From Mariprofundaceae bacterium (GTDB taxonomy: Bacteria; Pseudomonadota; Zetaproteobacteria; Mariprofundales; Mariprofundaceae), in NCBI GenBank assembly GCA_030950925.1, contig JAUZQO010000024.1, positions 1 through 64,000 of the forward strand: DNA of 64,000 nt, read 5' to 3'. The position numbers were made by a program, and so were the translations under genes. Positions within the stretch are counted from its first letter, which is position 1, and every line of letters starts with the position of its first letter. Positions 1-64,000 of the stretch are shown here, in pieces. The notes below the pieces were generated by a model. It ran no database searches. It was given only the letters and a program-made list of their open reading frames with translations, and was not told the DNA's origin.

Positions 1-2225
1 GTTTTCAAGGTGAACACACCTTGTCCACCACGTTTCTGACGGTTGTATTCAGAGACCAAGGTACGTTTGCCATAACCATGTTCAGATACCACCAACAAGG
101 ATGCTTTTTCAGCCGCCAAGGTCATGGAAATCACTTCATCACCTTCAGGGAAACGCATGCCTGTCACACCACGGGTACTACGCCCCATTGCACGTGCATC
201 ACTTTCAGCAAAACGAATCAACTTACCACCACTGGATGCCAACATAATATCTTGCTCACCATTGGAGCGAACCACACCCATCAATTCATCCGTTTCATCC
301 AATCGAATGGCAATAATTCCATTGCTACGAATATTTTTATATTCAGAAAGCTTGGTTTTCTTGACCACGCCTTTTTTGGTTGCCATGACAATAAAATGTT
401 CATCATCAAATTCACGAACAGCCAAGGTTGCTGATATTTTTTCATTCTTTTCAACAGGCAACAGGTTAATCAAAGCTTTACCACGTGCTGCACGTCCTGC
501 CTGTGGTACTTCATAGACTTTTTTAAGGAAAACCCGCCCTTTATCGGAGAAAAACAACAAATAATCATGCGTGGATGCCACCATCAACTGGGTGACAAAA
601 TCTTCTTCTTTGGTGGTCATGGCTGTTTTGCCTTTACCACCACGACGTTGCGCACGATAAAGGCTGGTTGCATTACGCTTGATGTAACCTTCGTTGGAAA
701 TAGTCACAATCATATCTTCTTCGGTAATCAAATCTTCCACAGACAATTCAGCCGTTTCATCCATAATTTCTGAACGACGTGGATTGGCATATTTTTCACC
801 AATTTCCACCAATTCTGCACGAATCACCTTCATCAATTCATGTTGATCTGCCAAAATTTCTTTTAAACGTGTGATAACCACTTGAACATCTTCAAATTCA
901 CCCTTGATTTTATCATATTCCAAACCTGTCAAACGTTGCAAACGCATATCCAAAATCGCTTGGGCTTGTTTATCCGATAAACCAAAGGTATCCATCAAAC
1001 CTGTTTTCGCTTCCGCACCTGTTTGGCTGCCCCGAATCAATTTAATCACCGCATCAATGCTATCCAAGGCAATCAATAAACCTGACAAAATATGCACTCT
1101 GGATTCAGCTTTGTTCAATTCAAACAAGCAACGACGTGTCACCACTTGACGGCGATGGTCAATAAAGTGATGCAACAATTCGCGCACACCACATAATTTG
1201 GGTTGACCATCCAACAAGGACAACATATTGCAGCTAAAGTTGCATTGCAGTTGTGTTTGCTTGTAAAGGTTGTTCAAGATGACTTCAGGAATTTCATTGC
1301 GCTTCAATTCAATATAAATGCGCATACCCTGACGATCCGACTCATCGCGAAGTTCTGAAATACCTTCGATTTTCTTATCACGCACCAAATGAGCAATATG
1401 AATAATCAATTTCGCCTTATTCACTTGATAAGGCAATTCTGAAATAATCAGTGCCGAGCGTTTGGTGCGTTTGTTGGTTTCCACACAGGCTTTGGCACGC
1501 ATGGTGACCGAACCACGCCCAGTCAAAAACGCATCACGCATACCTTTGCGACCATAAATAAAGCCACCCGTTGGAAAATCAGGACCAGGCATCACTTGCA
1601 TCAACGCATCATCATCGGCACTGGGGTTATCAATCAATGCAATCGTAGCTTGAATACTTTCGCCCAAATTATGCGGTGGAATATTGGTGGCCATGCCCAC
1701 AGCAATCCCTTGTGAACCATTGACCAACAAACAAGGGAATTTGGCAGGTAGAACCTTGGGTTCAGACATCGAATCATCATAGTTGGGGCCAAAATCAACC
1801 GTATCTTTATCAATATCAGCCAGTAATTCCGCTGATAATTTACTCATACGTGATTCAGTATAACGCATGGCAGCAGGTGAATCCCCATCCACTGAACCAA
1901 AGTTACCTTGCCCATCCACCAACACATGACGCATACTCCAAGGTTGCGCCATTCGCACCAAAGCATCATAAACAGCCGTATCACCATGCGGATGATATTT
2001 ACCAATCACATCACCCACCACACGGGCGGATTTTTTATAAGGCTTATCATGGGTACAACCCAAATCCTGCATCGCATACAAAATCCGACGATGCACAGGT
2101 TTCAAACCATCGCGAGCATCAGGTAAAGCGCGACCAATAATCACGCTCATTGCATAATCCAAATACGAGCGTTTCATTTCATCTTCAATTAGAATGGGTG
2201 TTGCCGGATTTAAAACTTCATCCAT
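1..2225 (-). CDS. gyrA: DNA gyrase subunit A (3' end beyond window)
   Basis: Encodes the DNA-cleaving subunit of gyrase, which with GyrB introduces negative supercoils. The reading frame begins at the ATG complementary to 2223-2225 ([20 protein letters not shown]) and runs off the left edge after about 741 residues, so the C-terminal end is missing. Visible landmarks are the breakage-reunion start ([20 protein letters not shown]), the quinolone-resistance region [10 protein letters not shown], and the GyrA box QRRGGKGK that separates GyrA from ParC. The position equivalent to E. coli Ser83 is Thr; this also occurs naturally in other species, and the Asp87 equivalent is kept. It is divergent from the trp operon. 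Identification is secure. Confidence 0.97.
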
Positions 2226-2328
2226 GTTTTTTCCTCACAAATTATGTTGGGGTGACATTTTTTCGATATATTCAATGGCTCGGAAGACTCATGGATATAG
2301 ACCTTTAAAGCAATATTCATGAGATTAA

Positions 2329-2362
2329 AAAAAACCGTCACTGTTTAGCTTGTCGGTTTTTT
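2329..2362. terminator. Weak A/T-rich hairpin upstream of trpE
   Basis: AAAAAACCG (2329-2337) can pair with CGGTTTTTT (2354-2362) around a 16-base loop. On the plus strand the hairpin ends in a T-rich run about 50 bases before the trpE start, as expected of a leader terminator or attenuator. No Trp-rich leader peptide is visible, and only three pairs are G-C. The functional reading is weak. Confidence 0.25.
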
Positions 2363-2415
2363 CCTTATACAATGCTAATCTTTCGCCATTTTCAAAAAAT
2401 AAGGAAAGAATCAAC

Positions 2416-3843
2416 GTGAAATTATTTCGTCGTACCCTATCTGCTGATTGCAATACCCCAGTTGCACTATTTTCTTGCCTGCGCGGTGAACAAGAATGTT
2501 TCTTGTTTGAAAGTGCTGAAGGCGGTGAACATTGGGGTCGTTATAGTATCTTAGGGTTTTCACCTGCTAGCGTGGCGGTGGAAAAGCAGGGGAAACTCCA
2601 TTTGCGCTACCGCTCAGGTGAAAAAAACACGCTCAATAGTGATATGCAAACATGGTTGCGAGAGCAGGTTATTGAGCAAGATGTCATGCAAGATGCCGAT
2701 GATTTACCCTTTGCTGGCGGTGCAGTAGGCTATTTTGCCTATGATATGGTGCATCATTTTGAATCGGGTATGAAAACTAATACACCCGATGCCACGCTCG
2801 CGGCTTATATGATTGTTGATCGTTTTGTGATTATGGATAGTTTGCATGGGGTGATGCATTTATGCGTGTTGGATGATGATGCAAAACACGCCCATGTTTT
2901 ACTGGATAGCATGGAAACAAGCATTGCCAAATCGCAGACGCCAGAATCCATGCGTTTGGATATGGATCTTTCGGATGCTGAACTCCCCCAGTCACACTTA
3001 AGTCAAGCCCACTATGAGAACATGGTCAAGGAAGCAAAGGAATACATTTTATCGGGTGATATTTTTCAAGTCGTGTTATCGCAACGTTTTTCTGCGCCCT
3101 TAACTTCTGATCCTTTATCCATTTATCGCGCCGTTCGCCATATCAATCCTTCGCCTTATTTGTTCTATTTGCATGTTGATGACACCATTTTGATTGGCTC
3201 ATCACCTGAAACCTTGGTTAAAAAAGAAGGCAAACGTGGCATTGTTCGCCCCATTGCAGGCACACGTCCGCGCGGTGTAACGGCTGCCAAAGATATGGCA
3301 TTTGAAAAAGAATTACTCGCAGATAGCAAGGAAACCGCAGAGCATGTCATGCTTGTGGATTTGGGGCGCAATGATTTGGGTCGCGTGTGTGAATTTGGTA
3401 GCGTTAAAGTCTCCGAATCCATGTGTGTGGAACGCTATTCGCATGTCATGCACATTGTTTCGCAAGTGGAGGGCATCTTGCGCGATGATGTCGATGCCTT
3501 GGATTTATTGGCTGCAACCTTCCCCGCTGGCACACTGTCAGGCGCACCCAAAATTCGCGCCATGCAAATTATTCAAGAGCAAGAATCTGAACCACGCGGG
3601 CCTTATGGTGGTTGCATTGGGCATATATCTTTCGGTGGTGAAGATATGGATACGGCCATTATTATTCGTACAGCAGTGATTCAAAACGAGATGATTTATG
3701 TGCAAGCTGGGGCTGGCATTGTCGCGGATTCTGTGCCTGAGAAGGAACATCAAGAATGCGTGAATAAAGCCACGGCCATGTTTCGCTCGGTTGCACTGGC
3801 ACAAGCCCAACATTTTCAAGCCACAAAGGATACAACATCATGA
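2416..3843 (+). CDS. trpE: Anthranilate synthase component I
   Basis: Converts chorismate to anthranilate, the first committed step of tryptophan synthesis, using ammonia supplied by TrpG. I choose the GTG at 2416 (475 residues): AAGGAAAG at 2401-2408 is a well-spaced ribosome binding site, and the first codons read [11 protein letters not shown], a normal TrpE start. An in-frame TTG at 2350 lies further upstream without such a site. The ESAEGG segment near residue 34 lies at the expected feedback Trp site. Active-site motifs are PIAGTRPRG (279-287), [10 protein letters not shown] (315-324) and [11 protein letters not shown] (369-379). First gene of trpEGDC; its stop overlaps trpG by ATGA. 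Confidence 0.96.
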
Positions 3844-4409
3844 GCATTTTGGTGATTGATAACTACGATTCATTTACCTTCAATTTGGTTCAATATTTGG
3901 GAGAGTTGGGCGAAACACCGTTGATTTATCGCAATGACCAAATCAGCATCGAAGGCATTCGTGAACTTGCGCCTGCTCGCATCCTTATTTCTCCAGGCCC
4001 TTGCACGCCAGATGATGCGGGCATTTCGATGGAAGTGATTCGTCAATTTTCAGGCGAATTACCTATATTGGGTGTGTGTTTGGGGCATCAGTCGATGGCG
4101 CAAGTGTTTGGTGGCTCGGTGATTCGCGCCCCACGTTTGATGCATGGCAAAATCAGCCCCATTGAACATGATGGTCAAGGTGTTTTTAAGGGGTTGCCCT
4201 CGCCGTTTATTGCCACGCGCTATCATTCCTTGATTGTCGATGAGCCTCTGCCCGATTGTTTAGAACGCACCGCTTGGACAGCCGAAGGCGAATTGATGGG
4301 CTTGCGTCACAAAGACCACCCCACGTTTGGTGTGCAATTTCACCCTGAATCTATTTTAACGGAACATGGTCACCAGATGTTAAAGAATTTTCTTGAGGTT
4401 TCAGCATGA
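3840..4409 (+). CDS. trpG: Anthranilate synthase component II (glutamine amidotransferase)
   Basis: Class I glutamine amidotransferase of 189 residues that releases ammonia from glutamine for TrpE. The nucleophile Cys80 sits in GVCLGHQ, and the His168/Glu170 pair is in FHPES. The N-terminal [20 protein letters not shown] is typical of TrpG/PabA. Position directly between trpE and trpD, with 4-base overlaps on both sides, favours TrpG, although in some bacteria the same subunit also serves PabB. It is not fused to TrpD. Confidence 0.95.
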
Positions 4410-5437
4410 GTCCTATCATTTTATCCACCATTGAACAGCTTCAAAGCCATGAGCCATTGAGCCAAGAACAAAGTGAACAGGTCTTCACGACTATCATGGC
4501 AGGTGAAGCAACGCCTGCACAAATTGCAGCCATATTGATGGGTATTTCATTGCGTGGTGAGAGCATCGAAATCATCTCTGGAGCTGCCAAGGCCATGCGT
4601 GCTACGGCTACCCATATTTATCCCAAGGCTACGGGGCTTTTGGATACTTGTGGGACAGGTGGCGATGGGGCAAAAACATTCAATATATCCACCGCTGTTG
4701 CCTTGGTGACAGCCGCTTGTGATGTGCCTGTTGCCAAACATGGTAACCGCGCCATGTCTTCCAAATCGGGTGCTGCGGATGTCTTGGAGGCATTGGGTGT
4801 CAATCTTCATATCTCACCTAAAAGTGTGGCAGCATGTATTGATAAGGTAGGTATTGGTTTTTTGTTTGCACCCCATCATCACCCTGCCATGAAACATGCA
4901 GGTCCTGTGCGCCGTGAATTGGGTGTACGTACCATTTTTAACCTGCTCGGTCCTTTAACCAACCCTGCTGATGCGGATTATCAAATTTTGGGTGTGTTTG
5001 CCAAAGATAAATTGCCCTTGATGGCCGGTGCATTGCAAGATTTGGGTATCAAACGGGCATTGGTCGTGCATGGTCGTGATGGTTTGGATGAAATCACCAC
5101 CACCGCCATCACCGATGCCATTTTGGTTGAACAAGGTCGTCCACCGATGCCATTTGAAATTGACCCTGAGGCATTTGGTATGCCATTTGCCAGCCCGACT
5201 GCCTTAGAGGGTGGTGATGCCGCCACCAATGCTGAAATCTTACGTCATATTTTTGCAGGCGCACAAGGTGCAGGGCGTGATATTGTGTTGCTCAATGCTG
5301 CTGCTGCGCTTTGGGTGGCAGGCGAGGTGGATGGTATTGCTGATGGCTTGTGCATTGCGGCTGAGGCACTTGATTCGGGTAAGGTGCAACAGACACTGGA
5401 TAGATTGATTTCATTCACGCAAAAGGCGGCTATATGA
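4406..5437 (+). CDS. trpD: Anthranilate phosphoribosyltransferase
   Basis: Transfers the phosphoribosyl group of PRPP to anthranilate, the second step of tryptophan synthesis. The 343-residue length is normal for a stand-alone TrpD. The PRPP/Mg loop is [11 protein letters not shown] (83-93), followed by [15 protein letters not shown] (111-125) and [19 protein letters not shown], all diagnostic. ATGA overlaps join it to trpG upstream and trpC downstream, so the four genes are likely translationally coupled. Confidence 0.96.
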
Positions 5438-6219
5438 GTTCTATTCTTAAAGAGATTGCAGCTTATAAATGTGCGTGGGTGGCAACATGCAAAGCCAAGC
5501 ATTCGGAAGCTTCTTTACTTCATCAAGCCCAAGCCTATCACCCCTTAGATTTTGCTGGCGCATTAAGCCAACGCATTGCCAACAAACAAAATTCAGTCAT
5601 TGCTGAAGTTAAAAAAGCATCGCCTTCCAAGGGCATCATTCGCGATGATTTTGATCCTGTTTGGATTGCCAAAAGTTATGAAGAGGGCGGCGCAACATGC
5701 TTATCTGTCTTGACGGATGTGAAATATTTTCAAGGTTCGGATGAATATGTGCGGGATATTCGCCAAGTGATCAATATTCCGATGCTTCGCAAAGATTTTA
5801 TGGTTGACCCTTATCAAATCATTGAAGCACGCAGCATGGGTGCGGATTGTATTTTAATCATTCTTGCCATGATTGATGATGGTTTAGCGCATGAGCTGGC
5901 TGCAACTGCCAAAGAACTGGGTTTATCCATCCTTCCAGAAGTACATAATGCCAAAGAACTGGAACGCGCTATGGACTTAAACACATCATTGATGGGCATC
6001 AACAACCGAAACTTACATACCTTTGATATATCGCTACAAACCACCTTTGATTTATTGCAAGAAGTGGGGAGTGAACGCACTATAGTGACTGAATCGGGTA
6101 TTTTTACAGCGGATGATATTCAGCAGATGAACCAAGCAGGTGTGTATGGTTTTTTGGTGGGTGAATCCTTGATGCGTCAGCCTGTTCCTGGTGATGCATT
6201 ACAAAGCTTATTGCGTTAA
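5434..6219 (+). CDS. trpC: Indole-3-glycerol phosphate synthase
   Basis: Closes the indole ring of carboxyphenylamino-deoxyribulose 5-phosphate. It is a 261-residue TIM barrel. The catalytic-lysine segment is [11 protein letters not shown] (57-67), followed by [24 protein letters not shown] and a phosphate-binding [11 protein letters not shown] near the C terminus. It is mono-functional, with no TrpF domain attached. Last gene of the block: trpF, trpB and trpA are not next to it and must be elsewhere. A palindromic repeat follows 31 bases after the stop. Confidence 0.96.
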
Positions 6220-6250
6220 TTTGAATAGCCGCAGAGCTTAAAATAAGTCT

Positions 6251-6314
6251 CGTCACCCTCGCGTGCTTGTGTCGAGGGTCTATAGATTCCCGATACAAGA
6301 TTTCGGGAATGACG
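6251..6314 (+). repeat. Dispersed two-hairpin repeat, copy 1
   Basis: Core copy bounded by CGTCA and TGACG. Hairpin 1 pairs CCCTCG with CGAGGG and hairpin 2 pairs ATTCCCGA with TTTCGGGAAT. It lies between the convergent stops of trpC and lpxC, where it could also act as a bidirectional terminator. The central spacer is shorter than in other copies, and I see no outer CTATAG-type terminal repeats here. Confidence 0.85.
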
Positions 6315-6338
6315 GGAGCTTGCTCCATTCATGTATTT

Positions 6339-7253
6339 TTAAGAAAGTTGCGTTTGGAAACCTTCAGCCTCAACACTTTGATCCAATACGCCTGTGGCTT
6401 CATCCATCATTTCTTCAATGCGCCATGATTCAGGGCTGGCTAACAATGCTTGCACCAATTGGTGGTTCATTTTATGGCCTGTGCGTGTTCCTTCAAAAGC
6501 ACCACAAATTGCTAGACCTGCCAACGATAAATCGCCAACCGTATCTAAAATTTTATGGCGAACACACTCATCATGATAACGCAAGCCGCCTTCATTGATC
6601 ACACGAAACTTATCCAAAACAATGGCGTTTTCCAACGAACCACCCAAAGCCAAGCCTGCCTTTTGAAGGGCTTCAATTTCATGTAAAAAACCAAAGGTAC
6701 GTGCGCGACCCACTTCACGAGCGTAAGCTTGTTTTTGAAAATCAACACTGACTTGGCTGTTGCGTAACAATGGATGGTCATAATCCAAGGTGTAAGATAT
6801 TTTGAAACTTTTGGATGGATAAAGTGCGCAATGCTTATCTCCTTCCTTTACTTCAATCTTACTTAAAATACGAATGACCTTCTTAGCTTTCGATTGTTTC
6901 CGAACACCCGCACATTGAATAAGAAAAACAAAGGGTGCCGCGGATCCATCCATGATAGGAATTTCAACCCCATCCACCTCAATATGGGCATTATCAATTC
7001 CCAAACCTGCAAGTGCTGACAATAAATGTTCAACCGTCGATACATGTGCATCACCCACTCCAATCCTTGTACAAAGCCTTGTGTCTGTCACATAATCAGC
7101 ATGTGCTGGAATCGTGACATTCAAATCTGTTCGGCAAAAGGTAATCCCAGCATCTTCTTTGGCTGGGTGCAAAACCAATTGGATCTTCTTGCCCGAATGA
7201 AGACCAATACCGCTACAACGAATACTGTGATTTAATGTACATTGTGGAGTCAT
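6339..7253 (-). CDS. lpxC: UDP-3-O-acyl-N-acetylglucosamine deacetylase
   Basis: Zinc hydrolase performing the committed step of lipid A synthesis, so the host makes a lipopolysaccharide-type outer membrane. It has 304 residues, normal for LpxC. Predicted zinc ligands are His76 (in STVEHLLSAL), His233 and Asp237 (in RHKILDTVGDL). The catalytic His is His260 (GTRTGHKMNH), and Glu75 is also present. The gene lies alone between trpC and uvrB and is convergent with trpC. In many proteobacteria lpxC ends the division-wall cluster after ftsZ; here it is detached. Confidence 0.96.
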   Translation of the reverse strand: MTPQCTLNHSIRCSGIGLHSGKKIQLVLHPAKEDAGITFCRTDLNVTIPAHADYVTDTRLCTRIGVGDAHVSTVEHLLSALAGLGIDNAHIEVDGVEIPIMDGSAAPFVFLIQCAGVRKQSKAKKVIRILSKIEVKEGDKHCALYPSKSFKISYTLDYDHPLLRNSQVSVDFQKQAYAREVGRARTFGFLHEIEALQKAGLALGGSLENAIVLDKFRVINEGGLRYHDECVRHKILDTVGDLSLAGLAICGAFEGTRTGHKMNHQLVQALLASPESWRIEEMMDEATGVLDQSVEAEGFQTQLS

Positions 7254-7529
7254 GAAAACAGTCCTTACAAGCCTGATGTCTAAATATGCGAACGTGTGAT
7301 GCGGCGTACGATATTCAAATCAAAGCAAGATGCAGTGATACTTATCACGCCGAAAAACGACACTTTGTCACAAAAACAAGCCATTGAAAAGGATATTTTA
7401 TATAGTGTTTCAGGTATAACACACCAGCGATCATTGAGTGTATTGTGAGATAATCTAGCTATAAGCTTGGCTGAATTTAGGATGGTCTGATATTGGGTAC
7501 ATGTTATATCATATTTTGGGGCTACCCTT

Positions 7530-9539
7530 ATGTTCAGAAAAACATACCCTGCGCCGATGCGCTTTACACTGAATGGAGAATTTGAACCCTGCGGCGACCA
7601 ACCTCGGGCGATTGCCGAATTGGTAGCAGGCATTGAACAAGGTGAACAACACCAGACCTTGTTGGGGGTTACAGGTTCAGGCAAGACATTTACCATGGCT
7701 TGTATCATTGAGCATACCCAAAAGCCCACGCTGATCCTTGCCCCCAATAAAACGCTTGCCGCACAATTATATGGTGAGTTTAAACAGTTCTTTCCCGATA
7801 ATGCCGTTGAATATTTTGTGTCTTATTACGATTATTATCAACCCGAAGCCTATGTCCCGTCATCGGACACTTACATTGAAAAAGACTCTGCTATCAATGA
7901 ACAAATTGACCGTATGCGCCATGCCGCTACTCGTGCATTGTTGGAACGTGAAGATGTAATTATCATCGCTTCGGTCTCTTGTATTTACGGTTTAGGCAGC
8001 CCTGAAGCGTATAGCAATATGCTGCAATATTTTGAAGTCGGGCGTAACGTTGATCAACGTGCTGTCATTAATAAATTGGTGGAACTACAGTATGAACGCA
8101 ATGATATGGACTTTCATCGTGGCACGTTTCGGGTGCGTGGCGATGTGATTGAAGTGTTTCCTGCTCATGCCGAAAATTTTGCGATTCGTGTTGAACTTTT
8201 TGGCGATGAAGTCGATGCGATTTGCCAATTTGACCCACTCACAGGCAAGCGATTGGCATTGTTACATAAATACACCGTGTTTCCAAAATCTCACTTTGTC
8301 ACACCACGCCACCTTTTGGTGCGTGCCATGGAAACCATCAAAGAAGAGTTGGCAGAGCGTTTGGCAGAGCTTCATGACCAAAATAAATTGGTTGAAGCCC
8401 AACGCTTGGAACAACGCACGATTTTTGATTTGGAAATGATTCAAGAGATTGGTTATTGCAGTGGTGTGGAAAATTACTCTCGCCATTTAACAGGGCAAGA
8501 AGAAGGTAAGCCACCACCAACCCTATTGGACTATTTACCCAACAATGCCTTGGTGATGATTGATGAATCGCATGTGACCGTACCACAAATTGGTGCGATG
8601 TTTAAGGGTGATCGCTCACGCAAACAAACCTTGGTGGATTTTGGTTTTCGCCTGCCTTCCGCTTTGGATAACCGCCCCCTTCAATTTCATGAGTTTGAAG
8701 CCATGGTTCCTCAAACCATTTATGTTTCTGCCACACCCAGTGTTTATGAAATGGAAAAAACCGGCGGTGTATTTGCGGAACAAGTGATTCGTCCCACAGG
8801 TTTGCTTGATCCTGACATTGAGATTCGTCCTGCGGTGACCCAAGTGGATGATTTTATTTCAGTAGCGCATGAAGTCATTGCGCAAGGGTTTCGTGTCTTG
8901 GCAACCTGTTTGACCAAACGTATGGCAGAAGATTTAACCGAGTATTTGAACAATCTCAATTTGAAAGTACGCTATCTTCATTCAGATATTGATACTGTCG
9001 AGCGTATGGAGATACTGCGCGATTTGCGTTTGGGGTGTTTTGATGTGTTGATTGGCATCAACCTGTTGCGTGAAGGCTTGGATTTACCCGAAGTCGCGCT
9101 TGTCACCATTTTTGATGCTGATAAAGAAGGCTTTTTACGTTCTGAACGCTCTTTGATTCAAACCATTGGGCGAGCAGCACGCAATGTTCATGGTCGTGTG
9201 ATTCTATATGCCGATAAAATCACCAAATCCATGCAAAAAGCGATGGATGAAACGGCACGCAGACGCAAAAAACAAGAAGCATACAACCAACAACATGGTA
9301 TCACCCCACAAACGGTGACATCTGCGATCAAAGATGTGTTGGGTTCGGTGTATGAGATGGATTATGGGCCTATTCCAGAAGTGGAAGAAGCTGCCCCACT
9401 GAATGCGTATGATGCAGCTATTCGCATGAAAGAGCTGGAGCGACTGATGACCGAGGCAGCAGTAGATTTAAGATTTGAAGATGCGGCAAAACACCGCGAT
9501 GAATTGTTAACATTAAAGGAGCATGGCAACCATGCATGA
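7530..9539 (+). CDS. uvrB: UvrABC excinuclease subunit B
   Basis: Damage-verifying helicase-like subunit of nucleotide excision repair. 669 residues is the normal length. The start at 7530 is preceded by GGGG at 7518-7521; an in-frame ATG at 7557 is an alternative. Walker A is GVTGSGKT (46-53), the DNA-clamping beta-hairpin region is [12 protein letters not shown], the DEAD-like box is [11 protein letters not shown], and helicase motif VI is QTIGRAARN. The UvrC-binding UVR domain closes the protein ([20 protein letters not shown]). The 276 bases upstream show no clear feature. It overlaps the next gene by 8 bases. Confidence 0.97.
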
Positions 9540-12500
9540 CACCCCCAAATTAACCGTTGCGATCATTCGTAAATGGCTGGGTTCAGCGTCCACCAATCAA
9601 GGACGTGATTATTATAAACAAGGAAAAGTGATTGAATTTGGTGATTTGGACGATGCCAATGGTGTGTATGCTCATGTAGAAGGGCGTTCAGGACGACGTT
9701 ATTCACTGACCATTCACTTTCATGATGACGGTGTGGACTGTGCCTGTTCCTGTGAAACAGCAAGCAAGTGTAAACATGCGGCCGCCACCCTTTATGAAGT
9801 GATGGAAGATCAACGCAACCCCAGCGAATCGGTTCCCGAAATATCGCCCTCATTTTCGATGTGGTTGGGTGGGATTGCCCCCGCATCCGCTGCCAATCAA
9901 CCCAGTAAGAAGTATTCAGAAGATGTCAAACAACGTTTGTTGTACATCCTTGAATCTGAACGCAACAGCCGCCATATCACAGTGCGCTTTGTCACCACCC
10001 GTTTACTCAAAGATGGACGATATGGAAAAGCGAACGATTATTCTGCAGTGAATATCTTGGATGGGCAAATGCCGCAATACATTTTGGCGACCGATGCCGA
10101 TGTATTACGTACGGTGGCCAAGGATCGCACCTTGGGCGCGACCGCATTGAATGGCGCTTATCGCCTGAAGGGTGAACAAGGTTTGAATATCTTGCGTAAA
10201 TTATTGACAAGTGGACGTTGCCACTGGCTTGATAAAGATACGCCAGCTCTCAAGCAAGGTGAAAAATGCCAAGCCTCATGGTTTTGGGAGTGTGATGAAC
10301 ATGGTGGTCAGTATTTACAGTTAAAAATGCCCGAAAGCATGCAAAACACGGTATTTATGCTCACCTCACCGCCTTGGTATATTGACATCAAACATGCCCG
10401 ATGTGGTTCTATTGAAACGGGGCAACTTGCGGATGTGGCGGAAGTTTTATTGAATATTCCAGCGATTCCTTTGGAGGCTGAAAAAGAAGAATACAATGAT
10501 ATTCGGGAGCAACTACCCGATGACATTGCCCCGCCTGAACCTTTGCAATATTCGCAACGTTTTGTACCACCTGTGCCTGTGGTTCAATTGCTTAGCAAAG
10601 AGATGATGAACCCCAACTCATTGCGTATGGAAGCGACGCATATCGTTGCCTTGTTGTTTGATTATGATGGTCATAAATTACCATATTTGGCGCAAGATAC
10701 CTCAACCTTCCGTGCAGTGTCGCATGGCTTGGTGGTGGATTTTCAACGTGATGTTAAAACCGAAAATGCGGCAGTCGCTGCCTTGCTTGAAACACACCTA
10801 TATACGTTAAGTGATGACTATCGGCGCAATCGTCATGCGATTCCCAAACATTATTTCACCTTGCATGACACCAATTTTTGGGCTGAATGGGTGTTACACA
10901 CGATTCCACGTTTAAAAGAAAAAGGTTTTCAAGTTCAGATCTCCAAAGATTTTGCCTACCGTATGGAAACGGCTGAAACATGGCAGTTGGATATGGGCAG
11001 CAGCAATCATGGTCATAGCTTGATGGGTGCAGCCGCATTGTCGGTCACCTTGGATGATGGCGAAGAAGTCGATTTGATTGAAGTCATGGGACGTTGGGTT
11101 GCCGCATCCCCCAACTTGTTGCAAGAAGCATCTATTTTAGAAATCAAAAACAAAGAAAGTGTGGCGTTGCCTTTGGCCGATGGACGTTTGCTTGCTGCGC
11201 CAGGCCCGATGATTGGCAATATTCTGCATTATATGTTGGATGTGTTTGCCACCAAGAAGCCCGAAGAAGCGATGTTAAGTGCGCCGCAAATGTTGGCCTT
11301 GGAAGAAAGCCTAAAAGCTTTGGATACGCCGATTCAGGTCAGCAGTTCAACATGGTTGAAACACATGAAAAAACTTTCTGCCATAGAAACCATTCCCGAA
11401 GCCACTATTCCCAGCACACTGAAAGCGGAATTACGAGATTATCAACATGAAGGTTTATCGTGGATGCAGTTTCTACGTGAAATGCAATTGGGTGGTATCC
11501 TTGCTGATGATATGGGCTTGGGTAAAACCGTTCAAGCCTTGGCACATGTGCTTGTGGAAAAAGCCGAAGGGCGGCTGAAGCAGCCCGTTTTGGTGATTGC
11601 TCCCACAAGTTTGATGTACAACTGGCGACGTGAAGCGGAGAAATTTGCCGAAGGTTTGAAACTTTTAACCTTACATGGTTCAGAACGCGCCAAATTATTC
11701 ACTAAAATTAGTGAGTATGATTTGATTTTGACCACTTACCCCTTGTTGGTACGTGATTTTGATGTTTTGGCTGCCCAAGCTTGGCATTTGTTGATTTTGG
11801 ATGAAGCGCAATACATCAAAAACCCACGTTCCAAGGTGGCGCAACAGGTGCGTAAACTGGATGCGCGTCACAAGCTTTGCCTGACAGGCACGCCGATGGA
11901 AAATCATTTGGGTGAGCTTTGGGCGCAGTTTGATTTTTTGATGCCAGGTTATCTTTATGACCAAAAACAATTCATGAAAATTTTTCGTAAACCGATTGAA
12001 AAAGAAGGTGATGTTGCGCGTCAAGAAGCCTTAAACTTACGCATTCGTCCGTTTATGTTGCGTCGTGCCAAAGAAGAAGTGGCGGCTGAACTGCCACCCA
12101 AAACTGAGATGATTCGTAGTACAGATTTGAATGATCGACAACGTGAAATGTATGAAAGTGTACGCCTTGCTATGCAGAAAAAAGTACGCGATGCCGTGGC
12201 CACATTGGGCATGGAAAAGAGTCAAATTATTGTCTTGGATGCTTTGCTTAAAATGCGTCAAGTCTGTTGTGATCCACGTTTGGTGAAAGGTATTGAAGGT
12301 GCTGTTCCAGCTTCTGCCAAATTAGAAATGCTCTCTGAGATGCTGGTGGAAATGCATGAGGAAGGGCGACGTATTTTGTTGTTTTCGCAGTTTACAGGCA
12401 TGTTGAAGTTGATTGAAGATGAAGTGAATCGCTTGGGCATCAGCTATGTTAAACTCACAGGTAGCACCAAAGATCGCATCACACCCGTGGAAAGCTTTCA

Positions 12501-12825
12501 AGAAGGCAATATACCTTTGTTTTTGATTAGTCTCAAAGCGGGTGGTGTTGGGCTGAATCTAACCGCAGCTGATACAGTGATCCATTATGACCCTTGGTGG
12601 AACCCTGCGGCTGAAAGCCAAGCAACGGATCGTGCGCATCGTATTGGGCAAGAAAAATCAGTGTTTGTCTATAAATTGATTACCGAAGGCACAGTGGAAG
12701 AGAAAATTCTTGAATTGCAAGAGCGCAAACGTGCTTTGGCAGCGGGTATTCATCAAAAAGCTGGCGCAAGCACAGCCTTGTGGACATCTGAAGATATGGA
12801 TTCCTTGTTCGCACCTTTGCATTGA
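9532..12825 (+). CDS. SWIM zinc-finger SNF2-family helicase
   Basis: Large (about 1097 aa) Swi2/Snf2-type ATP-dependent DNA translocase of the bacterial HepA-like type. An N-terminal SWIM finger ([13 protein letters not shown]) is followed by about 500 residues of poorly conserved sequence and then the ATPase core. The core shows [15 protein letters not shown], Walker [13 protein letters not shown] box [26 protein letters not shown], and C-terminal motifs [12 protein letters not shown] and [12 protein letters not shown] take the ATG at 9532 because AAGGAG (9516-9521) is 10 bases away; the ATG at 9523 is too close. Probably coupled to uvrB, but its cellular role is not known from sequence. Confidence 0.9.
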
Positions 12826-12862
12826 TTCTAGCCGAATAAATCATGTTGGATAAGGGTGTGGG

Positions 12863-13021
12863 GTGCGGTTCACCACCAAAGAAGTTGGTAAAGGCAAAGG
12901 GCTAAGTTTAGCTGTGACTTCTGGTATTATTGAACAACATCAAGGTGATTTCCATTTGAAAAGCATGTTGGGTGAAGGAACGGTGGTACATATTTTCTTG
13001 CCTGCCATGGTGGTGGCATGA
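12863..13021 (+). pseudogene. Remnant of a sensor histidine kinase C terminus
   Basis: An open frame of about 52 codons encodes only the last part of a HATPase_c domain. FTTKEVGKGKGLSLAV matches the usual FTTK..G.GTGLGL G2 box, then GIIEQHQGDF, then a GEGTVVHIFLP ending typical of kinase C termini. There is an in-frame stop at 12851-12853 and no ATP-binding N box or dimerisation domain upstream, so the gene is broken. Its TGA overlaps the next gene's ATG by 4 bases, suggesting it was once the upstream cistron of that operon. Confidence 0.75.
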
Positions 13022-13707
13022 TGGATATGATGATTGTGGTGATGTGCAAAGCACCGATGCAAGGTAAGGTAAAAACGCGATTGATGACGAAGTATTCAGC
13101 CTTGGAAGCCATGCAATGGCATGAAGCCATGGCATATACCGTTATTGAACGTGCGAAGCGGATGTTTACGGATGTTGTCATTGCCACTGATGATGTGAAA
13201 CATCCATTTTTCAAACTATTTGAACTGCCTTTGTTGGCACAAGGCGTGGGTGATTTGGGTGCCAGAATGGGACGCATGATGCAGCAAGTTTGTCCCAATG
13301 ATGAAGCAGTATTGTTTTTAGGAACGGATTCGCCGCACATGCAAGACATACGTTTACTGCAAGCTGTGGATGCGTTGCAAACGCATGATGTGGTATTGGG
13401 TGCAGTCGAAGATGGTGGTTATGATTTGATTGCCATGCGCAAACCCAGTGCTGCGATGTTGCAGGGTGTGGATTGGGGTACAGAAAAAGTTTTGCAGCAA
13501 AGTGTGAACAAGGCGGATGCACTTGGTTTAAGTTATCATATATTGAGTGTCAGTTTTGATGTTGATACACCCGAGATGCTGGAGCGAGCCATCCAAATGG
13601 GATGGGTCAAGGAGATTGAGTATGAAAGTAGATCGTCATCCTCGCATACCACACCCTCGTCACCCTCGCGTGCTTGTGTCGAGGGTCTATCGTCAGATTC
13701 CCAATAA
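13018..13707 (+). CDS. DUF2064 / TIGR04282-type GT-A glycosyltransferase-like protein
   Basis: Resembles the GT-A fold nucleotidyl/glycosyl transferases annotated as the arsenosugar-biosynthesis family (TIGR04282, DUF2064). Visible motifs are the nucleotide-binding CKAPMQGKVKTRLM near the N terminus, LFLGTDSPHM (the DxD-like metal site) near residue 105, and GAVEDGGYDLIAM. 229 residues. The last 25 or so codons, from about 13634, lie in repeat DNA and give a Ser-rich tail (SRSSSSHTTPSSP) not expected in the family, so a repeat insertion appears to have replaced the native 3' end. The substrate cannot be told from sequence. Confidence 0.78.
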   Translation: MMDMMIVVMCKAPMQGKVKTRLMTKYSALEAMQWHEAMAYTVIERAKRMFTDVVIATDDVKHPFFKLFELPLLAQGVGDLGARMGRMMQQVCPNDEAVLFLGTDSPHMQDIRLLQAVDALQTHDVVLGAVEDGGYDLIAMRKPSAAMLQGVDWGTEKVLQQSVNKADALGLSYHILSVSFDVDTPEMLERAIQMGWVKEIEYESRSSSSHTTPSSPSRACVEGLSSDSQ

Positions 13708-13778
13708 AATATTTCGGACATGACGGGCGGGGAAATCGTGAAGGACGATAAGGGTCAATGAATACTTAAACGACTATA
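13634..13778 (+). repeat. Dispersed repeat, copy 2, with right terminal repeat
   Basis: The core runs 13658-13725 (CGTCACCC...ATGACG). A truncated extra piece (CGTCATCCTCGCATA, 13634-13648) lies before it. The right terminal repeat AATACTTAAACGACTATA is at 13761-13778, immediately followed by the AAAGGAG ribosome site of the next gene. The left part overlaps the coding end of the DUF2064 gene. Confidence 0.8.
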
Positions 13779-13789
13779 AAGGAGACAAA

Positions 13790-14551
13790 ATGAAGTTGAA
13801 GCTTGTGATGGTTGCGGTGGGTATGTCGGGGTTGTTGATGGCACAAACAGTCCAAGCCAATGATTGGATGAAAAATTTGGGCGATTTGGGCGTGAATTTA
13901 CAAGATATTGGGCAAAAAATAGGTCTTCAAAAGAAAATGTCGGGGGCTTTAAGCGCCAAAGATATGGTGGCGGGGCTAAAAGATGCACTCAAGGTTGGCT
14001 CCGAACGTGTGGTTCAACAACTGAGTCATAAAAACGGTTTTAATGCCGATGCGAAGATTCATATTCCTTTGCCTGATAGTTTGAAGCGGGTTAAATCCTT
14101 ATTGGCATCGGTGGGAGCTGCAAGTTTGATGGATGATTTGGAATTAAAATTGAACCGCGCTGCGGAAGCAGCGACCCCCAAAGCCAAACAATTGTTTGGT
14201 AAAGCGATTCGTTCGATGAGTTTCCAAGATGCACGCGGTATTTTGCAAGGTTCCAATGATGCGGCGACGCAATATTTTAAAGATAAGATGAGTGCGCCAC
14301 TGGCCAAAGAAATGCAACCCATCATTGAACAAATGCTTCAGAAAGTGGGGGCGATTCGAGCGTACAATAAAGTCATGGGTCAATATCAATCCATGCCCTT
14401 TGTGCCAAATATTCAGGCGAATTTACAACAGTATGTGACACAAGGCGCGCTCAAGGGTGTGTTTCATTACATGGCTATAGAAGAAGCAGGCATTCGAAAA
14501 GATCCAGCCAAACGTACCACGGATATACTCAAAAAAGTATTTTCAACATGA
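13790..14551 (+). CDS. Exported DUF4197 family protein
   Basis: 253 residues with a cleavable signal peptide (hydrophobic segment MVAVGMSGLLMAQ, likely cut after VQA). The mature part matches the DUF4197 pattern: GLKDALKVGSERVVQQLS, IPLPDSLKRVKSLL, LNRAAEAATPKAKQLF, AATQYFKDKM. It is presumably periplasmic and helical; no biochemical role is established for the family to my knowledge. A strong AAAGGAG site precedes the ATG. It overlaps the following alcohol dehydrogenase by ATGA, so the two are probably co-transcribed. Confidence 0.85.
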   Translation: MKLKLVMVAVGMSGLLMAQTVQANDWMKNLGDLGVNLQDIGQKIGLQKKMSGALSAKDMVAGLKDALKVGSERVVQQLSHKNGFNADAKIHIPLPDSLKRVKSLLASVGAASLMDDLELKLNRAAEAATPKAKQLFGKAIRSMSFQDARGILQGSNDAATQYFKDKMSAPLAKEMQPIIEQMLQKVGAIRAYNKVMGQYQSMPFVPNIQANLQQYVTQGALKGVFHYMAIEEAGIRKDPAKRTTDILKKVFST

Positions 14552-15732
14552 TGATAAAAAACTTTGATTTTGCAGCGACACCACATATTCATTTTGGTGT
14601 TGGGCAACGTGCCTTGTTGCCAGATGTGTTGCGTAGCTTGGGTTCGCGTGTGTTGTTGGTGACAGGTGGAGCATCTTTTGATGATTCGCTTTTGTGCCAA
14701 GATATGCAAGAAAAACTGGCAGCTTTGTTCACATTGTATCGGGAGAGTTTATCGGGCGAACCGTCACCTGCTTGGGTGGATGATGTGGTGGCACGCTACC
14801 ATGGTAAAGCTGTGGATGTTGTGCTTGCCATTGGTGGTGGCAGTGCTGTGGATGCTGGCAAAGCTGTGGCAGGTTTGTTGCCCACGGGTGATTCGGTGAT
14901 GGCATACCTTGAAGGTGTGGGCGAAGGAAAAATATTTGCAGGTATCACCACACCCTTGATTGCCATGCCAACCACAGCAGGCACGGGGGGGGAAACCAGT
15001 AAGAACGCTGTGCTTTCAGTGGTTGGAGAACATGGTTTTAAAAAATCTTTTCGTGATGTGTCATTGGTGCCACAACACATCATTCTTGATCCTGAATTGG
15101 TATTAACGTGTCCAGCCCATGTCACCGCTGCATGTGGGATGGATGCTTTCACGCAGTTGTTGGAATCCTATGTTTCTCAAACATCCAGCCCCATGACCGA
15201 TGCCTTGGCATGGAGTGGCTTGCAGCGTATTCGTGATGGTTTATTGCTTGCGGTGACCGATGGGCAAAACATTGAAGCGCGTTCAGCCATGCTTTATGCC
15301 TCATCCCTTTCAGGTTTAACACTTGCCAATGCAGGTTTGGGTTCGGTGCATGGTTTGGCATCGCCGTTGGGTGCATTTTTTCCGATTCCGCATGGTGTGG
15401 CATGCGGCGCATTGCTTTACGAAGCTGTGCGTTTGAATATCGAAGTGATGCGTGAGCGCGATAACGATAATGTTGCATTGAAGAAATATGCCGATGTTGG
15501 ACGTTTGTTTTCTCGGAATATGGGTTTGAATGATGTCACAGCACAAGATGCATTGCTTGTCATATTGAAGTCCTATGCTTGCCAACTCAAGATGCCAAAA
15601 CTCTCCGATTGGGGGGTGAAAGGTGCTGATATAGAGCGGTTGGTTCGCCATATCAGTGGTGGCAGCATGGCAGGTAACCCTGTAGTTTTGACACATCATG
15701 AACGGGTTCTTTTGTTACAACGGGTGATTTAA
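14548..15732 (+). CDS. Iron-containing alcohol dehydrogenase
   Basis: Group III (iron-activated) NAD(P)-dependent alcohol dehydrogenase of 394 residues. GGGSAVDAGKAVA binds the dinucleotide diphosphate, PTTAGTGGETSKN is the family signature, and metal ligands are expected in GMDAFTQLLESY and in the His-rich GSVHGLASPLG...FPIPHGVACG segment. Family members act on small alcohols, diols or aldehydes; the substrate is not predictable here. Its TAA shares a base with the apaH ATG (TAATG), consistent with a DUF4197-adh-apaH transcript. Confidence 0.9.
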   Translation: MMIKNFDFAATPHIHFGVGQRALLPDVLRSLGSRVLLVTGGASFDDSLLCQDMQEKLAALFTLYRESLSGEPSPAWVDDVVARYHGKAVDVVLAIGGGSAVDAGKAVAGLLPTGDSVMAYLEGVGEGKIFAGITTPLIAMPTTAGTGGETSKNAVLSVVGEHGFKKSFRDVSLVPQHIILDPELVLTCPAHVTAACGMDAFTQLLESYVSQTSSPMTDALAWSGLQRIRDGLLLAVTDGQNIEARSAMLYASSLSGLTLANAGLGSVHGLASPLGAFFPIPHGVACGALLYEAVRLNIEVMRERDNDNVALKKYADVGRLFSRNMGLNDVTAQDALLVILKSYACQLKMPKLSDWGVKGADIERLVRHISGGSMAGNPVVLTHHERVLLLQRVI

Positions 15733-16553
15733 TGGCAATTTATGTGGTGGGTGATATTCAAGGATGTTACACACCCTTGCGGCGTTTGTTGGACAAGGTG
15801 AAATTTAATCCAAAGCAAGATGTCTTGTGGTGCGTGGGGGATTTGGTCAATCGTGGTTCCGATTCATTGAAAACATTACGTTTTCTCAAGGCTTTGGGTG
15901 ATGCCTGTGTGTGTGTGTTGGGCAATCATGATTTTCATTTGTTGGAAAAAGCCGCAGGTGGGCATGATTATCCACGCGATACACTCACGCAAATATTAGA
16001 TGCACCCGATGCAGATGAATTGTTGGAATGGGTGCGTACTCGTCCGTTGCTGCACCATGATAAGAAAAAAAAATGGTGTATGGTGCATGCAGGTTTGCAC
16101 CCACATTGGACACTCTCTGAAGCCAAACAACGTGCCAAAGCTGTTGAAGCAGTGTTGCGTGGCAAACACTGGCAATCGTTTTGTCAGCAATTGCAACAGG
16201 CAAGGTTTCCAGAGTTACAACCCCAATCCAAGCAAGATAACCTTATCTTCACCGTCGCTGTTTTAACACGCAGCCGATATTGCACACAAAAAGGTCGGTT
16301 TAACTGGGCTGTGCGTTCAGGTGAGGCGGATAATGTGAACGATAAACCGTGGTTTCAACATAAACATTTGGCATGGGCTAAAGATTGTAAGGTGGTGTAT
16401 GGACACTGGGCGGCGATGGGTTTGGTCAACCATGAAAAGCATGTGGTTGGTTTGGATACAGGCTGTGTTTGGGATGGGAAAATGAGCTTGTTGAAACTAA
16501 CACGGCATACGCTTGTATGCGATCAACCACAGATTTTTCAAGTCCAAGCCTAA
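15732..16553 (+). CDS. apaH: Symmetrical bis(5'-nucleosyl)-tetraphosphatase
   Basis: Hydrolyses Ap4A to two ADP, controlling dinucleoside polyphosphate alarmones and Np4-type RNA caps. 273 residues of the calcineurin fold with metal motifs GDIQGCYTPL (residues 7-16), GDLVNRGSDSL, GNHDFHLL and VHAGLHP. GHWAAMGL and GLDTGCVWDG near the C terminus are ApaH-specific. In E. coli apaH sits with ksgA/pdxA; here it follows an alcohol dehydrogenase. A repeat element begins with the base after its stop codon. Confidence 0.94.
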   Translation: MAIYVVGDIQGCYTPLRRLLDKVKFNPKQDVLWCVGDLVNRGSDSLKTLRFLKALGDACVCVLGNHDFHLLEKAAGGHDYPRDTLTQILDAPDADELLEWVRTRPLLHHDKKKKWCMVHAGLHPHWTLSEAKQRAKAVEAVLRGKHWQSFCQQLQQARFPELQPQSKQDNLIFTVAVLTRSRYCTQKGRFNWAVRSGEADNVNDKPWFQHKHLAWAKDCKVVYGHWAAMGLVNHEKHVVGLDTGCVWDGKMSLLKLTRHTLVCDQPQIFQVQA

Positions 16554-16703
16554 CTATAGTAGTCGTTTAAGTATCAATGTAGCCCTCCTACCCGCACGAG
16601 ACACCCACGTCACCCCCGAATGTTTGTGTCGGAGGTCTATGGATAGATACCCGATAGAAGATTTCGGGCATGACGGGATAATTTGATACTTAAACCACTA
16701 TAG
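16554..16703 (+). repeat. Complete MITE-like unit with terminal inverted repeats
   Basis: Best-preserved full unit (150 bp). The left end CTATAGTAGTCGTTTAAGT (from 16554) is an imperfect inverse of the right end ACTTAAACCACTATAG (to 16703). Inside is the two-hairpin core 16608-16675. It fills the whole space between the convergent stops of apaH and the amphi-Trp gene. Confidence 0.85.
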
Positions 16704-16716
16704 CGAATCATACGGG

Positions 16717-17049
16717 TTAAGAAGTCGAACGATTTTTCTTTTTCGATTTTATTTTTTCATTGACCAATAATTTGGAGTGCGTGGTTTGATGTTCCAAATC
16801 ATCATGCCATGTGACACGTAGGCTGATACGATTTCGCCCATCTTCTTGGCTGGCTGAAATTTTGAGATGTAACAAGCCTTCAGCTTGCAATTGGATGTCG
16901 TCAACATCATCGCTGAAATTTAATTCACCGCGTGCAAAACCTTTGCTGATGGCTTCCAGCAATTGGCCAATGCTTTGGCCATCCTGTAAGGATTCATGGT
17001 GGAATTGATGTTTATCGGAGGGTATTTTTAGGGATGAATTTGAGGACAT
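16717..17049 (-). CDS. Small amphi-Trp domain protein
   Basis: Probable 110-residue cytosolic protein. I place the start at the ATG complementary to 17047-17049 because AGGAG lies 7 bases upstream and the previous gene stops one base away. The central FHHESLQDGQSIGQLLEAIS followed by an amphipathic strand region ending in RISLRVTW matches the amphi-Trp domain (TIGR04354, from memory), a small domain linked to the 'GAK' gene set. The C terminus is Lys/Ser rich (KIKSKKKNRSTS). No catalytic motif is visible. Last gene of the six-gene minus-strand block; it could be a carrier or phosphoacceptor, which is inference only. Confidence 0.75.
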   Translation of the reverse strand: MSSNSSLKIPSDKHQFHHESLQDGQSIGQLLEAISKGFARGELNFSDDVDDIQLQAEGLLHLKISASQEDGRNRISLRVTWHDDLEHQTTHSKLLVNEKIKSKKKNRSTS

Positions 17050-17050
17050 C

Positions 17051-18382
17051 TTATGCTCCTGAAATGATGGACATATCATGTTGAATAATGCTTTGTGGGT
17101 GAAAGATTTTGGCGGCATGGTAATCGGTGCTGATACCCAATACATAACCATCGGGGTGAATCAGCGTTGCGCCAGCGCCTTGACCTTGTAAACCTTCTTT
17201 TTGCCGTGAGCAACGATCCAAGGTCACATCGCATTCAAAATGAAACAGTTGTTTACGTAAGGCAATGCGTTGCCCGCGCCGTAAATTCCGATGCCCATGC
17301 ACAATGGCATGGATGCCGAGTTGGCGAGCTTGTTGCCCACCTTTGCCTGTGAGTGGTTTATCAGTATGACGATATTTGGTGCGAATGGTATTGGCAAGTG
17401 AGCCATAATAAAATTCAAAGGGGCTTCCTTGCATGTGTTGTTTGAATTGCTGGTTGATACAAGGGATATCGTAATCGCGCAAAGTATCGGTCATTTGATC
17501 ATCAATGCCTGCGTGAACAAACAAAAAGGAACCTTTGCGATACGCCAAACGCAGTTGTTGGAAAAACCAGTAAAATTCGCCTTGGGGATGTAAAAATAAA
17601 TACTGCCAATGAAGGGCTGCGGCATAGGCTTCACACATGCTTAAATCGTATTTTTTGCAGTGTTTTTTGAATTTTTCCATTTTTTGACGGATTTTATCCA
17701 TTTCACTCTGCATCTTTTCAATGGACATGACGGTTACAGCATGCTCGGGGAATTCTTTCCACCAAGTGGGCATGGGAAATAAATGCTGCATACAGCTTGC
17801 TTCATCGGGAATATCTTGCATGGCTTTGGGGTGACTGAGGTAGGCATCGCGAATTTCATCTAAAAAAGGCACTGCTTTGGCACCCATACGCATGAAAAAA
17901 TGACCATTGCGAACATCACCCGTGTTACCTGCGCTACGCATACCAAACAACACCCGCATATCATGGTTGCCTGCCAACAATCGAACACGCGCGCCTGTCT
18001 GTATAAAGGCATGCAAGTTCCGCAGTAAACCTAAATTACTGGGTCCTTTATCAAAAAAATCACCACCAAATACAAACATCATCTGCTTGCCTTGGGTGTT
18101 TAGTATAAAGGGGTGATCGACATGGTCAGTTTTTTCGACACCACCGCTAGCAAGCAATGAGGCAGTCAGGGCATCGGCATCGGCATGCAAATCAGAAATG
18201 AAAACTGTGGTGCGTTCGGGCCATGTCCAAGTATGCTTTTGCAACAAATATTGTGCATCTTGGCGACATTGATGAAGACTCTTTTTACGTTGACGCAGTC
18301 CATGTTTGCTACAGTCCAACCAATTTTGTGTACTTTGAGGTAAGCCATACTTTTGGGGCAGGGCAAGGTTGATGGGAGACAT
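17051..18382 (-). CDS. Calcineurin-like metallophosphoesterase
   Basis: 443-residue cytosolic phosphoesterase with all dimetal motifs: SDLHAD (63-68), GGDFFDKG (about 106-113), GNHD (138-141), VHAG (about 300) and HGHRN (about 358). It is longer than a simple PPP phosphatase because of a helical insert of about 100 residues (IEKMQSEMDKIRQKMEKFKK, predicted coiled coil) between GNHD and the C-terminal motifs. The substrate is unknown. It is 3 bases from the upstream RHG phosphatase gene and one base from the amphi-Trp gene, so it belongs to the same operon and likely reverses a modification made by the linked kinases. Confidence 0.82.
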   Translation of the reverse strand: MSPINLALPQKYGLPQSTQNWLDCSKHGLRQRKKSLHQCRQDAQYLLQKHTWTWPERTTVFISDLHADADALTASLLASGGVEKTDHVDHPFILNTQGKQMMFVFGGDFFDKGPSNLGLLRNLHAFIQTGARVRLLAGNHDMRVLFGMRSAGNTGDVRNGHFFMRMGAKAVPFLDEIRDAYLSHPKAMQDIPDEASCMQHLFPMPTWWKEFPEHAVTVMSIEKMQSEMDKIRQKMEKFKKHCKKYDLSMCEAYAAALHWQYLFLHPQGEFYWFFQQLRLAYRKGSFLFVHAGIDDQMTDTLRDYDIPCINQQFKQHMQGSPFEFYYGSLANTIRTKYRHTDKPLTGKGGQQARQLGIHAIVHGHRNLRRGQRIALRKQLFHFECDVTLDRCSRQKEGLQGQGAGATLIHPDGYVLGISTDYHAAKIFHPQSIIQHDMSIISGA

Positions 18383-18385
18383 GTT

Positions 18386-19084
18386 CTAATCCGTGTACGT
18401 TGAGCTTGGGCTGCGTATTTTCCAATCTCCCGCTTGCTGCTGCCATACATCACCTTTAGCAGTGAAATAGATGGGTTTTGCGTGGAACATGCTCAGTCGG
18501 GCAATATCCTTAAAGGCTAACATACCTTTATGACATGCTGCATGACGAAAGGCTGCGCCATGCCCGACAAATATTTGTAAAATACCTGCCTCTTGGGGTA
18601 AGGATGTCATCACTTGTTGAATGTAGTTTGCCACACGTTGTCCTGCTTGCATCAACGATTCTGCACCTGGATAGGGCAGTGCATAGTGTGAATCAGATTT
18701 CCAGTTTTGAGGTGGCGCGGGGTAACGCGGGTCGTTCTTCAAAATATCTTCTATGGCTATGGCACTTAAATTGGCAAGACTCCCCACCGAACGTTCAGAC
18801 AAGGCTGGGCTTTCTTGCAAGGCTAGGGTGTGATCCGTTGAAGAAAGTTTTTTAGCCACGATGTTGGCTGTTTGCCACGCCCGCAGAAGGCATGAGCAAT
18901 GCACCGTGGGTGAGATGTGTAAACCATGTACCATGCCAAATGATGCCAGTATCACAGAGGCATCTTTGGCTTGATGCTCACCCAGTGATGAAAGTGCAAA
19001 GGGTTGCATGGCGCTGGGGGTTTGCTCACGTTGGTGATAATCACCATGGCGTATAAAAGCAGCGATATTTCGCCGCTGACTCAT
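18386..19084 (-). CDS. RHG-type histidine phosphatase
   Basis: Histidine phosphatase (phosphoglycerate mutase superfamily) of 232 residues. The phospho-histidine nucleophile is His13 in IRHGDYHQ; SCLLRAWQTA supplies the second phosphate-pocket Arg (68), and His175 in FVGHGAAFRHAA is the second catalytic His. A Ser/Glu pair in ALSERSVGSL fits the general acid position. SixA-like and PGAM-like members cannot be told apart by eye. It overlaps the HprK-related kinase gene by 4 bases (ATGA). Confidence 0.85.
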   Translation of the reverse strand: MSQRRNIAAFIRHGDYHQREQTPSAMQPFALSSLGEHQAKDASVILASFGMVHGLHISPTVHCSCLLRAWQTANIVAKKLSSTDHTLALQESPALSERSVGSLANLSAIAIEDILKNDPRYPAPPQNWKSDSHYALPYPGAESLMQAGQRVANYIQQVMTSLPQEAGILQIFVGHGAAFRHAACHKGMLAFKDIARLSMFHAKPIYFTAKGDVWQQQAGDWKIRSPSSTYTD

Positions 19085-20184
19085 GGATACAAATGGTGGG
19101 TACAGAAATCTGTGATGGCCTCGAAGTTGACCCCACCATGGACTTCATAAACTTGGATGTTTTGAAGCACTTTGGCATAGGTTTTATGAACTAAGTCTGT
19201 ACCTTCACGATAAAAAGAGCCGTCGGCATATTGATAAAAAGGTCCTGAAGATTTCATGATGGCATCGAGTAAGTCAGGTCGTTCATCGGCTTGAATGAGG
19301 TCAATGTAGGTTAGACCTTTGTTTTGATGAGACCAGTTCAGAATAAAGAAATGTTTAAGCATAGGTGATGTGCAAAAACGTGATTTTCCATAAATATCAC
19401 TGATGTCCACATCGTATTTATCTTCCAAATCCCATAATTCGGATGCTGGCAAGGCTTGTAATCGTTGGCTTTTTTCAGGGTCTAAAATATTTTGTAAGTG
19501 TGGGTTGTTTAGCAAGGTGCCTGGATTGACACGCGGAAGCTTGGGGATGCCGCGCGCTTGCACACCATCTCCATCTTGACGTATAAACAAACGATCATTG
19601 GAGACAAAATCAAAACGTTCATCAGCCATCAAGTGCAACATCGTGGTGGATTTTCCACCGCCTGAGAAAGCTGCAAAGGCCATGCCTTCGTTGTCTTTGG
19701 CTAAGGCAGCGGCGTGACAAATAAGGTGACCATTATTTTGTAAATAATTGATATATTGGTTGTTGATAAAATTGATGACTTGATTGCTGTTGGCAAGGCA
19801 TGGTCCTGCTGCAATGCGATCGGTGAGACTTTGTAAAAACATCATGCCCGTTCGCACCTTATAAATCAGGCGCGCACTTTGCATATCGGTATTCATATCA
19901 ATATAGGCATCTTTTTTACCCACTTTGCCAGTGTCGCGTTGCCAATGTTTGAAGGGCAAATCCAAATCCAAGTCGGCGCATTCGATGGCCGTGACATCCA
20001 CGCTTTCCAAACCCGTTGGCTGTTCACAAACGATGTGACGAAAATAATGGTGTAGGACATCCAAAAGCTCTTGGCTATTGCTACGCACATGAACTTCAAG
20101 ATCCCCCAAGGCAAGATACAAAGGGCGATCACATAATCTGGCATTGCCGAGCATGGTTTGACGTAAAGATAATAGGTTTGACAT
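19081..20184 (-). CDS. HprK-related kinase (type B)
   Basis: 367-residue P-loop protein related to HPr kinase/phosphorylase. Walker A AAFSGGGKST ends at residue 180, VSNDRLFIR (194-202) replaces the HprK Asp-containing strand, and GIPKLPRVNPGT (212-223) is characteristic of the HprK-related B group of the GAK system (TIGR04355, from memory). I use the ATG at 20182-20184, preceded by ACGGAG; the open frame extends 23 codons further, but that segment runs into repeat DNA. The HPr-binding N-terminal domain of true HprK is not evident, so the target protein is unlikely to be HPr. Confidence 0.82.
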   Translation of the reverse strand: MSNLLSLRQTMLGNARLCDRPLYLALGDLEVHVRSNSQELLDVLHHYFRHIVCEQPTGLESVDVTAIECADLDLDLPFKHWQRDTGKVGKKDAYIDMNTDMQSARLIYKVRTGMMFLQSLTDRIAAGPCLANSNQVINFINNQYINYLQNNGHLICHAAALAKDNEGMAFAAFSGGGKSTTMLHLMADERFDFVSNDRLFIRQDGDGVQARGIPKLPRVNPGTLLNNPHLQNILDPEKSQRLQALPASELWDLEDKYDVDISDIYGKSRFCTSPMLKHFFILNWSHQNKGLTYIDLIQADERPDLLDAIMKSSGPFYQYADGSFYREGTDLVHKTYAKVLQNIQVYEVHGGVNFEAITDFCTHHLYP

Positions 20185-20247
20185 AAAAACTCCGTAGAAA
20201 TGATGGGCAGTACGGTTTCCTTCGTTGTGTTTTCTCGTCCCCTCCGT

Positions 20248-20315
20248 CGTCACCCTTGCGTGCTTGTATCGAGGGTCTATGGATAGATTCCCGATAGAAG
20301 GTTTCGGGAATAACA
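20248..20315 (+). repeat. Dispersed two-hairpin repeat, copy inside the kinase block
   Basis: Core copy CGTCACCCTTGCG...TTTCGGGAATAACA, with the right boundary degenerated from TGACG. It sits in the 178-base gap between the ATP-grasp gene and the HprK-related gene. If the transcribed hairpins terminate or stabilise RNA, they would split the operon into a two-gene and a four-gene part. Confidence 0.8.
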
Positions 20316-20362
20316 GGCTTGTGGCATGACGACGAAGGTTTTTCGAGAACTGTGCTCAATGG

Positions 20363-21250
20363 TTATTTCAGTTGTTGCATGGCATAAGCGGCATAAGCGG
20401 CTGCGGCATCTAGCCCCATACCCTCTTTGGCACCGCGAAATCCACCAAAAGCCGAAACTTCAAAAACAATGAGCCCATCTTCGGATTCAGCCACATCGAC
20501 TGTGGTAAAATCCATATTAAAAGGGTCTTGGGCGCGATATGCCAAATCAATCCAAGCTTGCGGTGCATTGAAATTGGCATAACGACCGCCACTGTGAATG
20601 GTGGTGTTCCAACTGTTGTTTTGGGTAATGCGTGCATACGCTCCCAAATATTCACCACCCAAAAAAACCATGCCTGCATCGCGCCCTGATAATTCCAGCT
20701 TCTTTTGAATATACATCATGGGATTGCGTGCTTGAAAAGTGGCAATGTGTTGTCGTTGTTGATCCAGATTATCACTGGCGTGGATGACTTCCATGCCGCG
20801 TGCTTTGGTGGAATAAAGCGGTTTAAATACTGCACTGCCGAAACGTTCAATGGCAGATAAAGCCACATCCATGCTTTCTGTGATACAGGTGGGTGGCATA
20901 GGGATATGGTGGTTGCTAAGTGTTACTGTACAGCTAAGGCGATCCATCAAGCGCAAAATATTTAAAGCAGGGCTGAAAATACGTACACCCGCAGCTTCAG
21001 CAACACGTAACAATTCCAGACGATCCAAGGCATGTGGGCTATAGGACTTGCCAATTTTTTTGACCAACAAAGCATCGAATTCGCATAAATCTTTATCGCC
21101 CCAATAAAGTGCTTGGTCTTCTAAATTCAGCCAAACATCTTGAATATCAATGACAGGGCAATGTCCTGTATGTTGGGCAACAGCTTGGGCGAGGGCTTCA
21201 CTGGACCACTTGCCAGGTAGTCCAATCACGCCGATGTAAAGTTGGGTCAC
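20363..21250 (-). CDS. ATP-grasp enzyme of the GAK type
   Basis: 295-residue protein with a RimK/glutathione-synthetase-like ATP-grasp layout: an N-terminal preATP-grasp domain, then FGSAVFKPLYSTKARGM (an ATP-binding Lys and loop, residues about 137-153), YIQKKLELSGRDAGMVFLGG in the middle, and the Mg-binding LIVFEVSAFGGFRG near the C terminus. Family members ligate a carboxylate to an amine or thiol through an acyl-phosphate. It fits the GAK ATP-grasp family (TIGR04356, from memory); the substrate is unknown. Start and stop overlap the neighbouring fusion kinase gene by ATGA. Confidence 0.8.
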   Translation of the reverse strand: MTQLYIGVIGLPGKWSSEALAQAVAQHTGHCPVIDIQDVWLNLEDQALYWGDKDLCEFDALLVKKIGKSYSPHALDRLELLRVAEAAGVRIFSPALNILRLMDRLSCTVTLSNHHIPMPPTCITESMDVALSAIERFGSAVFKPLYSTKARGMEVIHASDNLDQQRQHIATFQARNPMMYIQKKLELSGRDAGMVFLGGEYLGAYARITQNNSWNTTIHSGGRYANFNAPQAWIDLAYRAQDPFNMDFTTVDVAESEDGLIVFEVSAFGGFRGAKEGMGLDAAAAYAAYAMQQLK

Positions 21251-22866
21251 TTAAATAACTCCTTGATGGGTAGTTGATAATCTTCAGGGTGTTGTGGATC
21301 GCATTGAGCGACTTGTTTCAATAAATAATGGGCGCGTAAAAACATGCGTTGTGCTATCTTAGGATCCAGAATAAAACGTGTGGATGTTGCCAAAGACCGC
21401 GCCAACCCTAAGGCTAAGCGAATTTGAAATGAACTGTCACCTTGTTGTGTTGCAAATGTTTGCATGGCTTGATAAAAATCATGGATTTGTTTGCGAATAC
21501 GTCGCCGTTGGGGAGCATCAAACACCTGTAAGCGATCATGTGAAATAATAAATACCGAAACATCCTGTACATAATCCATATGTGTGGAACGGTGTAAATC
21601 AATAAAGTGAATTTGCTTACTGTTGGGTTCATAAAGAATATTATCAATATTGAAGTCACCATGAATCAACATGCTGCGCGGTACTTTTAATTGATATTCC
21701 ACTTTTTCTGCAGCTTGTAGCAAGGCTTCAAATGTTTTGGGTGATTGACCACAAATATACGTTTTACCCTGTCGAAATTCGGGATGAACAGCATAAACAT
21801 CGGCCAATCGTTTGCGTGTCTGACGGACAAAACTGGCGGGTTTGGGGCGTTTCCGCTGCCCATCTCCCCATACTTTTTTCAGGGTTTGGGTTAACGCCTT
21901 GATGGCAGCATGCATCACATGCATGGGTTCGTGCAACACAATGTGTTCAAAGGTCATGCCTTGCAAGTGTTCAATCAACAAGGATGCGCCCTTGTCATGT
22001 TTGTTGTAGGCAAGAATTTGAGGAGCAACACCTGGATAATGATCATGCCATGTTGCCACACCATGCAGTTCTTCTTTGAGTTTGCGTTTATCTCCCGATT
22101 TATAAATGACCAAGGGCTGGCTCTTTGCTTTGTCTTGTAAGGATGAAATACCACTACCAGAACGTGTTTCCGCGACAGATTGAATGTCCATATCAATCAT
22201 ATTTTGTTCACCATTCCAAGCGGAAACTGTATCTTGAAGGGCATGGAAACGCGGCATATCCATCGGTTGTCCGAGGTTGTTGGAAATAATGGCTTCGCTG
22301 ATACGCAATAAACTTTCGCCTGTTTGTTGGCAACAGCGCTGGGTAAAGAGTCCTGCAATCCAAACTTCGGTGTGTTGGCGTTGTTTGAGTTTGGTCGTGT
22401 ATGTTTTTAGCATTTTTTGGCATTGACGGCTGATTTTATGTTCACCCAAGCCCATATGCAGTGCCAAACGTGTATCACGTTGCCAAAAAGCTTGTTCAAG
22501 ATGTTGTAGGCTTTTGTTTAATTGACGTGCAACCAAGCGGTAAGGTGATAAATCAAGGATGTTGAAGTGTTCTGTTTGAACCCATTGCTGCATACATTCA
22601 TGGCATAGGCGTGTGATGTGTACCAAATCCGAAGCGATGGCATTGAGGGTTCGGTGTTGCATCCAAATAAGGGGGGTTGGTTCACTTGTGTTTAATAAAA
22701 TACTGTTTTGAATGCGAAGGTTGAGGTTGTAAATATAGGCACTGCGTTCGCTCATACGCTGGAGGTGTATGGGTTCTGGATCTTGGGTGTATGTTTGTAA
22801 CAGTGAGAGTTGTGTTTCCACTTCAATCATCAGAAATCGTACGTTGTTTTTAAGCGTGTCAGTCAT
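21247..22866 (-). CDS. PhoU-like / aminoglycoside-phosphotransferase-like fusion
   Basis: 539 residues in two parts. Residues about 5-205 are all helical with two PhoU-like three-helix repeats (LNAIASDLVHITRLCHECM; GESLLRISEAIISNN). Residues about 250-530 form an APH-type kinase fold: VIYKSGDKRKLKEE with an ATP-site Lys and Glu, LIEHLQGMTFEHI hinge, HGDFNIDN catalytic loop (402-409) and FIDLHRS (421-427) with the Mg-binding Asp. All key kinase residues are present, so it should be active on a small molecule or protein. The PhoU part may sense phosphate or metal, which is inference. First gene of the minus-strand block, divergent from the thiolase gene. Confidence 0.78.
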   Translation of the reverse strand: MTDTLKNNVRFLMIEVETQLSLLQTYTQDPEPIHLQRMSERSAYIYNLNLRIQNSILLNTSEPTPLIWMQHRTLNAIASDLVHITRLCHECMQQWVQTEHFNILDLSPYRLVARQLNKSLQHLEQAFWQRDTRLALHMGLGEHKISRQCQKMLKTYTTKLKQRQHTEVWIAGLFTQRCCQQTGESLLRISEAIISNNLGQPMDMPRFHALQDTVSAWNGEQNMIDMDIQSVAETRSGSGISSLQDKAKSQPLVIYKSGDKRKLKEELHGVATWHDHYPGVAPQILAYNKHDKGASLLIEHLQGMTFEHIVLHEPMHVMHAAIKALTQTLKKVWGDGQRKRPKPASFVRQTRKRLADVYAVHPEFRQGKTYICGQSPKTFEALLQAAEKVEYQLKVPRSMLIHGDFNIDNILYEPNSKQIHFIDLHRSTHMDYVQDVSVFIISHDRLQVFDAPQRRRIRKQIHDFYQAMQTFATQQGDSSFQIRLALGLARSLATSTRFILDPKIAQRMFLRAHYLLKQVAQCDPQHPEDYQLPIKELFK

Positions 22867-22999
22867 ATATGCGGCAACGTACCTCGGTTGAAATTCCCCG
22901 CTACCGTTACCGACGTATAAATAAGCTATAATACTTATCGTGGTTTAAGAATTTGCAATGATCCTAAGTCGATAAGATTTGTAAAAAGTGGTGAACACA

Positions 23000-24316
23000 A
23001 TGCTAAAAATGAGACAAAGCAAATGTGAAATTATAATTGTTGCAGGTATCCGTACACCACTGGGTAAAATAGATGGTGCATTGTCGGGATTATCGGCGGT
23101 GGATTTGGGTATGCAGAGTATGCGAGAGCTGTTGGTGCGCTCACAAGTCACGCCTAAAGATATAGATGCGGTGATTGTGGGAAATGTGATTCAACCTGTA
23201 GAAGCAAGCAATATTGCCCGTGTGATTGCCTTAAATGCTGGTTTGCCCCGTTCGATTCCTGCGCACACTGTCCATCGCAACTGTGCATCGGGTATGCAAG
23301 CGATCACCGATGCAGCTGAAAAAATTCAACTTGGGCATGCCGATGTGGTTATGGCAGGTGGTGTGGAGTCTATGACCCATGCCCCGTTGCTTTTTCACGA
23401 TGATGTGCGTGCGGCGATGTCACGTTTGCAAAAAGCGCGTACGTGGCAAACGAAAATAAAAGTTCTCCCCCAATTGCTCAAAGCCTCATGGAAACCGCGT
23501 GTGGGATTGCTGGAAGGTTTGACCGATGCAACCATTGGCATGGGCATGGGGGATACAGCAGAGGTGCTGGCAAGAGAGTTTTCCTTGTCCCGTATTGAAC
23601 AGGATGCATGGGCACTACAAAGCCATGAACGGGCGCAAGCAGCATGGGAATCAGGGTGGTTTGATGAAGAGGTGATGCATGTATTTTCAGGTTCATCTTT
23701 TACACCTGTGCATCATGATGAAGGTATTCGTGTGGGGCAATCCATGCAGGCTTTGGTCAAACTACATCCTGCATTTGATCGGGCTCTGGGCAGTGTCACT
23801 GCTGGCAATAGTTCGCAGCTGACCGATGGCGCAGCCATGTTGATTGTATCGCACCGTGAAAAAGCCGAAGCCGAAGGCTGGCCTATTTTGGGTTATTTAC
23901 ATGACTGGACTTATACAGGGTGTGATCCCAAACGTATGGGAATGGGACCAGTACATGCCTGTCACCAATTGTTATCGGCTCGGAATCTTAGCATGGAAGA
24001 TATGGCAAGGGTGGAAATCAACGAGGCCTTTGCTGCGCAAGTGCTTGCCAATTTGGATGCACTTGGTTCGCAAACCTTTGCAGAAAAAACATGGGGTGAA
24101 GGCAAAGCGGTGGGTGCGCCCGATTCCAGTGTGTTGAATGTGCATGGCGGTGCGATTGCGATGGGGCATCCAGTGGGTATGACAGGTGCGCGTTTGATTC
24201 TTACCTTATTGCGTCAATTGAAACACGATACACAAGGTGGCTTGGGTTTGGCATCGTTGTGTATTGGGGGTGGACAAGGCGCGGCAGTGTTGCTTGGAGG
24301 TGAAGCATGGAAATGA
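23000..24316 (+). CDS. Acetyl-CoA C-acyltransferase (thiolase)
   Basis: Thiolytic enzyme that closes the beta-oxidation cycle (FadA/FadI type), of about 438 residues. The acyl-accepting Cys is in HRNCASGMQAI, followed by GGVESMTHAPLL. The C-terminal catalytic set is NEAFAAQVLANL, HGGAIAMGHPVGMTGAR and CIGGGQGAAVLL. I take the ATG at 23000; GTG codons at 22988 and 22991 and an ATG at 23009 are alternatives, none with a convincing ribosome site. Its end overlaps the next gene by 10 bases. FadI is slightly favoured over FadA by length and gene order. Confidence 0.9.
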   Translation: MLKMRQSKCEIIIVAGIRTPLGKIDGALSGLSAVDLGMQSMRELLVRSQVTPKDIDAVIVGNVIQPVEASNIARVIALNAGLPRSIPAHTVHRNCASGMQAITDAAEKIQLGHADVVMAGGVESMTHAPLLFHDDVRAAMSRLQKARTWQTKIKVLPQLLKASWKPRVGLLEGLTDATIGMGMGDTAEVLAREFSLSRIEQDAWALQSHERAQAAWESGWFDEEVMHVFSGSSFTPVHHDEGIRVGQSMQALVKLHPAFDRALGSVTAGNSSQLTDGAAMLIVSHREKAEAEGWPILGYLHDWTYTGCDPKRMGMGPVHACHQLLSARNLSMEDMARVEINEAFAAQVLANLDALGSQTFAEKTWGEGKAVGAPDSSVLNVHGGAIAMGHPVGMTGARLILTLLRQLKHDTQGGLGLASLCIGGGQGAAVLLGGEAWK

Positions 24317-26319
24317 CATCAACAGTAAGCTTGATATGGCATAAGCAACAAGCGACCTTATTGTTTTCACGGGGTGATAAGTCCGTCAATGTGTTGGATG
24401 AAGCTTGTATGCAGGCTTTGGCATCCTGTATGGATGAATTGGAGCTTGCGTCGCCGACATATTTATTGCTTCGTAGTGATAAAGCCCACTGTTTCCTTGC
24501 TGGTGCGGATGTGCATGCCATTGCCGCTGTAAACAATGCGGAACAGGGGTGTTTGTTGGCAAAGCGTGGACAGGATTTGTGCTTACGCTTGCAACAACTG
24601 CCCTGTGTATCTATTGCGGTGGTGCAGGGCCTATGTTTGGGCGGTGGACTAGAACTGGCACTGGCATGTGATGCAATTTTAGCTGTTGATGATAAAAAAA
24701 CGCAATTGGGTTTGCCTGAAATTAAATTGGGTATTCACCCTGGTTTTGGTGGTTGTGTACGTTTGCCCAAAAAGGTCGGGTGGCTTAAAGCCAGTGAGAT
24801 GATTTTAAGTGGACGCAGTGTTCATGCCAAGCAAGCCAAACGTTTGGGCTTGGCAGATATGGTATGTTATATGGAGCAAGTGGAGCAAGCCGTGGATGTG
24901 TTGGTGGCGAAAGGTAAAAAACAGCAAGGCATGAAACCATATTGGTTTTCATTGCCACCTTTACGCGCCTTTTTCTTTTATGTGCTAGAATGGAAGGTAA
25001 AAGCACGTTTTCCTGTATTGGATATGGATGAAGCTTACCCTGCCTTATCTGCAACCTTGCAACTGTTTCGGAATATTGCAGGCATGGATGATGCAGAAGC
25101 TTATACACTGGAAGCGCAATCTATTGGTAGATTGGCGGTGACCGATAGCTGTAAAAACCTTATTCATGTGTTTTTTCTTGGTGAAGGGCTGAAACACCAA
25201 GCGGCTGTGCGTGCAGGGCAAACAATGGCGGCAGATTTGCGACATACCGCAGTCTATGGCGCAGGTGTGATGGGCAGTGGTATTGCTTGGGTGGTGAGCA
25301 AGCAGGGGCGTGTTGATTTACACGATGTATCTGCGGTTGCCTTGAGTCGAGGTATGACACATATCGCAGGCTTTGCCAAACGAACTCTCTCTCATGGGCG
25401 ACAACGTCTGCAAAGTATTCGCCCCACGTTGGATGCCAGTGGTTTGCATGCGGCAGATGTGGTACTGGAAGCAGTGGTGGAAGATTTATCCATCAAGCAA
25501 AAGCTTTGGCAGGATGTGGAAAGTAAAGTGAGTGAAACAACTCTGTTATTGAGCAATACATCATCGCTTTCGGTCACAGCGCAGCAAAAGGGGCTTCAAT
25601 ATCCCGAACGTTTGGCTGGTCTACACTTTTTCAATCCAGCTCCCAAAATGCCGCTGGTTGAAATTATTGCGGGTGAACAAACATCGCCTGAAACCATTCA
25701 AGCTGTGGCCGCTTGGGCGGTTTCATTGGGTAAATATCCTGTGGTGGTCGCAGATCGTCCTGGTTTTTTGGTCAACCGTTGTTTGATGCCATTGATGACT
25801 GCGGCATTACGTTTGGTCTCAGAAGGTCAATCTATTGTGCATGTGGATGGTATTTTGAAAGCCTATGGCTTGCCGATGGGTGCGATTGAACTGGCAGATC
25901 GGGTGGGTTTGGATATTTGTTTGCATGTGGGTGAACATTTGAGCGCAAGTTTCGATACAGATGTGTTCCAGTTGCCAACATGGTTTGCACGCATGGTGAA
26001 AGATGGTGTGTTGGGTGAAAAATCAGGCGCAGGTTTTTATGTGTATGAAAAAGGCAAAGCCAAGCATATCAATGAAGGTTTACACGCATATTTGAGTTGT
26101 ACAACACGGGAAAAAGAATGCGATGCCAACATCGCTGATGATGTGGTGATGGGTAAACAGGCTGTGTTGGATGCTTGTTTGTTGCCGATGTTACGCGAAG
26201 CTCAGCGTTGTTTGGATGAGGGTGTGGTGGATGATGCCAAACATTTGGATGCTGCGATGATTTATGGCATCGGTTTCCCCCCTTTTCGTGGTGGTTTGTT
26301 GCATGCAATGTTGGATTGA
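24307..26319 (+). CDS. fadJ: Enoyl-CoA hydratase / 3-hydroxyacyl-CoA dehydrogenase
   Basis: Multifunctional beta-oxidation enzyme of 670 residues. The crotonase half carries GGGLELALACD and LPEIKLGIHPGFGG, with both catalytic glutamates. The dehydrogenase half has the NAD fold VYGAGVMGSGIAW, the catalytic His in LHFFNPAPKMPLVE, and DRPGFLVNRCLM. A final HAD_C repeat ends GFPPFRGGLLHAM. It is somewhat shorter than E. coli FadJ or FadB (about 715-730). The symbol is by analogy with the fadI-fadJ pair, and fadB remains possible. It follows the thiolase as one operon. Confidence 0.88.
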   Translation: MEMTSTVSLIWHKQQATLLFSRGDKSVNVLDEACMQALASCMDELELASPTYLLLRSDKAHCFLAGADVHAIAAVNNAEQGCLLAKRGQDLCLRLQQLPCVSIAVVQGLCLGGGLELALACDAILAVDDKKTQLGLPEIKLGIHPGFGGCVRLPKKVGWLKASEMILSGRSVHAKQAKRLGLADMVCYMEQVEQAVDVLVAKGKKQQGMKPYWFSLPPLRAFFFYVLEWKVKARFPVLDMDEAYPALSATLQLFRNIAGMDDAEAYTLEAQSIGRLAVTDSCKNLIHVFFLGEGLKHQAAVRAGQTMAADLRHTAVYGAGVMGSGIAWVVSKQGRVDLHDVSAVALSRGMTHIAGFAKRTLSHGRQRLQSIRPTLDASGLHAADVVLEAVVEDLSIKQKLWQDVESKVSETTLLLSNTSSLSVTAQQKGLQYPERLAGLHFFNPAPKMPLVEIIAGEQTSPETIQAVAAWAVSLGKYPVVVADRPGFLVNRCLMPLMTAALRLVSEGQSIVHVDGILKAYGLPMGAIELADRVGLDICLHVGEHLSASFDTDVFQLPTWFARMVKDGVLGEKSGAGFYVYEKGKAKHINEGLHAYLSCTTREKECDANIADDVVMGKQAVLDACLLPMLREAQRCLDEGVVDDAKHLDAAMIYGIGFPPFRGGLLHAMLD

Positions 26320-26370
26320 ACGCATGCAGTAGCGTTTTTTCACTCGCGTCATTTCCAAACTAAAAGCATG

Positions 26371-26506
26371 GTCATTCCCGAAATTGTTTATCGGGAATCC
26401 ACAAGCTAAAAGCATCATCGCGAAGGCGTGGCGGAATTTCCTCATTCCCATCCTCCTCGGTGGGAATGGATACGACAATACCGCTCCCACGCAGGTGCAT
26501 GGGAGC
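26371..26506. repeat. Cluster of three hairpins before guaB
   Basis: The 294-base gap between fadJ and guaB holds three inverted repeats: GTCATTCCCGAAATTG with TATCGGGAAT (26371-26399, hairpin 2 of the dispersed repeat alone), CATTCCCATCC with CGGTGGGAATG (26444-26469), and GCTCCCACGCA with GCATGGGAGC (26483-26506). The rest shows no gene. An extended -10-like TGGTAGAAT at 26552-26560 could be the guaB promoter, without a clear -35. Confidence 0.55.
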
Positions 26507-26580
26507 GAGGGAACTCTTTATATTGAAGGTGCGCCGAATGCCGCGCGTTCGTGGTAGAATTCATCAACCATGCGGGCTAG

Positions 26581-28089
<1,509 letters not shown>

Positions 28090-28094
28090 AAATA

Positions 28095-28150
28095 ACCACC
28101 AAGGCACAGCGTTTTATGCGTTTTTCTTTGTGTCTTCGTGACTTTGTGGT
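28095..28150. repeat. Imperfect palindrome between guaB and guaA
   Basis: ACCACCAAGGCACAG (from 28095) is an imperfect inverse of CTTTGTGTCTTCGTGACTTT followed by GTGGT (to 28150). It nearly fills the 70-base gap. Its sequence differs from the two-hairpin family. Similar CACCAAGGCACAAAG / CTTTGTGTCTTTGTG motifs are, to my recollection, scattered in many bacterial genomes. Confidence 0.6.
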
Positions 28151-28159
28151 GAAATAAAT

Positions 28160-29707
28160 ATGGATAAAATATTAATTCTTGATTTTGGTTCGCAATATAC
28201 GCAATTGATTGCACGGCGTGTGCGCGAAGCTAAGGTGTTTAGTGAGCTGCATCCTTGGGATATGTCGGAAGATGCTATTCGTGCGTTTGCACCATCGGGC
28301 ATCATTCTTTCGGGTGGACCGAATTCTGTCTATGAGGATGAAACGCCGAAGGCACCGCAAGTGGTGTTTGAACTCGGTGTGCCAGTGTTGGGTATTTGCT
28401 ATGGTATGCAAACCATGGCGGCACAATTGGGTGGCAGTGTTGAAACAGGTGATGTGTGTGAATTTGGTTACGCGGAAGTCAGCGCGTGTACTGATTCGCG
28501 TTTGTTATCGGGTATTCAAGATCATGCCAGTGGAAGCTTGGATGTGTGGATGTCGCATGGAGATAAGGTCACGGCACTTCCTGAAGGTTTTGAAGTTTTA
28601 TGTCACAATGAGTCCACACCGATTGCAGGCATGGCCGATGAATTGCGCCATTTTTATGCCGTGCAATTTCACCCTGAAGTGACCCATACCCAACAAGGCG
28701 TGGCCATGTTGAATCGCTTCTTGCATGATATTTGTGGTTGCGGTGAATCATGGACGATGCCCAACTATATTGATGAAGCAGTGGCTCATATCCGTGCTCA
28801 AGTCGGTGATGAAGAAGTCATTCTTGGTTTGTCAGGGGGGGTGGATTCATCGGTGGCAGCAGCTTTGTTGCATCGAGCTATTGGCACACAACTGACCTGC
28901 GTGTTTGTGGATAATGGCTTGTTGCGTTTGAATGAAGGCGCAGAAGTCATGAAGACCTTCGCAGATCACTTGGGCGTGAAGGTGATTCATGTGGATGCTG
29001 CGGATGTGTTCCTTGGGCATTTGAAGGGCGTGGAAGATCCAGAAGCGAAGCGTAAGATTATTGGTCGTGAATTTGTCGAAGTGTTTCAGCAGGAATCCGC
29101 TAAATTGCCGCAAGCCAAATGGTTGGCACAAGGCACGATTTATCCCGATGTGATTGAATCGGCAGGCGGAAAAAATGGCAAAGCGAAGACCATCAAGAGC
29201 CATCATAATGTGGGTGGTTTGCCCGATACATTGCATTTGAAATTGCTGGAGCCATTGCGTGAATTATTCAAAGATGAAGTGCGTGAACTGGGCGTAGCTT
29301 TGGGTTTAGCACCAGAGATGGTCTATCGTCACCCTTTTCCAGGGCCTGGCTTGGGTGTGCGAATTTTGGGCGAAGTGAAAAAAGAATATGCAGATTTATT
29401 GCGCCGTGCTGATGCGATTTTTATTGAAGAGTTGCGGGCATCGGGTTGGTATGAAAAAACATCGCAAGCCTTTGTGGTGTTTTTACCTGTAAAATCTGTG
29501 GGCGTGATGGGGGATGGACGAACGTATGAATGGGTTGTAGCACTTCGCGCCGTTCAAACAGAAGATTTCATGACAGCACACTGGGCTGAATTGCCACATG
29601 CTTTGTTGGGCAAGGTTTCCAACCGTATTATCAATGAAGTGCGTGGTATCAATCGGGTTGTTTATGATGTATCGGGTAAACCACCAGCGACCATAGAGTG
29701 GGAATAA
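28160..29707 (+). CDS. guaA: GMP synthase (glutamine-hydrolysing)
   Basis: Aminates XMP to GMP. 515 residues with a class I glutamine amidotransferase half ([19 protein letters not shown], nucleophile Cys in [15 protein letters not shown]) and an ATP-pyrophosphatase half (P-loop [15 protein letters not shown]). The dimerisation domain ends [14 protein letters not shown], an invariant C terminus. The ribosome site is weak. Co-directional with guaB. Confidence 0.97.
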
Positions 29708-29732
29708 ATTGAATTATAAACAGGGGTATATG

Positions 29733-30542
29733 ATGAAGAAAAGTATGATTGCAGTTACAGCTGCAGCGCTTGCACTTACAATGTTGGCAACAGCATGTTC
29801 CAATGATAAAGATGATGCCAAAGAAACTGCTAAGGTTGCGCATGAAACAGCAGAACAGATGGCTGGAAAAACAGAAAACAGCACGGGAACATGGAAATCA
29901 GAAAATGCTAAGCTAAGTTATGCGATTGGACTTGATGTGGGTAACTCATTAAAAACATTGGGAACTGATATTGATCGCGATACATTTATGGAAGCTTTGA
30001 ATGCACAACTGGATGGTAAAACCGCCCGTTTAGATGCAGCTGAAGCAGCAAAAGTAAAACAAATATTTTTCCAGAAACGTGCGGCGAAACAAGTCGAAGA
30101 ACGTAAGGCGAAAGCAGCAGATAATAAAGCCGCTGGTGAGAAGTTCTTGGCTGAAAATGCCAAGAAAGAAGGCGTGAAAGTGACTGTAAGCGGCTTGCAA
30201 TATGAAGTGTTGAAAATGGGTGATGGACCTAAGCCTGTGGCAACCGATAAAGTGAAGGTTCATTATCGTGGAGAGTTGTTGGATGGCACTGTATTTGATT
30301 CATCCTACAAACGTGGACAACCCATTTCATTCCCATTGAATGGCGTGATCAAAGGTTGGACAGAAGGTGTACAATTGATGCCTGTGGGTTCTAAGTTTAA
30401 ATTTTATATTCCTTCATCTTTGGCTTATGGTGCGAATGGAGCGGGCAAAGCAATTGGCCCCGATTCGACATTGATTTTTGAAGTGGAATTGTTGGCGATT
30501 GAAACACCGAAGAATGTCAAAGCGGCATCTGCTGCGAAGTAA
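29733..30542 (+). CDS. FKBP-type peptidyl-prolyl isomerase lipoprotein
   Basis: Mip/FkpA-like periplasmic proline isomerase and chaperone of about 269 residues. The start is the ATG at 29733 (AGGGG 6-7 bases before); an upstream in-frame TTG is unlikely. The signal ends in a lipobox-like LATAC, so it is probably lipidated. A helical dimerisation region (LSYAIGLDVGNSLKTLG and a Lys/Ala-rich helix) precedes the FKBP domain: KVHYRGELLDGTVFDSS, FPLNGVIKGWTEGVQLM, IPSSLAYG. It is separated from ffh by a weak hairpin (AAAGGG/CCCTTT) that may terminate it. Confidence 0.92.
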   Translation: MKKSMIAVTAAALALTMLATACSNDKDDAKETAKVAHETAEQMAGKTENSTGTWKSENAKLSYAIGLDVGNSLKTLGTDIDRDTFMEALNAQLDGKTARLDAAEAAKVKQIFFQKRAAKQVEERKAKAADNKAAGEKFLAENAKKEGVKVTVSGLQYEVLKMGDGPKPVATDKVKVHYRGELLDGTVFDSSYKRGQPISFPLNGVIKGWTEGVQLMPVGSKFKFYIPSSLAYGANGAGKAIGPDSTLIFEVELLAIETPKNVKAASAAK

Positions 30543-30607
30543 TTGAATATGAGTATGTGAGTGAAAGGGGGGGCGTATCGTCTTCCCTTTTACGTTTGGA
30601 GTGGATG

Positions 30608-31969
30608 ATGTTTAGTCGTTTAAGTGAAAAAATTGGTGGTATTGCAGATAAATTACGCGGTTCAGCGCGTATTACCGAAGCGGATTTGGATGCCACATTG
30701 CGTGACATGCGTATGGCATTGTTGGAAGCCGATGTGGCTTTACCTGTGGTGCGTCATTTGATGCAAGAAGCACGTGAGCGTGCTTTGGGTGCCGATGTTG
30801 CCAAGAGTTTGAATCCTGGACAGGTGATTGTAAAAATTCTCAATGATGTGCTGGCTGATGTGTTGGGTGGTCAGCGGCGTGATTTGAATTTATCCAAAAT
30901 TCCATCCATTATTTTGTTGTGTGGCTTGCAAGGTGCAGGTAAAACCACGACTGCGGGGAAGTTGGCGCGTTTACTAACATCACAAGGTAAGAAAGTGGCG
31001 TTGACGAGTGTGGATGTGACCCGCCCCGCGGCACGTGAACAATTGCAAGTCTTGGCGGGGCAAGTGGGTGTGCCTTATGTGCAAGGTGAAGGCAGTACTG
31101 CTTCTGCAATGGCTTTATCAGCGTTGCAATTGGCGCGTACAGGTGGTCATCATGTCTTAATTCTGGATACAGCGGGTCGTCAGGTTGTTGATGATGGTTT
31201 GATGGCAGAAATAAAGTCTGTGGCGGATGCAGTGCAAGCCAGTGAACGTTTATTGGTATTGGATGCGATGACAGGGCAAACAGCCTTACAAATTGCCGAA
31301 CAATTTCATGCAACTGTTGATTTATCTGGTTGCGTGTTGACCAAAACCGATGCCGATGTACGCGGTGGTGCGGCACTTTCTGTGGCCTATAGTACGGGCG
31401 TACCTGTTCGCTATGTGGGTACAGGTGAAAAGATTGAAGCCTTTGAAATATTTGACCCACAACGCATGGCAGGGCGTATTCTTGGACAAGGTGATGTGGT
31501 CGGTTTGGTTGAAAAAATCCAAGCCAATGTGGATGAAGATACGGCCAACCGTTTAGCCAAGAAAATGAATAAAGGTTCGTTTGATTTGATGGATTTCGCA
31601 GATCAATTGGGACAAATGCAAAATATGGGTGGCATGGCAGGCATGATGAAAATGTTGCCTGGCATGAATATTCCCAAAGAAGCGATGTCGCAAATTGATG
31701 AGAAACCGATGAAGCGCATGCAAGCAATGGTTTACTCGATGACAGCCAAAGAGCGGCAATATCCCAAGCTTATCAATGGTAGTCGCAAGAAGCGTATTGC
31801 CATAGGTTCTGGAACATCGGTGCCTGATTTGAATCGTATGTTGAAACAGTTCGCGCAAATGCAGAAAATGATGAAGAAAATGAAGGGCGGCAAAGGCAAA
31901 CGTATGATGGCTCAATTGGCAGGTAAAATGGGCAGTTTTGGTGGCATGTCTGGCATGCCGAAGATGTAG
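30608..31969 (+). CDS. ffh: Signal recognition particle protein
   Basis: GTPase of the bacterial SRP that targets membrane proteins to FtsY and SecYEG. About 453 residues from the ATG at 30608, preceded by GGAG; the preceding ATG (30605) is an alternative. N domain, then G domain with GLQGAGKTTTAGKLARLL, DTAGRQ, TKTDADVRGGAALS. The Met-rich M domain (GGMAGMMKMLPGMNIPK, SRKKRIAIGSGTSV) binds 4.5S RNA and signal peptides. Upstream of rpsP, as in many proteobacteria. Confidence 0.97.
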   Translation: MFSRLSEKIGGIADKLRGSARITEADLDATLRDMRMALLEADVALPVVRHLMQEARERALGADVAKSLNPGQVIVKILNDVLADVLGGQRRDLNLSKIPSIILLCGLQGAGKTTTAGKLARLLTSQGKKVALTSVDVTRPAAREQLQVLAGQVGVPYVQGEGSTASAMALSALQLARTGGHHVLILDTAGRQVVDDGLMAEIKSVADAVQASERLLVLDAMTGQTALQIAEQFHATVDLSGCVLTKTDADVRGGAALSVAYSTGVPVRYVGTGEKIEAFEIFDPQRMAGRILGQGDVVGLVEKIQANVDEDTANRLAKKMNKGSFDLMDFADQLGQMQNMGGMAGMMKMLPGMNIPKEAMSQIDEKPMKRMQAMVYSMTAKERQYPKLINGSRKKRIAIGSGTSVPDLNRMLKQFAQMQKMMKKMKGGKGKRMMAQLAGKMGSFGGMSGMPKM

Positions 31970-32078
31970 ATTTTAGAAAATGCCTGTGTATAGTGCGCCG
32001 CCGCATTGATAATGAGAAAATAAGACGTATGAACTTTTCAGAAATGAAAAATCCACATGCGTTCGGAGGTTTGGAAAT

Positions 32079-32318
32079 ATGGCAGCAGTGATTCGTTTGC
32101 AACGTGGTGGACGTAAGAAACGCCCTTTTTATGCAGTTGTAGTCATGGATGAACGCAAACGTCGTGATGGCGCTTTTATTGAAAAAGTGGGTTATTATGA
32201 TCCTTGTAAAGAACCTGAAGTGATTGAATTGGATCTTGAAAGTATCAAAGCTTGGACGGATAAAGGTGCGCAACCTTCTGATCGTGTGGCGAGTTTGATT
32301 GCCAAGGTTTCTGCTTAA
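32079..32318 (+). CDS. rpsP: 30S ribosomal protein S16
   Basis: 79-residue ribosomal protein needed for assembly of the 30S body. [20 protein letters not shown] and [19 protein letters not shown] are family hallmarks. A GGAGG-containing ribosome site precedes the ATG. First gene of the rpsP-rimM-trmD cluster. Confidence 0.97.
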
Positions 32319-32372
32319 CCATTTTGAAGCATAGATGCACGTATTCGTGGATAGGTGCATTTAGAGGCTGAT

Positions 32373-32912
32373 ATGTCAAAAGACTTACTATATGTTGGTA
32401 CGGTTCTTTCGCCGCATGGCTTGAAAGGAACTTTTTCTATTTATTCAGATACCCGGCCTGCCTCTGGCATCGCTGGGTATTCTTCTTGGTTCATTGGCTG
32501 CTCTGCTGATATGGCAAAGCCTTATGCTGTGGAACGTTGTTGGCAGCATGGTAAAGGTATGTTGGTTGATTTGGTAGCAGTAAGCACACGTGAGCAGGCA
32601 GAATCGTTGAAAAAACAGAATATTTATGTGTCACGAGATGAAGTGGATGTCGATGATGATGAATATTTGTGGGAAGATTTGGTGGGCTGTCGCGTGTATG
32701 CCTCCGATGTGTTGTTGGGTGAGGTCAAAGCATTGGAAGCTTATGGTGCGCAAGATATTTTATGTGTGAGAAGCCTGCCTGATATGGAAAAACAAGGTGA
32801 GTGGATGCTTCCATTTATCGAAGATACCATCTTGGCATTGGATTTGGATGGTAAACGTATTGATATTGAATTACTTGAGGGTATGGACGCTTGTTTCACG
32901 CCCAAATCGTAA
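32373..32912 (+). CDS. rimM: Ribosome maturation factor RimM
   Basis: Assists maturation of the 30S head by binding S19. The start is the ATG at 32373 after AGAGG (32363-32367), giving about 179 residues. The N-terminal barrel has YVGTVLSPHGLKGTFSIYS, and the PRC-barrel half has YLWEDLVGCRVYA and WMLPFIEDTI. It overlaps trmD by about 20 bases. Confidence 0.93.
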   Translation: MSKDLLYVGTVLSPHGLKGTFSIYSDTRPASGIAGYSSWFIGCSADMAKPYAVERCWQHGKGMLVDLVAVSTREQAESLKKQNIYVSRDEVDVDDDEYLWEDLVGCRVYASDVLLGEVKALEAYGAQDILCVRSLPDMEKQGEWMLPFIEDTILALDLDGKRIDIELLEGMDACFTPKS

Positions 32913-33559
32913 CCTTATTCCCTGAATTTTTTACATCGCCGTTGGCATGTTCTATTCCCAAGCGTGCGATTGAAGCGGGCTTGGCTCAAGTGGACTGCCT
33001 TCAAATTCGCGATTTTTCTACCGATAAACACCGCAATGTTGATGATAAACCATACGGTGGTGGACCTGGCATGCTCATGAAGGCTGAACCTGTGGTGGGT
33101 TCGATTCGTGAAGCTCGTAAGCGTGACCCACAAACCCATGTGGTCATGTTAACCCCATCGGGTGTTCCTTTTAATCAAGCCAAAGCCCTTGAATATGTTG
33201 AAAAATGCCACATTACCTTGCTTTGCGGACGCTATGAGGGCTTTGATGAACGTATTTGTGATGAGGTGGATGAGCAATTATCACTGGGTGACTATGTATT
33301 GTCGGGTGGTGAACCTGCGGCACTATCTGTTTTGGATGCCTTGATTCGCCTGTTGCCTGGTGTGTTGGGGTCTCCAGAATCTGCGGTGTTGGATTCTTTT
33401 ACAGAAGAAGGAATGCTTGACTGGCCGCATTATACCCGTCCTGAAGTGTTTGAAGGCAAGTCAGTACCCAAAGTCTTGCTTTCAGGTGACCATGCCAAGA
33501 TTGATGCTTGGCGAAAAGAACAGGCTGCTATTCGATCCAAATCACGTCATTTAAGCTGA
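32891..33559 (+). CDS. trmD: tRNA (guanine-N1)-methyltransferase
   Basis: Methylates G37 of tRNAs using SAM, preventing +1 frameshifts. It starts with a TTG at 32891 inside rimM: the resulting MFHAQIVTLFPEFF matches normal TrmD N termini, and GAGG is 10 bases away. The trefoil-knot SAM site is seen in LLCGRYEGFDERI and LGDYVLSGGEPAAL; GGGPGMLMKAEP is near the N terminus. 222 residues is slightly short for the family. rplS, which usually follows, is absent; a repeat and an aminotransferase follow instead. Confidence 0.95.
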   Translation: MFHAQIVTLFPEFFTSPLACSIPKRAIEAGLAQVDCLQIRDFSTDKHRNVDDKPYGGGPGMLMKAEPVVGSIREARKRDPQTHVVMLTPSGVPFNQAKALEYVEKCHITLLCGRYEGFDERICDEVDEQLSLGDYVLSGGEPAALSVLDALIRLLPGVLGSPESAVLDSFTEEGMLDWPHYTRPEVFEGKSVPKVLLSGDHAKIDAWRKEQAAIRSKSRHLS

Positions 33560-33570
33560 AAAATAGGTGT

Positions 33571-33700
33571 ATATAGTCATTCAACTATAGAACTATCATT
33601 TCTATCAACCAATCGTCACCCTCGAGTGCTTGTATCGAGGGTCTATCATTAGATTCTCGATAAAAGATTTCGAGAATGACGAACGAAGAGGTAGCTGAAT
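33571..33700 (+). repeat. Dispersed repeat unit with terminal repeats
   Basis: Core 33614-33681 (CGTCACCCTCGAG...GAGAATGACG). The left end begins ATATAGTCATTCAACTAT at 33571; the right end is a degenerate GAATTCAAGTGATA near 33696-33709, just inside the aminotransferase 3' end. It occupies the gap between the convergent trmD and aminotransferase genes. Confidence 0.8.
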
Positions 33701-34909
33701 TCAAGTGATAAGTGTTTTCACGGCATCTGCAATACGGTTGATGGCATCTTCCAGTGTTTCTTGTGCCACTGCATACGAAAAACGAACCTGTCCTGCTGAA
33801 CCGAATGCAGTACCAGGCACCAATGCCACGCCTGCGACATCAAGCAACCATTCGCATACCATCACATCATCTTCCAGCACAAGGCCATCGCTTGTTGTTT
33901 TTCCAAGCCAACCTGAAATGGAAGGAAACACATAAAAAGCACCGTCGGGCATCAAACAATCGACACCGTCCATATCATTTAGTGCCTTCACCAACCATGT
34001 CCGACGTTTTGCATACGTTTCCACCATCTGATCCAATGCACCCGTTGAGCCTTGCAATGCAGCCAAGGCAGCTTTTTGTGCAATCGATGATGGGTTGGAT
34101 GTGGATTGTCCTTGAATTTTACTCATCGCTTTAATCAGTTGCACGGAAGCGGCACAAAAGCCAATGCGCCAGCCCGTCATACAATAAGCTTTGGAGACAC
34201 CATTGAAGGTAATGGTACGCTCTTTTAAGTCAGGATTCACTTGGGCAAAGGTCACGAATTTTTTACCATCAAAAATAATTTTTTCATACATATCATCGGT
34301 GGCCACAGCCACATGCGGATGTTTTCTCAACACCTCACCCAAGGCAGCCAAATCATCCCAAGAATATGCCATACCTGTTGGATTAGAGGGTGAATTTAAG
34401 AATAACAACTTGGTTTTTGGCGTAATCGCTGCTTCCAACTCCGCCGCAGTTAATTTAAAATCAGTGTTAGAAAGACAAGCTACAATCACAGGCTTACCTT
34501 CTGCCAACAACACCATATCAGGATAGGAAACCCAATAAGGCGCAGGGATAATGACTTCATCACCCGCATCAATCATCGCCATCAACAAGTTAAAAATACA
34601 CTGCTTACCACCTGTCGAAACCAAAATATTTTCAGGTGCATAATCCAAATCATTGTCACGCTTGAATTTCGCAGCCACTTCCTGACGCAGTTCAGGAATC
34701 CCTGGCACCGCGGTATAACGGGTAAAACCGCTGCGAATCGCTTCAATACCTGCCTCACATGCTGCTTGTGGCGTATCAAAATCAGGCTCACCCACAGAAA
34801 GTGAAATAATATTACGTCCTGAAGCACGCAATTCAGCAGCCTTGGCAGTAATGGCAAGTGTTGCAGATGGTTTAACACGTTGAACGCGGTTGGATAATTG
34901 AATAGTCAT
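33701..34909 (-). CDS. Aspartate aminotransferase (class I/II PLP aminotransferase)
   Basis: Fold-type I aminotransferase of about 402 residues from the ATG at 34907-34909; an ATG at 34931-34933 is the alternative. SLSVGEPDFDTP near residue 40, NSPSNPTGMAY, and the PLP-binding Lys in NGVSKAYCMTGWRIGF are typical of the Ib subgroup aspartate/prephenate aminotransferases. The final Arg that binds the substrate carboxylate is in GQVRFSYA. The 3' end abuts a repeat element. Whether it shares a promoter with the redox genes upstream is unclear. Confidence 0.9.
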   Translation of the reverse strand: MTIQLSNRVQRVKPSATLAITAKAAELRASGRNIISLSVGEPDFDTPQAACEAGIEAIRSGFTRYTAVPGIPELRQEVAAKFKRDNDLDYAPENILVSTGGKQCIFNLLMAMIDAGDEVIIPAPYWVSYPDMVLLAEGKPVIVACLSNTDFKLTAAELEAAITPKTKLLFLNSPSNPTGMAYSWDDLAALGEVLRKHPHVAVATDDMYEKIIFDGKKFVTFAQVNPDLKERTITFNGVSKAYCMTGWRIGFCAASVQLIKAMSKIQGQSTSNPSSIAQKAALAALQGSTGALDQMVETYAKRRTWLVKALNDMDGVDCLMPDGAFYVFPSISGWLGKTTSDGLVLEDDVMVCEWLLDVAGVALVPGTAFGSAGQVRFSYAVAQETLEDAINRIADAVKTLIT

Positions 34910-34957
34910 GCTGACAACATGCCCAAAAATCATATCAAAATCAATCTTTCCGCATCA

Positions 34958-35905
34958 CTAATAGCCAAACTTTTCAATGCGATCATGGGGTGCATTGAAA
35001 TCTAAGCTTGGTCCTTTGGGTACAATACGCGTTGGATTGATACTCTCATGACTGCCATAATAATGTTGTTTAATATGTCCCATATTCACGGTTTCTCGTA
35101 CATAGTCATATTGATACAATTCACGAAGATAATGGGATAAATTCGGATAATCGGCAATACGTTGGCGATTGCATTTAAAATGCCCAACATAGACAGCATC
35201 AAAACGAATCAGCGTGGTAAACAAACGCCAATCCGCCTCAGTCAAGCGGTGACCGACCAAATAACGCTGTTGGCTTAAACGTTTTTCCAAGGTATCCAAC
35301 GCAGAAAATAAACGATCAAATGCTTCATCATAGGCTTGTTGCGTGGTGGCAAAACCACAGCGGTACACACCATTGTTGATGTTCGTGTAAACAAAATCAT
35401 TGGTATCATCAATGTCACTGCGTAATTCCTCAGGGTAAAAATCCTTCGTATTGCCTGTGAGCGCATCAAATGCTGTATTAAACATGCGGATAATCTCTGC
35501 GGATTCATTGGATACAATCGTTTTTTTCTGTTTATCCCACAAAATTGGCACTGTGACGCGCCCCGAATAGTGAGCATCTGCAAGGGTATAAAGCTGATGG
35601 GCATATTCAAAGCCATACAGCGGTTCAGGCACATCAAACTGCCAACCCGATGCTAACATATCAGGGCTCATCACAGTCACCTCAATCAGTGATTCCAAGC
35701 CTTTGAATTTGCGGAAAATAAGCGTGCGGTGCGCCCAAGGGCATGCCAATGACACATACAAATGATAACGCCCTGCTTCGGGAGGAAAATCACCTCCCAC
35801 TGAAATATGATTGAGAAATTGAGAGGCTTTGCGCTCAAATTTTCCACCCGTCGATGCCGTGTCATACCATTGATCATGCCAGATTCCATCCACCAGCAAA
35901 CCCAT
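34958..35905 (-). CDS. Glutathionyl-hydroquinone reductase-like protein
   Basis: 315-residue omega/xi-class glutathione transferase (YqjG/PcpF/ECM4 type) that reduces glutathionyl-hydroquinones. The catalytic Cys is in SLACPWAHRTLIFR; VPILWDKQKKTIVSNES follows in the thioredoxin domain, and VGHRLTEADWRLFTTLIRFD is the signature of the C-terminal domain. Its ATG shares a base with the stop of the Old Yellow Enzyme gene upstream (TAATG), so the two are coupled. Confidence 0.9.
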   Translation of the reverse strand: MGLLVDGIWHDQWYDTASTGGKFERKASQFLNHISVGGDFPPEAGRYHLYVSLACPWAHRTLIFRKFKGLESLIEVTVMSPDMLASGWQFDVPEPLYGFEYAHQLYTLADAHYSGRVTVPILWDKQKKTIVSNESAEIIRMFNTAFDALTGNTKDFYPEELRSDIDDTNDFVYTNINNGVYRCGFATTQQAYDEAFDRLFSALDTLEKRLSQQRYLVGHRLTEADWRLFTTLIRFDAVYVGHFKCNRQRIADYPNLSHYLRELYQYDYVRETVNMGHIKQHYYGSHESINPTRIVPKGPSLDFNAPHDRIEKFGY

Positions 35906-36978
35906 TAGTTGGCTGCCAGAGTTGGGTAATCGGTATAACCATGCGCATCCCCACCATAAAATGTAGTTTGATCCACATCATTTAAGGCTGCGCCCTGCTT
36001 GAAACGCTCGGGCAGATCAGGATTGGCTAAAAAGGGGATGCCATAAGCGACCAAGTCTGCCTTAGCATCGGTTAACGCTGCATTTCCACGTGCTTTGTCA
36101 TAACCACCATTGGCAATATAACAGCCCGCGAAAGTCTTCCTTAACGATGTCATATCCACGCTATCATGACTCTCACCTGTCATGGATACTTCCACCACAT
36201 GTAAATACACAGGCTTGAGCGCAGATAGCACCATGGCAACATGTTCAAACAAGGCTTGTGGTGCAGAATCTTGCATATCATTGAAGGCATTGACGGGGGA
36301 AATACGTACCCCCACTTTATCGGCGCCAATTTCTCCGATTACGGCTGCGGCGATTTCCAATAAAAAACGCGTGCGGTTTTCAAGGCTACCACCATATAAA
36401 TCTTTGCGTTGATTGCTGCCATCGCGTAAGAACTGATCAATCAAATAACCATTGGCAGCATGAATTTCAACACCATCAAAACCAGCTTGTATAGCATTGG
36501 CTGCGGCATGACGATAATCATCAACAATACTTGCGATTTCATCCACCGATAAAGCACGTGGCGTGACAAAATCTTTCATACCTTCGTAGGTAAAGGCCTG
36601 CCCTTGTGCTTGAATAGCTGACGGTGCAACAGGCAAGCTTTCAGCATGAAAATCAGGGTGTGAAATACGCCCACAATGCCACAATTGAATAAATATTTTA
36701 CCACCTTGATTATGCACTGCTTGGGTGACATTTTTCCAACTTTCCACCTGTGCATCATTATAAATGCCTGGTGTTGCAGGATAACCCACACCTTGGGTTG
36801 AAATTTGCGCACCTTCGGTGATGATCAATCCAGCCGATGCACGTTGACTGTAATACTCGGTCATCATCGCTGTCGCGATCCCTTCTGGCGCACGATTGCG
36901 CGTCATGGGTGCCATCACCATGCGATTGCTAAGGTTTAGTGAACCCAATGTGTAGCTTGAAAAAACGTTGTTATTCAT
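35905..36978 (-). CDS. Old Yellow Enzyme family ene-reductase (NemA-like)
   Basis: FMN-dependent NAD(P)H ene-reductase of 357 residues acting on electrophilic alkenes, quinones or nitro-compounds. FMN and substrate motifs: NRMVMAPMTRNRA, LWHCGRISHPDFH, VEIHAANGYLIDQFLRDGSN (His/Asn substrate anchor) and LYGGSLENRTRFLLE. Coupled to the downstream glutathionyl-hydroquinone reductase gene. The 92-base gap upstream, toward the CDGSH gene, contains short GTATCA/ATACTTAA pieces similar to the repeat ends. Confidence 0.93.
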   Translation of the reverse strand: MNNNVFSSYTLGSLNLSNRMVMAPMTRNRAPEGIATAMMTEYYSQRASAGLIITEGAQISTQGVGYPATPGIYNDAQVESWKNVTQAVHNQGGKIFIQLWHCGRISHPDFHAESLPVAPSAIQAQGQAFTYEGMKDFVTPRALSVDEIASIVDDYRHAAANAIQAGFDGVEIHAANGYLIDQFLRDGSNQRKDLYGGSLENRTRFLLEIAAAVIGEIGADKVGVRISPVNAFNDMQDSAPQALFEHVAMVLSALKPVYLHVVEVSMTGESHDSVDMTSLRKTFAGCYIANGGYDKARGNAALTDAKADLVAYGIPFLANPDLPERFKQGAALNDVDQTTFYGGDAHGYTDYPTLAAN

Positions 36979-37070
36979 CGTTGTGTCCTCTTAGTTATCG
37001 TCGTTGAAGTATCAAATGACCTAACAGATTGGTTTCATACTTAAAACAGGATATATCCAATGTGCTATGC

Positions 37071-37307
37071 TTACAGTGTTTGGTGTGAACCATCGCAAAA
37101 TGCACCTTTTTTACTGTGTTTGCATTGGCATAGAGCCACTGTTTTCTTTTCGCTAATTTCTATGACTTCAGGTGTAAATTCTGTGCCAGCATGTGAGCCA
37201 TCACAAAAGGGTTGGTTGGCAGATTTTCCGCAGCTGCACCAGTAGTAAGTGCCAGGTTCTAAGCTCAAGACGATGGGTTGTTTGGCGACGATTATAGGTT
37301 CACTCAT
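37071..37307 (-). CDS. Double CDGSH iron-sulfur protein
   Basis: 78 residues with two CDGSH 2Fe-2S sites: Cys24-Cys26-Cys35-His39 and Cys60-Cys62-Cys71-His75. This tandem layout resembles mitochondrial CISD3 (MiNT) and its bacterial relatives. The 3Cys-1His clusters are redox- and pH-labile and suit electron or cluster transfer. It lies five bases downstream of the YceI gene in the same operon. Confidence 0.93.
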   Translation of the reverse strand: MSEPIIVAKQPIVLSLEPGTYYWCSCGKSANQPFCDGSHAGTEFTPEVIEISEKKTVALCQCKHSKKGAFCDGSHQTL

Positions 37308-37312
37308 ATTGA

Positions 37313-37906
37313 TTACTCCTTGATTCCTTCAATGGATATGTTCAGTTCAACACTGTCAGACATTGGGCCAAGTTTGGGGGCAAACGGCATACTGTAATCG
37401 GATAAATGCAAGGTGGTATGGGCTTCAAAACCACGGCGATAGCCGCCCCAAGGATCTTTACCCGTGCCAATTTGATTCACATCAAGATCGACTGCTTTGC
37501 TTACGCCGCGCATGGTTAGTATGCCATGCATGATACCATGACCATTGCCCTTATCTTCATAAGATGTGCTGTTATATGTTATCACAGGGAACTTTTTTGC
37601 CGCAAAAAAATCAGGGCTGCGCAGGTGCTTGTTACGTTCGGCATGGTTGGTGTCGATACTCATCGCATCAATGGTTACATGTACACTGTTATGTTTGGCA
37701 TTGGCATCATCAAAAGTGAAATCCCCATTGAACTTACGGAATTCACCATACATCCAGCTATAACCCAAGTGCTTCACCTTAAATTGAATAAAGGCATGTT
37801 GCCCCTTAATATCGAATTTGTAATGCTCTTCGCTAGCCATGGCAGTAGAAGCCATAAAGCCAGTATATAATAAAGCGACCGTTGCCGCACATTGCTTGAG
37901 TTTCAT
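37313..37906 (-). CDS. YceI family periplasmic protein
   Basis: 197 residues with a signal peptide cut near AMA-SEEHYKF. The mature lipocalin-like barrel follows the YceI pattern (FIQFKVKHLGYSWMYGEF, FDDANAKHNSVHVTI, HLRSPDFFAAKKFP). Family members bind isoprenoid quinones or other long hydrophobic molecules in the periplasm. It lies 10 bases from the cytochrome b561 gene, a combination often seen and consistent with quinone chemistry. Confidence 0.93.
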   Translation of the reverse strand: MKLKQCAATVALLYTGFMASTAMASEEHYKFDIKGQHAFIQFKVKHLGYSWMYGEFRKFNGDFTFDDANAKHNSVHVTIDAMSIDTNHAERNKHLRSPDFFAAKKFPVITYNSTSYEDKGNGHGIMHGILTMRGVSKAVDLDVNQIGTGKDPWGGYRRGFEAHTTLHLSDYSMPFAPKLGPMSDSVELNISIEGIKE

Positions 37907-37916
37907 AGACTCTCCT

Positions 37917-38474
37917 TTAGTTTTTCTTTGATTTTAAACCCAACATACGCCGTAACGTATGATCTTTGTCAATAATGTGATGCTTCAATGCCGCTGCGCC
38001 ATGTAAACATGCCAAAGCCATGGCTGACCATGCAAGGTACTGGTGCATGATCCCCAACAAATCGGTGGTGTCTTTGTCGAAAGTAATCAATGCAGGCACG
38101 GTAAACCAGCCAAACACATCAATGCCCACACCCTCTGCGGTGGGAATCAGATAGCCTGTCACCATCAACAAAAACAATAACACATAATGTAAACGGTGGA
38201 CGGATAGTGCGATCACTTGCTCCCAAGCTTCACCCATCAATTCAGGTCGAATATTAAGCAACCGCCATAGCCAACGAAACAACAACAAAGCCAACAATAA
38301 AATGCCGATGGATTTATGCAGTTCAGGTGCATGGTGATACCAACTATCATAATAACCAAGGGTGCGCATCCATACACCCAAAGCAAACATACCAACCACA
38401 GCCCATGCCATCAGCCAGTGAATGGCTATCGCCACCCAGCCATAACGGTCTGTTTGATTGAATAACGGTGTCAT
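37917..38474 (-). CDS. Cytochrome b561
   Basis: Four-helix inner-membrane diheme b-type cytochrome of 185 residues. Candidate heme His residues lie in AIAIHWLMAWAV, APELHKSIGILL, LHYVLLFLLMVTGYL and GIMHQYLAWSAMA. Bacterial homologues (CybB) oxidise ubiquinol and reduce superoxide. Its start overlaps the stop of the TetR gene by 4 bases, so it is under that regulator's promoter. Confidence 0.92.
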   Translation of the reverse strand: MTPLFNQTDRYGWVAIAIHWLMAWAVVGMFALGVWMRTLGYYDSWYHHAPELHKSIGILLLALLLFRWLWRLLNIRPELMGEAWEQVIALSVHRLHYVLLFLLMVTGYLIPTAEGVGIDVFGWFTVPALITFDKDTTDLLGIMHQYLAWSAMALACLHGAAALKHHIIDKDHTLRRMLGLKSKKN

Positions 38475-39061
38475 GTATGGCTACTTAAGCCTGTGTACAG
38501 CAGCTCTATCAGGCGATTAAGATCCACAGTTAATATTTCCAGAGAATTATTTTGCAAGGCAAGCGGACTGTTATAACGCAAGGTTGCTTGATGAATATCG
38601 TATGCCGTTTGTTGACAATTTGAACACGCAAAACTTCCTTGTTCAAGCCCTTGCTTAAGGATATTTGCCATGCTGGCAATCACTTTTTCTTCGTATGTTA
38701 ACAAGACACGGATATGTTTACTCTGAATGTATTGGATGAAATCAAACAAATGTCGGGTATCTGAAAATTGGGCATAAGCCATGCCTAAACGTGTTTGCAA
38801 AAAAGCACGCAGTGCATCCAAGGCTTGGCTTTCTTCCGCTGCCGCCGCTTGCCCTGCATCCAGCTTTTCTTGTAATTGTTGCTCCATACATGCCACCATC
38901 ATGGCATCTTTATTTTTAAAGTGGCGGTAAAGGTTGCCCACACTCATATCGCAATCAGCAGCGATTTCTGCCATCGTTGTTTTGCACGGTCCATAATCAG
39001 AAAAACGCTGACGTGCTGACTGCAATATTTGATGGGTGGCTTGGTTCATGTGGCGAACCAT
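38471..39061 (-). CDS. TetR family transcriptional regulator
   Basis: 196-residue repressor. The N-terminal helix-turn-helix reads TTMAEIAADCDMSVGNLYRHF followed by KNKDAMMVACM; the C-terminal helical ligand domain is variable and includes a CSNCQQ segment with two Cys that might sense electrophiles. The start may be the ATG at 39061 or four codons later. It autoregulates by inference: a long palindrome lies 10 bases before the start. First gene of the cytochrome b561-YceI-CDGSH operon. Confidence 0.9.
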   Translation of the reverse strand: MVRHMNQATHQILQSARQRFSDYGPCKTTMAEIAADCDMSVGNLYRHFKNKDAMMVACMEQQLQEKLDAGQAAAAEESQALDALRAFLQTRLGMAYAQFSDTRHLFDFIQYIQSKHIRVLLTYEEKVIASMANILKQGLEQGSFACSNCQQTAYDIHQATLRYNSPLALQNNSLEILTVDLNRLIELLYTGLSSHT

Positions 39062-39070
39062 AAGCTTATA

Positions 39071-39103
39071 AATAATGAATGTAAATGCATTATATTCATT
39101 ATT
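39071..39103. promoter_or_regulatory. Palindromic operator for the TetR gene
   Basis: A 33-base inverted repeat with perfect 10-base arms, AATAATGAAT (39071-39080) and ATTCATTATT (39094-39103), and further partial symmetry in the centre. On the minus strand a TATAAT (39089-39094) lies inside it, so bound TetR protein would block the promoter of its own operon. I see no good -35. Confidence 0.7.
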
Positions 39104-39220
39104 TAGTCGAGTGGGTGCAATTGCCCCTCAGGTCATCTGTTGGACTTAGAGAGACCTCGAAAAAGAACGGCTTACTTGTCTAACTGGTGTTACGAAGTTG
39201 TTCATAACAAAAGCTCATTG

Positions 39221-39250
39221 CCTCATCTCCGAATGCTTGTGTCGGGAATC
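39221..39250 (+). repeat. Partial copy of the dispersed repeat
   Basis: Only hairpin 1 with shifted boundaries is left (CTCATCTCCGAATGCTTGTG, then TCGGGAATC). It lies in the otherwise empty 39104-39305 gap between the TetR operator and the cytochrome c gene, which holds no gene I can support. Confidence 0.55.
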
Positions 39251-39305
39251 TTTTGTAAAGACCCAAAGCACTACTCAATGCCAAAAAGTTATGTTTTTTT
39301 GTTTT

Positions 39306-39659
39306 TTAGAATTCAGTCAGTAGGTAGGCAATCACATTCGCGCGTTTTTCATCATCCTGCATATCAGGTATTTGTGGCATGTGAATGCCATATTTGTTTT
39401 TACCCAACAATGCTTGGGCGTAACGGTCATGCTTGAGAACTTCACTGGGGTTTTTTAACCATGCATTCAGCCAAGCAACATCACGACGTGTACCAATACC
39501 CGTTAAGTCGGGGGCAAATTTCTGTTCGCCACCCATGCCATGACAATGAATACAGACCGATTGGAAAATATTTTTTCCTTGTTCTGTATTGCCTGCCCAT
39601 GTTGAGGGAAGCAGGGCAAACATGATGGAAAAGAAAAATGTGAATTGGAAGCTGCGCAT
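39306..39659 (-). CDS. Small periplasmic c-type cytochrome
   Basis: About 117 residues from the ATG at 39657-39659, preceded by AGGAGA. A signal peptide ends near TWA-GNTEQG. A single heme site CIHCH (36-40 from this start) and a likely distal Met in HMPQIPDMQ give a class I monoheme cytochrome c. The segment PDLTGIGTRRDVAWLNAWLK is common in oxidase- or sulfur-linked cytochromes. Divergent from bamD. It could pass electrons between periplasmic partners; none is adjacent. Confidence 0.92.
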   Translation of the reverse strand: MRSFQFTFFFSIMFALLPSTWAGNTEQGKNIFQSVCIHCHGMGGEQKFAPDLTGIGTRRDVAWLNAWLKNPSEVLKHDRYAQALLGKNKYGIHMPQIPDMQDDEKRANVIAYLLTEF

Positions 39660-39758
39660 AAAGTCTCCTTTGGCGTGTAAACGCCGCAATATATGGCATC
39701 AATATGCGATAGTAAATCTATGATAGGTTTCTTGGAAAGCTATGCTTACACGGCTATG

Positions 39759-40490
39759 ATGCCGCGCATGAAATATTTTTCTTTATGTATCGTCATGATA
39801 AGTTTGCTATCCGCATGCGCTAAAACGCACGAACGCATGTCAAACTCTCCCAAAGATGATTATCAATATGCCCAAGGTTTGATGGATAATCATGATTATA
39901 CGCGAGCGACGGTATTTCTTGAGAAATTTTCGGGTAAACATCCGTATAGTGAGTATGCAGCCAAAGCAGAGATGTTACGGTTATATGCTGCATATAAGGA
40001 TGAGGAATATATTTTAAGTGAAACCTTGGCGATACGCTTTCTGAAACAGCATCCACGTCATGCGGATTTGGCTTATGTGCAATACATGTTGGCCATGAGT
40101 TATATCAAGGAATCGGGAGATTCAGAACGGGATCAAACGGCAACCCACCATGCGATGGATGCATTGAAAAGATTGTTGAAAAAACATCCTGATTCAAAAT
40201 ATACAGCAGAGGCAGCGCAATACTTGCAAAAAATGCGCAATAAACTGGCGCAACATGAATTGTATGTGGGTCAATTTTACTATCAACATGAACGTTATGT
40301 TGCCGCTGCCAATCGCTTTCAGGTGGTCATGAACAAATATCAAACCAGCCCTGCGATTGAAGAAGCCTTGTATTATTTATCGGCCAGTTATGTGCAGTTA
40401 AAGTTGACCCAAAATGCAAAAGATATTGCGGCAATTTTGAAACATAACTTTCCAGACAGTGGCTGGAGTGAAAAAGCTGCTTCGCTTTAG
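39759..40490 (+). CDS. bamD: Outer membrane assembly lipoprotein BamD
   Basis: TPR lipoprotein of the Bam complex that folds outer-membrane proteins. From the ATG at 39759 the signal ends in the lipobox LLSAC (Cys20); ATG 39768 is an alternative, and neither has a strong ribosome site. The mature part shows TPR-like helices: YAQGLMDNHDYTRATVFLEK, HPYSEYAAKAEML, FYYQHERYVAAANRFQVV and EALYYLSASYVQL, in the order seen in BamD. The next gene begins inside its end. Confidence 0.88.
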   Translation: MPRMKYFSLCIVMISLLSACAKTHERMSNSPKDDYQYAQGLMDNHDYTRATVFLEKFSGKHPYSEYAAKAEMLRLYAAYKDEEYILSETLAIRFLKQHPRHADLAYVQYMLAMSYIKESGDSERDQTATHHAMDALKRLLKKHPDSKYTAEAAQYLQKMRNKLAQHELYVGQFYYQHERYVAAANRFQVVMNKYQTSPAIEEALYYLSASYVQLKLTQNAKDIAAILKHNFPDSGWSEKAASL

Positions 40491-40878
40491 CTTTTATACT
40501 TTCATCATGGTCTGGATCGTGGGCTGTTCAGCCAATGAGCATGAGGCGGTTGAACAGGTGTTGAATCAGCGTAGTCAAGCCATGCACGAAAAAAACATAC
40601 AAGATTATGCAGCATTGATTGCCAATGATTATATTGCTTTAGGTCGTGATAAGAAAAAGGTGGTCGATGATGTGCAGCACCTGTTTCAAACCTTTGATAA
40701 AATTCAGATGGTGACACATGATCGTACGGTTCGCGTGTTACCACATGGTCATGCGGAATGTGAGCAAAGTTATACGCTCAAAGCGTATGCTGATGGTCAG
40801 TGGCGTGTGATGACACGTCGAGAGCAATTGATGTTGCAGAAAAAAGGTGGTGTTTGGAAAGTGACAGCGGGGCTATAG
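40468..40878 (+). CDS. NTF2/SnoaL-like lipoprotein
   Basis: About 136 residues. Starting from the GTG at 40468 (MKKLLRFSFYTF; a GTG at 40459 is the alternative), a hydrophobic signal ends in a lipobox-like IVGC. The mature part EAVEQVLNQRSQAMHEKNIQDYAALIAND...Y.A ending KKGGVWKVTAGL fits the cystatin/NTF2-like fold used by small ligand-binding or scaffold proteins. The function is unknown. It overlaps the bamD end by 23 bases, so it is translationally coupled to it. Confidence 0.65.
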   Translation: MKKLLRFSFYTFIMVWIVGCSANEHEAVEQVLNQRSQAMHEKNIQDYAALIANDYIALGRDKKKVVDDVQHLFQTFDKIQMVTHDRTVRVLPHGHAECEQSYTLKAYADGQWRVMTRREQLMLQKKGGVWKVTAGL

Positions 40879-41138
40879 TCATTTAAGTATTGATTGATCC
40901 TTACTGTCATACCCGAAACCTTGTATTGGGAATCTATTCTATAGTCGTTTAAGTATGAATACTACATTATGTTGCTGTCACCCTCGAATGCTTGTGTCGA
41001 GGGTCTATTGATAGATTCCAGACACAAGTACTCTGGAATGACGGTGGTTTAATACTTGAATCACTATATAGTTTAGGGAGATCCTCGACAAAAGCACGCG
41101 AGGATGACAAGGTGATTTCATCCTTAAACGACCATATA
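40873..41138. repeat. Nested pair of MITE-like units
   Basis: An outer unit in inverted orientation (ends CTATAGTCATTTAAGTATTG at 40873 and TCCTTAAACGACCATATA at 41138) is split by an inner unit. The inner unit runs 40939-41069, with ends CTATAGTCGTTTAAGTAT and ATACTTGAATCACTATAT and core 40976-41043. Outer hairpin 2 lies left of the inner unit and outer hairpin 1 (GATCCTCGACAAAAGCACG...) lies right of it at 41080-41107. The insertion point is the central TCTAT of the outer core. Confidence 0.8.
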
Positions 41139-41182
41139 AATCCAAAGTCAATGGTAGATCTTGGGATAAATCTTGCAAGTTG

Positions 41183-41238
41183 TAGGGCTGAACCCTATGG
41201 TTCGCCGCCGTGAAAGTGAGCTGAGGCTCGCTTTTTTT
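41183..41238 (+). terminator. rimP leader with candidate attenuator
   Basis: AAGTGAGC-TGAG-GCTCGCTT (41214-41233) followed by a T run to 41238 is a good intrinsic terminator located only 18 bases before the rimP ATG. Just upstream, TAGGG-CTGAA-CCCTA (41183-41197) and GAACC-CTAT-GGTTC (41190-41203) overlap and cannot form together. This fits a transcription attenuator in front of the rimP-nusA-infB operon, as reported for gammaproteobacterial rimP leaders. Confidence 0.6.
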
Positions 41239-41255
41239 GTTTTATGGGGTAGCGA

Positions 41256-41729
41256 ATGAGCCTAGAAGATCAAGTTCAACAACTTGCAACACCAATTACC
41301 AATGAATTGTCTATTGAAATCCTGAATGTGGTGATGGATGGTGGGTCACGTAGTCGTTTGGTGAAAGTCATCGTCGATCGTCGCGGTGGTGTGTCATCCG
41401 ATGAATTGGTGCGTATCAGTCGCGGTTTAAGTTTGCAAATGGATGTCGAAGATGTGGTGGTGGGAAAGTATCACTTGGAAGTAACCACGCCAGGGTTTGA
41501 CTGGCATTTACAGAATCAAGCTGATTTTGATCGTTATTTGGGTGACTGGTTGAAGGTTGTGCAAGAAAATCCGCCTGCCATTGAAGGTGAAAATCTTGGT
41601 TTGGATGGTGATGTTTTTTCTGTACGTGATGCGAAAGGTGTGGTACATCGCTTTGGGCTGAATGATGTGGTGAAAGTCACGCGAGCGATTAACTGGAAAG
41701 CTATTGCCAAAGCACAGAAGAAAAAATAA
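41256..41729 (+). CDS. rimP: Ribosome maturation factor RimP
   Basis: Needed for 30S subunit assembly. 157 residues: N-terminal alpha/beta domain with LVKVIVDRRGGVSSDELVRISRGL, YHLEVTTPGFDWHL (the usual Y.LEVSSPG.DRPL with changes at the end) and an SH3-like C-terminal domain. GGGG lies 6 bases before the ATG. First gene of the nusA-infB operon. Confidence 0.93.
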   Translation: MSLEDQVQQLATPITNELSIEILNVVMDGGSRSRLVKVIVDRRGGVSSDELVRISRGLSLQMDVEDVVVGKYHLEVTTPGFDWHLQNQADFDRYLGDWLKVVQENPPAIEGENLGLDGDVFSVRDAKGVVHRFGLNDVVKVTRAINWKAIAKAQKKK

Positions 41730-41757
41730 GAGATGAGTCTTAGTGAGGTTGATAACA

Positions 41758-43218
41758 ATGGGTGTTGATATGATGCAGGTTGCTGATGCGGTTGCACGTG
41801 AGAAATCAGTGGATCGTGAGCTTGTTATTGATGCGATGGAGCAAGCCATTAAGACTGCAGCTCGTCGTACTTATAGTCATAAAACATTGGATGCTAAGAT
41901 GGATCAAGCATCAGGTGAGATTGGTTTATTTCATGTTCGTACAGTTGTGGAAGAAGTTGAAGATGAGGAAAATGAATTAACGTTGGCAGAAGCCGTGATA
42001 ATGCAAGCTGATGCTGAAATTGGCACGGAATTTCGTGAAGTTTTGGCACCGATTGAGTTGGGTCGCATCGCAGCACAAACTGCCAAGCAAGTCATCAATC
42101 AAAAAATCCGTGAAGCTGAGCGGAATCGCGTGGTGGCAGAGTATGAACCGCGTGTGGGTGAAATTATCACGGGTATCGTCAAACGAGTGGAACGTGGCAA
42201 TGTGTATGTTGATTTGGGGCGTGGTGAAGCGGTCATGTACCGTGAAGATTTATTGCCGCGTGAGTCATATCGTCAAGGTGACCGTGTGCGTGCTTATTTG
42301 CGAGAGGTTCGCAATCAACCCAAAGGTGCATTGGTGTTTGTATCCCGTGCGGATGCGGGTATGGTGTTGAAGCTTTTTGAACAGGAAGTGCCTGAAATCC
42401 AAGATAATTTAGTCACCATTCAGGCGATTTCGCGTGACCCAGGTTCACGCAGCAAAATTGCGGTGATTTCAATGGAACCTGGTATTGATCCTGTGGGAGC
42501 TTGTGTGGGTATGCGTGGTGCGCGCGTGCAAGCGATTGTCAATGAATTGCATGGTGAACGTGTGGATATTATTGAATGGACAGAAAACCCAGCAGAATTT
42601 GTGGTCAATGCATTGTCACCTGCTGAAATTGAACGGGTTTTGGTGGATGAAGAAAACAACACCATTGAAGTGGCTGTGAATGAAGAAAACTTGGCGATTG
42701 CCATTGGTAAACGCGGTCAAAATGTGCGTTTGGCATCGGAATTAACAGGCTGGCATATTGAATTGATGACCACTGGGCAAGAAGCTAAAAAACGTGCGGA
42801 AGAAACGACGTCGGCTAAAGAATCATTTATTGCCAGTTTGGATGTGGATGAAGATTTTGCCAATTTACTGGTGGCTGAAGGGTTTTTATCACTGGATGAT
42901 TTGGCGTATTGTGAAGTATCAGACTTGCAAGTGGTTAAGGGTCTAGATGAGACTTTGGCGCAAGAAATTCAAAAGCGTGCGCGTAATAGTTTGTTGGATC
43001 AAGCCTTGCAAACTGCCAAAAAGGATGAGGATGAAGTGTCATTGTTGGATTTACCCAATATGACACGTGAAATTGCATCACAATTGGCAGAAAGAAAGGT
43101 GTTAACTGCGGAAGCCTTGGCTGATGCTGCTTTGGATGATTTGCAAGGCATTGAAGGTCTTGAAAAACCCGAAGATTTAATCATCGCAGCCCGTGAGGCT
43201 TGCGGCTGGTTTGCATGA
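41758..43218 (+). CDS. nusA: Transcription termination/antitermination factor NusA
   Basis: RNA polymerase-binding elongation factor. Start at the ATG 41758 with GAGG 9 bases upstream, giving about 486 residues. An N-terminal polymerase-binding domain is followed by S1 (GEIITGIVKRVERGNVYVDLG), KH1 (RDPGSRSKIAVIS, DPVGACVGMRGARVQAIVNE) and KH2 (LAIAIGKRGQNVRLASELTG) domains. Two acidic helix-hairpin-helix repeats close the protein (EDFANLLVAEGFLSLDDLAY; LQGIEGLEKPEDLIIAAREA), like the E. coli form. Confidence 0.97.
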   Translation: MGVDMMQVADAVAREKSVDRELVIDAMEQAIKTAARRTYSHKTLDAKMDQASGEIGLFHVRTVVEEVEDEENELTLAEAVIMQADAEIGTEFREVLAPIELGRIAAQTAKQVINQKIREAERNRVVAEYEPRVGEIITGIVKRVERGNVYVDLGRGEAVMYREDLLPRESYRQGDRVRAYLREVRNQPKGALVFVSRADAGMVLKLFEQEVPEIQDNLVTIQAISRDPGSRSKIAVISMEPGIDPVGACVGMRGARVQAIVNELHGERVDIIEWTENPAEFVVNALSPAEIERVLVDEENNTIEVAVNEENLAIAIGKRGQNVRLASELTGWHIELMTTGQEAKKRAEETTSAKESFIASLDVDEDFANLLVAEGFLSLDDLAYCEVSDLQVVKGLDETLAQEIQKRARNSLLDQALQTAKKDEDEVSLLDLPNMTREIASQLAERKVLTAEALADAALDDLQGIEGLEKPEDLIIAAREACGWFA

Positions 43219-43219
43219 T

Positions 43220-43834
43220 ATGAAGGTGAAACGCAGCGTGGAGAGGACGTGCTTTGCATGTCGTCAAAAAATGGATAAAAGCCATATGTTGCGTTTGGTC
43301 GTGGATGACTCGGGCTTGTTATGGCCCGATATATTGCAAAAAGCACCCAGCCGTGGCTCATATTTATGTATGCAGCGTGCGTGCTTTTCTGGGATGAGTG
43401 ATAAACGTTTGGGTGTGTTGTATCGTAAATGTCATATTTCATTGCCACAATGGTCTGGGCTTGAAAAGCGTGTGAATGCAAGCATAGAACAGGCTATTTT
43501 GGGTCAAATGATACGTTTAAAATCTTTGGCAAGTGTGGGAAGGGATGCAGTGATGCATCAAATGTGGAAGAATGCGCCGCTCTTATTGATCTTGGTCAAT
43601 AAATCGGGGCAAGCTTTGCAAAGGCAAGTCATGAATGCCGTTGAAAAGCGTCAAGAGTTGGGATTAAAAACTATACCGTTGGATGATGTGTCTGAAGCTT
43701 GGCTGATGCGTGTTTTTCAACGTGAGAAAGTGTCTGTGGTGACTTTACCTGTTTCTCGACAAACAGAAAAGCTGCAACAATGGTGTGTTTGGCATGGGCA
43801 TTTAAAAGGATGTAAGGTAAGCGATGGCGAATAA
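43220..43834 (+). CDS. YlxR (DUF448) domain protein with L7Ae-like C-terminal part
   Basis: About 204 residues. The N-terminal 90 or so are the YlxR RNA-binding domain: RTCFACRQKMDKSHMLRLVV with a CxxC pair and RGSYLCMQRACFS. The C-terminal half (LASVGRDAVMHQMWKNAPLLLILVNKSG) resembles an L7Ae/L30e-type fold, a known combination in the nusA operon of several proteobacteria. The start at 43220 lacks a clear ribosome site and probably relies on coupling with nusA, which ends at 43218. It overlaps infB by 11 bases. Confidence 0.82.
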   Translation: MKVKRSVERTCFACRQKMDKSHMLRLVVDDSGLLWPDILQKAPSRGSYLCMQRACFSGMSDKRLGVLYRKCHISLPQWSGLEKRVNASIEQAILGQMIRLKSLASVGRDAVMHQMWKNAPLLLILVNKSGQALQRQVMNAVEKRQELGLKTIPLDDVSEAWLMRVFQREKVSVVTLPVSRQTEKLQQWCVWHGHLKGCKVSDGE

Positions 43835-46800
43835 ACGCGTGCTCGAATTAGCAAAAGAACTAAAAGTAGAAGTAGCAGAGATTAAAAAAGCTGCTTCCCG
43901 TTGCGGTGTGGCTGTCACTAGCCCAACAGCAATGTTAAATGATGACGATAGTCTTCGTATCAAGGCGGCAATGAGTCAATCTGATTCTGCTACAGGTTCA
44001 GGCAAGACATTGTCTCCCCGCTCAGGTGCAGGACGCAGCTCAACATCCGATGGTCGGGGGCATACTGTTCAGGTTGCTGTACGTCGTCGTCGTTCAAAGC
44101 CTAGCGCCGCCGCCCAAGCATCCAATACTTCAGGAGAGTCCACACTTTCCTTAAAACAGGCTACTGTCGATACGTCTGCACCAACAACTGTGGTGAAAGA
44201 AGCTGTGAAGGCTGGAATAGCAAAGAAAGTTGAAGTGCCGCAAAAAAATGAAGTGCAAAAGAAGGCTGAAGTCGTCAAAGCCAAGCCAAGCCAAACTGCG
44301 AAACCGCCTGTTGTTAAGAAATCCATGAGTGCAGCCAAGGTTGTTGTGAAAAAAACGTCACAAGCCCCTGTCCGTAGTAAACTATCACCAGCACAAATAG
44401 CAGCTCAAGCCTTGGAAAAGAAAAAACAAGATGCTGAAAAATTGGTGATGGAAGAAAAAACAAAACGTTTGGCTGCACGCAGTACATCGGGTGTGAATCA
44501 ACCGCGTCCGAATCCGAATCGTCCAGCAGGGCAGCAGCGTCCGAATTCGAATCGTCCAGCAGGGCAGCAACGTCCGAATCCGAATCGTCCAGCAGGGCAG
44601 CAACGTCCGAATCCGAATCGTCCAGCAGGGCAGCAACGTCCGAATCCGAATCGTCCAGCAGGGCAGCAACATCCGAATCGCCCTGGACAGCGTTCGAATC
44701 CGAATCGCCCTGGACAGCGTTCGAATCCGAATCGCCCTGGAGGTCAGCAAGGGCGTACAACGACAGGTCCACGTACCACTATTCGGAAAGGTTTAACGCC
44801 TGCACAAATTGCGGCTGCGAAAGCGCCCAAGTCTTCTATCAAACAGATAGAAGCAAAAATCACCAAAGAACGGAATGATCGCCGTCGTGAGAATGCGGCG
44901 CGTAACAACCGTCGTCCAGGACAAGCCGCAGGCGCACAACAGCGTCCAGGGCAAGCAGTGGGTGCGCGTCGTACCACACCAAATATTGGTGTAGGACCGA
45001 CAGAACCTGTGACAGCACCGACAGCCGTCAAACGTCGTTTTGCTGGTGGTCCTGGTCAACAACGCCAAACCCAACGTCGTTTAACACCCGGTGAAAAAGC
45101 GGCACGTCGTTCTTACTCTAGTAAGCGCCATGAAGTATTGACACCGCAACAAGAAGAACGCATGGCGCGTTTGGCGAAGGGTGACCGCCGTCGTTTTATG
45201 AAGAAAAACATCACCAAGGATGATGAAAACTTTGTGATTCGTGAAGTTGAAATTACCAACCCAATCGTGGTTTCTGAACTGGCGAGCCGTATGGCGATCA
45301 AGACGATTGAAGTCGTCAAACAATTGATGAATATGGGTACAGTGGTGACATCCAATGATAACCTTGACAGTGATACAGCCATGCTTGTGGTTGAGGAATT
45401 TGGTCATAAAGCCAAAGTCATCAATGAAGCGGCAGTTGAAGATATTCTGGTAGAAGAAACAGGTGTGGATGAAGAATTATTAACACCACGTCCACCTGTT
45501 GTTGTGGTTATGGGACATGTGGATCATGGTAAAACATCGATTCTTGATGCATTGCGGAAAGCCACGGTTGCTGCGGGTGAAGCAGGTGGTATCACCCAAC
45601 ATATTGGTGCTTATATGGTGAAACTAACGGGTGGTGAACGGGTTGTTTTTGTCGATACACCTGGTCATGAAGCCTTTACCAGTTTGCGTGCTCGTGGTGC
45701 AAACTTGACCGATGTGGCAGTCCTTGTGGTCGCAGCCGATGATGGTGTGATGCCGCAAACTGTGGAAGCATTGAACCATGCGAAATCTGCGGGTGTGCCC
45801 ATTATTGTTGCCATCAACAAAATGGATAAAGATGGTGCCAATCCTGAAAATGTGAAACGTCAATTATCCGAACATGGTATTCTTCCTGAAGAGTGGGGTG
45901 GCGATACCATCTTTGTTGAAGTATCAGCCCATACAGGGCAAGGCTTGGATGACTTGTTAGAAATGTTGGCCTTGCAAACAGAAGTTTTGGAATTGCGTGC
46001 CAACCCTGAAGGTGTGGGTCGTGGTGTGGTGGTTGAATCACGTTTGGATCGTGGTCGTGGACCTGTGGCGACTGTATTGGTACAAAATGGTACCTTTAAG
46101 AAGGGTGATATTGTCGTTGTTGGCACTGTAACAGGTCGTATTCGTGCGATTGTTGATGAAAATGCTGTGCAACATCGTACAGCAGGTCCTTCGGTTCCGT
46201 TTGAGTTGTTGGGTCTAGAATCGGTTCCTGATGCGGGCGCAAAAATTGTTTCCGTGAAGAATGATCGTCAGGCACGTGATATTATATCTTATCGTAAAGA
46301 ACAAGCCCGTCAGTTGAAAGAGGCCTCGACCAAACGTGCAAGCTTTGATGATTTGTTTGCAGCAGTGAAGAGTGATATGGCAGAAGTGCCTGTGATTATT
46401 AAGGGTGATGTATCGGGATCTGTGGATGCGATGGCTGAGTCTTTGGTGAAATTGGGTACCGATGAAGTCAAAGTGAAAATTGTCCATAAAGGTATTGGTG
46501 CGATTACGGAATCGGATGTGATGTTGGCACAAGCATCCAGTGCCATGATGATTGGTTTTAATGTTCGCCCTGAAACCAAGGCCAAGCGTTTGGCTTCGGA
46601 TCATAAGATTGATGTTCGTTTTTATAAAGTGATTTATGATGCGATTGATGATGTGAGAGCTGCGATGGCAGGCGAATTGTCACCAGATCAAGTCGAGAAA
46701 GTCACGGGTGAAGCCGAAGTTCGCCAAGTGATTACTGTACCGAAAATTGGTGCGATTGCGGGTGCTTATGTCACCGAAGGCTATGTGACACGTGCATCGA

Positions 46801-46991
46801 AAGTGCGTGTATTGCGTGATAATGTCTTGATTCATGATGGTGAGTTGGCTTCTTTGCGTCGCTTTAAAGATGATGTGAAAGAAGTGAAATCAGGTTATGA
46901 ATGTGGTATCGGTGTTGAGAAATTCAATGATGTGAAAGAAGGTGATACCTTTGAATTTTACATCATTGAAGAAATCGCTGCGACACTATAA
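43824..46991 (+). CDS. infB: Translation initiation factor IF-2
   Basis: GTPase that places initiator tRNA on the ribosome. 1055 residues, at the long end of the family (E. coli 890). Order: IF2_N at residues 1-50, a long Lys/Ala- and Pro-rich linker with tandem repeats (228-309), a second IF2_N region near 470, G domain with [33 protein letters not shown] and INKMDKDG, then domains II to IV ending [18 protein letters not shown]. Internal in-frame ATG codons could give shorter isoforms as in E. coli. The start overlaps the ylxR end. Confidence 0.97.
44505..44750 (+). repeat. In-frame tandem repeats in infB
   Basis: Five copies of a 33-base unit encode [11 protein letters not shown] (copy 2 has Ser for Pro at position 4), followed by shorter 24-base units encoding variants of RSNPNRPGQ. 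They are nearly identical at DNA level, so they are recent and prone to slippage. The encoded segment (IF-2 residues 228-309) is Asn/Pro/Gln/Arg-rich and surely disordered. Confidence 0.95.
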
Positions 46992-46997
46992 CTGCTG

Positions 46998-47348
46998 ATG
47001 AAAAGTTCCAAAAAACCATCCAAGCATCGGATGGAGTCCGATATACAACATCTTTTGACGACGTTGTTACAACGTGACATCAATGATCCGTGTCTTTTAG
47101 GCACGGTCATTACTTCGGTGGATGTATCGCGTGATAATCAAAGTGCAGTGATTAAAGTGCATGGTATGAAGCGTGAAGAAGCAGACTTGGTGACGGAACG
47201 CTTGATGCGCCTTGCCTCGCATTTTGAATATGAATTGCGCCGTGCCATGCAACGTAAGCGTATACCTCATTTGAAATTTTCTTGGGATAGCAATTTGGAT
47301 CAAGGCAATGATATGGTTGAACTTTTGAATAAGTTGCATCGCGTTTGA
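46998..47348 (+). CDS. rbfA: Ribosome-binding factor A
   Basis: Cold-shock 30S maturation factor of 116 residues that binds near helix 1 of 16S rRNA. The KH-like fold is seen in MESDIQHLLTTLLQRDINDP, VTSVDVSRDNQSAVIKVH and ELRRAMQRKRIPHLKFSWD. Six bases separate it from infB, and its TGA overlaps the TTG start of the next gene. Confidence 0.94.
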   Translation: MKSSKKPSKHRMESDIQHLLTTLLQRDINDPCLLGTVITSVDVSRDNQSAVIKVHGMKREEADLVTERLMRLASHFEYELRRAMQRKRIPHLKFSWDSNLDQGNDMVELLNKLHRV

Positions 47349-48331
47349 AGTTCCTTTATGAAGATGTGAACTGGCAAACTGTGAAAGATGCCTTGTGTGT
47401 GGCAAAGAAAATTCATGTCATTGCACATGTGAGTCCAGATAGTGATACCATAGGTTCACAAATTGCGTTGTATCATGCTTTTATATCGAAAGGCTTTTGT
47501 GTCGTGATGCATAATATTGATCCTGTTCCGCGTATTTGTCGTTATTTACAGGGTTCAGATCTGATTACGCATGGTGCAGATTTTTCTGCATTGGAAGATT
47601 GCGATACCATTGTGGCTGTGGATGCGGGAGCATTTTCCCGTTTGGGTATGCTGGCATCCTATGTTGAAGGCAAAACACTGATTAATATTGATCACCATGC
47701 GAGCAATACCCTGTATGGTGATATAAATGTCGTGGATGCACGTTATTGCGCCACAGGTGCCATGATATATGATCTGATTCAGAGTTATGATTTGCCCCTC
47801 AATGAATCCATGGCATCACCTATTTATGCTGCCGTTCTAACGGATACCGCAAGCTTTCGTTTAGGTACTGTCACAGCAGATACGCATCGTATGGTTGCCA
47901 ATCTTTTGGAAGCGGGTGCTTCTACAGAAGAGGCATCGCGAGAAATTTATCAAAACTTTCCCAAACAACGTTTTGATCTATTAAGGCATGCCTTGGATTC
48001 TTTGGATGTAAAACACGATGGCTGCTCAGCATGGATTGCTGTGCCTTATGTGATGTATGAAAAAACAGGCATGGGCGCGGAAGATAGTGAGGGCTTTATT
48101 GATTATGCCCGTAGTATTGCTGGTGTCTGTGTGGCTGTTTTTTTACGTGAAGAATCGCCCAATATATGGAAACTAAGTTTACGCGGACAATACCCGTATG
48201 ATGTCGGTGCTTTGGCAGCCTCATTGGGAGGCGGTGGGCATAAGTATGCAGCGGGATGTTCTTTAAATGGTTCACTTGAACAGGTAAGCACCCAAGTCTT
48301 TGATGCTGTGAGTGTGTGTTTGCAGACATGA
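47345..48331 (+). CDS. DHH-family phosphoesterase (NrnA-like)
   Basis: 328-residue DHH/DHHA1 protein like NrnA, which degrades nano-RNAs and dephosphorylates pAp. The metal motifs are HVSPDSDTIGSQIAL, VAVDAGAF and NIDHHASNTLYGD; the DHHA1 domain ends in SLGGGGHKYAAGCS. The TTG at 47345 overlaps the rbfA stop (TTGA) and has no ribosome site, so coupling is likely; a GTG at 47366 is the alternative. The position between rbfA and truB is common. Confidence 0.9.
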   Translation: MKFLYEDVNWQTVKDALCVAKKIHVIAHVSPDSDTIGSQIALYHAFISKGFCVVMHNIDPVPRICRYLQGSDLITHGADFSALEDCDTIVAVDAGAFSRLGMLASYVEGKTLINIDHHASNTLYGDINVVDARYCATGAMIYDLIQSYDLPLNESMASPIYAAVLTDTASFRLGTVTADTHRMVANLLEAGASTEEASREIYQNFPKQRFDLLRHALDSLDVKHDGCSAWIAVPYVMYEKTGMGAEDSEGFIDYARSIAGVCVAVFLREESPNIWKLSLRGQYPYDVGALAASLGGGGHKYAAGCSLNGSLEQVSTQVFDAVSVCLQT

Positions 48332-49248
48332 GTGCATCGGGTGTTGTATTTTTAGACAAACCACTGGGGTGGACATCACGACGAGCAGTGAATGAAATGA
48401 TTCGTGCCTTCTCGGTCGTAGGAGAAAAGCGTATCAAAGCAGGTCATGGGGGAACCTTAGATCCTTTGGCGACAGGCATGTTGCCTGTTTTTTTGGGTGA
48501 AGCCACGCGCTTTGCTGAGTTGGGTCTTTCGGCTGAAAAACGTTATATGGTGAGCTTTGATCTAAGTTATCAAACCGATACCTTGGATTGTGAAGGCGAT
48601 GTATTGGAGCGTTTCAAATCATCCGCCAACTTGAATGATATAAAAACATTGATACCTACATTTGTGGGGGAGCAGCAACAAATTCCGCCCTTATATTCTG
48701 CCATTCGTGTGAATGGTAAGCGGGCGCATGCCATTGCCAGAGAAGGTGGTGATGTGGTATTGGCAGCACGTAGTATTTGTATTCACAGCATTGAACTTCT
48801 TCGGTTTGATTTCCCTACGGTAACTTTGGATGTGCATTGCTCCAAAGGAACGTATATTCGTTCTTTGACCAGGGATATAGGGCAAGCCTTGGGCTTGGGT
48901 GGTTGCGTTACCAAATTGCGTAGAACGTCTACAGGTGCTTGGCCTGAAGCCATGATGGTGAGCATGGAGCAAGTGCAAGCGAATGCTGCTTCGGCACTAT
49001 TACCATTAAGGCAATGGTTGCGTGATTTTCTGGATATTCAACTCTCAGAACATGAAGCGAAACGTTTTCTTAATGGTCAGCGTATTCAAATGGATATGAA
49101 AATGTCGGGTGATGTTGTGGTCATGCACGGTGATATATTGTTGGGAACAGCATGTTTGAAAGCTGGGCAACATCGTCAGGTGTTGCATCCGATTCGTATT
49201 TTACCTTCGGCTCAATACCTGATGTTAAACAGTAAAGGGAGTAAATAA
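48328..49248 (+). CDS. truB: tRNA pseudouridine-55 synthase
   Basis: Makes the universal pseudouridine 55 of tRNA. The ATG at 48328 overlaps the previous stop (ATGA), giving about 306 residues. The catalytic Asp is in KAGHGGTLDPLATGMLPV; other motifs are YQTDTLDCEGDV, PPLYSAIRVNGKRAHAIARE and CSKGTYIRSLTRDIGQALG. The C-terminal PUA-like part is short. It is joined to the next gene by TAATG. Confidence 0.95.
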   Translation: MSASGVVFLDKPLGWTSRRAVNEMIRAFSVVGEKRIKAGHGGTLDPLATGMLPVFLGEATRFAELGLSAEKRYMVSFDLSYQTDTLDCEGDVLERFKSSANLNDIKTLIPTFVGEQQQIPPLYSAIRVNGKRAHAIAREGGDVVLAARSICIHSIELLRFDFPTVTLDVHCSKGTYIRSLTRDIGQALGLGGCVTKLRRTSTGAWPEAMMVSMEQVQANAASALLPLRQWLRDFLDIQLSEHEAKRFLNGQRIQMDMKMSGDVVVMHGDILLGTACLKAGQHRQVLHPIRILPSAQYLMLNSKGSK

Positions 49249-49826
49249 TGCTTGCAAAACGTATGCGTATCTCTGCTGTTTTGTTGCTGTCATGGATAGC
49301 AATAGGGCAAACGGCATGTGCCAATCAAGAAAGCGGTAAGGAGAGTAAGATGGGTTTGTTTACAAAAGCACCTCAAGCAGGTGATGCTGGTATTCCAGAA
49401 GGAAATCATATTCGAATCACAACCAAATATGGTGATATGGTTTTGGAACTATATGCAGATACGGCACCCAATACTGTGGCAAATTTCAAGGCTTTGGCAG
49501 GCAAAGGCTTTTATGATGGGCTCACGTTTCACCGAGTGATTGCAGGCTTTATGGCACAAGGTGGAGATCCCGATGGAACAGGCATGGGTGGTCCTGGTTA
49601 TAAAGTGAAGGCTGAATTTAATGCCCGTCATCATGAACGTGGAACATTGGCGATGGCCCGTTCGCAAGATCCAGATTCAGCGGGCAGTCAATTTTATATT
49701 TGTTTTGCACCAACACCACATTTGGATGGTCAATATACTATTTTTGGTAAAATCACAGAAGGTTTGGATGTGTTGGATCAAATCAAGCAGGGTGATGTGA
49801 TGGAAAAGGTATCCGTAGAACCTTAA
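49248..49826 (+). CDS. Cyclophilin-type peptidyl-prolyl isomerase, exported
   Basis: 192 residues with a hydrophobic signal ending in a GQTAC sequence, so a periplasmic lipoprotein is possible. The cyclophilin core shows GDMVLELYADTAPNTVANF, GLTFHRVIAGFMAQGGDP, GSQFYICFAPTPHLDGQYTI and ends KVSVEP. The catalytic Arg is in FHRVI. The divergent Trp position of human cyclophilin A reads H (PHLDG), as in bacterial relatives. Last gene of the operon; a strong terminator follows. Confidence 0.9.
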   Translation: MLAKRMRISAVLLLSWIAIGQTACANQESGKESKMGLFTKAPQAGDAGIPEGNHIRITTKYGDMVLELYADTAPNTVANFKALAGKGFYDGLTFHRVIAGFMAQGGDPDGTGMGGPGYKVKAEFNARHHERGTLAMARSQDPDSAGSQFYICFAPTPHLDGQYTIFGKITEGLDVLDQIKQGDVMEKVSVEP

Positions 49827-49870
49827 TTTATGAGGGGTCTTAGGACTCAGAAAAACAACATGAAGATGTA

Positions 49871-49900
49871 AGGCAGGGGTTCACTCCCCTGCCTTTTTTT
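49871..49900 (+). terminator. Strong intrinsic terminator
   Basis: AGGCAGGGG (49871-49879) pairs perfectly with CCCCTGCCT (49886-49894) around a 6-base loop, and a run of seven T follows. It ends the rimP-to-cyclophilin operon 44 bases after the last stop. Confidence 0.93.
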
Positions 49901-50035
49901 ATGAAAATTTAATTTTTTTGGTGCTTCTGAATATTGGGTATGCTGATAAATCGTATGGTTCGACTTTATTTGTAAGTTACCTTTTATCTCCACGACCAAA
50001 CCGCTATAGTGTGATAAAAGGTTTGGGGAGTGTGT

Positions 50036-50479
50036 ATGTGGAAATATTTAGTCGGCATGATGGTGATTTTTTTGGCTGATGTTGGGCTCGTTGGGGCAGC
50101 ACCGACCATCATTGAATTCACCCAAACAGGATGTCAGTTTATTGAACCAGAAAATCAAGATTATGGTTATAAACCCAAAAATTCAAGCGATTGCAAACAT
50201 ATCAATGCATCCACCCAAGAAAAACGTTTGGCAGTGAGCCAAGTGAGAAGACTTCAAGCTGGTGATTATATTTTTCGTGTTCATAACCGTGATGTACCTT
50301 ATGACCTAGGTTTTTGGTTGCGCGGGCAAGGTTTTCGACGTTTAACTTTGCCCTCTGTTTCAGGTGGTGGCATGGGTCAGGGTGAGAGTAAAGATTATTC
50401 CATTCATTTAACAGCTGGAAGCTATTATTATTCTTGTCCGCTTAATCCAACACCCAGTTACACACTGATTGTGAAATAA
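50036..50479 (+). CDS. Small exported cupredoxin-like protein
   Basis: 147 residues from the ATG at 50036 (GGGGAG 6-7 bases upstream), with a signal peptide cut near GAA-PTIIEF. The mature part is beta-rich; the C-terminal SYYYSCPLNPTPSYTLIVK and preceding GDYIFRVHNRDVPYDLGFWL look like a cupredoxin edge, with Cys and an upstream His as possible copper ligands. Two further Cys (TGCQFIE, SSDCKHI) may form a disulfide. The usual His after the Cys is missing, so copper binding is uncertain. Close to the TVP38 gene (11 bases). Confidence 0.6.
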   Translation: MWKYLVGMMVIFLADVGLVGAAPTIIEFTQTGCQFIEPENQDYGYKPKNSSDCKHINASTQEKRLAVSQVRRLQAGDYIFRVHNRDVPYDLGFWLRGQGFRRLTLPSVSGGGMGQGESKDYSIHLTAGSYYYSCPLNPTPSYTLIVK

Positions 50480-50490
50480 GGATTTTATAT

Positions 50491-51189
50491 ATGTTAACAC
50501 GAATATTACCGATAATTGTGATTACCGTAGCCATTGCCGCCTTCTTTTTTTTCGATCTGGGGCATTATTTAAGTTTTGATACACTGGCCGAACATCGCTA
50601 TACTTTAGCAGCATACGTTGAAGCCCATGCCTTATGGGCATCCTTGATTTATTTGGGTATTTATATTGCTGTTGTTGCCTTTTCATTGCCTGGCGGCTTG
50701 ATCATGACATTAACGGGTGGGTTTCTCTTTGGTGCTGTTTGGGGTGCGATGATGGCAGTGACAGGCGCAACATTGGGAGCGACGATTTTATTCCTCATTG
50801 CCAAAACATCACTGGGTGATTTTTTACTTGCCAAAGCAGGCAATACCATCAAAAAATTACAAGCAGGTTTTGAAAAGGATGTGTGGAGCTATATGTTTAT
50901 TTTACGTGTCGTACCCATATTTCCTTTTTTCTTGGTTAATTTAGCCCCTGCTTTTTTAGGTGTGCCATTGCATGTATATGTGGTGGCAACGTTCTTTGGC
51001 ATTATCCCTGGAACCTTTGTCTATGCCTTGGCTGGGAGTGGATTGGGGCAAGTATTTGATCAAGGTGGCACTTTTTCTGCTGCCAACATCATGACCCCGA
51101 CGATGATGGGCGCATTTTTTGGCTTGGGCATGTTGGCAGTGATTCCTGTATTGTATAAAAAATGGAAACAAAAAGAGGTGAGGCTATGA
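50491..51189 (+). CDS. TVP38/TMEM64 family membrane protein
   Basis: 232 residues with about six hydrophobic segments. The VTT domain core is seen in SLPGGLIMTLTGGFLFGAVW, ATLGATILFLIAKTSLGDFL and RVVPIFPFFLVNLAPAFLGV followed by FFGIIPGTFVYALAGSGLG. Family members (DedA relatives) are inner-membrane proteins, some with lipid scramblase or transport roles. The stop overlaps the start of the flavoprotein gene, a pairing seen in many bacteria. Confidence 0.9.
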   Translation: MLTRILPIIVITVAIAAFFFFDLGHYLSFDTLAEHRYTLAAYVEAHALWASLIYLGIYIAVVAFSLPGGLIMTLTGGFLFGAVWGAMMAVTGATLGATILFLIAKTSLGDFLLAKAGNTIKKLQAGFEKDVWSYMFILRVVPIFPFFLVNLAPAFLGVPLHVYVVATFFGIIPGTFVYALAGSGLGQVFDQGGTFSAANIMTPTMMGAFFGLGMLAVIPVLYKKWKQKEVRL

Positions 51190-52607
51190 AAGTCATTCAA
51201 GCAGATATTTGTGTGATTGGTGGCGGTTCGGGTGGCTTATCTGTGGCAGCGGGTGCGTCACAAATGGGTGCTGATGTGGTGTTGATTGAAAAATCTGCCA
51301 TGGGTGGCGACTGCTTGAATACAGGTTGTGTGCCTTCCAAAGCCATCTTAGCCGCAGGACATGTCGCGCAAACCATGCGTGAAGCGGAAGGCTTTGGTAT
51401 CAAGCCTGTTTGTCCAGAGGTGGATTGGGCAAAAGTGAACGATCATGTTCAAGGCGTGATTGCTGCCATTGCGCCCAATGATTCTGTGGATCGCTTTGAA
51501 GGCTTGGGTGTGAACGTCATTCAAGCTGCGGCAAGTTTTGTCGATGAAAAAACAGTGCAAGCAGGCGATGTACAAGTTCAAGCGAAATATTTTGTGTTGG
51601 CAACAGGTTCGTCAGCTTTTGTTCCACCGATTGAAGGTTTGGATACCGTGGATTACTTCACCAATGAAAATATTTTTGACAATCGCGATTCGATTGAGCA
51701 TTTGATTGTCATTGGTGGCGGACCGATTGGTATTGAAATGGCACAAGCCCATCGGCGTTTGGGTGCAAAAGTCACGGTCATGGAAGTGGCAAAAATATTG
51801 ATGAAAGATGATCGGGAATTGGCACAAATCGTCATTGATAGACTCTCCTCAGAAGGCATGGACTTTTATGAAGGCGGGCGCAATTTACGCATTGAAAAAA
51901 CAGCACACGGTATGGCAGTTTATTGTGACATGTCAGGTGAACAAGCTTGCGTTCAAGGCTCTCATCTATTGATTGCCACAGGTCGCCGCGCCAATGTGAA
52001 TGGTTTGAATTTAGAAGCAGCAGGTATTGATTATTCACCACGCGGTGTGGCAGTGGATGCGCGTTTAAGAAGTTCCAACAAACGCGTGTTTGCCATTGGT
52101 GATGTGGCAGGTCCCTATCAGTTTACCCACATGGCAGCGTATCAAGCAGGTATCGTGATTCGCAATATCTTGTTTAAAATGCCAGCCAAGGTGGATTATT
52201 CAGCCGTGCCTTGGGTAACATACACTGATCCTGAATTGGCACATGTTGGTATGACCGAAGATGATGCCAACCAAGCAGGTAAAGATATTCGTATTTTACG
52301 CTGGAAATTTGATGAAAATGATCGGGCGCAAGCTGAACGCCGAACCGAAGGCATGATAAAAATTGTGACAGAAAAGAAAGGCAAGATTCTTGGTGCAACC
52401 ATTGTGGGCTTACATGCAGGTGAGTTATTGCAACCTTGGGTGTTGGCCATTAGTCAAAATATGAAAATTGGGGCGATGGCATCCATGATTGCGCCATACC
52501 CCACCCTTTCAGAAGCCAATAAACGTGTGGCAGGTAGTTTTTATACGGAAAAACTTTTTTCAGAAGGCACGAAAAAACTGGTGCGTTTTCTGATGCGTTG
52601 GTTTTAG
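51186..52607 (+). CDS. MerA-like FAD/NAD(P) disulfide oxidoreductase
   Basis: 473 residues from the ATG at 51186, preceded by GAGGTGAGG. FAD site CVIGGGSGGLSVAAGA, redox disulfide GGDCLNTGCVPSK, NAD(P) site VIGGGPIGIEMAQAHRRLG, second FAD site FAIGDVAGPYQFTH. In glutathione reductase-type enzymes the C-terminal motif is HPTLSE; here it is YPTLSEANKR, so the His base is replaced by Tyr as in mercuric reductase-like members. No MerA heavy-metal domain or terminal Cys pair is present, so it is not a mercury reductase. Coupled to the TVP38 gene. Confidence 0.88.
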   Translation: MKVIQADICVIGGGSGGLSVAAGASQMGADVVLIEKSAMGGDCLNTGCVPSKAILAAGHVAQTMREAEGFGIKPVCPEVDWAKVNDHVQGVIAAIAPNDSVDRFEGLGVNVIQAAASFVDEKTVQAGDVQVQAKYFVLATGSSAFVPPIEGLDTVDYFTNENIFDNRDSIEHLIVIGGGPIGIEMAQAHRRLGAKVTVMEVAKILMKDDRELAQIVIDRLSSEGMDFYEGGRNLRIEKTAHGMAVYCDMSGEQACVQGSHLLIATGRRANVNGLNLEAAGIDYSPRGVAVDARLRSSNKRVFAIGDVAGPYQFTHMAAYQAGIVIRNILFKMPAKVDYSAVPWVTYTDPELAHVGMTEDDANQAGKDIRILRWKFDENDRAQAERRTEGMIKIVTEKKGKILGATIVGLHAGELLQPWVLAISQNMKIGAMASMIAPYPTLSEANKRVAGSFYTEKLFSEGTKKLVRFLMRWF

Positions 52608-52608
52608 G

Positions 52609-52846
52609 TTACTGATGTTACGCACGCTGTCATGCGGACTGGTCATCCACGAGTCTGTCACCACGTCATCCTCGAATGCTTGTATCGAGGGTCTATAGTC
52701 ATTCAAGTATAGAATTATCATTTCCATATTCCCCAATCGTCATCCTCGAATGCTTGTATCGAGGATCTACCATTAGATTCCCGATAAAAGATTTCGGGTA
52801 TGACGAGCAGGTGGAAGCATAGGATGACGGAGTGCGTAACATCAGT
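52609..52846. repeat. Compound repeat with its own terminal inverted repeats
   Basis: ACTGATGTTACGCAC (52611-52625) is exactly inverted at 52832-52846. Inside are a half core (52664-52697, hairpin 1 only) and, starting from its TCTATAG, a second unit with left end CTATAGTCATTCAAGTAT and core 52738-52805. It fills most of the 312-base gap between the flavoprotein and chemoreceptor genes; no gene is seen there. Confidence 0.8.
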
Positions 52847-52919
52847 TAATAAACTGGCATAAAACTTTCTTTAGATTCAAAACCCCTGTTGAAATAGGGT
52901 CATGGTTTAAAGGATACTT

Positions 52920-55436
52920 ATGCGTAATAACCAACCTATTACCCAATTAGAACGTAAAATGAATGATGGCGATATTTTAGTTTCGCGAACAGACTTGAAA
53001 GGTCGAATTGTTTATGCCAATCAAGCCTTTTGTGACATTGGAGGCTTTACGGCTGAAGAATTACAGCGAAAAGCCCATAACATTGTTCGGCACCCTGATA
53101 TGCCAGCAGCATCTTTTCAGGATTTATGGGATACGATTGCTGCGGAGAAACCTTGGACAGGTGTGGTGAAAAACCGTTGTAAAAATGGCGATTACTATTG
53201 GGTGGTTGCCAATGTTTCGCCTGAATATGATAGGCATAGCAAGGTTTCAGGTTATATTTCTGTGCGCACCAAGCCCACTCAAGCGCAAATGTCTGCTGCT
53301 GATAGTTTGTATAAACAAGTGAATGCTGGCAAAGCCAAGTTGCCATCTTCCTTAAAATATTCATGGCTTAAAACACTTAAACTCAAGACGATTATTTTGG
53401 CGGCGGCAAGTATTTCTTTGGTCACATTATTTTTAGTGGGCAGCATGTTTATTAATGTGTTGACAGCAAAAAAAGATGCTACGGAATTGCGAGTTGCTGC
53501 TGTACCATTGATTGGTTCAATTCGTAATGTATTGGAATATTTGCCACAACATCGTGGTATGGGCAATGCTTATTTGCAGGGGAATAAAGATTTAATCGGT
53601 AAAATTATGAGAAATGAGGGAAAAGTTGATACCTCGTTTCAAGCATTACTCAAGCTTGCCAAAGCTTCGCCTTTTGTAGAACAATATGAGAAAATTCGCA
53701 GCATTCAACAGCAGTGGTCAAATGTTGAAAAGCAATGGCAAAGCCAAACTGCCAAAGAGAGTTTTCGTTTACATAGTCAAGTCATCGAGGGTTTGATGTC
53801 GGTATCTTCAGATTTGATGCATAGAGGAAAATTAAGTACAGATCCATCCCTTGCCATTGCTCATCTTTCAGAATTTATATCGGAAACCATTCCTATGTTG
53901 AATGAATATATGGGGCGTTTGCGCGGTTTAGGCAGTGGTATTGCAGTGCGTAACACCATCACAAATTCAGAACATGACACGATGTTGGAGCTGTATGTCA
54001 AAACAAAAATGCAAAGCCAACAGCTTTTGAAAGATACGATGCATGTCATTCAAGTTTACAACCCCGCGTTAAAAGAAAGCTTGGCATCACCAATGTCTAA
54101 ACTTACGGCAACCACCCAAATTTATTTGGCATCCATTCAACAAAAAATATTGAATGCAGATCAGATTGATGTGGATAGTAGCCAGTATTTTTCTGAAGGA
54201 ACGCAATCCATTGCAGCCTCGTTGTTTTTATATGATGCCATGGATCAAAGTTTAATCCGCTTATTAAATGTGGAAGAAAAGAAAGTGTTGAATACCTATA
54301 CACTGGCTGTTTTCTTGACCTTGTTTGGTATTATCGGTTCATTGTTTTTATCCCTACTCATGGTATTGAAAACATTCAAACCTTTGCAAGAGATTGTTGA
54401 GGGTATGCAACGTATTGTTGAAGGTAATTATGGCACATTGCCTGTGAAACATGGTGCTGATGAAATGGGCGCGATTGTTGATGCGATGACAACCATGCAA
54501 TCCATTCTTCAATATGAAATATTTGAAGGCAAAGCCATGGCACACGCCAATGTGCTTGCCCAACGTCAGGCGAATGTCGATAAAGCCAAAGCGCAGGCTG
54601 ATTTAGCTACAGCATTTGAAGACAATGTGGGTTCATTGATGCAAGGGCTTGCGAGTGCTGTTGGGCAAGTGGATCGAACAGCCCATGATTTGGATGATAT
54701 GGCATCTTCTTTGACACAACAAAGCACGCAAACCGTGCAAAGTGTGGATACAGGCAGCAACCATGTGAATAGCACCGCCGCAGCCATCGAAGAAATGAGT
54801 GTGAGCATTGGTGATGTATCACGGCAAGTGGTGGATATGCAAGTGAAATCTGTTCAAGCCGTCAAAGAAGCTGAATCTTCTATGCTTATGATGAAGAAAT
54901 TGAAAAGTGTTGCCGATGAAGTGGGTTCAATTGTGGGTGCGATTTCTGATATTGCCGAACAAACCAATTTATTGGCATTGAATGCCAGTATTGAAGCGGC
55001 ACGCGCAGGTGATGCTGGGCGAGGTTTTTCAGTGGTGGCGGGTGAAGTCAAAGAATTGGCGAACCAAACCTCTCAAGCCACTTTGAAAATTCGTGAACAG
55101 GTGACGAGTATTCAAGAGGAAAGTGAAAAATCGACAGAAGCGATGGAAATCATTAGTGAAACCATTCAGGCTATCAATCAATTTACCAGTCATGTGGTAT
55201 CTGCCATGGATGAGCAATCCCAAGCAGGGCGTGAAATATCCAATGCGGCACAACAAGCCGATATGAGCATGACAGAAGCCAATGCTTCATTGAGCTATAT
55301 GGTTGAGTCTGCGGGCAATGTCGCGCAATCATCGGGTGAAATGCTTCATGTGGCATCGTCTATGCTCCGCAGCACTGAAGAGGTTCAAGAAGGTATTCAA
55401 CAATTTATTGAATCACTGAGGAAAGACTCGGTTTAA
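52920..55436 (+). CDS. Methyl-accepting chemotaxis protein with N-terminal PAS domain
   Basis: 838 residues; AAAGGA lies shortly before the ATG. A cytosolic Aer-like PAS domain (residues about 12-115; [40 protein letters not shown]) is followed by a first membrane helix (about 155-178), a periplasmic helical domain of about 280 residues, a second helix (about 460-485), HAMP and the signalling domain ([20 protein letters not shown]). The PAS fold suggests FAD or ligand-based redox/oxygen sensing, while the periplasmic part could sense another cue. There is no CheR-tethering pentapeptide at the end. Confidence 0.9.
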
Positions 55437-55473
55437 ACACTTTGGCTTATGCTTCATGATAAGACGGTAATTG

Positions 55474-55590
55474 TTATAGTTATTTAAGTATGTGACGAAC
55501 CTTTCATTCATTATCCGAATCGTCACCCCCGAATGCGTGTGTCGGGGGTCTATGGATAGATCCCCGATACAATATTTCGGGGATGACGAA
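55474..55590 (+). repeat. Dispersed repeat unit between chemoreceptor genes
   Basis: Left end TTATAGTTATTTAAGTATG at 55474; core 55521-55588 (CGTCACCCCCGAATG...CGGGGATGACG) with compensated stems: CCCCCGA pairs with TCGGGGG and TCCCCGA with TCGGGGA. The right terminal repeat is not clear. Confidence 0.8.
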
Positions 55591-55638
55591 CGAGTGATTT
55601 TGATGTTAAAAGAATGATAAATAGATAGGGGAAATAAG

Positions 55639-58263
55639 ATGAACGCATTGAACCATTTGGCTGTAGGTAAGAAGTTGATGTTGATCGGGGCTTTATTTGC
55701 CCTGACCTTGGTGGGCATTGTTGTGTACACGGTGATGACATTGAAGCAGCAGGAACTGGATGGTACGAATATCAACCTTGCTGGACGAGAACGCATGCTA
55801 ACCCAAAAATTCACCAAAGAAGTCATGCAAGAAGTATCCTTGCAACAATTGAAGGCATCAGCGGTGGCATTGGTATCAGTGGCATCCACACAAATCATTG
55901 CTGACCGTGCTTATTACACCAAAAATATTGTAGGAAAACTCAAGCATGAGTGGCCAGGCTTTAAAATAAGCAGGGATTATGCGGGTATCAAAAATGCGAT
56001 TCCACTGCCTGCGACCTTTCTACGAGAAGTGTCGGCGAGTTTGGGCAAAGATGTGGGTTATAGTTATAATCTCTTGGGTAAATATAATTTAAATAAAAAT
56101 AACGGTTTGAAAACTGATTTTGATCATGAAGCCTGGGCTGCCTTGAGCCAGCATCCGAATCAATCTTTTTCAAAATTAACGCAAATGGGTGATAAACTCT
56201 GGATTAAACACGCCACTGCGGATGTCACCAAACAAGGGTGTATTGCATGCCATAATTCAAATCCTGCCAGTGCTAAAAGAGATTTTAAAGTCGGTGATTT
56301 GATGGGCATGTTAGTCATGAGAACACCCGTCACAGGTAACCCTGAAGTGATGGCAGCCTTATTGGAAAATCAAACCAATCCCGATCATGCTTTGCCTTCG
56401 GATAAAACTGCAAAATTATTTGAAATGACCTTATCTGCACTGCGTCAGGGTGGTGAAACCTTTACTGATTTGGGCATGACACACGCCATCACACTGGCAG
56501 GTTCAAGCGATTCAGCCTTATTAGAAAAATTTACAGAAGTGGAATTCAAGTGGCAACAACTACGCACATCTGTTCAAGGTATGCGTGATAGTCAATTTGG
56601 CTCACCAGCCTTTATTGAACATCAGCAGCAAATATCACGATTGAATATCAGCACTTTAAAAGCCATGAATAAAGCTGTGATGCATATGTCTGACCTTTCC
56701 AAAGGGCGAATTCTTCATATGGAGAAGGTGGAAAGTATTGTTCTTGTGATATCGCTTTTATTGTTGGGTAGTTTGTTGTTTTTGGTGATTAAAAGTATTA
56801 CTCAGCCATTGAATCAAGCACTTAAGCTTGCCGAACGTATTCGTAAAGGCGATTTGAGTAAAAAAGCGAATAGTGTCCATATCGACAGTCAAGATGAGTT
56901 GGGTGTATTGATGCGCTCCTTGGAAACCATGCGAAGCAATTTATCGACCGTGTTGAATGACGAAATGGCACCCGTTTGGGATGCAGCCAAACGTGGTGAT
57001 TTTACCAAACGTGTGCCATTGGATGGTAAAGAAGGCTGTTATGCTGAATTGGCAGAAGTGACCAATAGTTTGAATACGACCTTAGAACAAGGGTTTGCAG
57101 ATTTTGTCAATGCTTCCAAAGCTTTAGAGGAAGGTAATCTTGAACATCGAATTACAGCAATATATGAAGGTTTGTTTGATGAAAGTAAGCAAGCTTCCAA
57201 TAACACATCTGATAAATTACAACTTATCTTGAATCAAGAGATTGCGCCTGTGTTGCAAGCGGCTCAAGCGGGTGATTTAAGTCAACGGGTGAGTTTGGCA
57301 GGCAAAGAAGGCTTTTATAAAGAATTGGGAGAAGTGGTCAATCAGTTGTTGGAAAGCACAGAAACCATTATGAATGATACGGTGTTAGGTTTGAAAGCAT
57401 TGGAAACAGGTGATTTAACCCACCGCATTGAACGCCCTTATGAGGGTTCATTTGATATGATTAAACAAGCGTCCAATAACACTGCTGAAAAGTTATCAGG
57501 TGTGATGCAAGATATTCGCAATATTGGTGATGATGTATCGCAGGGAGCATCAGAAATATCAGGTGGCAACAACACATTGTCAGATCGTACGCAGCAACAA
57601 GGCGCAGCATTGGAAGAAACAGCGGCAAGTATTGAAGAAATGACCAGTACCGTGCAACAAAATGCGGACAATGCGCGTCAGGCCAATCAATTGGCAGTGA
57701 AAACACGCGAAGAAGCTGAAAATGGTGGCTTGGTTGCAGAGCGTGCTGTGAAGGCGATGACTGGTATCAATCGAAGCAGCCGAAAAATTGCGGATATTAT
57801 CACGGTGATTGATGAAATTTCTTTTCAAACCAATTTATTGGCACTCAATGCAGCAGTGGAAGCAGCAAGAGCTGGTGATGCAGGGCGTGGTTTTGCAGTG
57901 GTGGCAGGTGAAGTACGAACCTTGGCGGGCAGAAGTGCTGAAGCAGCACGAGAAATCAAAGGGCTGATCCATGCCAGTTTGAGCAGTGTGAATGAAGGTT
58001 CAAAATTGGTGGATGAATCAGGTGAAGCCTTGCAAGGTATTGTGGGATCGGTGCGTAAAGTGAGTGATATTATTGCTGAAATGGCAGCGGCAGGCAGTGA
58101 GCAGGCGCAAGGTATTGAACAAATCAATCAAGCCATTGCATCATTGGATAGCACCACACAACAAAATGCTGCACTGGTGGAAGAAACCGCCGCCGCAAGC
58201 CAACGTCTTGAATCACAAGCCAGTGACATGCAAAAAACAGTGAGTCATTTCAAATTGAGCTAA
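55639..58263 (+). CDS. Methyl-accepting chemotaxis protein with c-type heme domain
   Basis: 874 residues. First membrane helix at about 12-34, a PilJ-like segment (NLAGRERMLTQKFTKEVMQE), then a DUF3365-type domain with the heme-binding CIACH (201-205) in ATADVTKQGCIACHNSNP and KVGDLMGMLVM. A second helix at about 368-390 is followed by HAMP and HAMP-like repeats (GDLSKKAN, GDFTKRVPLDGKEGCYAEL, GDLSQRVSLAGKEGFYKEL, GDLTHRIE) and a signalling domain ([20 protein letters not shown]). Because CxxCH faces the periplasm, covalent heme attachment is expected, suggesting a redox or gas receptor. Confidence 0.9.
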   Translation: MNALNHLAVGKKLMLIGALFALTLVGIVVYTVMTLKQQELDGTNINLAGRERMLTQKFTKEVMQEVSLQQLKASAVALVSVASTQIIADRAYYTKNIVGKLKHEWPGFKISRDYAGIKNAIPLPATFLREVSASLGKDVGYSYNLLGKYNLNKNNGLKTDFDHEAWAALSQHPNQSFSKLTQMGDKLWIKHATADVTKQGCIACHNSNPASAKRDFKVGDLMGMLVMRTPVTGNPEVMAALLENQTNPDHALPSDKTAKLFEMTLSALRQGGETFTDLGMTHAITLAGSSDSALLEKFTEVEFKWQQLRTSVQGMRDSQFGSPAFIEHQQQISRLNISTLKAMNKAVMHMSDLSKGRILHMEKVESIVLVISLLLLGSLLFLVIKSITQPLNQALKLAERIRKGDLSKKANSVHIDSQDELGVLMRSLETMRSNLSTVLNDEMAPVWDAAKRGDFTKRVPLDGKEGCYAELAEVTNSLNTTLEQGFADFVNASKALEEGNLEHRITAIYEGLFDESKQASNNTSDKLQLILNQEIAPVLQAAQAGDLSQRVSLAGKEGFYKELGEVVNQLLESTETIMNDTVLGLKALETGDLTHRIERPYEGSFDMIKQASNNTAEKLSGVMQDIRNIGDDVSQGASEISGGNNTLSDRTQQQGAALEETAASIEEMTSTVQQNADNARQANQLAVKTREEAENGGLVAERAVKAMTGINRSSRKIADIITVIDEISFQTNLLALNAAVEAARAGDAGRGFAVVAGEVRTLAGRSAEAAREIKGLIHASLSSVNEGSKLVDESGEALQGIVGSVRKVSDIIAEMAAAGSEQAQGIEQINQAIASLDSTTQQNAALVEETAAASQRLESQASDMQKTVSHFKLS

Positions 58264-58276
58264 AGGTAAGGCTTGA

Positions 58277-58412
58277 ATATAGTCATTGAACTATAGAACT
58301 GCCATTCCCATCATCCAATCGTCACCCTCGCGTGCTTGTGTCGAGGGTCTATCATTAGATTCCCGATAAAAGATTTCGGGCATGATGGGAGTGATTTAAT
58401 ACTTGAATCTCT
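58277..58412 (+). repeat. Dispersed repeat unit with both terminal repeats
   Basis: Left end ATATAGTCATTGAACTAT at 58277, core 58320-58387 (CGTCACCCTCGCG...CGGGCATGATG), right end AATACTTGAATCTCT to about 58412. It lies between the heme chemoreceptor and the Na/Pi transporter genes. Confidence 0.82.
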
Positions 58413-58470
58413 GATGTTTTCTCTCATCGTCTTCGGTGGGCATATATGAATCAAGTGGAGAAATGAATAG

Positions 58471-60213
58471 GTGTTAAAGACAGTGCTTGCTAAAGTTTTA
58501 TTTCCATCATTTTTTATTATATTGGCTTATGGATTTTGGATTAGCCCCGGTTTTAAAGAGGTATCTGCGGGAATCGCTATATTTTTATTTGGAATGCTTT
58601 CACTAGAAGAAGGCTTTAGAGCCTTTACTGGTGGCATTCTTGAAAAAATTCTCAAACGAACAACGAACAAGCTTTGGAAGAGCGTAAGCTTTGGTATCTT
58701 AACGACCACAATGATGCAATCCAGCTCACTGGTCAGTGTTATTGCCATTTCATTTTTAGGCTCTGGGCTTATTGGACTGGCACAAGGTATTGGTATTGTG
58801 TTCGGAGCAAACCTAGGGACAACAACTGGGGCATGGCTGGTTGCAGGTTTTGGCTTAAAGGTGAAAATATCAGCTTATGCAATGCCTATGTTGGTGTTTG
58901 GTGTCATGCTTCTGTTTCAAAAATCACGCCAATTGAAAGGTATTGGTTATGTTCTACTGGGGCTTGGTTTTTTATTCCTTGGCATTTATTATATGAAGGA
59001 AGGTTTTGAAGCCTTTAAAGATACCATCAACCTAGCTGAATATGCAGTGCCTGGTTATCGTGGGCTGTTTTTATTCGTACTCATTGGTGTTGTAGCCACA
59101 GTGATTATGCAATCAAGTCATGCAACGCTGGTATTAATTATCACGGCATTGGCAGCCCAACAAATCACTTACGAAAATGCCCTCGCGTTAGCCATTGGTG
59201 CCAATATTGGCACGACAATTACAGCTATTTTAGGCTCGCTTGGTTCAAATGAGCAAGGCAAACGTCTGGCTGGCGCTCACCTTATCTTTAATGCAGTTAC
59301 AGGTCTTATCGCGGTCATTTTGATGCAGCCTTTAATGCAGGCGGTAGATATCATGAGTGTATATGTTGGTATTGGGGCGAAGAATTACACACTCAAACTA
59401 GCTGTGTTTCATACCTTTTTTAATCTGATTGGTATCCTTGTCATGCTGCCGTTTGTTGATCGCCTCGTGGTTTTTCTTGAAAGGCTTATTCCTAAAGTTC
59501 CTGACCATTTTGCCAAACCTAAATACCTGAATGATTCAGCACTTGAATTCAGCGATACGGCAATGGAAGCTCTGCGCATGGAGACGTTACATATCTACAG
59601 TAAAGGGACTGAAATCATTGCTCACGGATTGTTATTGAAAAAACATGATGTTTTTTCCAATAAAAAATTGAAACATGTTATCAATAGGCGTAACACACGG
59701 GGTGAATACGATGTTAATGATGCTTATGATCATTATATTAAAAGTTTATATGCTGCCTTACTCCAATTTATCAGCCGGATGCCTTCGCATAGTCATGTAT
59801 TACCACAAGTTGATAATGTCCGTTTCTGTAATCAGGCGATTATTCTGACCTTGAAAGATGTAAAACATTTACAAAAAAATATGCTAGAATTTATGGCATC
59901 GACCAATCCAGATATACGTAAAGAGTACAATCAAATTCGAAGGCGTATCGCCAAGGTACTGCGTCGGTTAGAAAAAATAAGAGAAGGTGAACAATCGCTA
60001 CTTACTCATGATGCATTGGATACTATGCTGAAAAAAAATAATGAGTTTCTACATCGGCGACTCGATAAAATGATTCGTCACGGTCAAATTACAGCCGATA
60101 TGGCAATATCTTTGATGAATGATAGCAACTATGCCCATAATATTATTCGTAATTTGATTGAGATTAACCGAAGGCTGATATTACCTGACGGTCAAATAAA
60201 AAATGGGGGCTAG
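58471..60213 (+). CDS. Na/Pi cotransporter with C-terminal PhoU domain
   Basis: 580 residues, NptA/YjbB-type. GTG start at 58471 with GGAG 10 bases before. The membrane part (about 10-340) carries the duplicated QSS motifs TMMQSSSLVSVIAISFLG and VIMQSSHATLVLIITALA, each linked to a GANxGTT repeat (FGANLGTTTGAWL; IGANIGTTITAIL). Residues about 360-570 are PhoU-like helices. Family members move phosphate with sodium; bacterial ones may act in efflux. Monocistronic, bounded by repeats. Confidence 0.92.
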   Translation: MLKTVLAKVLFPSFFIILAYGFWISPGFKEVSAGIAIFLFGMLSLEEGFRAFTGGILEKILKRTTNKLWKSVSFGILTTTMMQSSSLVSVIAISFLGSGLIGLAQGIGIVFGANLGTTTGAWLVAGFGLKVKISAYAMPMLVFGVMLLFQKSRQLKGIGYVLLGLGFLFLGIYYMKEGFEAFKDTINLAEYAVPGYRGLFLFVLIGVVATVIMQSSHATLVLIITALAAQQITYENALALAIGANIGTTITAILGSLGSNEQGKRLAGAHLIFNAVTGLIAVILMQPLMQAVDIMSVYVGIGAKNYTLKLAVFHTFFNLIGILVMLPFVDRLVVFLERLIPKVPDHFAKPKYLNDSALEFSDTAMEALRMETLHIYSKGTEIIAHGLLLKKHDVFSNKKLKHVINRRNTRGEYDVNDAYDHYIKSLYAALLQFISRMPSHSHVLPQVDNVRFCNQAIILTLKDVKHLQKNMLEFMASTNPDIRKEYNQIRRRIAKVLRRLEKIREGEQSLLTHDALDTMLKKNNEFLHRRLDKMIRHGQITADMAISLMNDSNYAHNIIRNLIEINRRLILPDGQIKNGG

Positions 60214-60302
60214 GAGCCTGTCGGACTTAAGCTAATTTACTACGAAAAATCGGATATTGGTCGTTTTTCACCTTGGATTTCGTTAAATAGCCCTGCTATT
60301 CG

Positions 60303-60368
60303 CCTTTCCCGAAATTTTGTATCGGGAATCTAATGATAGACCCTCGACAGAAGCACTCGAGGGTGACG
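60303..60368 (-). repeat. Dispersed two-hairpin repeat, inverted copy
   Basis: Core in reverse orientation: TTCCCGAAATTTTG..ATCGGGAATC first, then GACCCTCGACAGAAGC...GAGGGTGACG. Just upstream GCCTGTCGGACTTAAGC (60217-60233) resembles CTGTTGGACTTAGAG near 39136, possibly ends of another small element. The 60214-60394 gap has no gene. Confidence 0.78.
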
Positions 60369-60394
60369 ATTCGATGATATAAATTTAGCTTGTG

Positions 60395-61711
60395 TCAAGA
60401 TAGGCTTAACGAATAACAGTGTTGTAGGCTGTCAATGGCTTGTTGGATGATGGACTTTTGTTCATGTTGGATGATGGCATCAACCATCATGGGCGCACTG
60501 ACACACAAACGAAAAATACCGATGCTTTCAATGCTGGGATGAGCATGCAAGGGCATGGGTCGACCCAGCTGAATGGGGTTATCAACATCACATTGTAGGT
60601 TTTTAAAAAGTCTTAGTGCTTGTTGGTGTGAAACAAGACCTTGTTTTGTTTTGAGGGAAAAAGGGAAAATAGTGGGGTGGTTTTGCCAATGTTTTTCAGG
60701 TTGATTCTGACGTTGAATCACGGGCGTGGGTAAACGTAAAAAAGCATCATGATGTTGTAATACATGGTTGATCTGTGTTGCAAAGTTCTTTGTAAATGTT
60801 GCACAGGCGTGTGCAGGCAGTTGATTCAAGGCTTGTAAATGATGCAAAGCCAGTTGCCAACGTAGGAGAACACCAAGCGCTTGAGGCGTTTGCATTTTCT
60901 GAATGTGATGCGGCACCAGTAGAGCCGCGCAAAAACTGGGAGCAGCGAGAAATTTTGACCCCGTAATGGCGATAGGAATATCGTGTTGTAAATAGTGGTT
61001 CAGGGTTTCATAACCCAAACGAAACTGACAAGCATCCAGCAAAAGGTGAAGCTGTTTTGGGTGTTGTTGGCGAAGTTGTAAGGCAATATCCAAACTGGGA
61101 GCAATGCATCCTGTTTTGCTTACATCGACCAACAACAAAACCACTTCCCATCCCTGTTGAATGCCCGATTTAACAGCGTGTTTTATGGAATTATCGATGA
61201 TATGTGGGGATAAAGGATCCCCCGATGCTTGGCGAATAGGGATATTTTCACAGCGGATGGACGTGCCTTCAAGTTGTAAGGCTTGCGGTACGCCGCGTCC
61301 TGTTTCGGAAGCATCCACCATGATGACATGCCATACTGCTTTCGGTTTTTTGTTATAAAAATACTGCATGGCAAGGAGATGGGCATCGGTGCCAGAATCC
61401 GCCAATTGAATATGTGTATTTTGCGGGAGATGACAGGCATCACGCAAGCCTTGCACGACCATGTCGGTCTGTTGATGTTGAACATCATGCATCTGTGTGT
61501 GTTGTGAGGCTTGCTTCATGCTTGCATGGATATTTTTGGCAAGCTGCCATTGTTCCGCTGATATACTGCTGGCGGTGGATGAACCCAAGCGAAGCAGTTT
61601 TGGATTGACTTTGGGTTGACAAAAATAGGCATTGTTGCCCTGTTCATCCAATGTTAGGCGCTGGTCGTTGCCTTGAATGAGCAGAGATTTTAAGGATGGA
61701 AAACGACTCAA
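60395..61711 (-). CDS. PLP-dependent fold-type I enzyme of unknown substrate
   Basis: 438 residues. Fold-type I features in order: cofactor phosphate site in LADSGTDAHLLAMQYF (about 105-120), VLLLVDVSKTGCIAPSLDIA, the pyridine-binding Asp in LHLLLDACQFRLG and the Schiff-base Lys in ITGSKFLAAPSFCA. It fits no single named family by eye; it is like a divergent aminotransferase or decarboxylase. Its start overlaps the stop of the ATP-grasp gene by 4 bases, so it is the last gene of a three-gene unit. Rich in Gln and His compared with its neighbours. Confidence 0.7.
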   Translation of the reverse strand: MSRFPSLKSLLIQGNDQRLTLDEQGNNAYFCQPKVNPKLLRLGSSTASSISAEQWQLAKNIHASMKQASQHTQMHDVQHQQTDMVVQGLRDACHLPQNTHIQLADSGTDAHLLAMQYFYNKKPKAVWHVIMVDASETGRGVPQALQLEGTSIRCENIPIRQASGDPLSPHIIDNSIKHAVKSGIQQGWEVVLLLVDVSKTGCIAPSLDIALQLRQQHPKQLHLLLDACQFRLGYETLNHYLQHDIPIAITGSKFLAAPSFCAALLVPHHIQKMQTPQALGVLLRWQLALHHLQALNQLPAHACATFTKNFATQINHVLQHHDAFLRLPTPVIQRQNQPEKHWQNHPTIFPFSLKTKQGLVSHQQALRLFKNLQCDVDNPIQLGRPMPLHAHPSIESIGIFRLCVSAPMMVDAIIQHEQKSIIQQAIDSLQHCYSLSLS

Positions 61712-62913
61712 GTGTTAACGCGGCTTGTGAGCATGGCTTGAAATGCATGGAATATCTTATGCATTTGCGGTTGTTTGTAGGGAAATAAATCAATGGGATC
61801 CATGTCATGTACAATGGCACTGGTATCCACTTCAAACACCAGCAACTGCCCATCATGGGTTTCAGCACAATCAAGAATTAAATAATCCAGAGGTAATGCT
61901 TCATATATGGCTTGAAAAGCAGAGGCATGTTTTTTCCCAAAGCCATCATCAAAGTGTTGCATGGTCTCGGCTTCTTCAGTGCGTTTTTGTGTATCACTGA
62001 GCATGTCGGCATTGAGATAATGCACAATCCAGTGCGATGAAATGGCCAAGTGTGCCAGAAATGGGCGACCTTCCATCAATACCACCCGATATTTACGAAA
62101 CTGCCTATCTTCAGAGCTGTAATCGACATAGGGAGAAATATAAAACATCGTCTCTTGAGCCTGTTCGGCAAGGTAGGCAGGGATGTTCTTCGGGCTATCC
62201 AAACGTGCAAGTCCATGTCCAGCATGGGATTCAATTGGGCGGATAATGATGGGGAATGTGCAATGATTTTGTGTTGCCATGCGCATGGCTTGGATATTTT
62301 CACGGGTCATGCGTGTGGACATCGGCATCATCACGTCTTGGCAATTTTTTAATGCTTCTGCCGCACCTTCACGGGTGGTTTGCATGATGTATTCAGGATG
62401 ATTGATGATAGGGATAGGGCAGGCTTGGAGTTGGCTGTTGAGTTGCCGTAGCAAAGGTTTGTTACGGTCAGATTCGCCAACGGCGATAAGTAGTATATCG
62501 TAATCATTCAGGTCATCGGGAAGTTCATCACCCAAGGCGATGTAGTGGGCATCCATGCTGATGGATTGGCTACCAATGAGTAAAAACTCCACGGGTAAAT
62601 TATCCATCAAATCACCATCACCATGCAAGGCAAGTAAACGCATGCTTGCTATCATTGGAGAGCTGGAAAGGGTATAATGTGATTGTAATTGCATGGCATG
62701 ATGTTGAAATTCTAGGGCCGTTTCAGGGATGTGCATGAGGAAGTGGATGGTTGCCAAATCCATCAAAGCACTGGCATCGTTGTCTCGATGTTCAAAGCGT
62801 GTTGCCAATTGTTGGGCAATGGGGGTTAAATCGGCACCTGAAAAAGCATGGCGTGCAAGCTTAACCAACCCCATCAAAGGAATATGACCACTTGAATCTG
62901 AAATGTCTGGCAT
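61708..62913 (-). CDS. ATP-grasp protein with N-terminal helical (TPR-like) region
   Basis: 401 residues. The first 100 form helices like a TPR (DNDASALMDLATIHFLMHIP). From about 110, FLLIGSQS and YDILLIAVGESD give a preATP-grasp domain; FPIIIRPIESHAGHGL holds the Lys/Arg and Gly-rich ATP loop, and FRKYRVVLMEGRPFLAHLAI and GQLLVFEVDTSAIVHDM the Mg site. It should ligate a carboxylate to an amine. The substrate is unknown. The gene sits between two PLP enzymes, which may supply the amine or carboxylate. Confidence 0.75.
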   Translation of the reverse strand: MPDISDSSGHIPLMGLVKLARHAFSGADLTPIAQQLATRFEHRDNDASALMDLATIHFLMHIPETALEFQHHAMQLQSHYTLSSSPMIASMRLLALHGDGDLMDNLPVEFLLIGSQSISMDAHYIALGDELPDDLNDYDILLIAVGESDRNKPLLRQLNSQLQACPIPIINHPEYIMQTTREGAAEALKNCQDVMMPMSTRMTRENIQAMRMATQNHCTFPIIIRPIESHAGHGLARLDSPKNIPAYLAEQAQETMFYISPYVDYSSEDRQFRKYRVVLMEGRPFLAHLAISSHWIVHYLNADMLSDTQKRTEEAETMQHFDDGFGKKHASAFQAIYEALPLDYLILDCAETHDGQLLVFEVDTSAIVHDMDPIDLFPYKQPQMHKIFHAFQAMLTSRVNT

Positions 62914-62927
62914 GAAAGCTCCCGTCG

Positions 62928-64000
62928 TTACACAGAAATGTTATCGCAGGCTTGTGCTGCTTGCTGCACTGCTGCAAGGAGTTTGCCAATGTCTTCTTCT
63001 TGGCTTCGGTGGTTAACAATCGCAGCACGAATCACAGCCCGACCATTCAAGTATGTTAACGATGGGGCAGCCAAACCTGAGGCTTGTATATGACAAAGCA
63101 TGGCGCGATTAAGTGTGTTGTAAGCTTCATCTGAGCGTGAACCATTGCCGATATAACGAAAGCATACAACATTGAGAGATACGACTGCCATAAGCTCCAA
63201 TGTGTCGATGTTTTGGATCTGTTTTGCGAGTGATTGAGCGAGATGACAACTGTGTTCGATCATTTCGCCCAAGCGTTGTTTGCCAAAGTGTTTGAAAGTG
63301 AACCAAACTTTTAAAGCACGAAATCCACGTGATAAGTCCATGCCATAATCACAAGGCCAAGGTGAGTGAGCAGCCAAACCTTCGGCTTCCCGTTGCAAAT
63401 AAGCATCACCAGCGGCAAAACATTGACGGTGTAGTTCGCCATCACGTATCAATACCAAACCAGCATCGTAAGGCACTTGCCCCCACTTATGAAAATCCAT
63501 GGCCAACGAATTGGCATGTTCGATGCCTTGCAGACGGGGTGCAAGGGAGGGGGAAAGCATGGCCAGTGCGCCCAAAGCACCATCAATATGTAGCCAAGCG
63601 CCGACTTCTTTGGCGATCTTGGCAAGGGTGGATAAATCATCCATAGCACCTGTATTGACACTGCCAGCAGTACCCACAATCAGCCAAGGTATGGTGGCTT
63701 GTTGTTGATCATGTTGAATGTAAGTGAGAAGGGCATCGACATCCATTTGATGTTGCGTATTGCTTGGTATTTTACGCACAATGGATGCATCCATGCCCAT
63801 GATTTTTAATGCACGAGTGATGCAGCCATGCGCCTCACAGGAAGCATAGACGGCGAGGTTTTTGGATGCGGGGTTTTGTAGGGCATGTCGTGCGGTGGTG
63901 AAAGCGAGGATGGTGGCGGAGGATGTGCCTGTGGTCAAAATACCACTACTACTTTGCGGAAAACCGAATAAATCCCGCATCCAACCCACAACCTGCCACT
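62928..64000 (-). CDS. Group II PLP-dependent decarboxylase (5' end beyond window)
   Basis: At least 357 residues of an aromatic/aspartate/glutamate decarboxylase-like enzyme. VGWMRDLFGFPQSSSGILTT is the family's N-terminal internal segment, so the frame continues past the right edge. PLP sites: TGTSSATILAFTTAR, WLIVGTAGSVNTGAMDD, WLHIDGALGAL (Asp) and MDFHKWGQVPYDAGL (Schiff-base Lys; most relatives have DPHKW). The substrate amino acid is not evident. First seen gene of the minus-strand PLP/ATP-grasp unit, 14 bases from the next. Confidence 0.85.
   Translation of the reverse strand, partial: WQVVGWMRDLFGFPQSSSGILTTGTSSATILAFTTARHALQNPASKNLAVYASCEAHGCITRALKIMGMDASIVRKIPSNTQHQMDVDALLTYIQHDQQQATIPWLIVGTAGSVNTGAMDDLSTLAKIAKEVGAWLHIDGALGALAMLSPSLAPRLQGIEHANSLAMDFHKWGQVPYDAGLVLIRDGELHRQCFAAGDAYLQREAEGLAAHSPWPCDYGMDLSRGFRALKVWFTFKHFGKQRLGEMIEHSCHLAQSLAKQIQNIDTLELMAVVSLNVVCFRYIGNGSRSDEAYNTLNRAMLCHIQASGLAAPSLTYLNGRAVIRAAIVNHRSQEEDIGKLLAAVQQAAQACDNISV

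Follow-up and report, generated by a model that had tools for sequence, protein, structure and literature searches.

The six consecutive genes A-B-C-D-E-F that occupy positions 16717-22866 on the minus strand of the window (the whole stretch of 64,000 nucleotides analysed here) are, judged from their sequences, a regular member of the known NCBIfam GAK system, and comparison with related loci identifies a phosphate and polyphosphate context as the best clue to GAK function. GAK is already known as a curated gene set; what is new is the functional lead. We propose that the operon forms a phosphate-status-dependent phosphorylation circuit for phosphate and polyphosphate homeostasis, a reading that we consider about evenly poised between right and wrong.

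Results

Layout of the operon

Open reading frames and HMM searches confirmed the original prediction of six genes running in one direction, which encode a PhoU-like/APH kinase, an ATP-grasp enzyme, an HprK-related kinase, an RHG phosphatase, a calcineurin-like phosphatase and an amphi-Trp protein. As also predicted, most pairs overlap or lie a few bases apart (A/B and C/D each overlap by 4 bp; D/E and E/F are separated by 3 bp and 1 bp, respectively), with the exception of B and C, which are 178 bp apart (20185-20362) because a dispersed repeat sits between them; the gap is small or nil in most of the relatives compared. The repeat, 35 bp long (CCCGAAANCTTCTATCGGGNATCTATCCATAGACC), has three copies in the window, all on the minus strand: one just past F (16634-16668), one in the B-C gap within the operon (20274-20308) and one at 55547-55581. 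Its CCCGA...TCGGG part is a short hairpin-like inverted repeat of a REP-like element.

Two gene starts required a choice. Gene C most likely starts at 20184, since the structure model shows the first 23 residues of the longer frame as disordered and a ribosome-binding site precedes 20184; gene F most likely starts at 17049, as AGGAG (17056-17060) lies 6 bp upstream and the start falls 1 bp past the stop codon of E.

An apaH gene for a symmetrical Ap4A hydrolase (15732-16553, plus strand; NF001204, 300 bits) flanks the operon in convergent orientation; in the Mariprofundus loci L038 and L050 apaH shares the strand of A and is the gene immediately upstream of it. The window ApaH is probably a neighbour and possibly functionally linked to the operon. 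Four genes off the operon lies a TIGR04282/DUF2064 gene for a CofC-like “arsenosugar” glycosyltransferase (13018-13707), and the closest relative, NORP31 (L041), is alike in this; we considered the gene as a CofD partner and dropped the idea, as it is present, among the compared loci, in the window's genus only.

Identity of the six products

Gene A (21247-22866, minus strand, as are all six) encodes a PhoU-like helical domain (approximately residues 8-220) fused to a kinase of the APH/choline-kinase fold. The N-terminal part matches several PhoU structures by profile (best PDB 1xwm, E 9.4e-12); in Foldseek comparisons of the structure model (pLDDT 88), the N-terminus matches Pseudomonas PhoU (4q25, TMt 0.75) and the model matches APH kinases, in agreement with PF01636 for the kinase part (E 7.7e-10). 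The HxDxxxxN motif (H402/D404/N409) and D423 are invariant among 49 relatives; the window's copy has the PhoU metal motifs in a partly degraded form. PhoU is a classic phosphate-signalling fold. The original prediction was right to name a PhoU-like part of the protein but missed the phosphate and polyphosphate context described below.

Gene B (20363-21250) scores 414 bits against TIGR04356 grasp_GAK (cut-off 300). Among named families MptN is closest (144 bits, cut-off 350) and CofF also matches; all NCBIfam models of RimK, MptN and CofF stay under their cut-offs, whereas in Pfam the general RimK domain, PF08443, does exceed its threshold. Residues D252 and E264 are invariant, as is S266 at the position where the RimK match has Asn (46 relatives). 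The combination of ATP-grasp, RHG and Nudix proteins raised the idea that B is a PPIP5K-like inositol-pyrophosphate kinase, which we rejected: its structure matches are alpha-L-glutamate ligases and related RimK-type proteins only, with no PPIP5K among them, and the PPIP5K parallel thus remains a functional analogy only.

Gene C (19081-20184) scores 358 bits against TIGR04355 HprK_rel_B (cut-off 200) and only 26 bits against HprK_rel_A, and no NCBIfam or Pfam HprK model exceeds its cut-off. A sequence search of the PDB returned P-loop noise only, and it was the fold search that gave the identity: the model (pLDDT 92) matches ATP-PEPCK and HprK/P (Foldseek 2qmh, 1kkm, 3tqf), which places C in the PEPCK/HprK superfamily. 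The P-loop GGGKST, H180 and N219-D220 are invariant among the aligned relatives. HprK acts on HPr, and the operon has no HPr gene; as C is overall nearer to PEPCK than to HprK, its substrate could as well be a small molecule as a protein.

Gene D (18386-19084) encodes an RHG histidine phosphatase (His_Phos_1, PF00300, E 3.5e-17) with invariant R12-H13, R68 and H175. Gene E (17051-18382) encodes a calcineurin-like phosphatase of the ApaH/PPP type (Metallophos, PF00149, E 2.6e-8) that carries the motifs DxH, GDxxDKG and GNHD and in which D64, H66, D108, N139, H140 and H290 are invariant. Gene F (16717-17049) encodes an amphi-Trp protein of 110 amino acids (TIGR04354, 54 bits, cut-off 31). The amphi-Trp proteins of GAK loci share a motif, F-x-H-x-S-L-Q-D, in which Phe and Ser are each kept in 36/36 sequences and His in 34/36, and which is missing from three amphi-Trp proteins of genomes without the GAK ATP-grasp. 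In the window's F the motif His and Ser are residues 52 and 54 of the long frame that starts at 17151, numbers that fall by 34 when counted from 17049.

Across 38-49 aligned relatives per protein, all five enzymes (A-E) keep their catalytic residues and are predicted to be active, which bears out the original picture of two kinases and two phosphatases of unrelated folds in one operon. The scores of B, C and F, each above its cut-off, likewise uphold the earlier assignment to the NCBIfam GAK set.

Conservation and distribution of the gene order

Among 84,980 species genomes scanned, 496 relatives of the ATP-grasp protein came to light. We compared 93 loci (the window, 12 loci from sampled genomes and the 80 best of the 496), some of which duplicate one another. 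The full gene order is present in 60 of the 93, as A-B-C-S-D-E-F in 34 and as A-B-C-D-E-F in 26; most of the other loci end at contig ends, and in a gammaproteobacterial subgroup A-B-D-E precede C-S. Gene S encodes a two-domain fusion of a SixA-like RHG part and a Nudix part. Recurring in 60 loci, the six-gene order is far above chance; it spans Zeta-, Gamma- and Alphaproteobacteria, one Planctomycete and plasmids, including Rhodobacteraceae plasmids with the same six genes that RefSeq annotates as GAK. The original prediction's description of the locus as a variant composition did not hold, the six genes being the conserved core with or without one extra SixA-Nudix gene. Cultured carriers of the operon include Gilvimarinus agarilyticus JEA5 and Roseibium aggregatum IAM 12614.

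Across 61 loci, the between-locus distances of any two of the six proteins are correlated (rho 0.47-0.75), which shows that the block is inherited together, and there is a vertical-looking GAK clade within the Zetaproteobacteria. The distribution is patchy, with the ATP-grasp cut-off exceeded in 12 of 399 sampled genomes of the phylum. Gene S is missing from the window's genus and from Mariprofundus EBB-1; since L046 and L050, two further zetaproteobacterial members of this clade, keep it, the six-gene form in the window's genus probably reflects loss of S.

The CofD-like gene (CofD_rel_GAK, TIGR04357), which the original prediction did not see at the locus, is absent from the window's entire genome. 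It adjoins 34 of the compared loci and occurs in 4 of 13 GAK genomes, being absent from the other 9, the window's included; it is therefore an optional neighbour and not a defining feature. For XXXCH (TIGR04358) no match was obtained in the 13 genomes, where no positive control matched either; named GAK loci of the CofD and XXXCH forms come from Desulfovibrionales. The literature covered contains no discussion of the system, whether under its family names or its TIGR accessions, and the passages covered of a fitness study of Desulfovibrio under phosphate limitation (PMC5193443) show no identifiable GAK gene.

Two further observations concern individual loci. The contig JABDRC010000298.1 (L048), titled as a Halobacteria archaeon MAG, carries an operon and neighbours like those of gammaproteobacterial MAGs and is probably mis-binned. 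Four gammaproteobacterial loci (L095, L072, L098 and L065) have an extra same-strand gene pair upstream of A, one member of which encodes a 500-aa protein resembling glutamine amidotransferases and phosphoribosyltransferases.

Phosphate and polyphosphate genes near the operon

CHAD proteins bind polyphosphate (PMC6537752). Of the 45 dereplicated genomes in a neighbourhood sample drawn from the 80 closest of the 496 ATP-grasp proteins, 9 have a CHAD gene within ~10 kb of the operon, where genome-wide counts would predict 0.13, and 7 have a gene for an NptA-type Na/Pi cotransporter near it, where 0.22 would be predicted. Both are far above chance, by Poisson figures that ignore shared ancestry among the loci. 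CHAD, the Na/Pi transporter and the PHO box were tested after a first listing of neighbours had suggested them, and P values are uncorrected for this choice. The CHAD-adjoining cases comprise two Zetaproteobacteria, Neiella, several gammaproteobacterial MAGs and Rhodopirellula; genome-wide, CHAD is in modest excess (37/45 GAK genomes vs. 60/110 sampled genomes of the phylum). Genes for PPK1, PhoU, PstS and CYTH proteins also lie beside the operon in several loci. The upstream run in Neiella is CHAD-ParA-CYTH, and in Mariprofundaceae S009_29 a double PHO box is followed by CHAD-ParA-A-B-C-S-D-E. Upstream of or within three GAK loci (L047, L074 and L046), a CHAD gene is followed directly by a gene for a ParA-type ATPase; it is possible that the two form a pair that positions polyphosphate granules.

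PHO boxes, defined as a pair of CTGTCAT heptamers spaced four apart with 12 or more of the 14 positions matching, mark the start of the operon in five genera after dereplication, a count that none of 400 permuted heptamers reached (mean 0.18). Where CofD_rel_GAK is unlinked to the operon, it adjoins ugpBA-ugpC, GDPD and a GlpR-type regulator, ugp (glycerol-3-phosphate uptake) being a textbook Pho-regulon operon. One lone amphi-Trp gene, whose genome has no GAK ATP-grasp, adjoins a Ppx/GppA (exopolyphosphatase) gene.

In the window no site at the operon promoter rises above background as a PHO box (the best has 8/14 matches); the window's genome has no CHAD and no SixA-Nudix gene, and PPK1 lies on a different contig from the operon. 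With no recognisable PHO box at the window's operon and no CHAD gene in its genome, the phosphate link is drawn from the relatives.

Discussion

Our proposal of a phosphate-linked phosphorylation circuit is built on the PhoU fusion, the CHAD and NptA neighbours, the PHO boxes in five genera, the CofD-like gene by ugp and the lone amphi-Trp gene by Ppx/GppA, together with the PPK1, PhoU, PstS and CYTH neighbours, the GAK-specific motif of F, the structure matches of C and the correlated gene distances. Against it stand the window's own promoter without a PHO box, its genome without CHAD, CofD_rel_GAK and SixA-Nudix and with PPK1 on another contig, the degraded PhoU metal motifs of its protein A, the frequency of CHAD in the phylum at large, the several loci (Roseibium, plasmids) that lack phosphate neighbours and the overall likeness of C to PEPCK. 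The PhoU part would couple kinase A to cell phosphate. Kinase C would phosphorylate the conserved Ser of the F-x-H-x-S-L-Q-D motif of F, as HprK does on HPr, which is the economical reading of an HprK-like kinase in the same operon as F. HprK/P is driven in reverse by Pi, releasing PPi, and for this reason C, in a phosphate-linked operon, could itself read Pi. The original prediction centred the circuit on a putative product of the ATP-grasp enzyme; in our reading B may use F, or a phosphorylated small molecule, as acceptor of an amino acid, and D and E, plus Nudix and SixA proteins where present, would undo the phosphorylation. All substrates in this scheme are inferred, as are the direction in which the circuit runs and its working in the window's organism.

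The ATP-grasp enzyme also invites a reading as biosynthesis of a cofactor of the F420 or tetrahydromethanopterin type, in which the CofD-like protein transfers a phospho-moiety, B caps the product with amino acids like CofF or MptN, and the kinases and phosphatases trim intermediates. The score of B against MptN, its match to CofF and the CofD-like gene beside 34 loci fit this reading; however, CofD is absent from most of the 13 GAK genomes (the window's included), none of the loci yielded Fo or pterin genes, and the PhoU fusion, the CHAD and NptA neighbours and the PHO boxes are left unexplained, so that we regard it as unlikely. We think no better of a house-cleaning role, in which ApaH-like, Nudix and RHG enzymes would degrade nucleotide alarmones or phosphometabolites that have been damaged (Np4A, diphosphates) and the kinases would salvage the products: E is ApaH-like, Nudix and SixA-Nudix partners occur, and ApaH itself adjoins the operon in six loci, but such a role needs no dedicated ATP-grasp enzyme, no HprK-like kinase and no small partner protein that is not itself an enzyme and carries a strictly conserved motif.

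The HprK-superfamily fold of C, together with the Roseibium and plasmid loci that have no phosphate genes nearby, would suit an HprK/HPr-like carbon-regulation switch for which the phosphate neighbours elsewhere are lineage accidents. As CHAD and NptA are enriched independently, and PHO boxes and the PhoU fusion point the same way, such a switch seems quite improbable to us. Patchy occurrence and plasmid copies could also indicate a mobile or anti-phage defence cassette, but the PADLOC models match none of the six proteins, the phage search found no GAK copies and the zetaproteobacterial clade looks vertical, and we give this reading hardly any credence.

The phosphate circuit can be carried a good deal further, to a version that we offer as a long shot: GAK would be a previously unrecognised bacterial phosphate-signalling pathway, in which a phosphorylated messenger or a protein modification, produced by the PhoU-regulated kinase together with the ATP-grasp enzyme, is removed again by Nudix, RHG and PPP phosphatases, functionally parallel to the eukaryotic SPX/inositol-pyrophosphate system and feeding polyphosphate storage. 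GAK is a curated but unexplained set found in hundreds of genomes (496 relatives of the GAK-type ATP-grasp protein). If true, a role in phosphate or polyphosphate homeostasis would mean that marine bacteria control phosphate at a further, new level, and it would place the amphi-Trp family in a functional context for the first time.

Compared with the GAK system as defined in NCBIfam (TIGR04354, TIGR04355, TIGR04356 and TIGR04357), the window has its three core families above cut-off and a gene order identical to that of named GAK loci and of the plasmid copies that RefSeq labels GAK; it differs in that its genome is without CofD_rel_GAK, which is optional elsewhere, and without the SixA-Nudix gene. 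Kinase A has the full helical fold of the phosphate-signalling protein PhoU at its N-terminus and differs from PhoU in the fused APH kinase and in the partly degraded metal motifs of the window copy. Like the alpha-L-glutamate ligases RimK, MptN and CofF, B is an ATP-grasp protein that aligns over the full length (PDB 4iwx, 70 bits), whereas their metal site reads E-x-N and that of the B family E-V-S in 46/46 relatives. Kinase C shares with HprK/P and ATP-PEPCK the P-loop kinase fold and the conserved His before the P-loop, together with a small partner in the same operon, although the identity is only 10-15% and the partner is an amphi-Trp protein rather than HPr; owing to its extra N-terminal lobe, C aligns over more of its length with ATP-PEPCK than with HprK/P.
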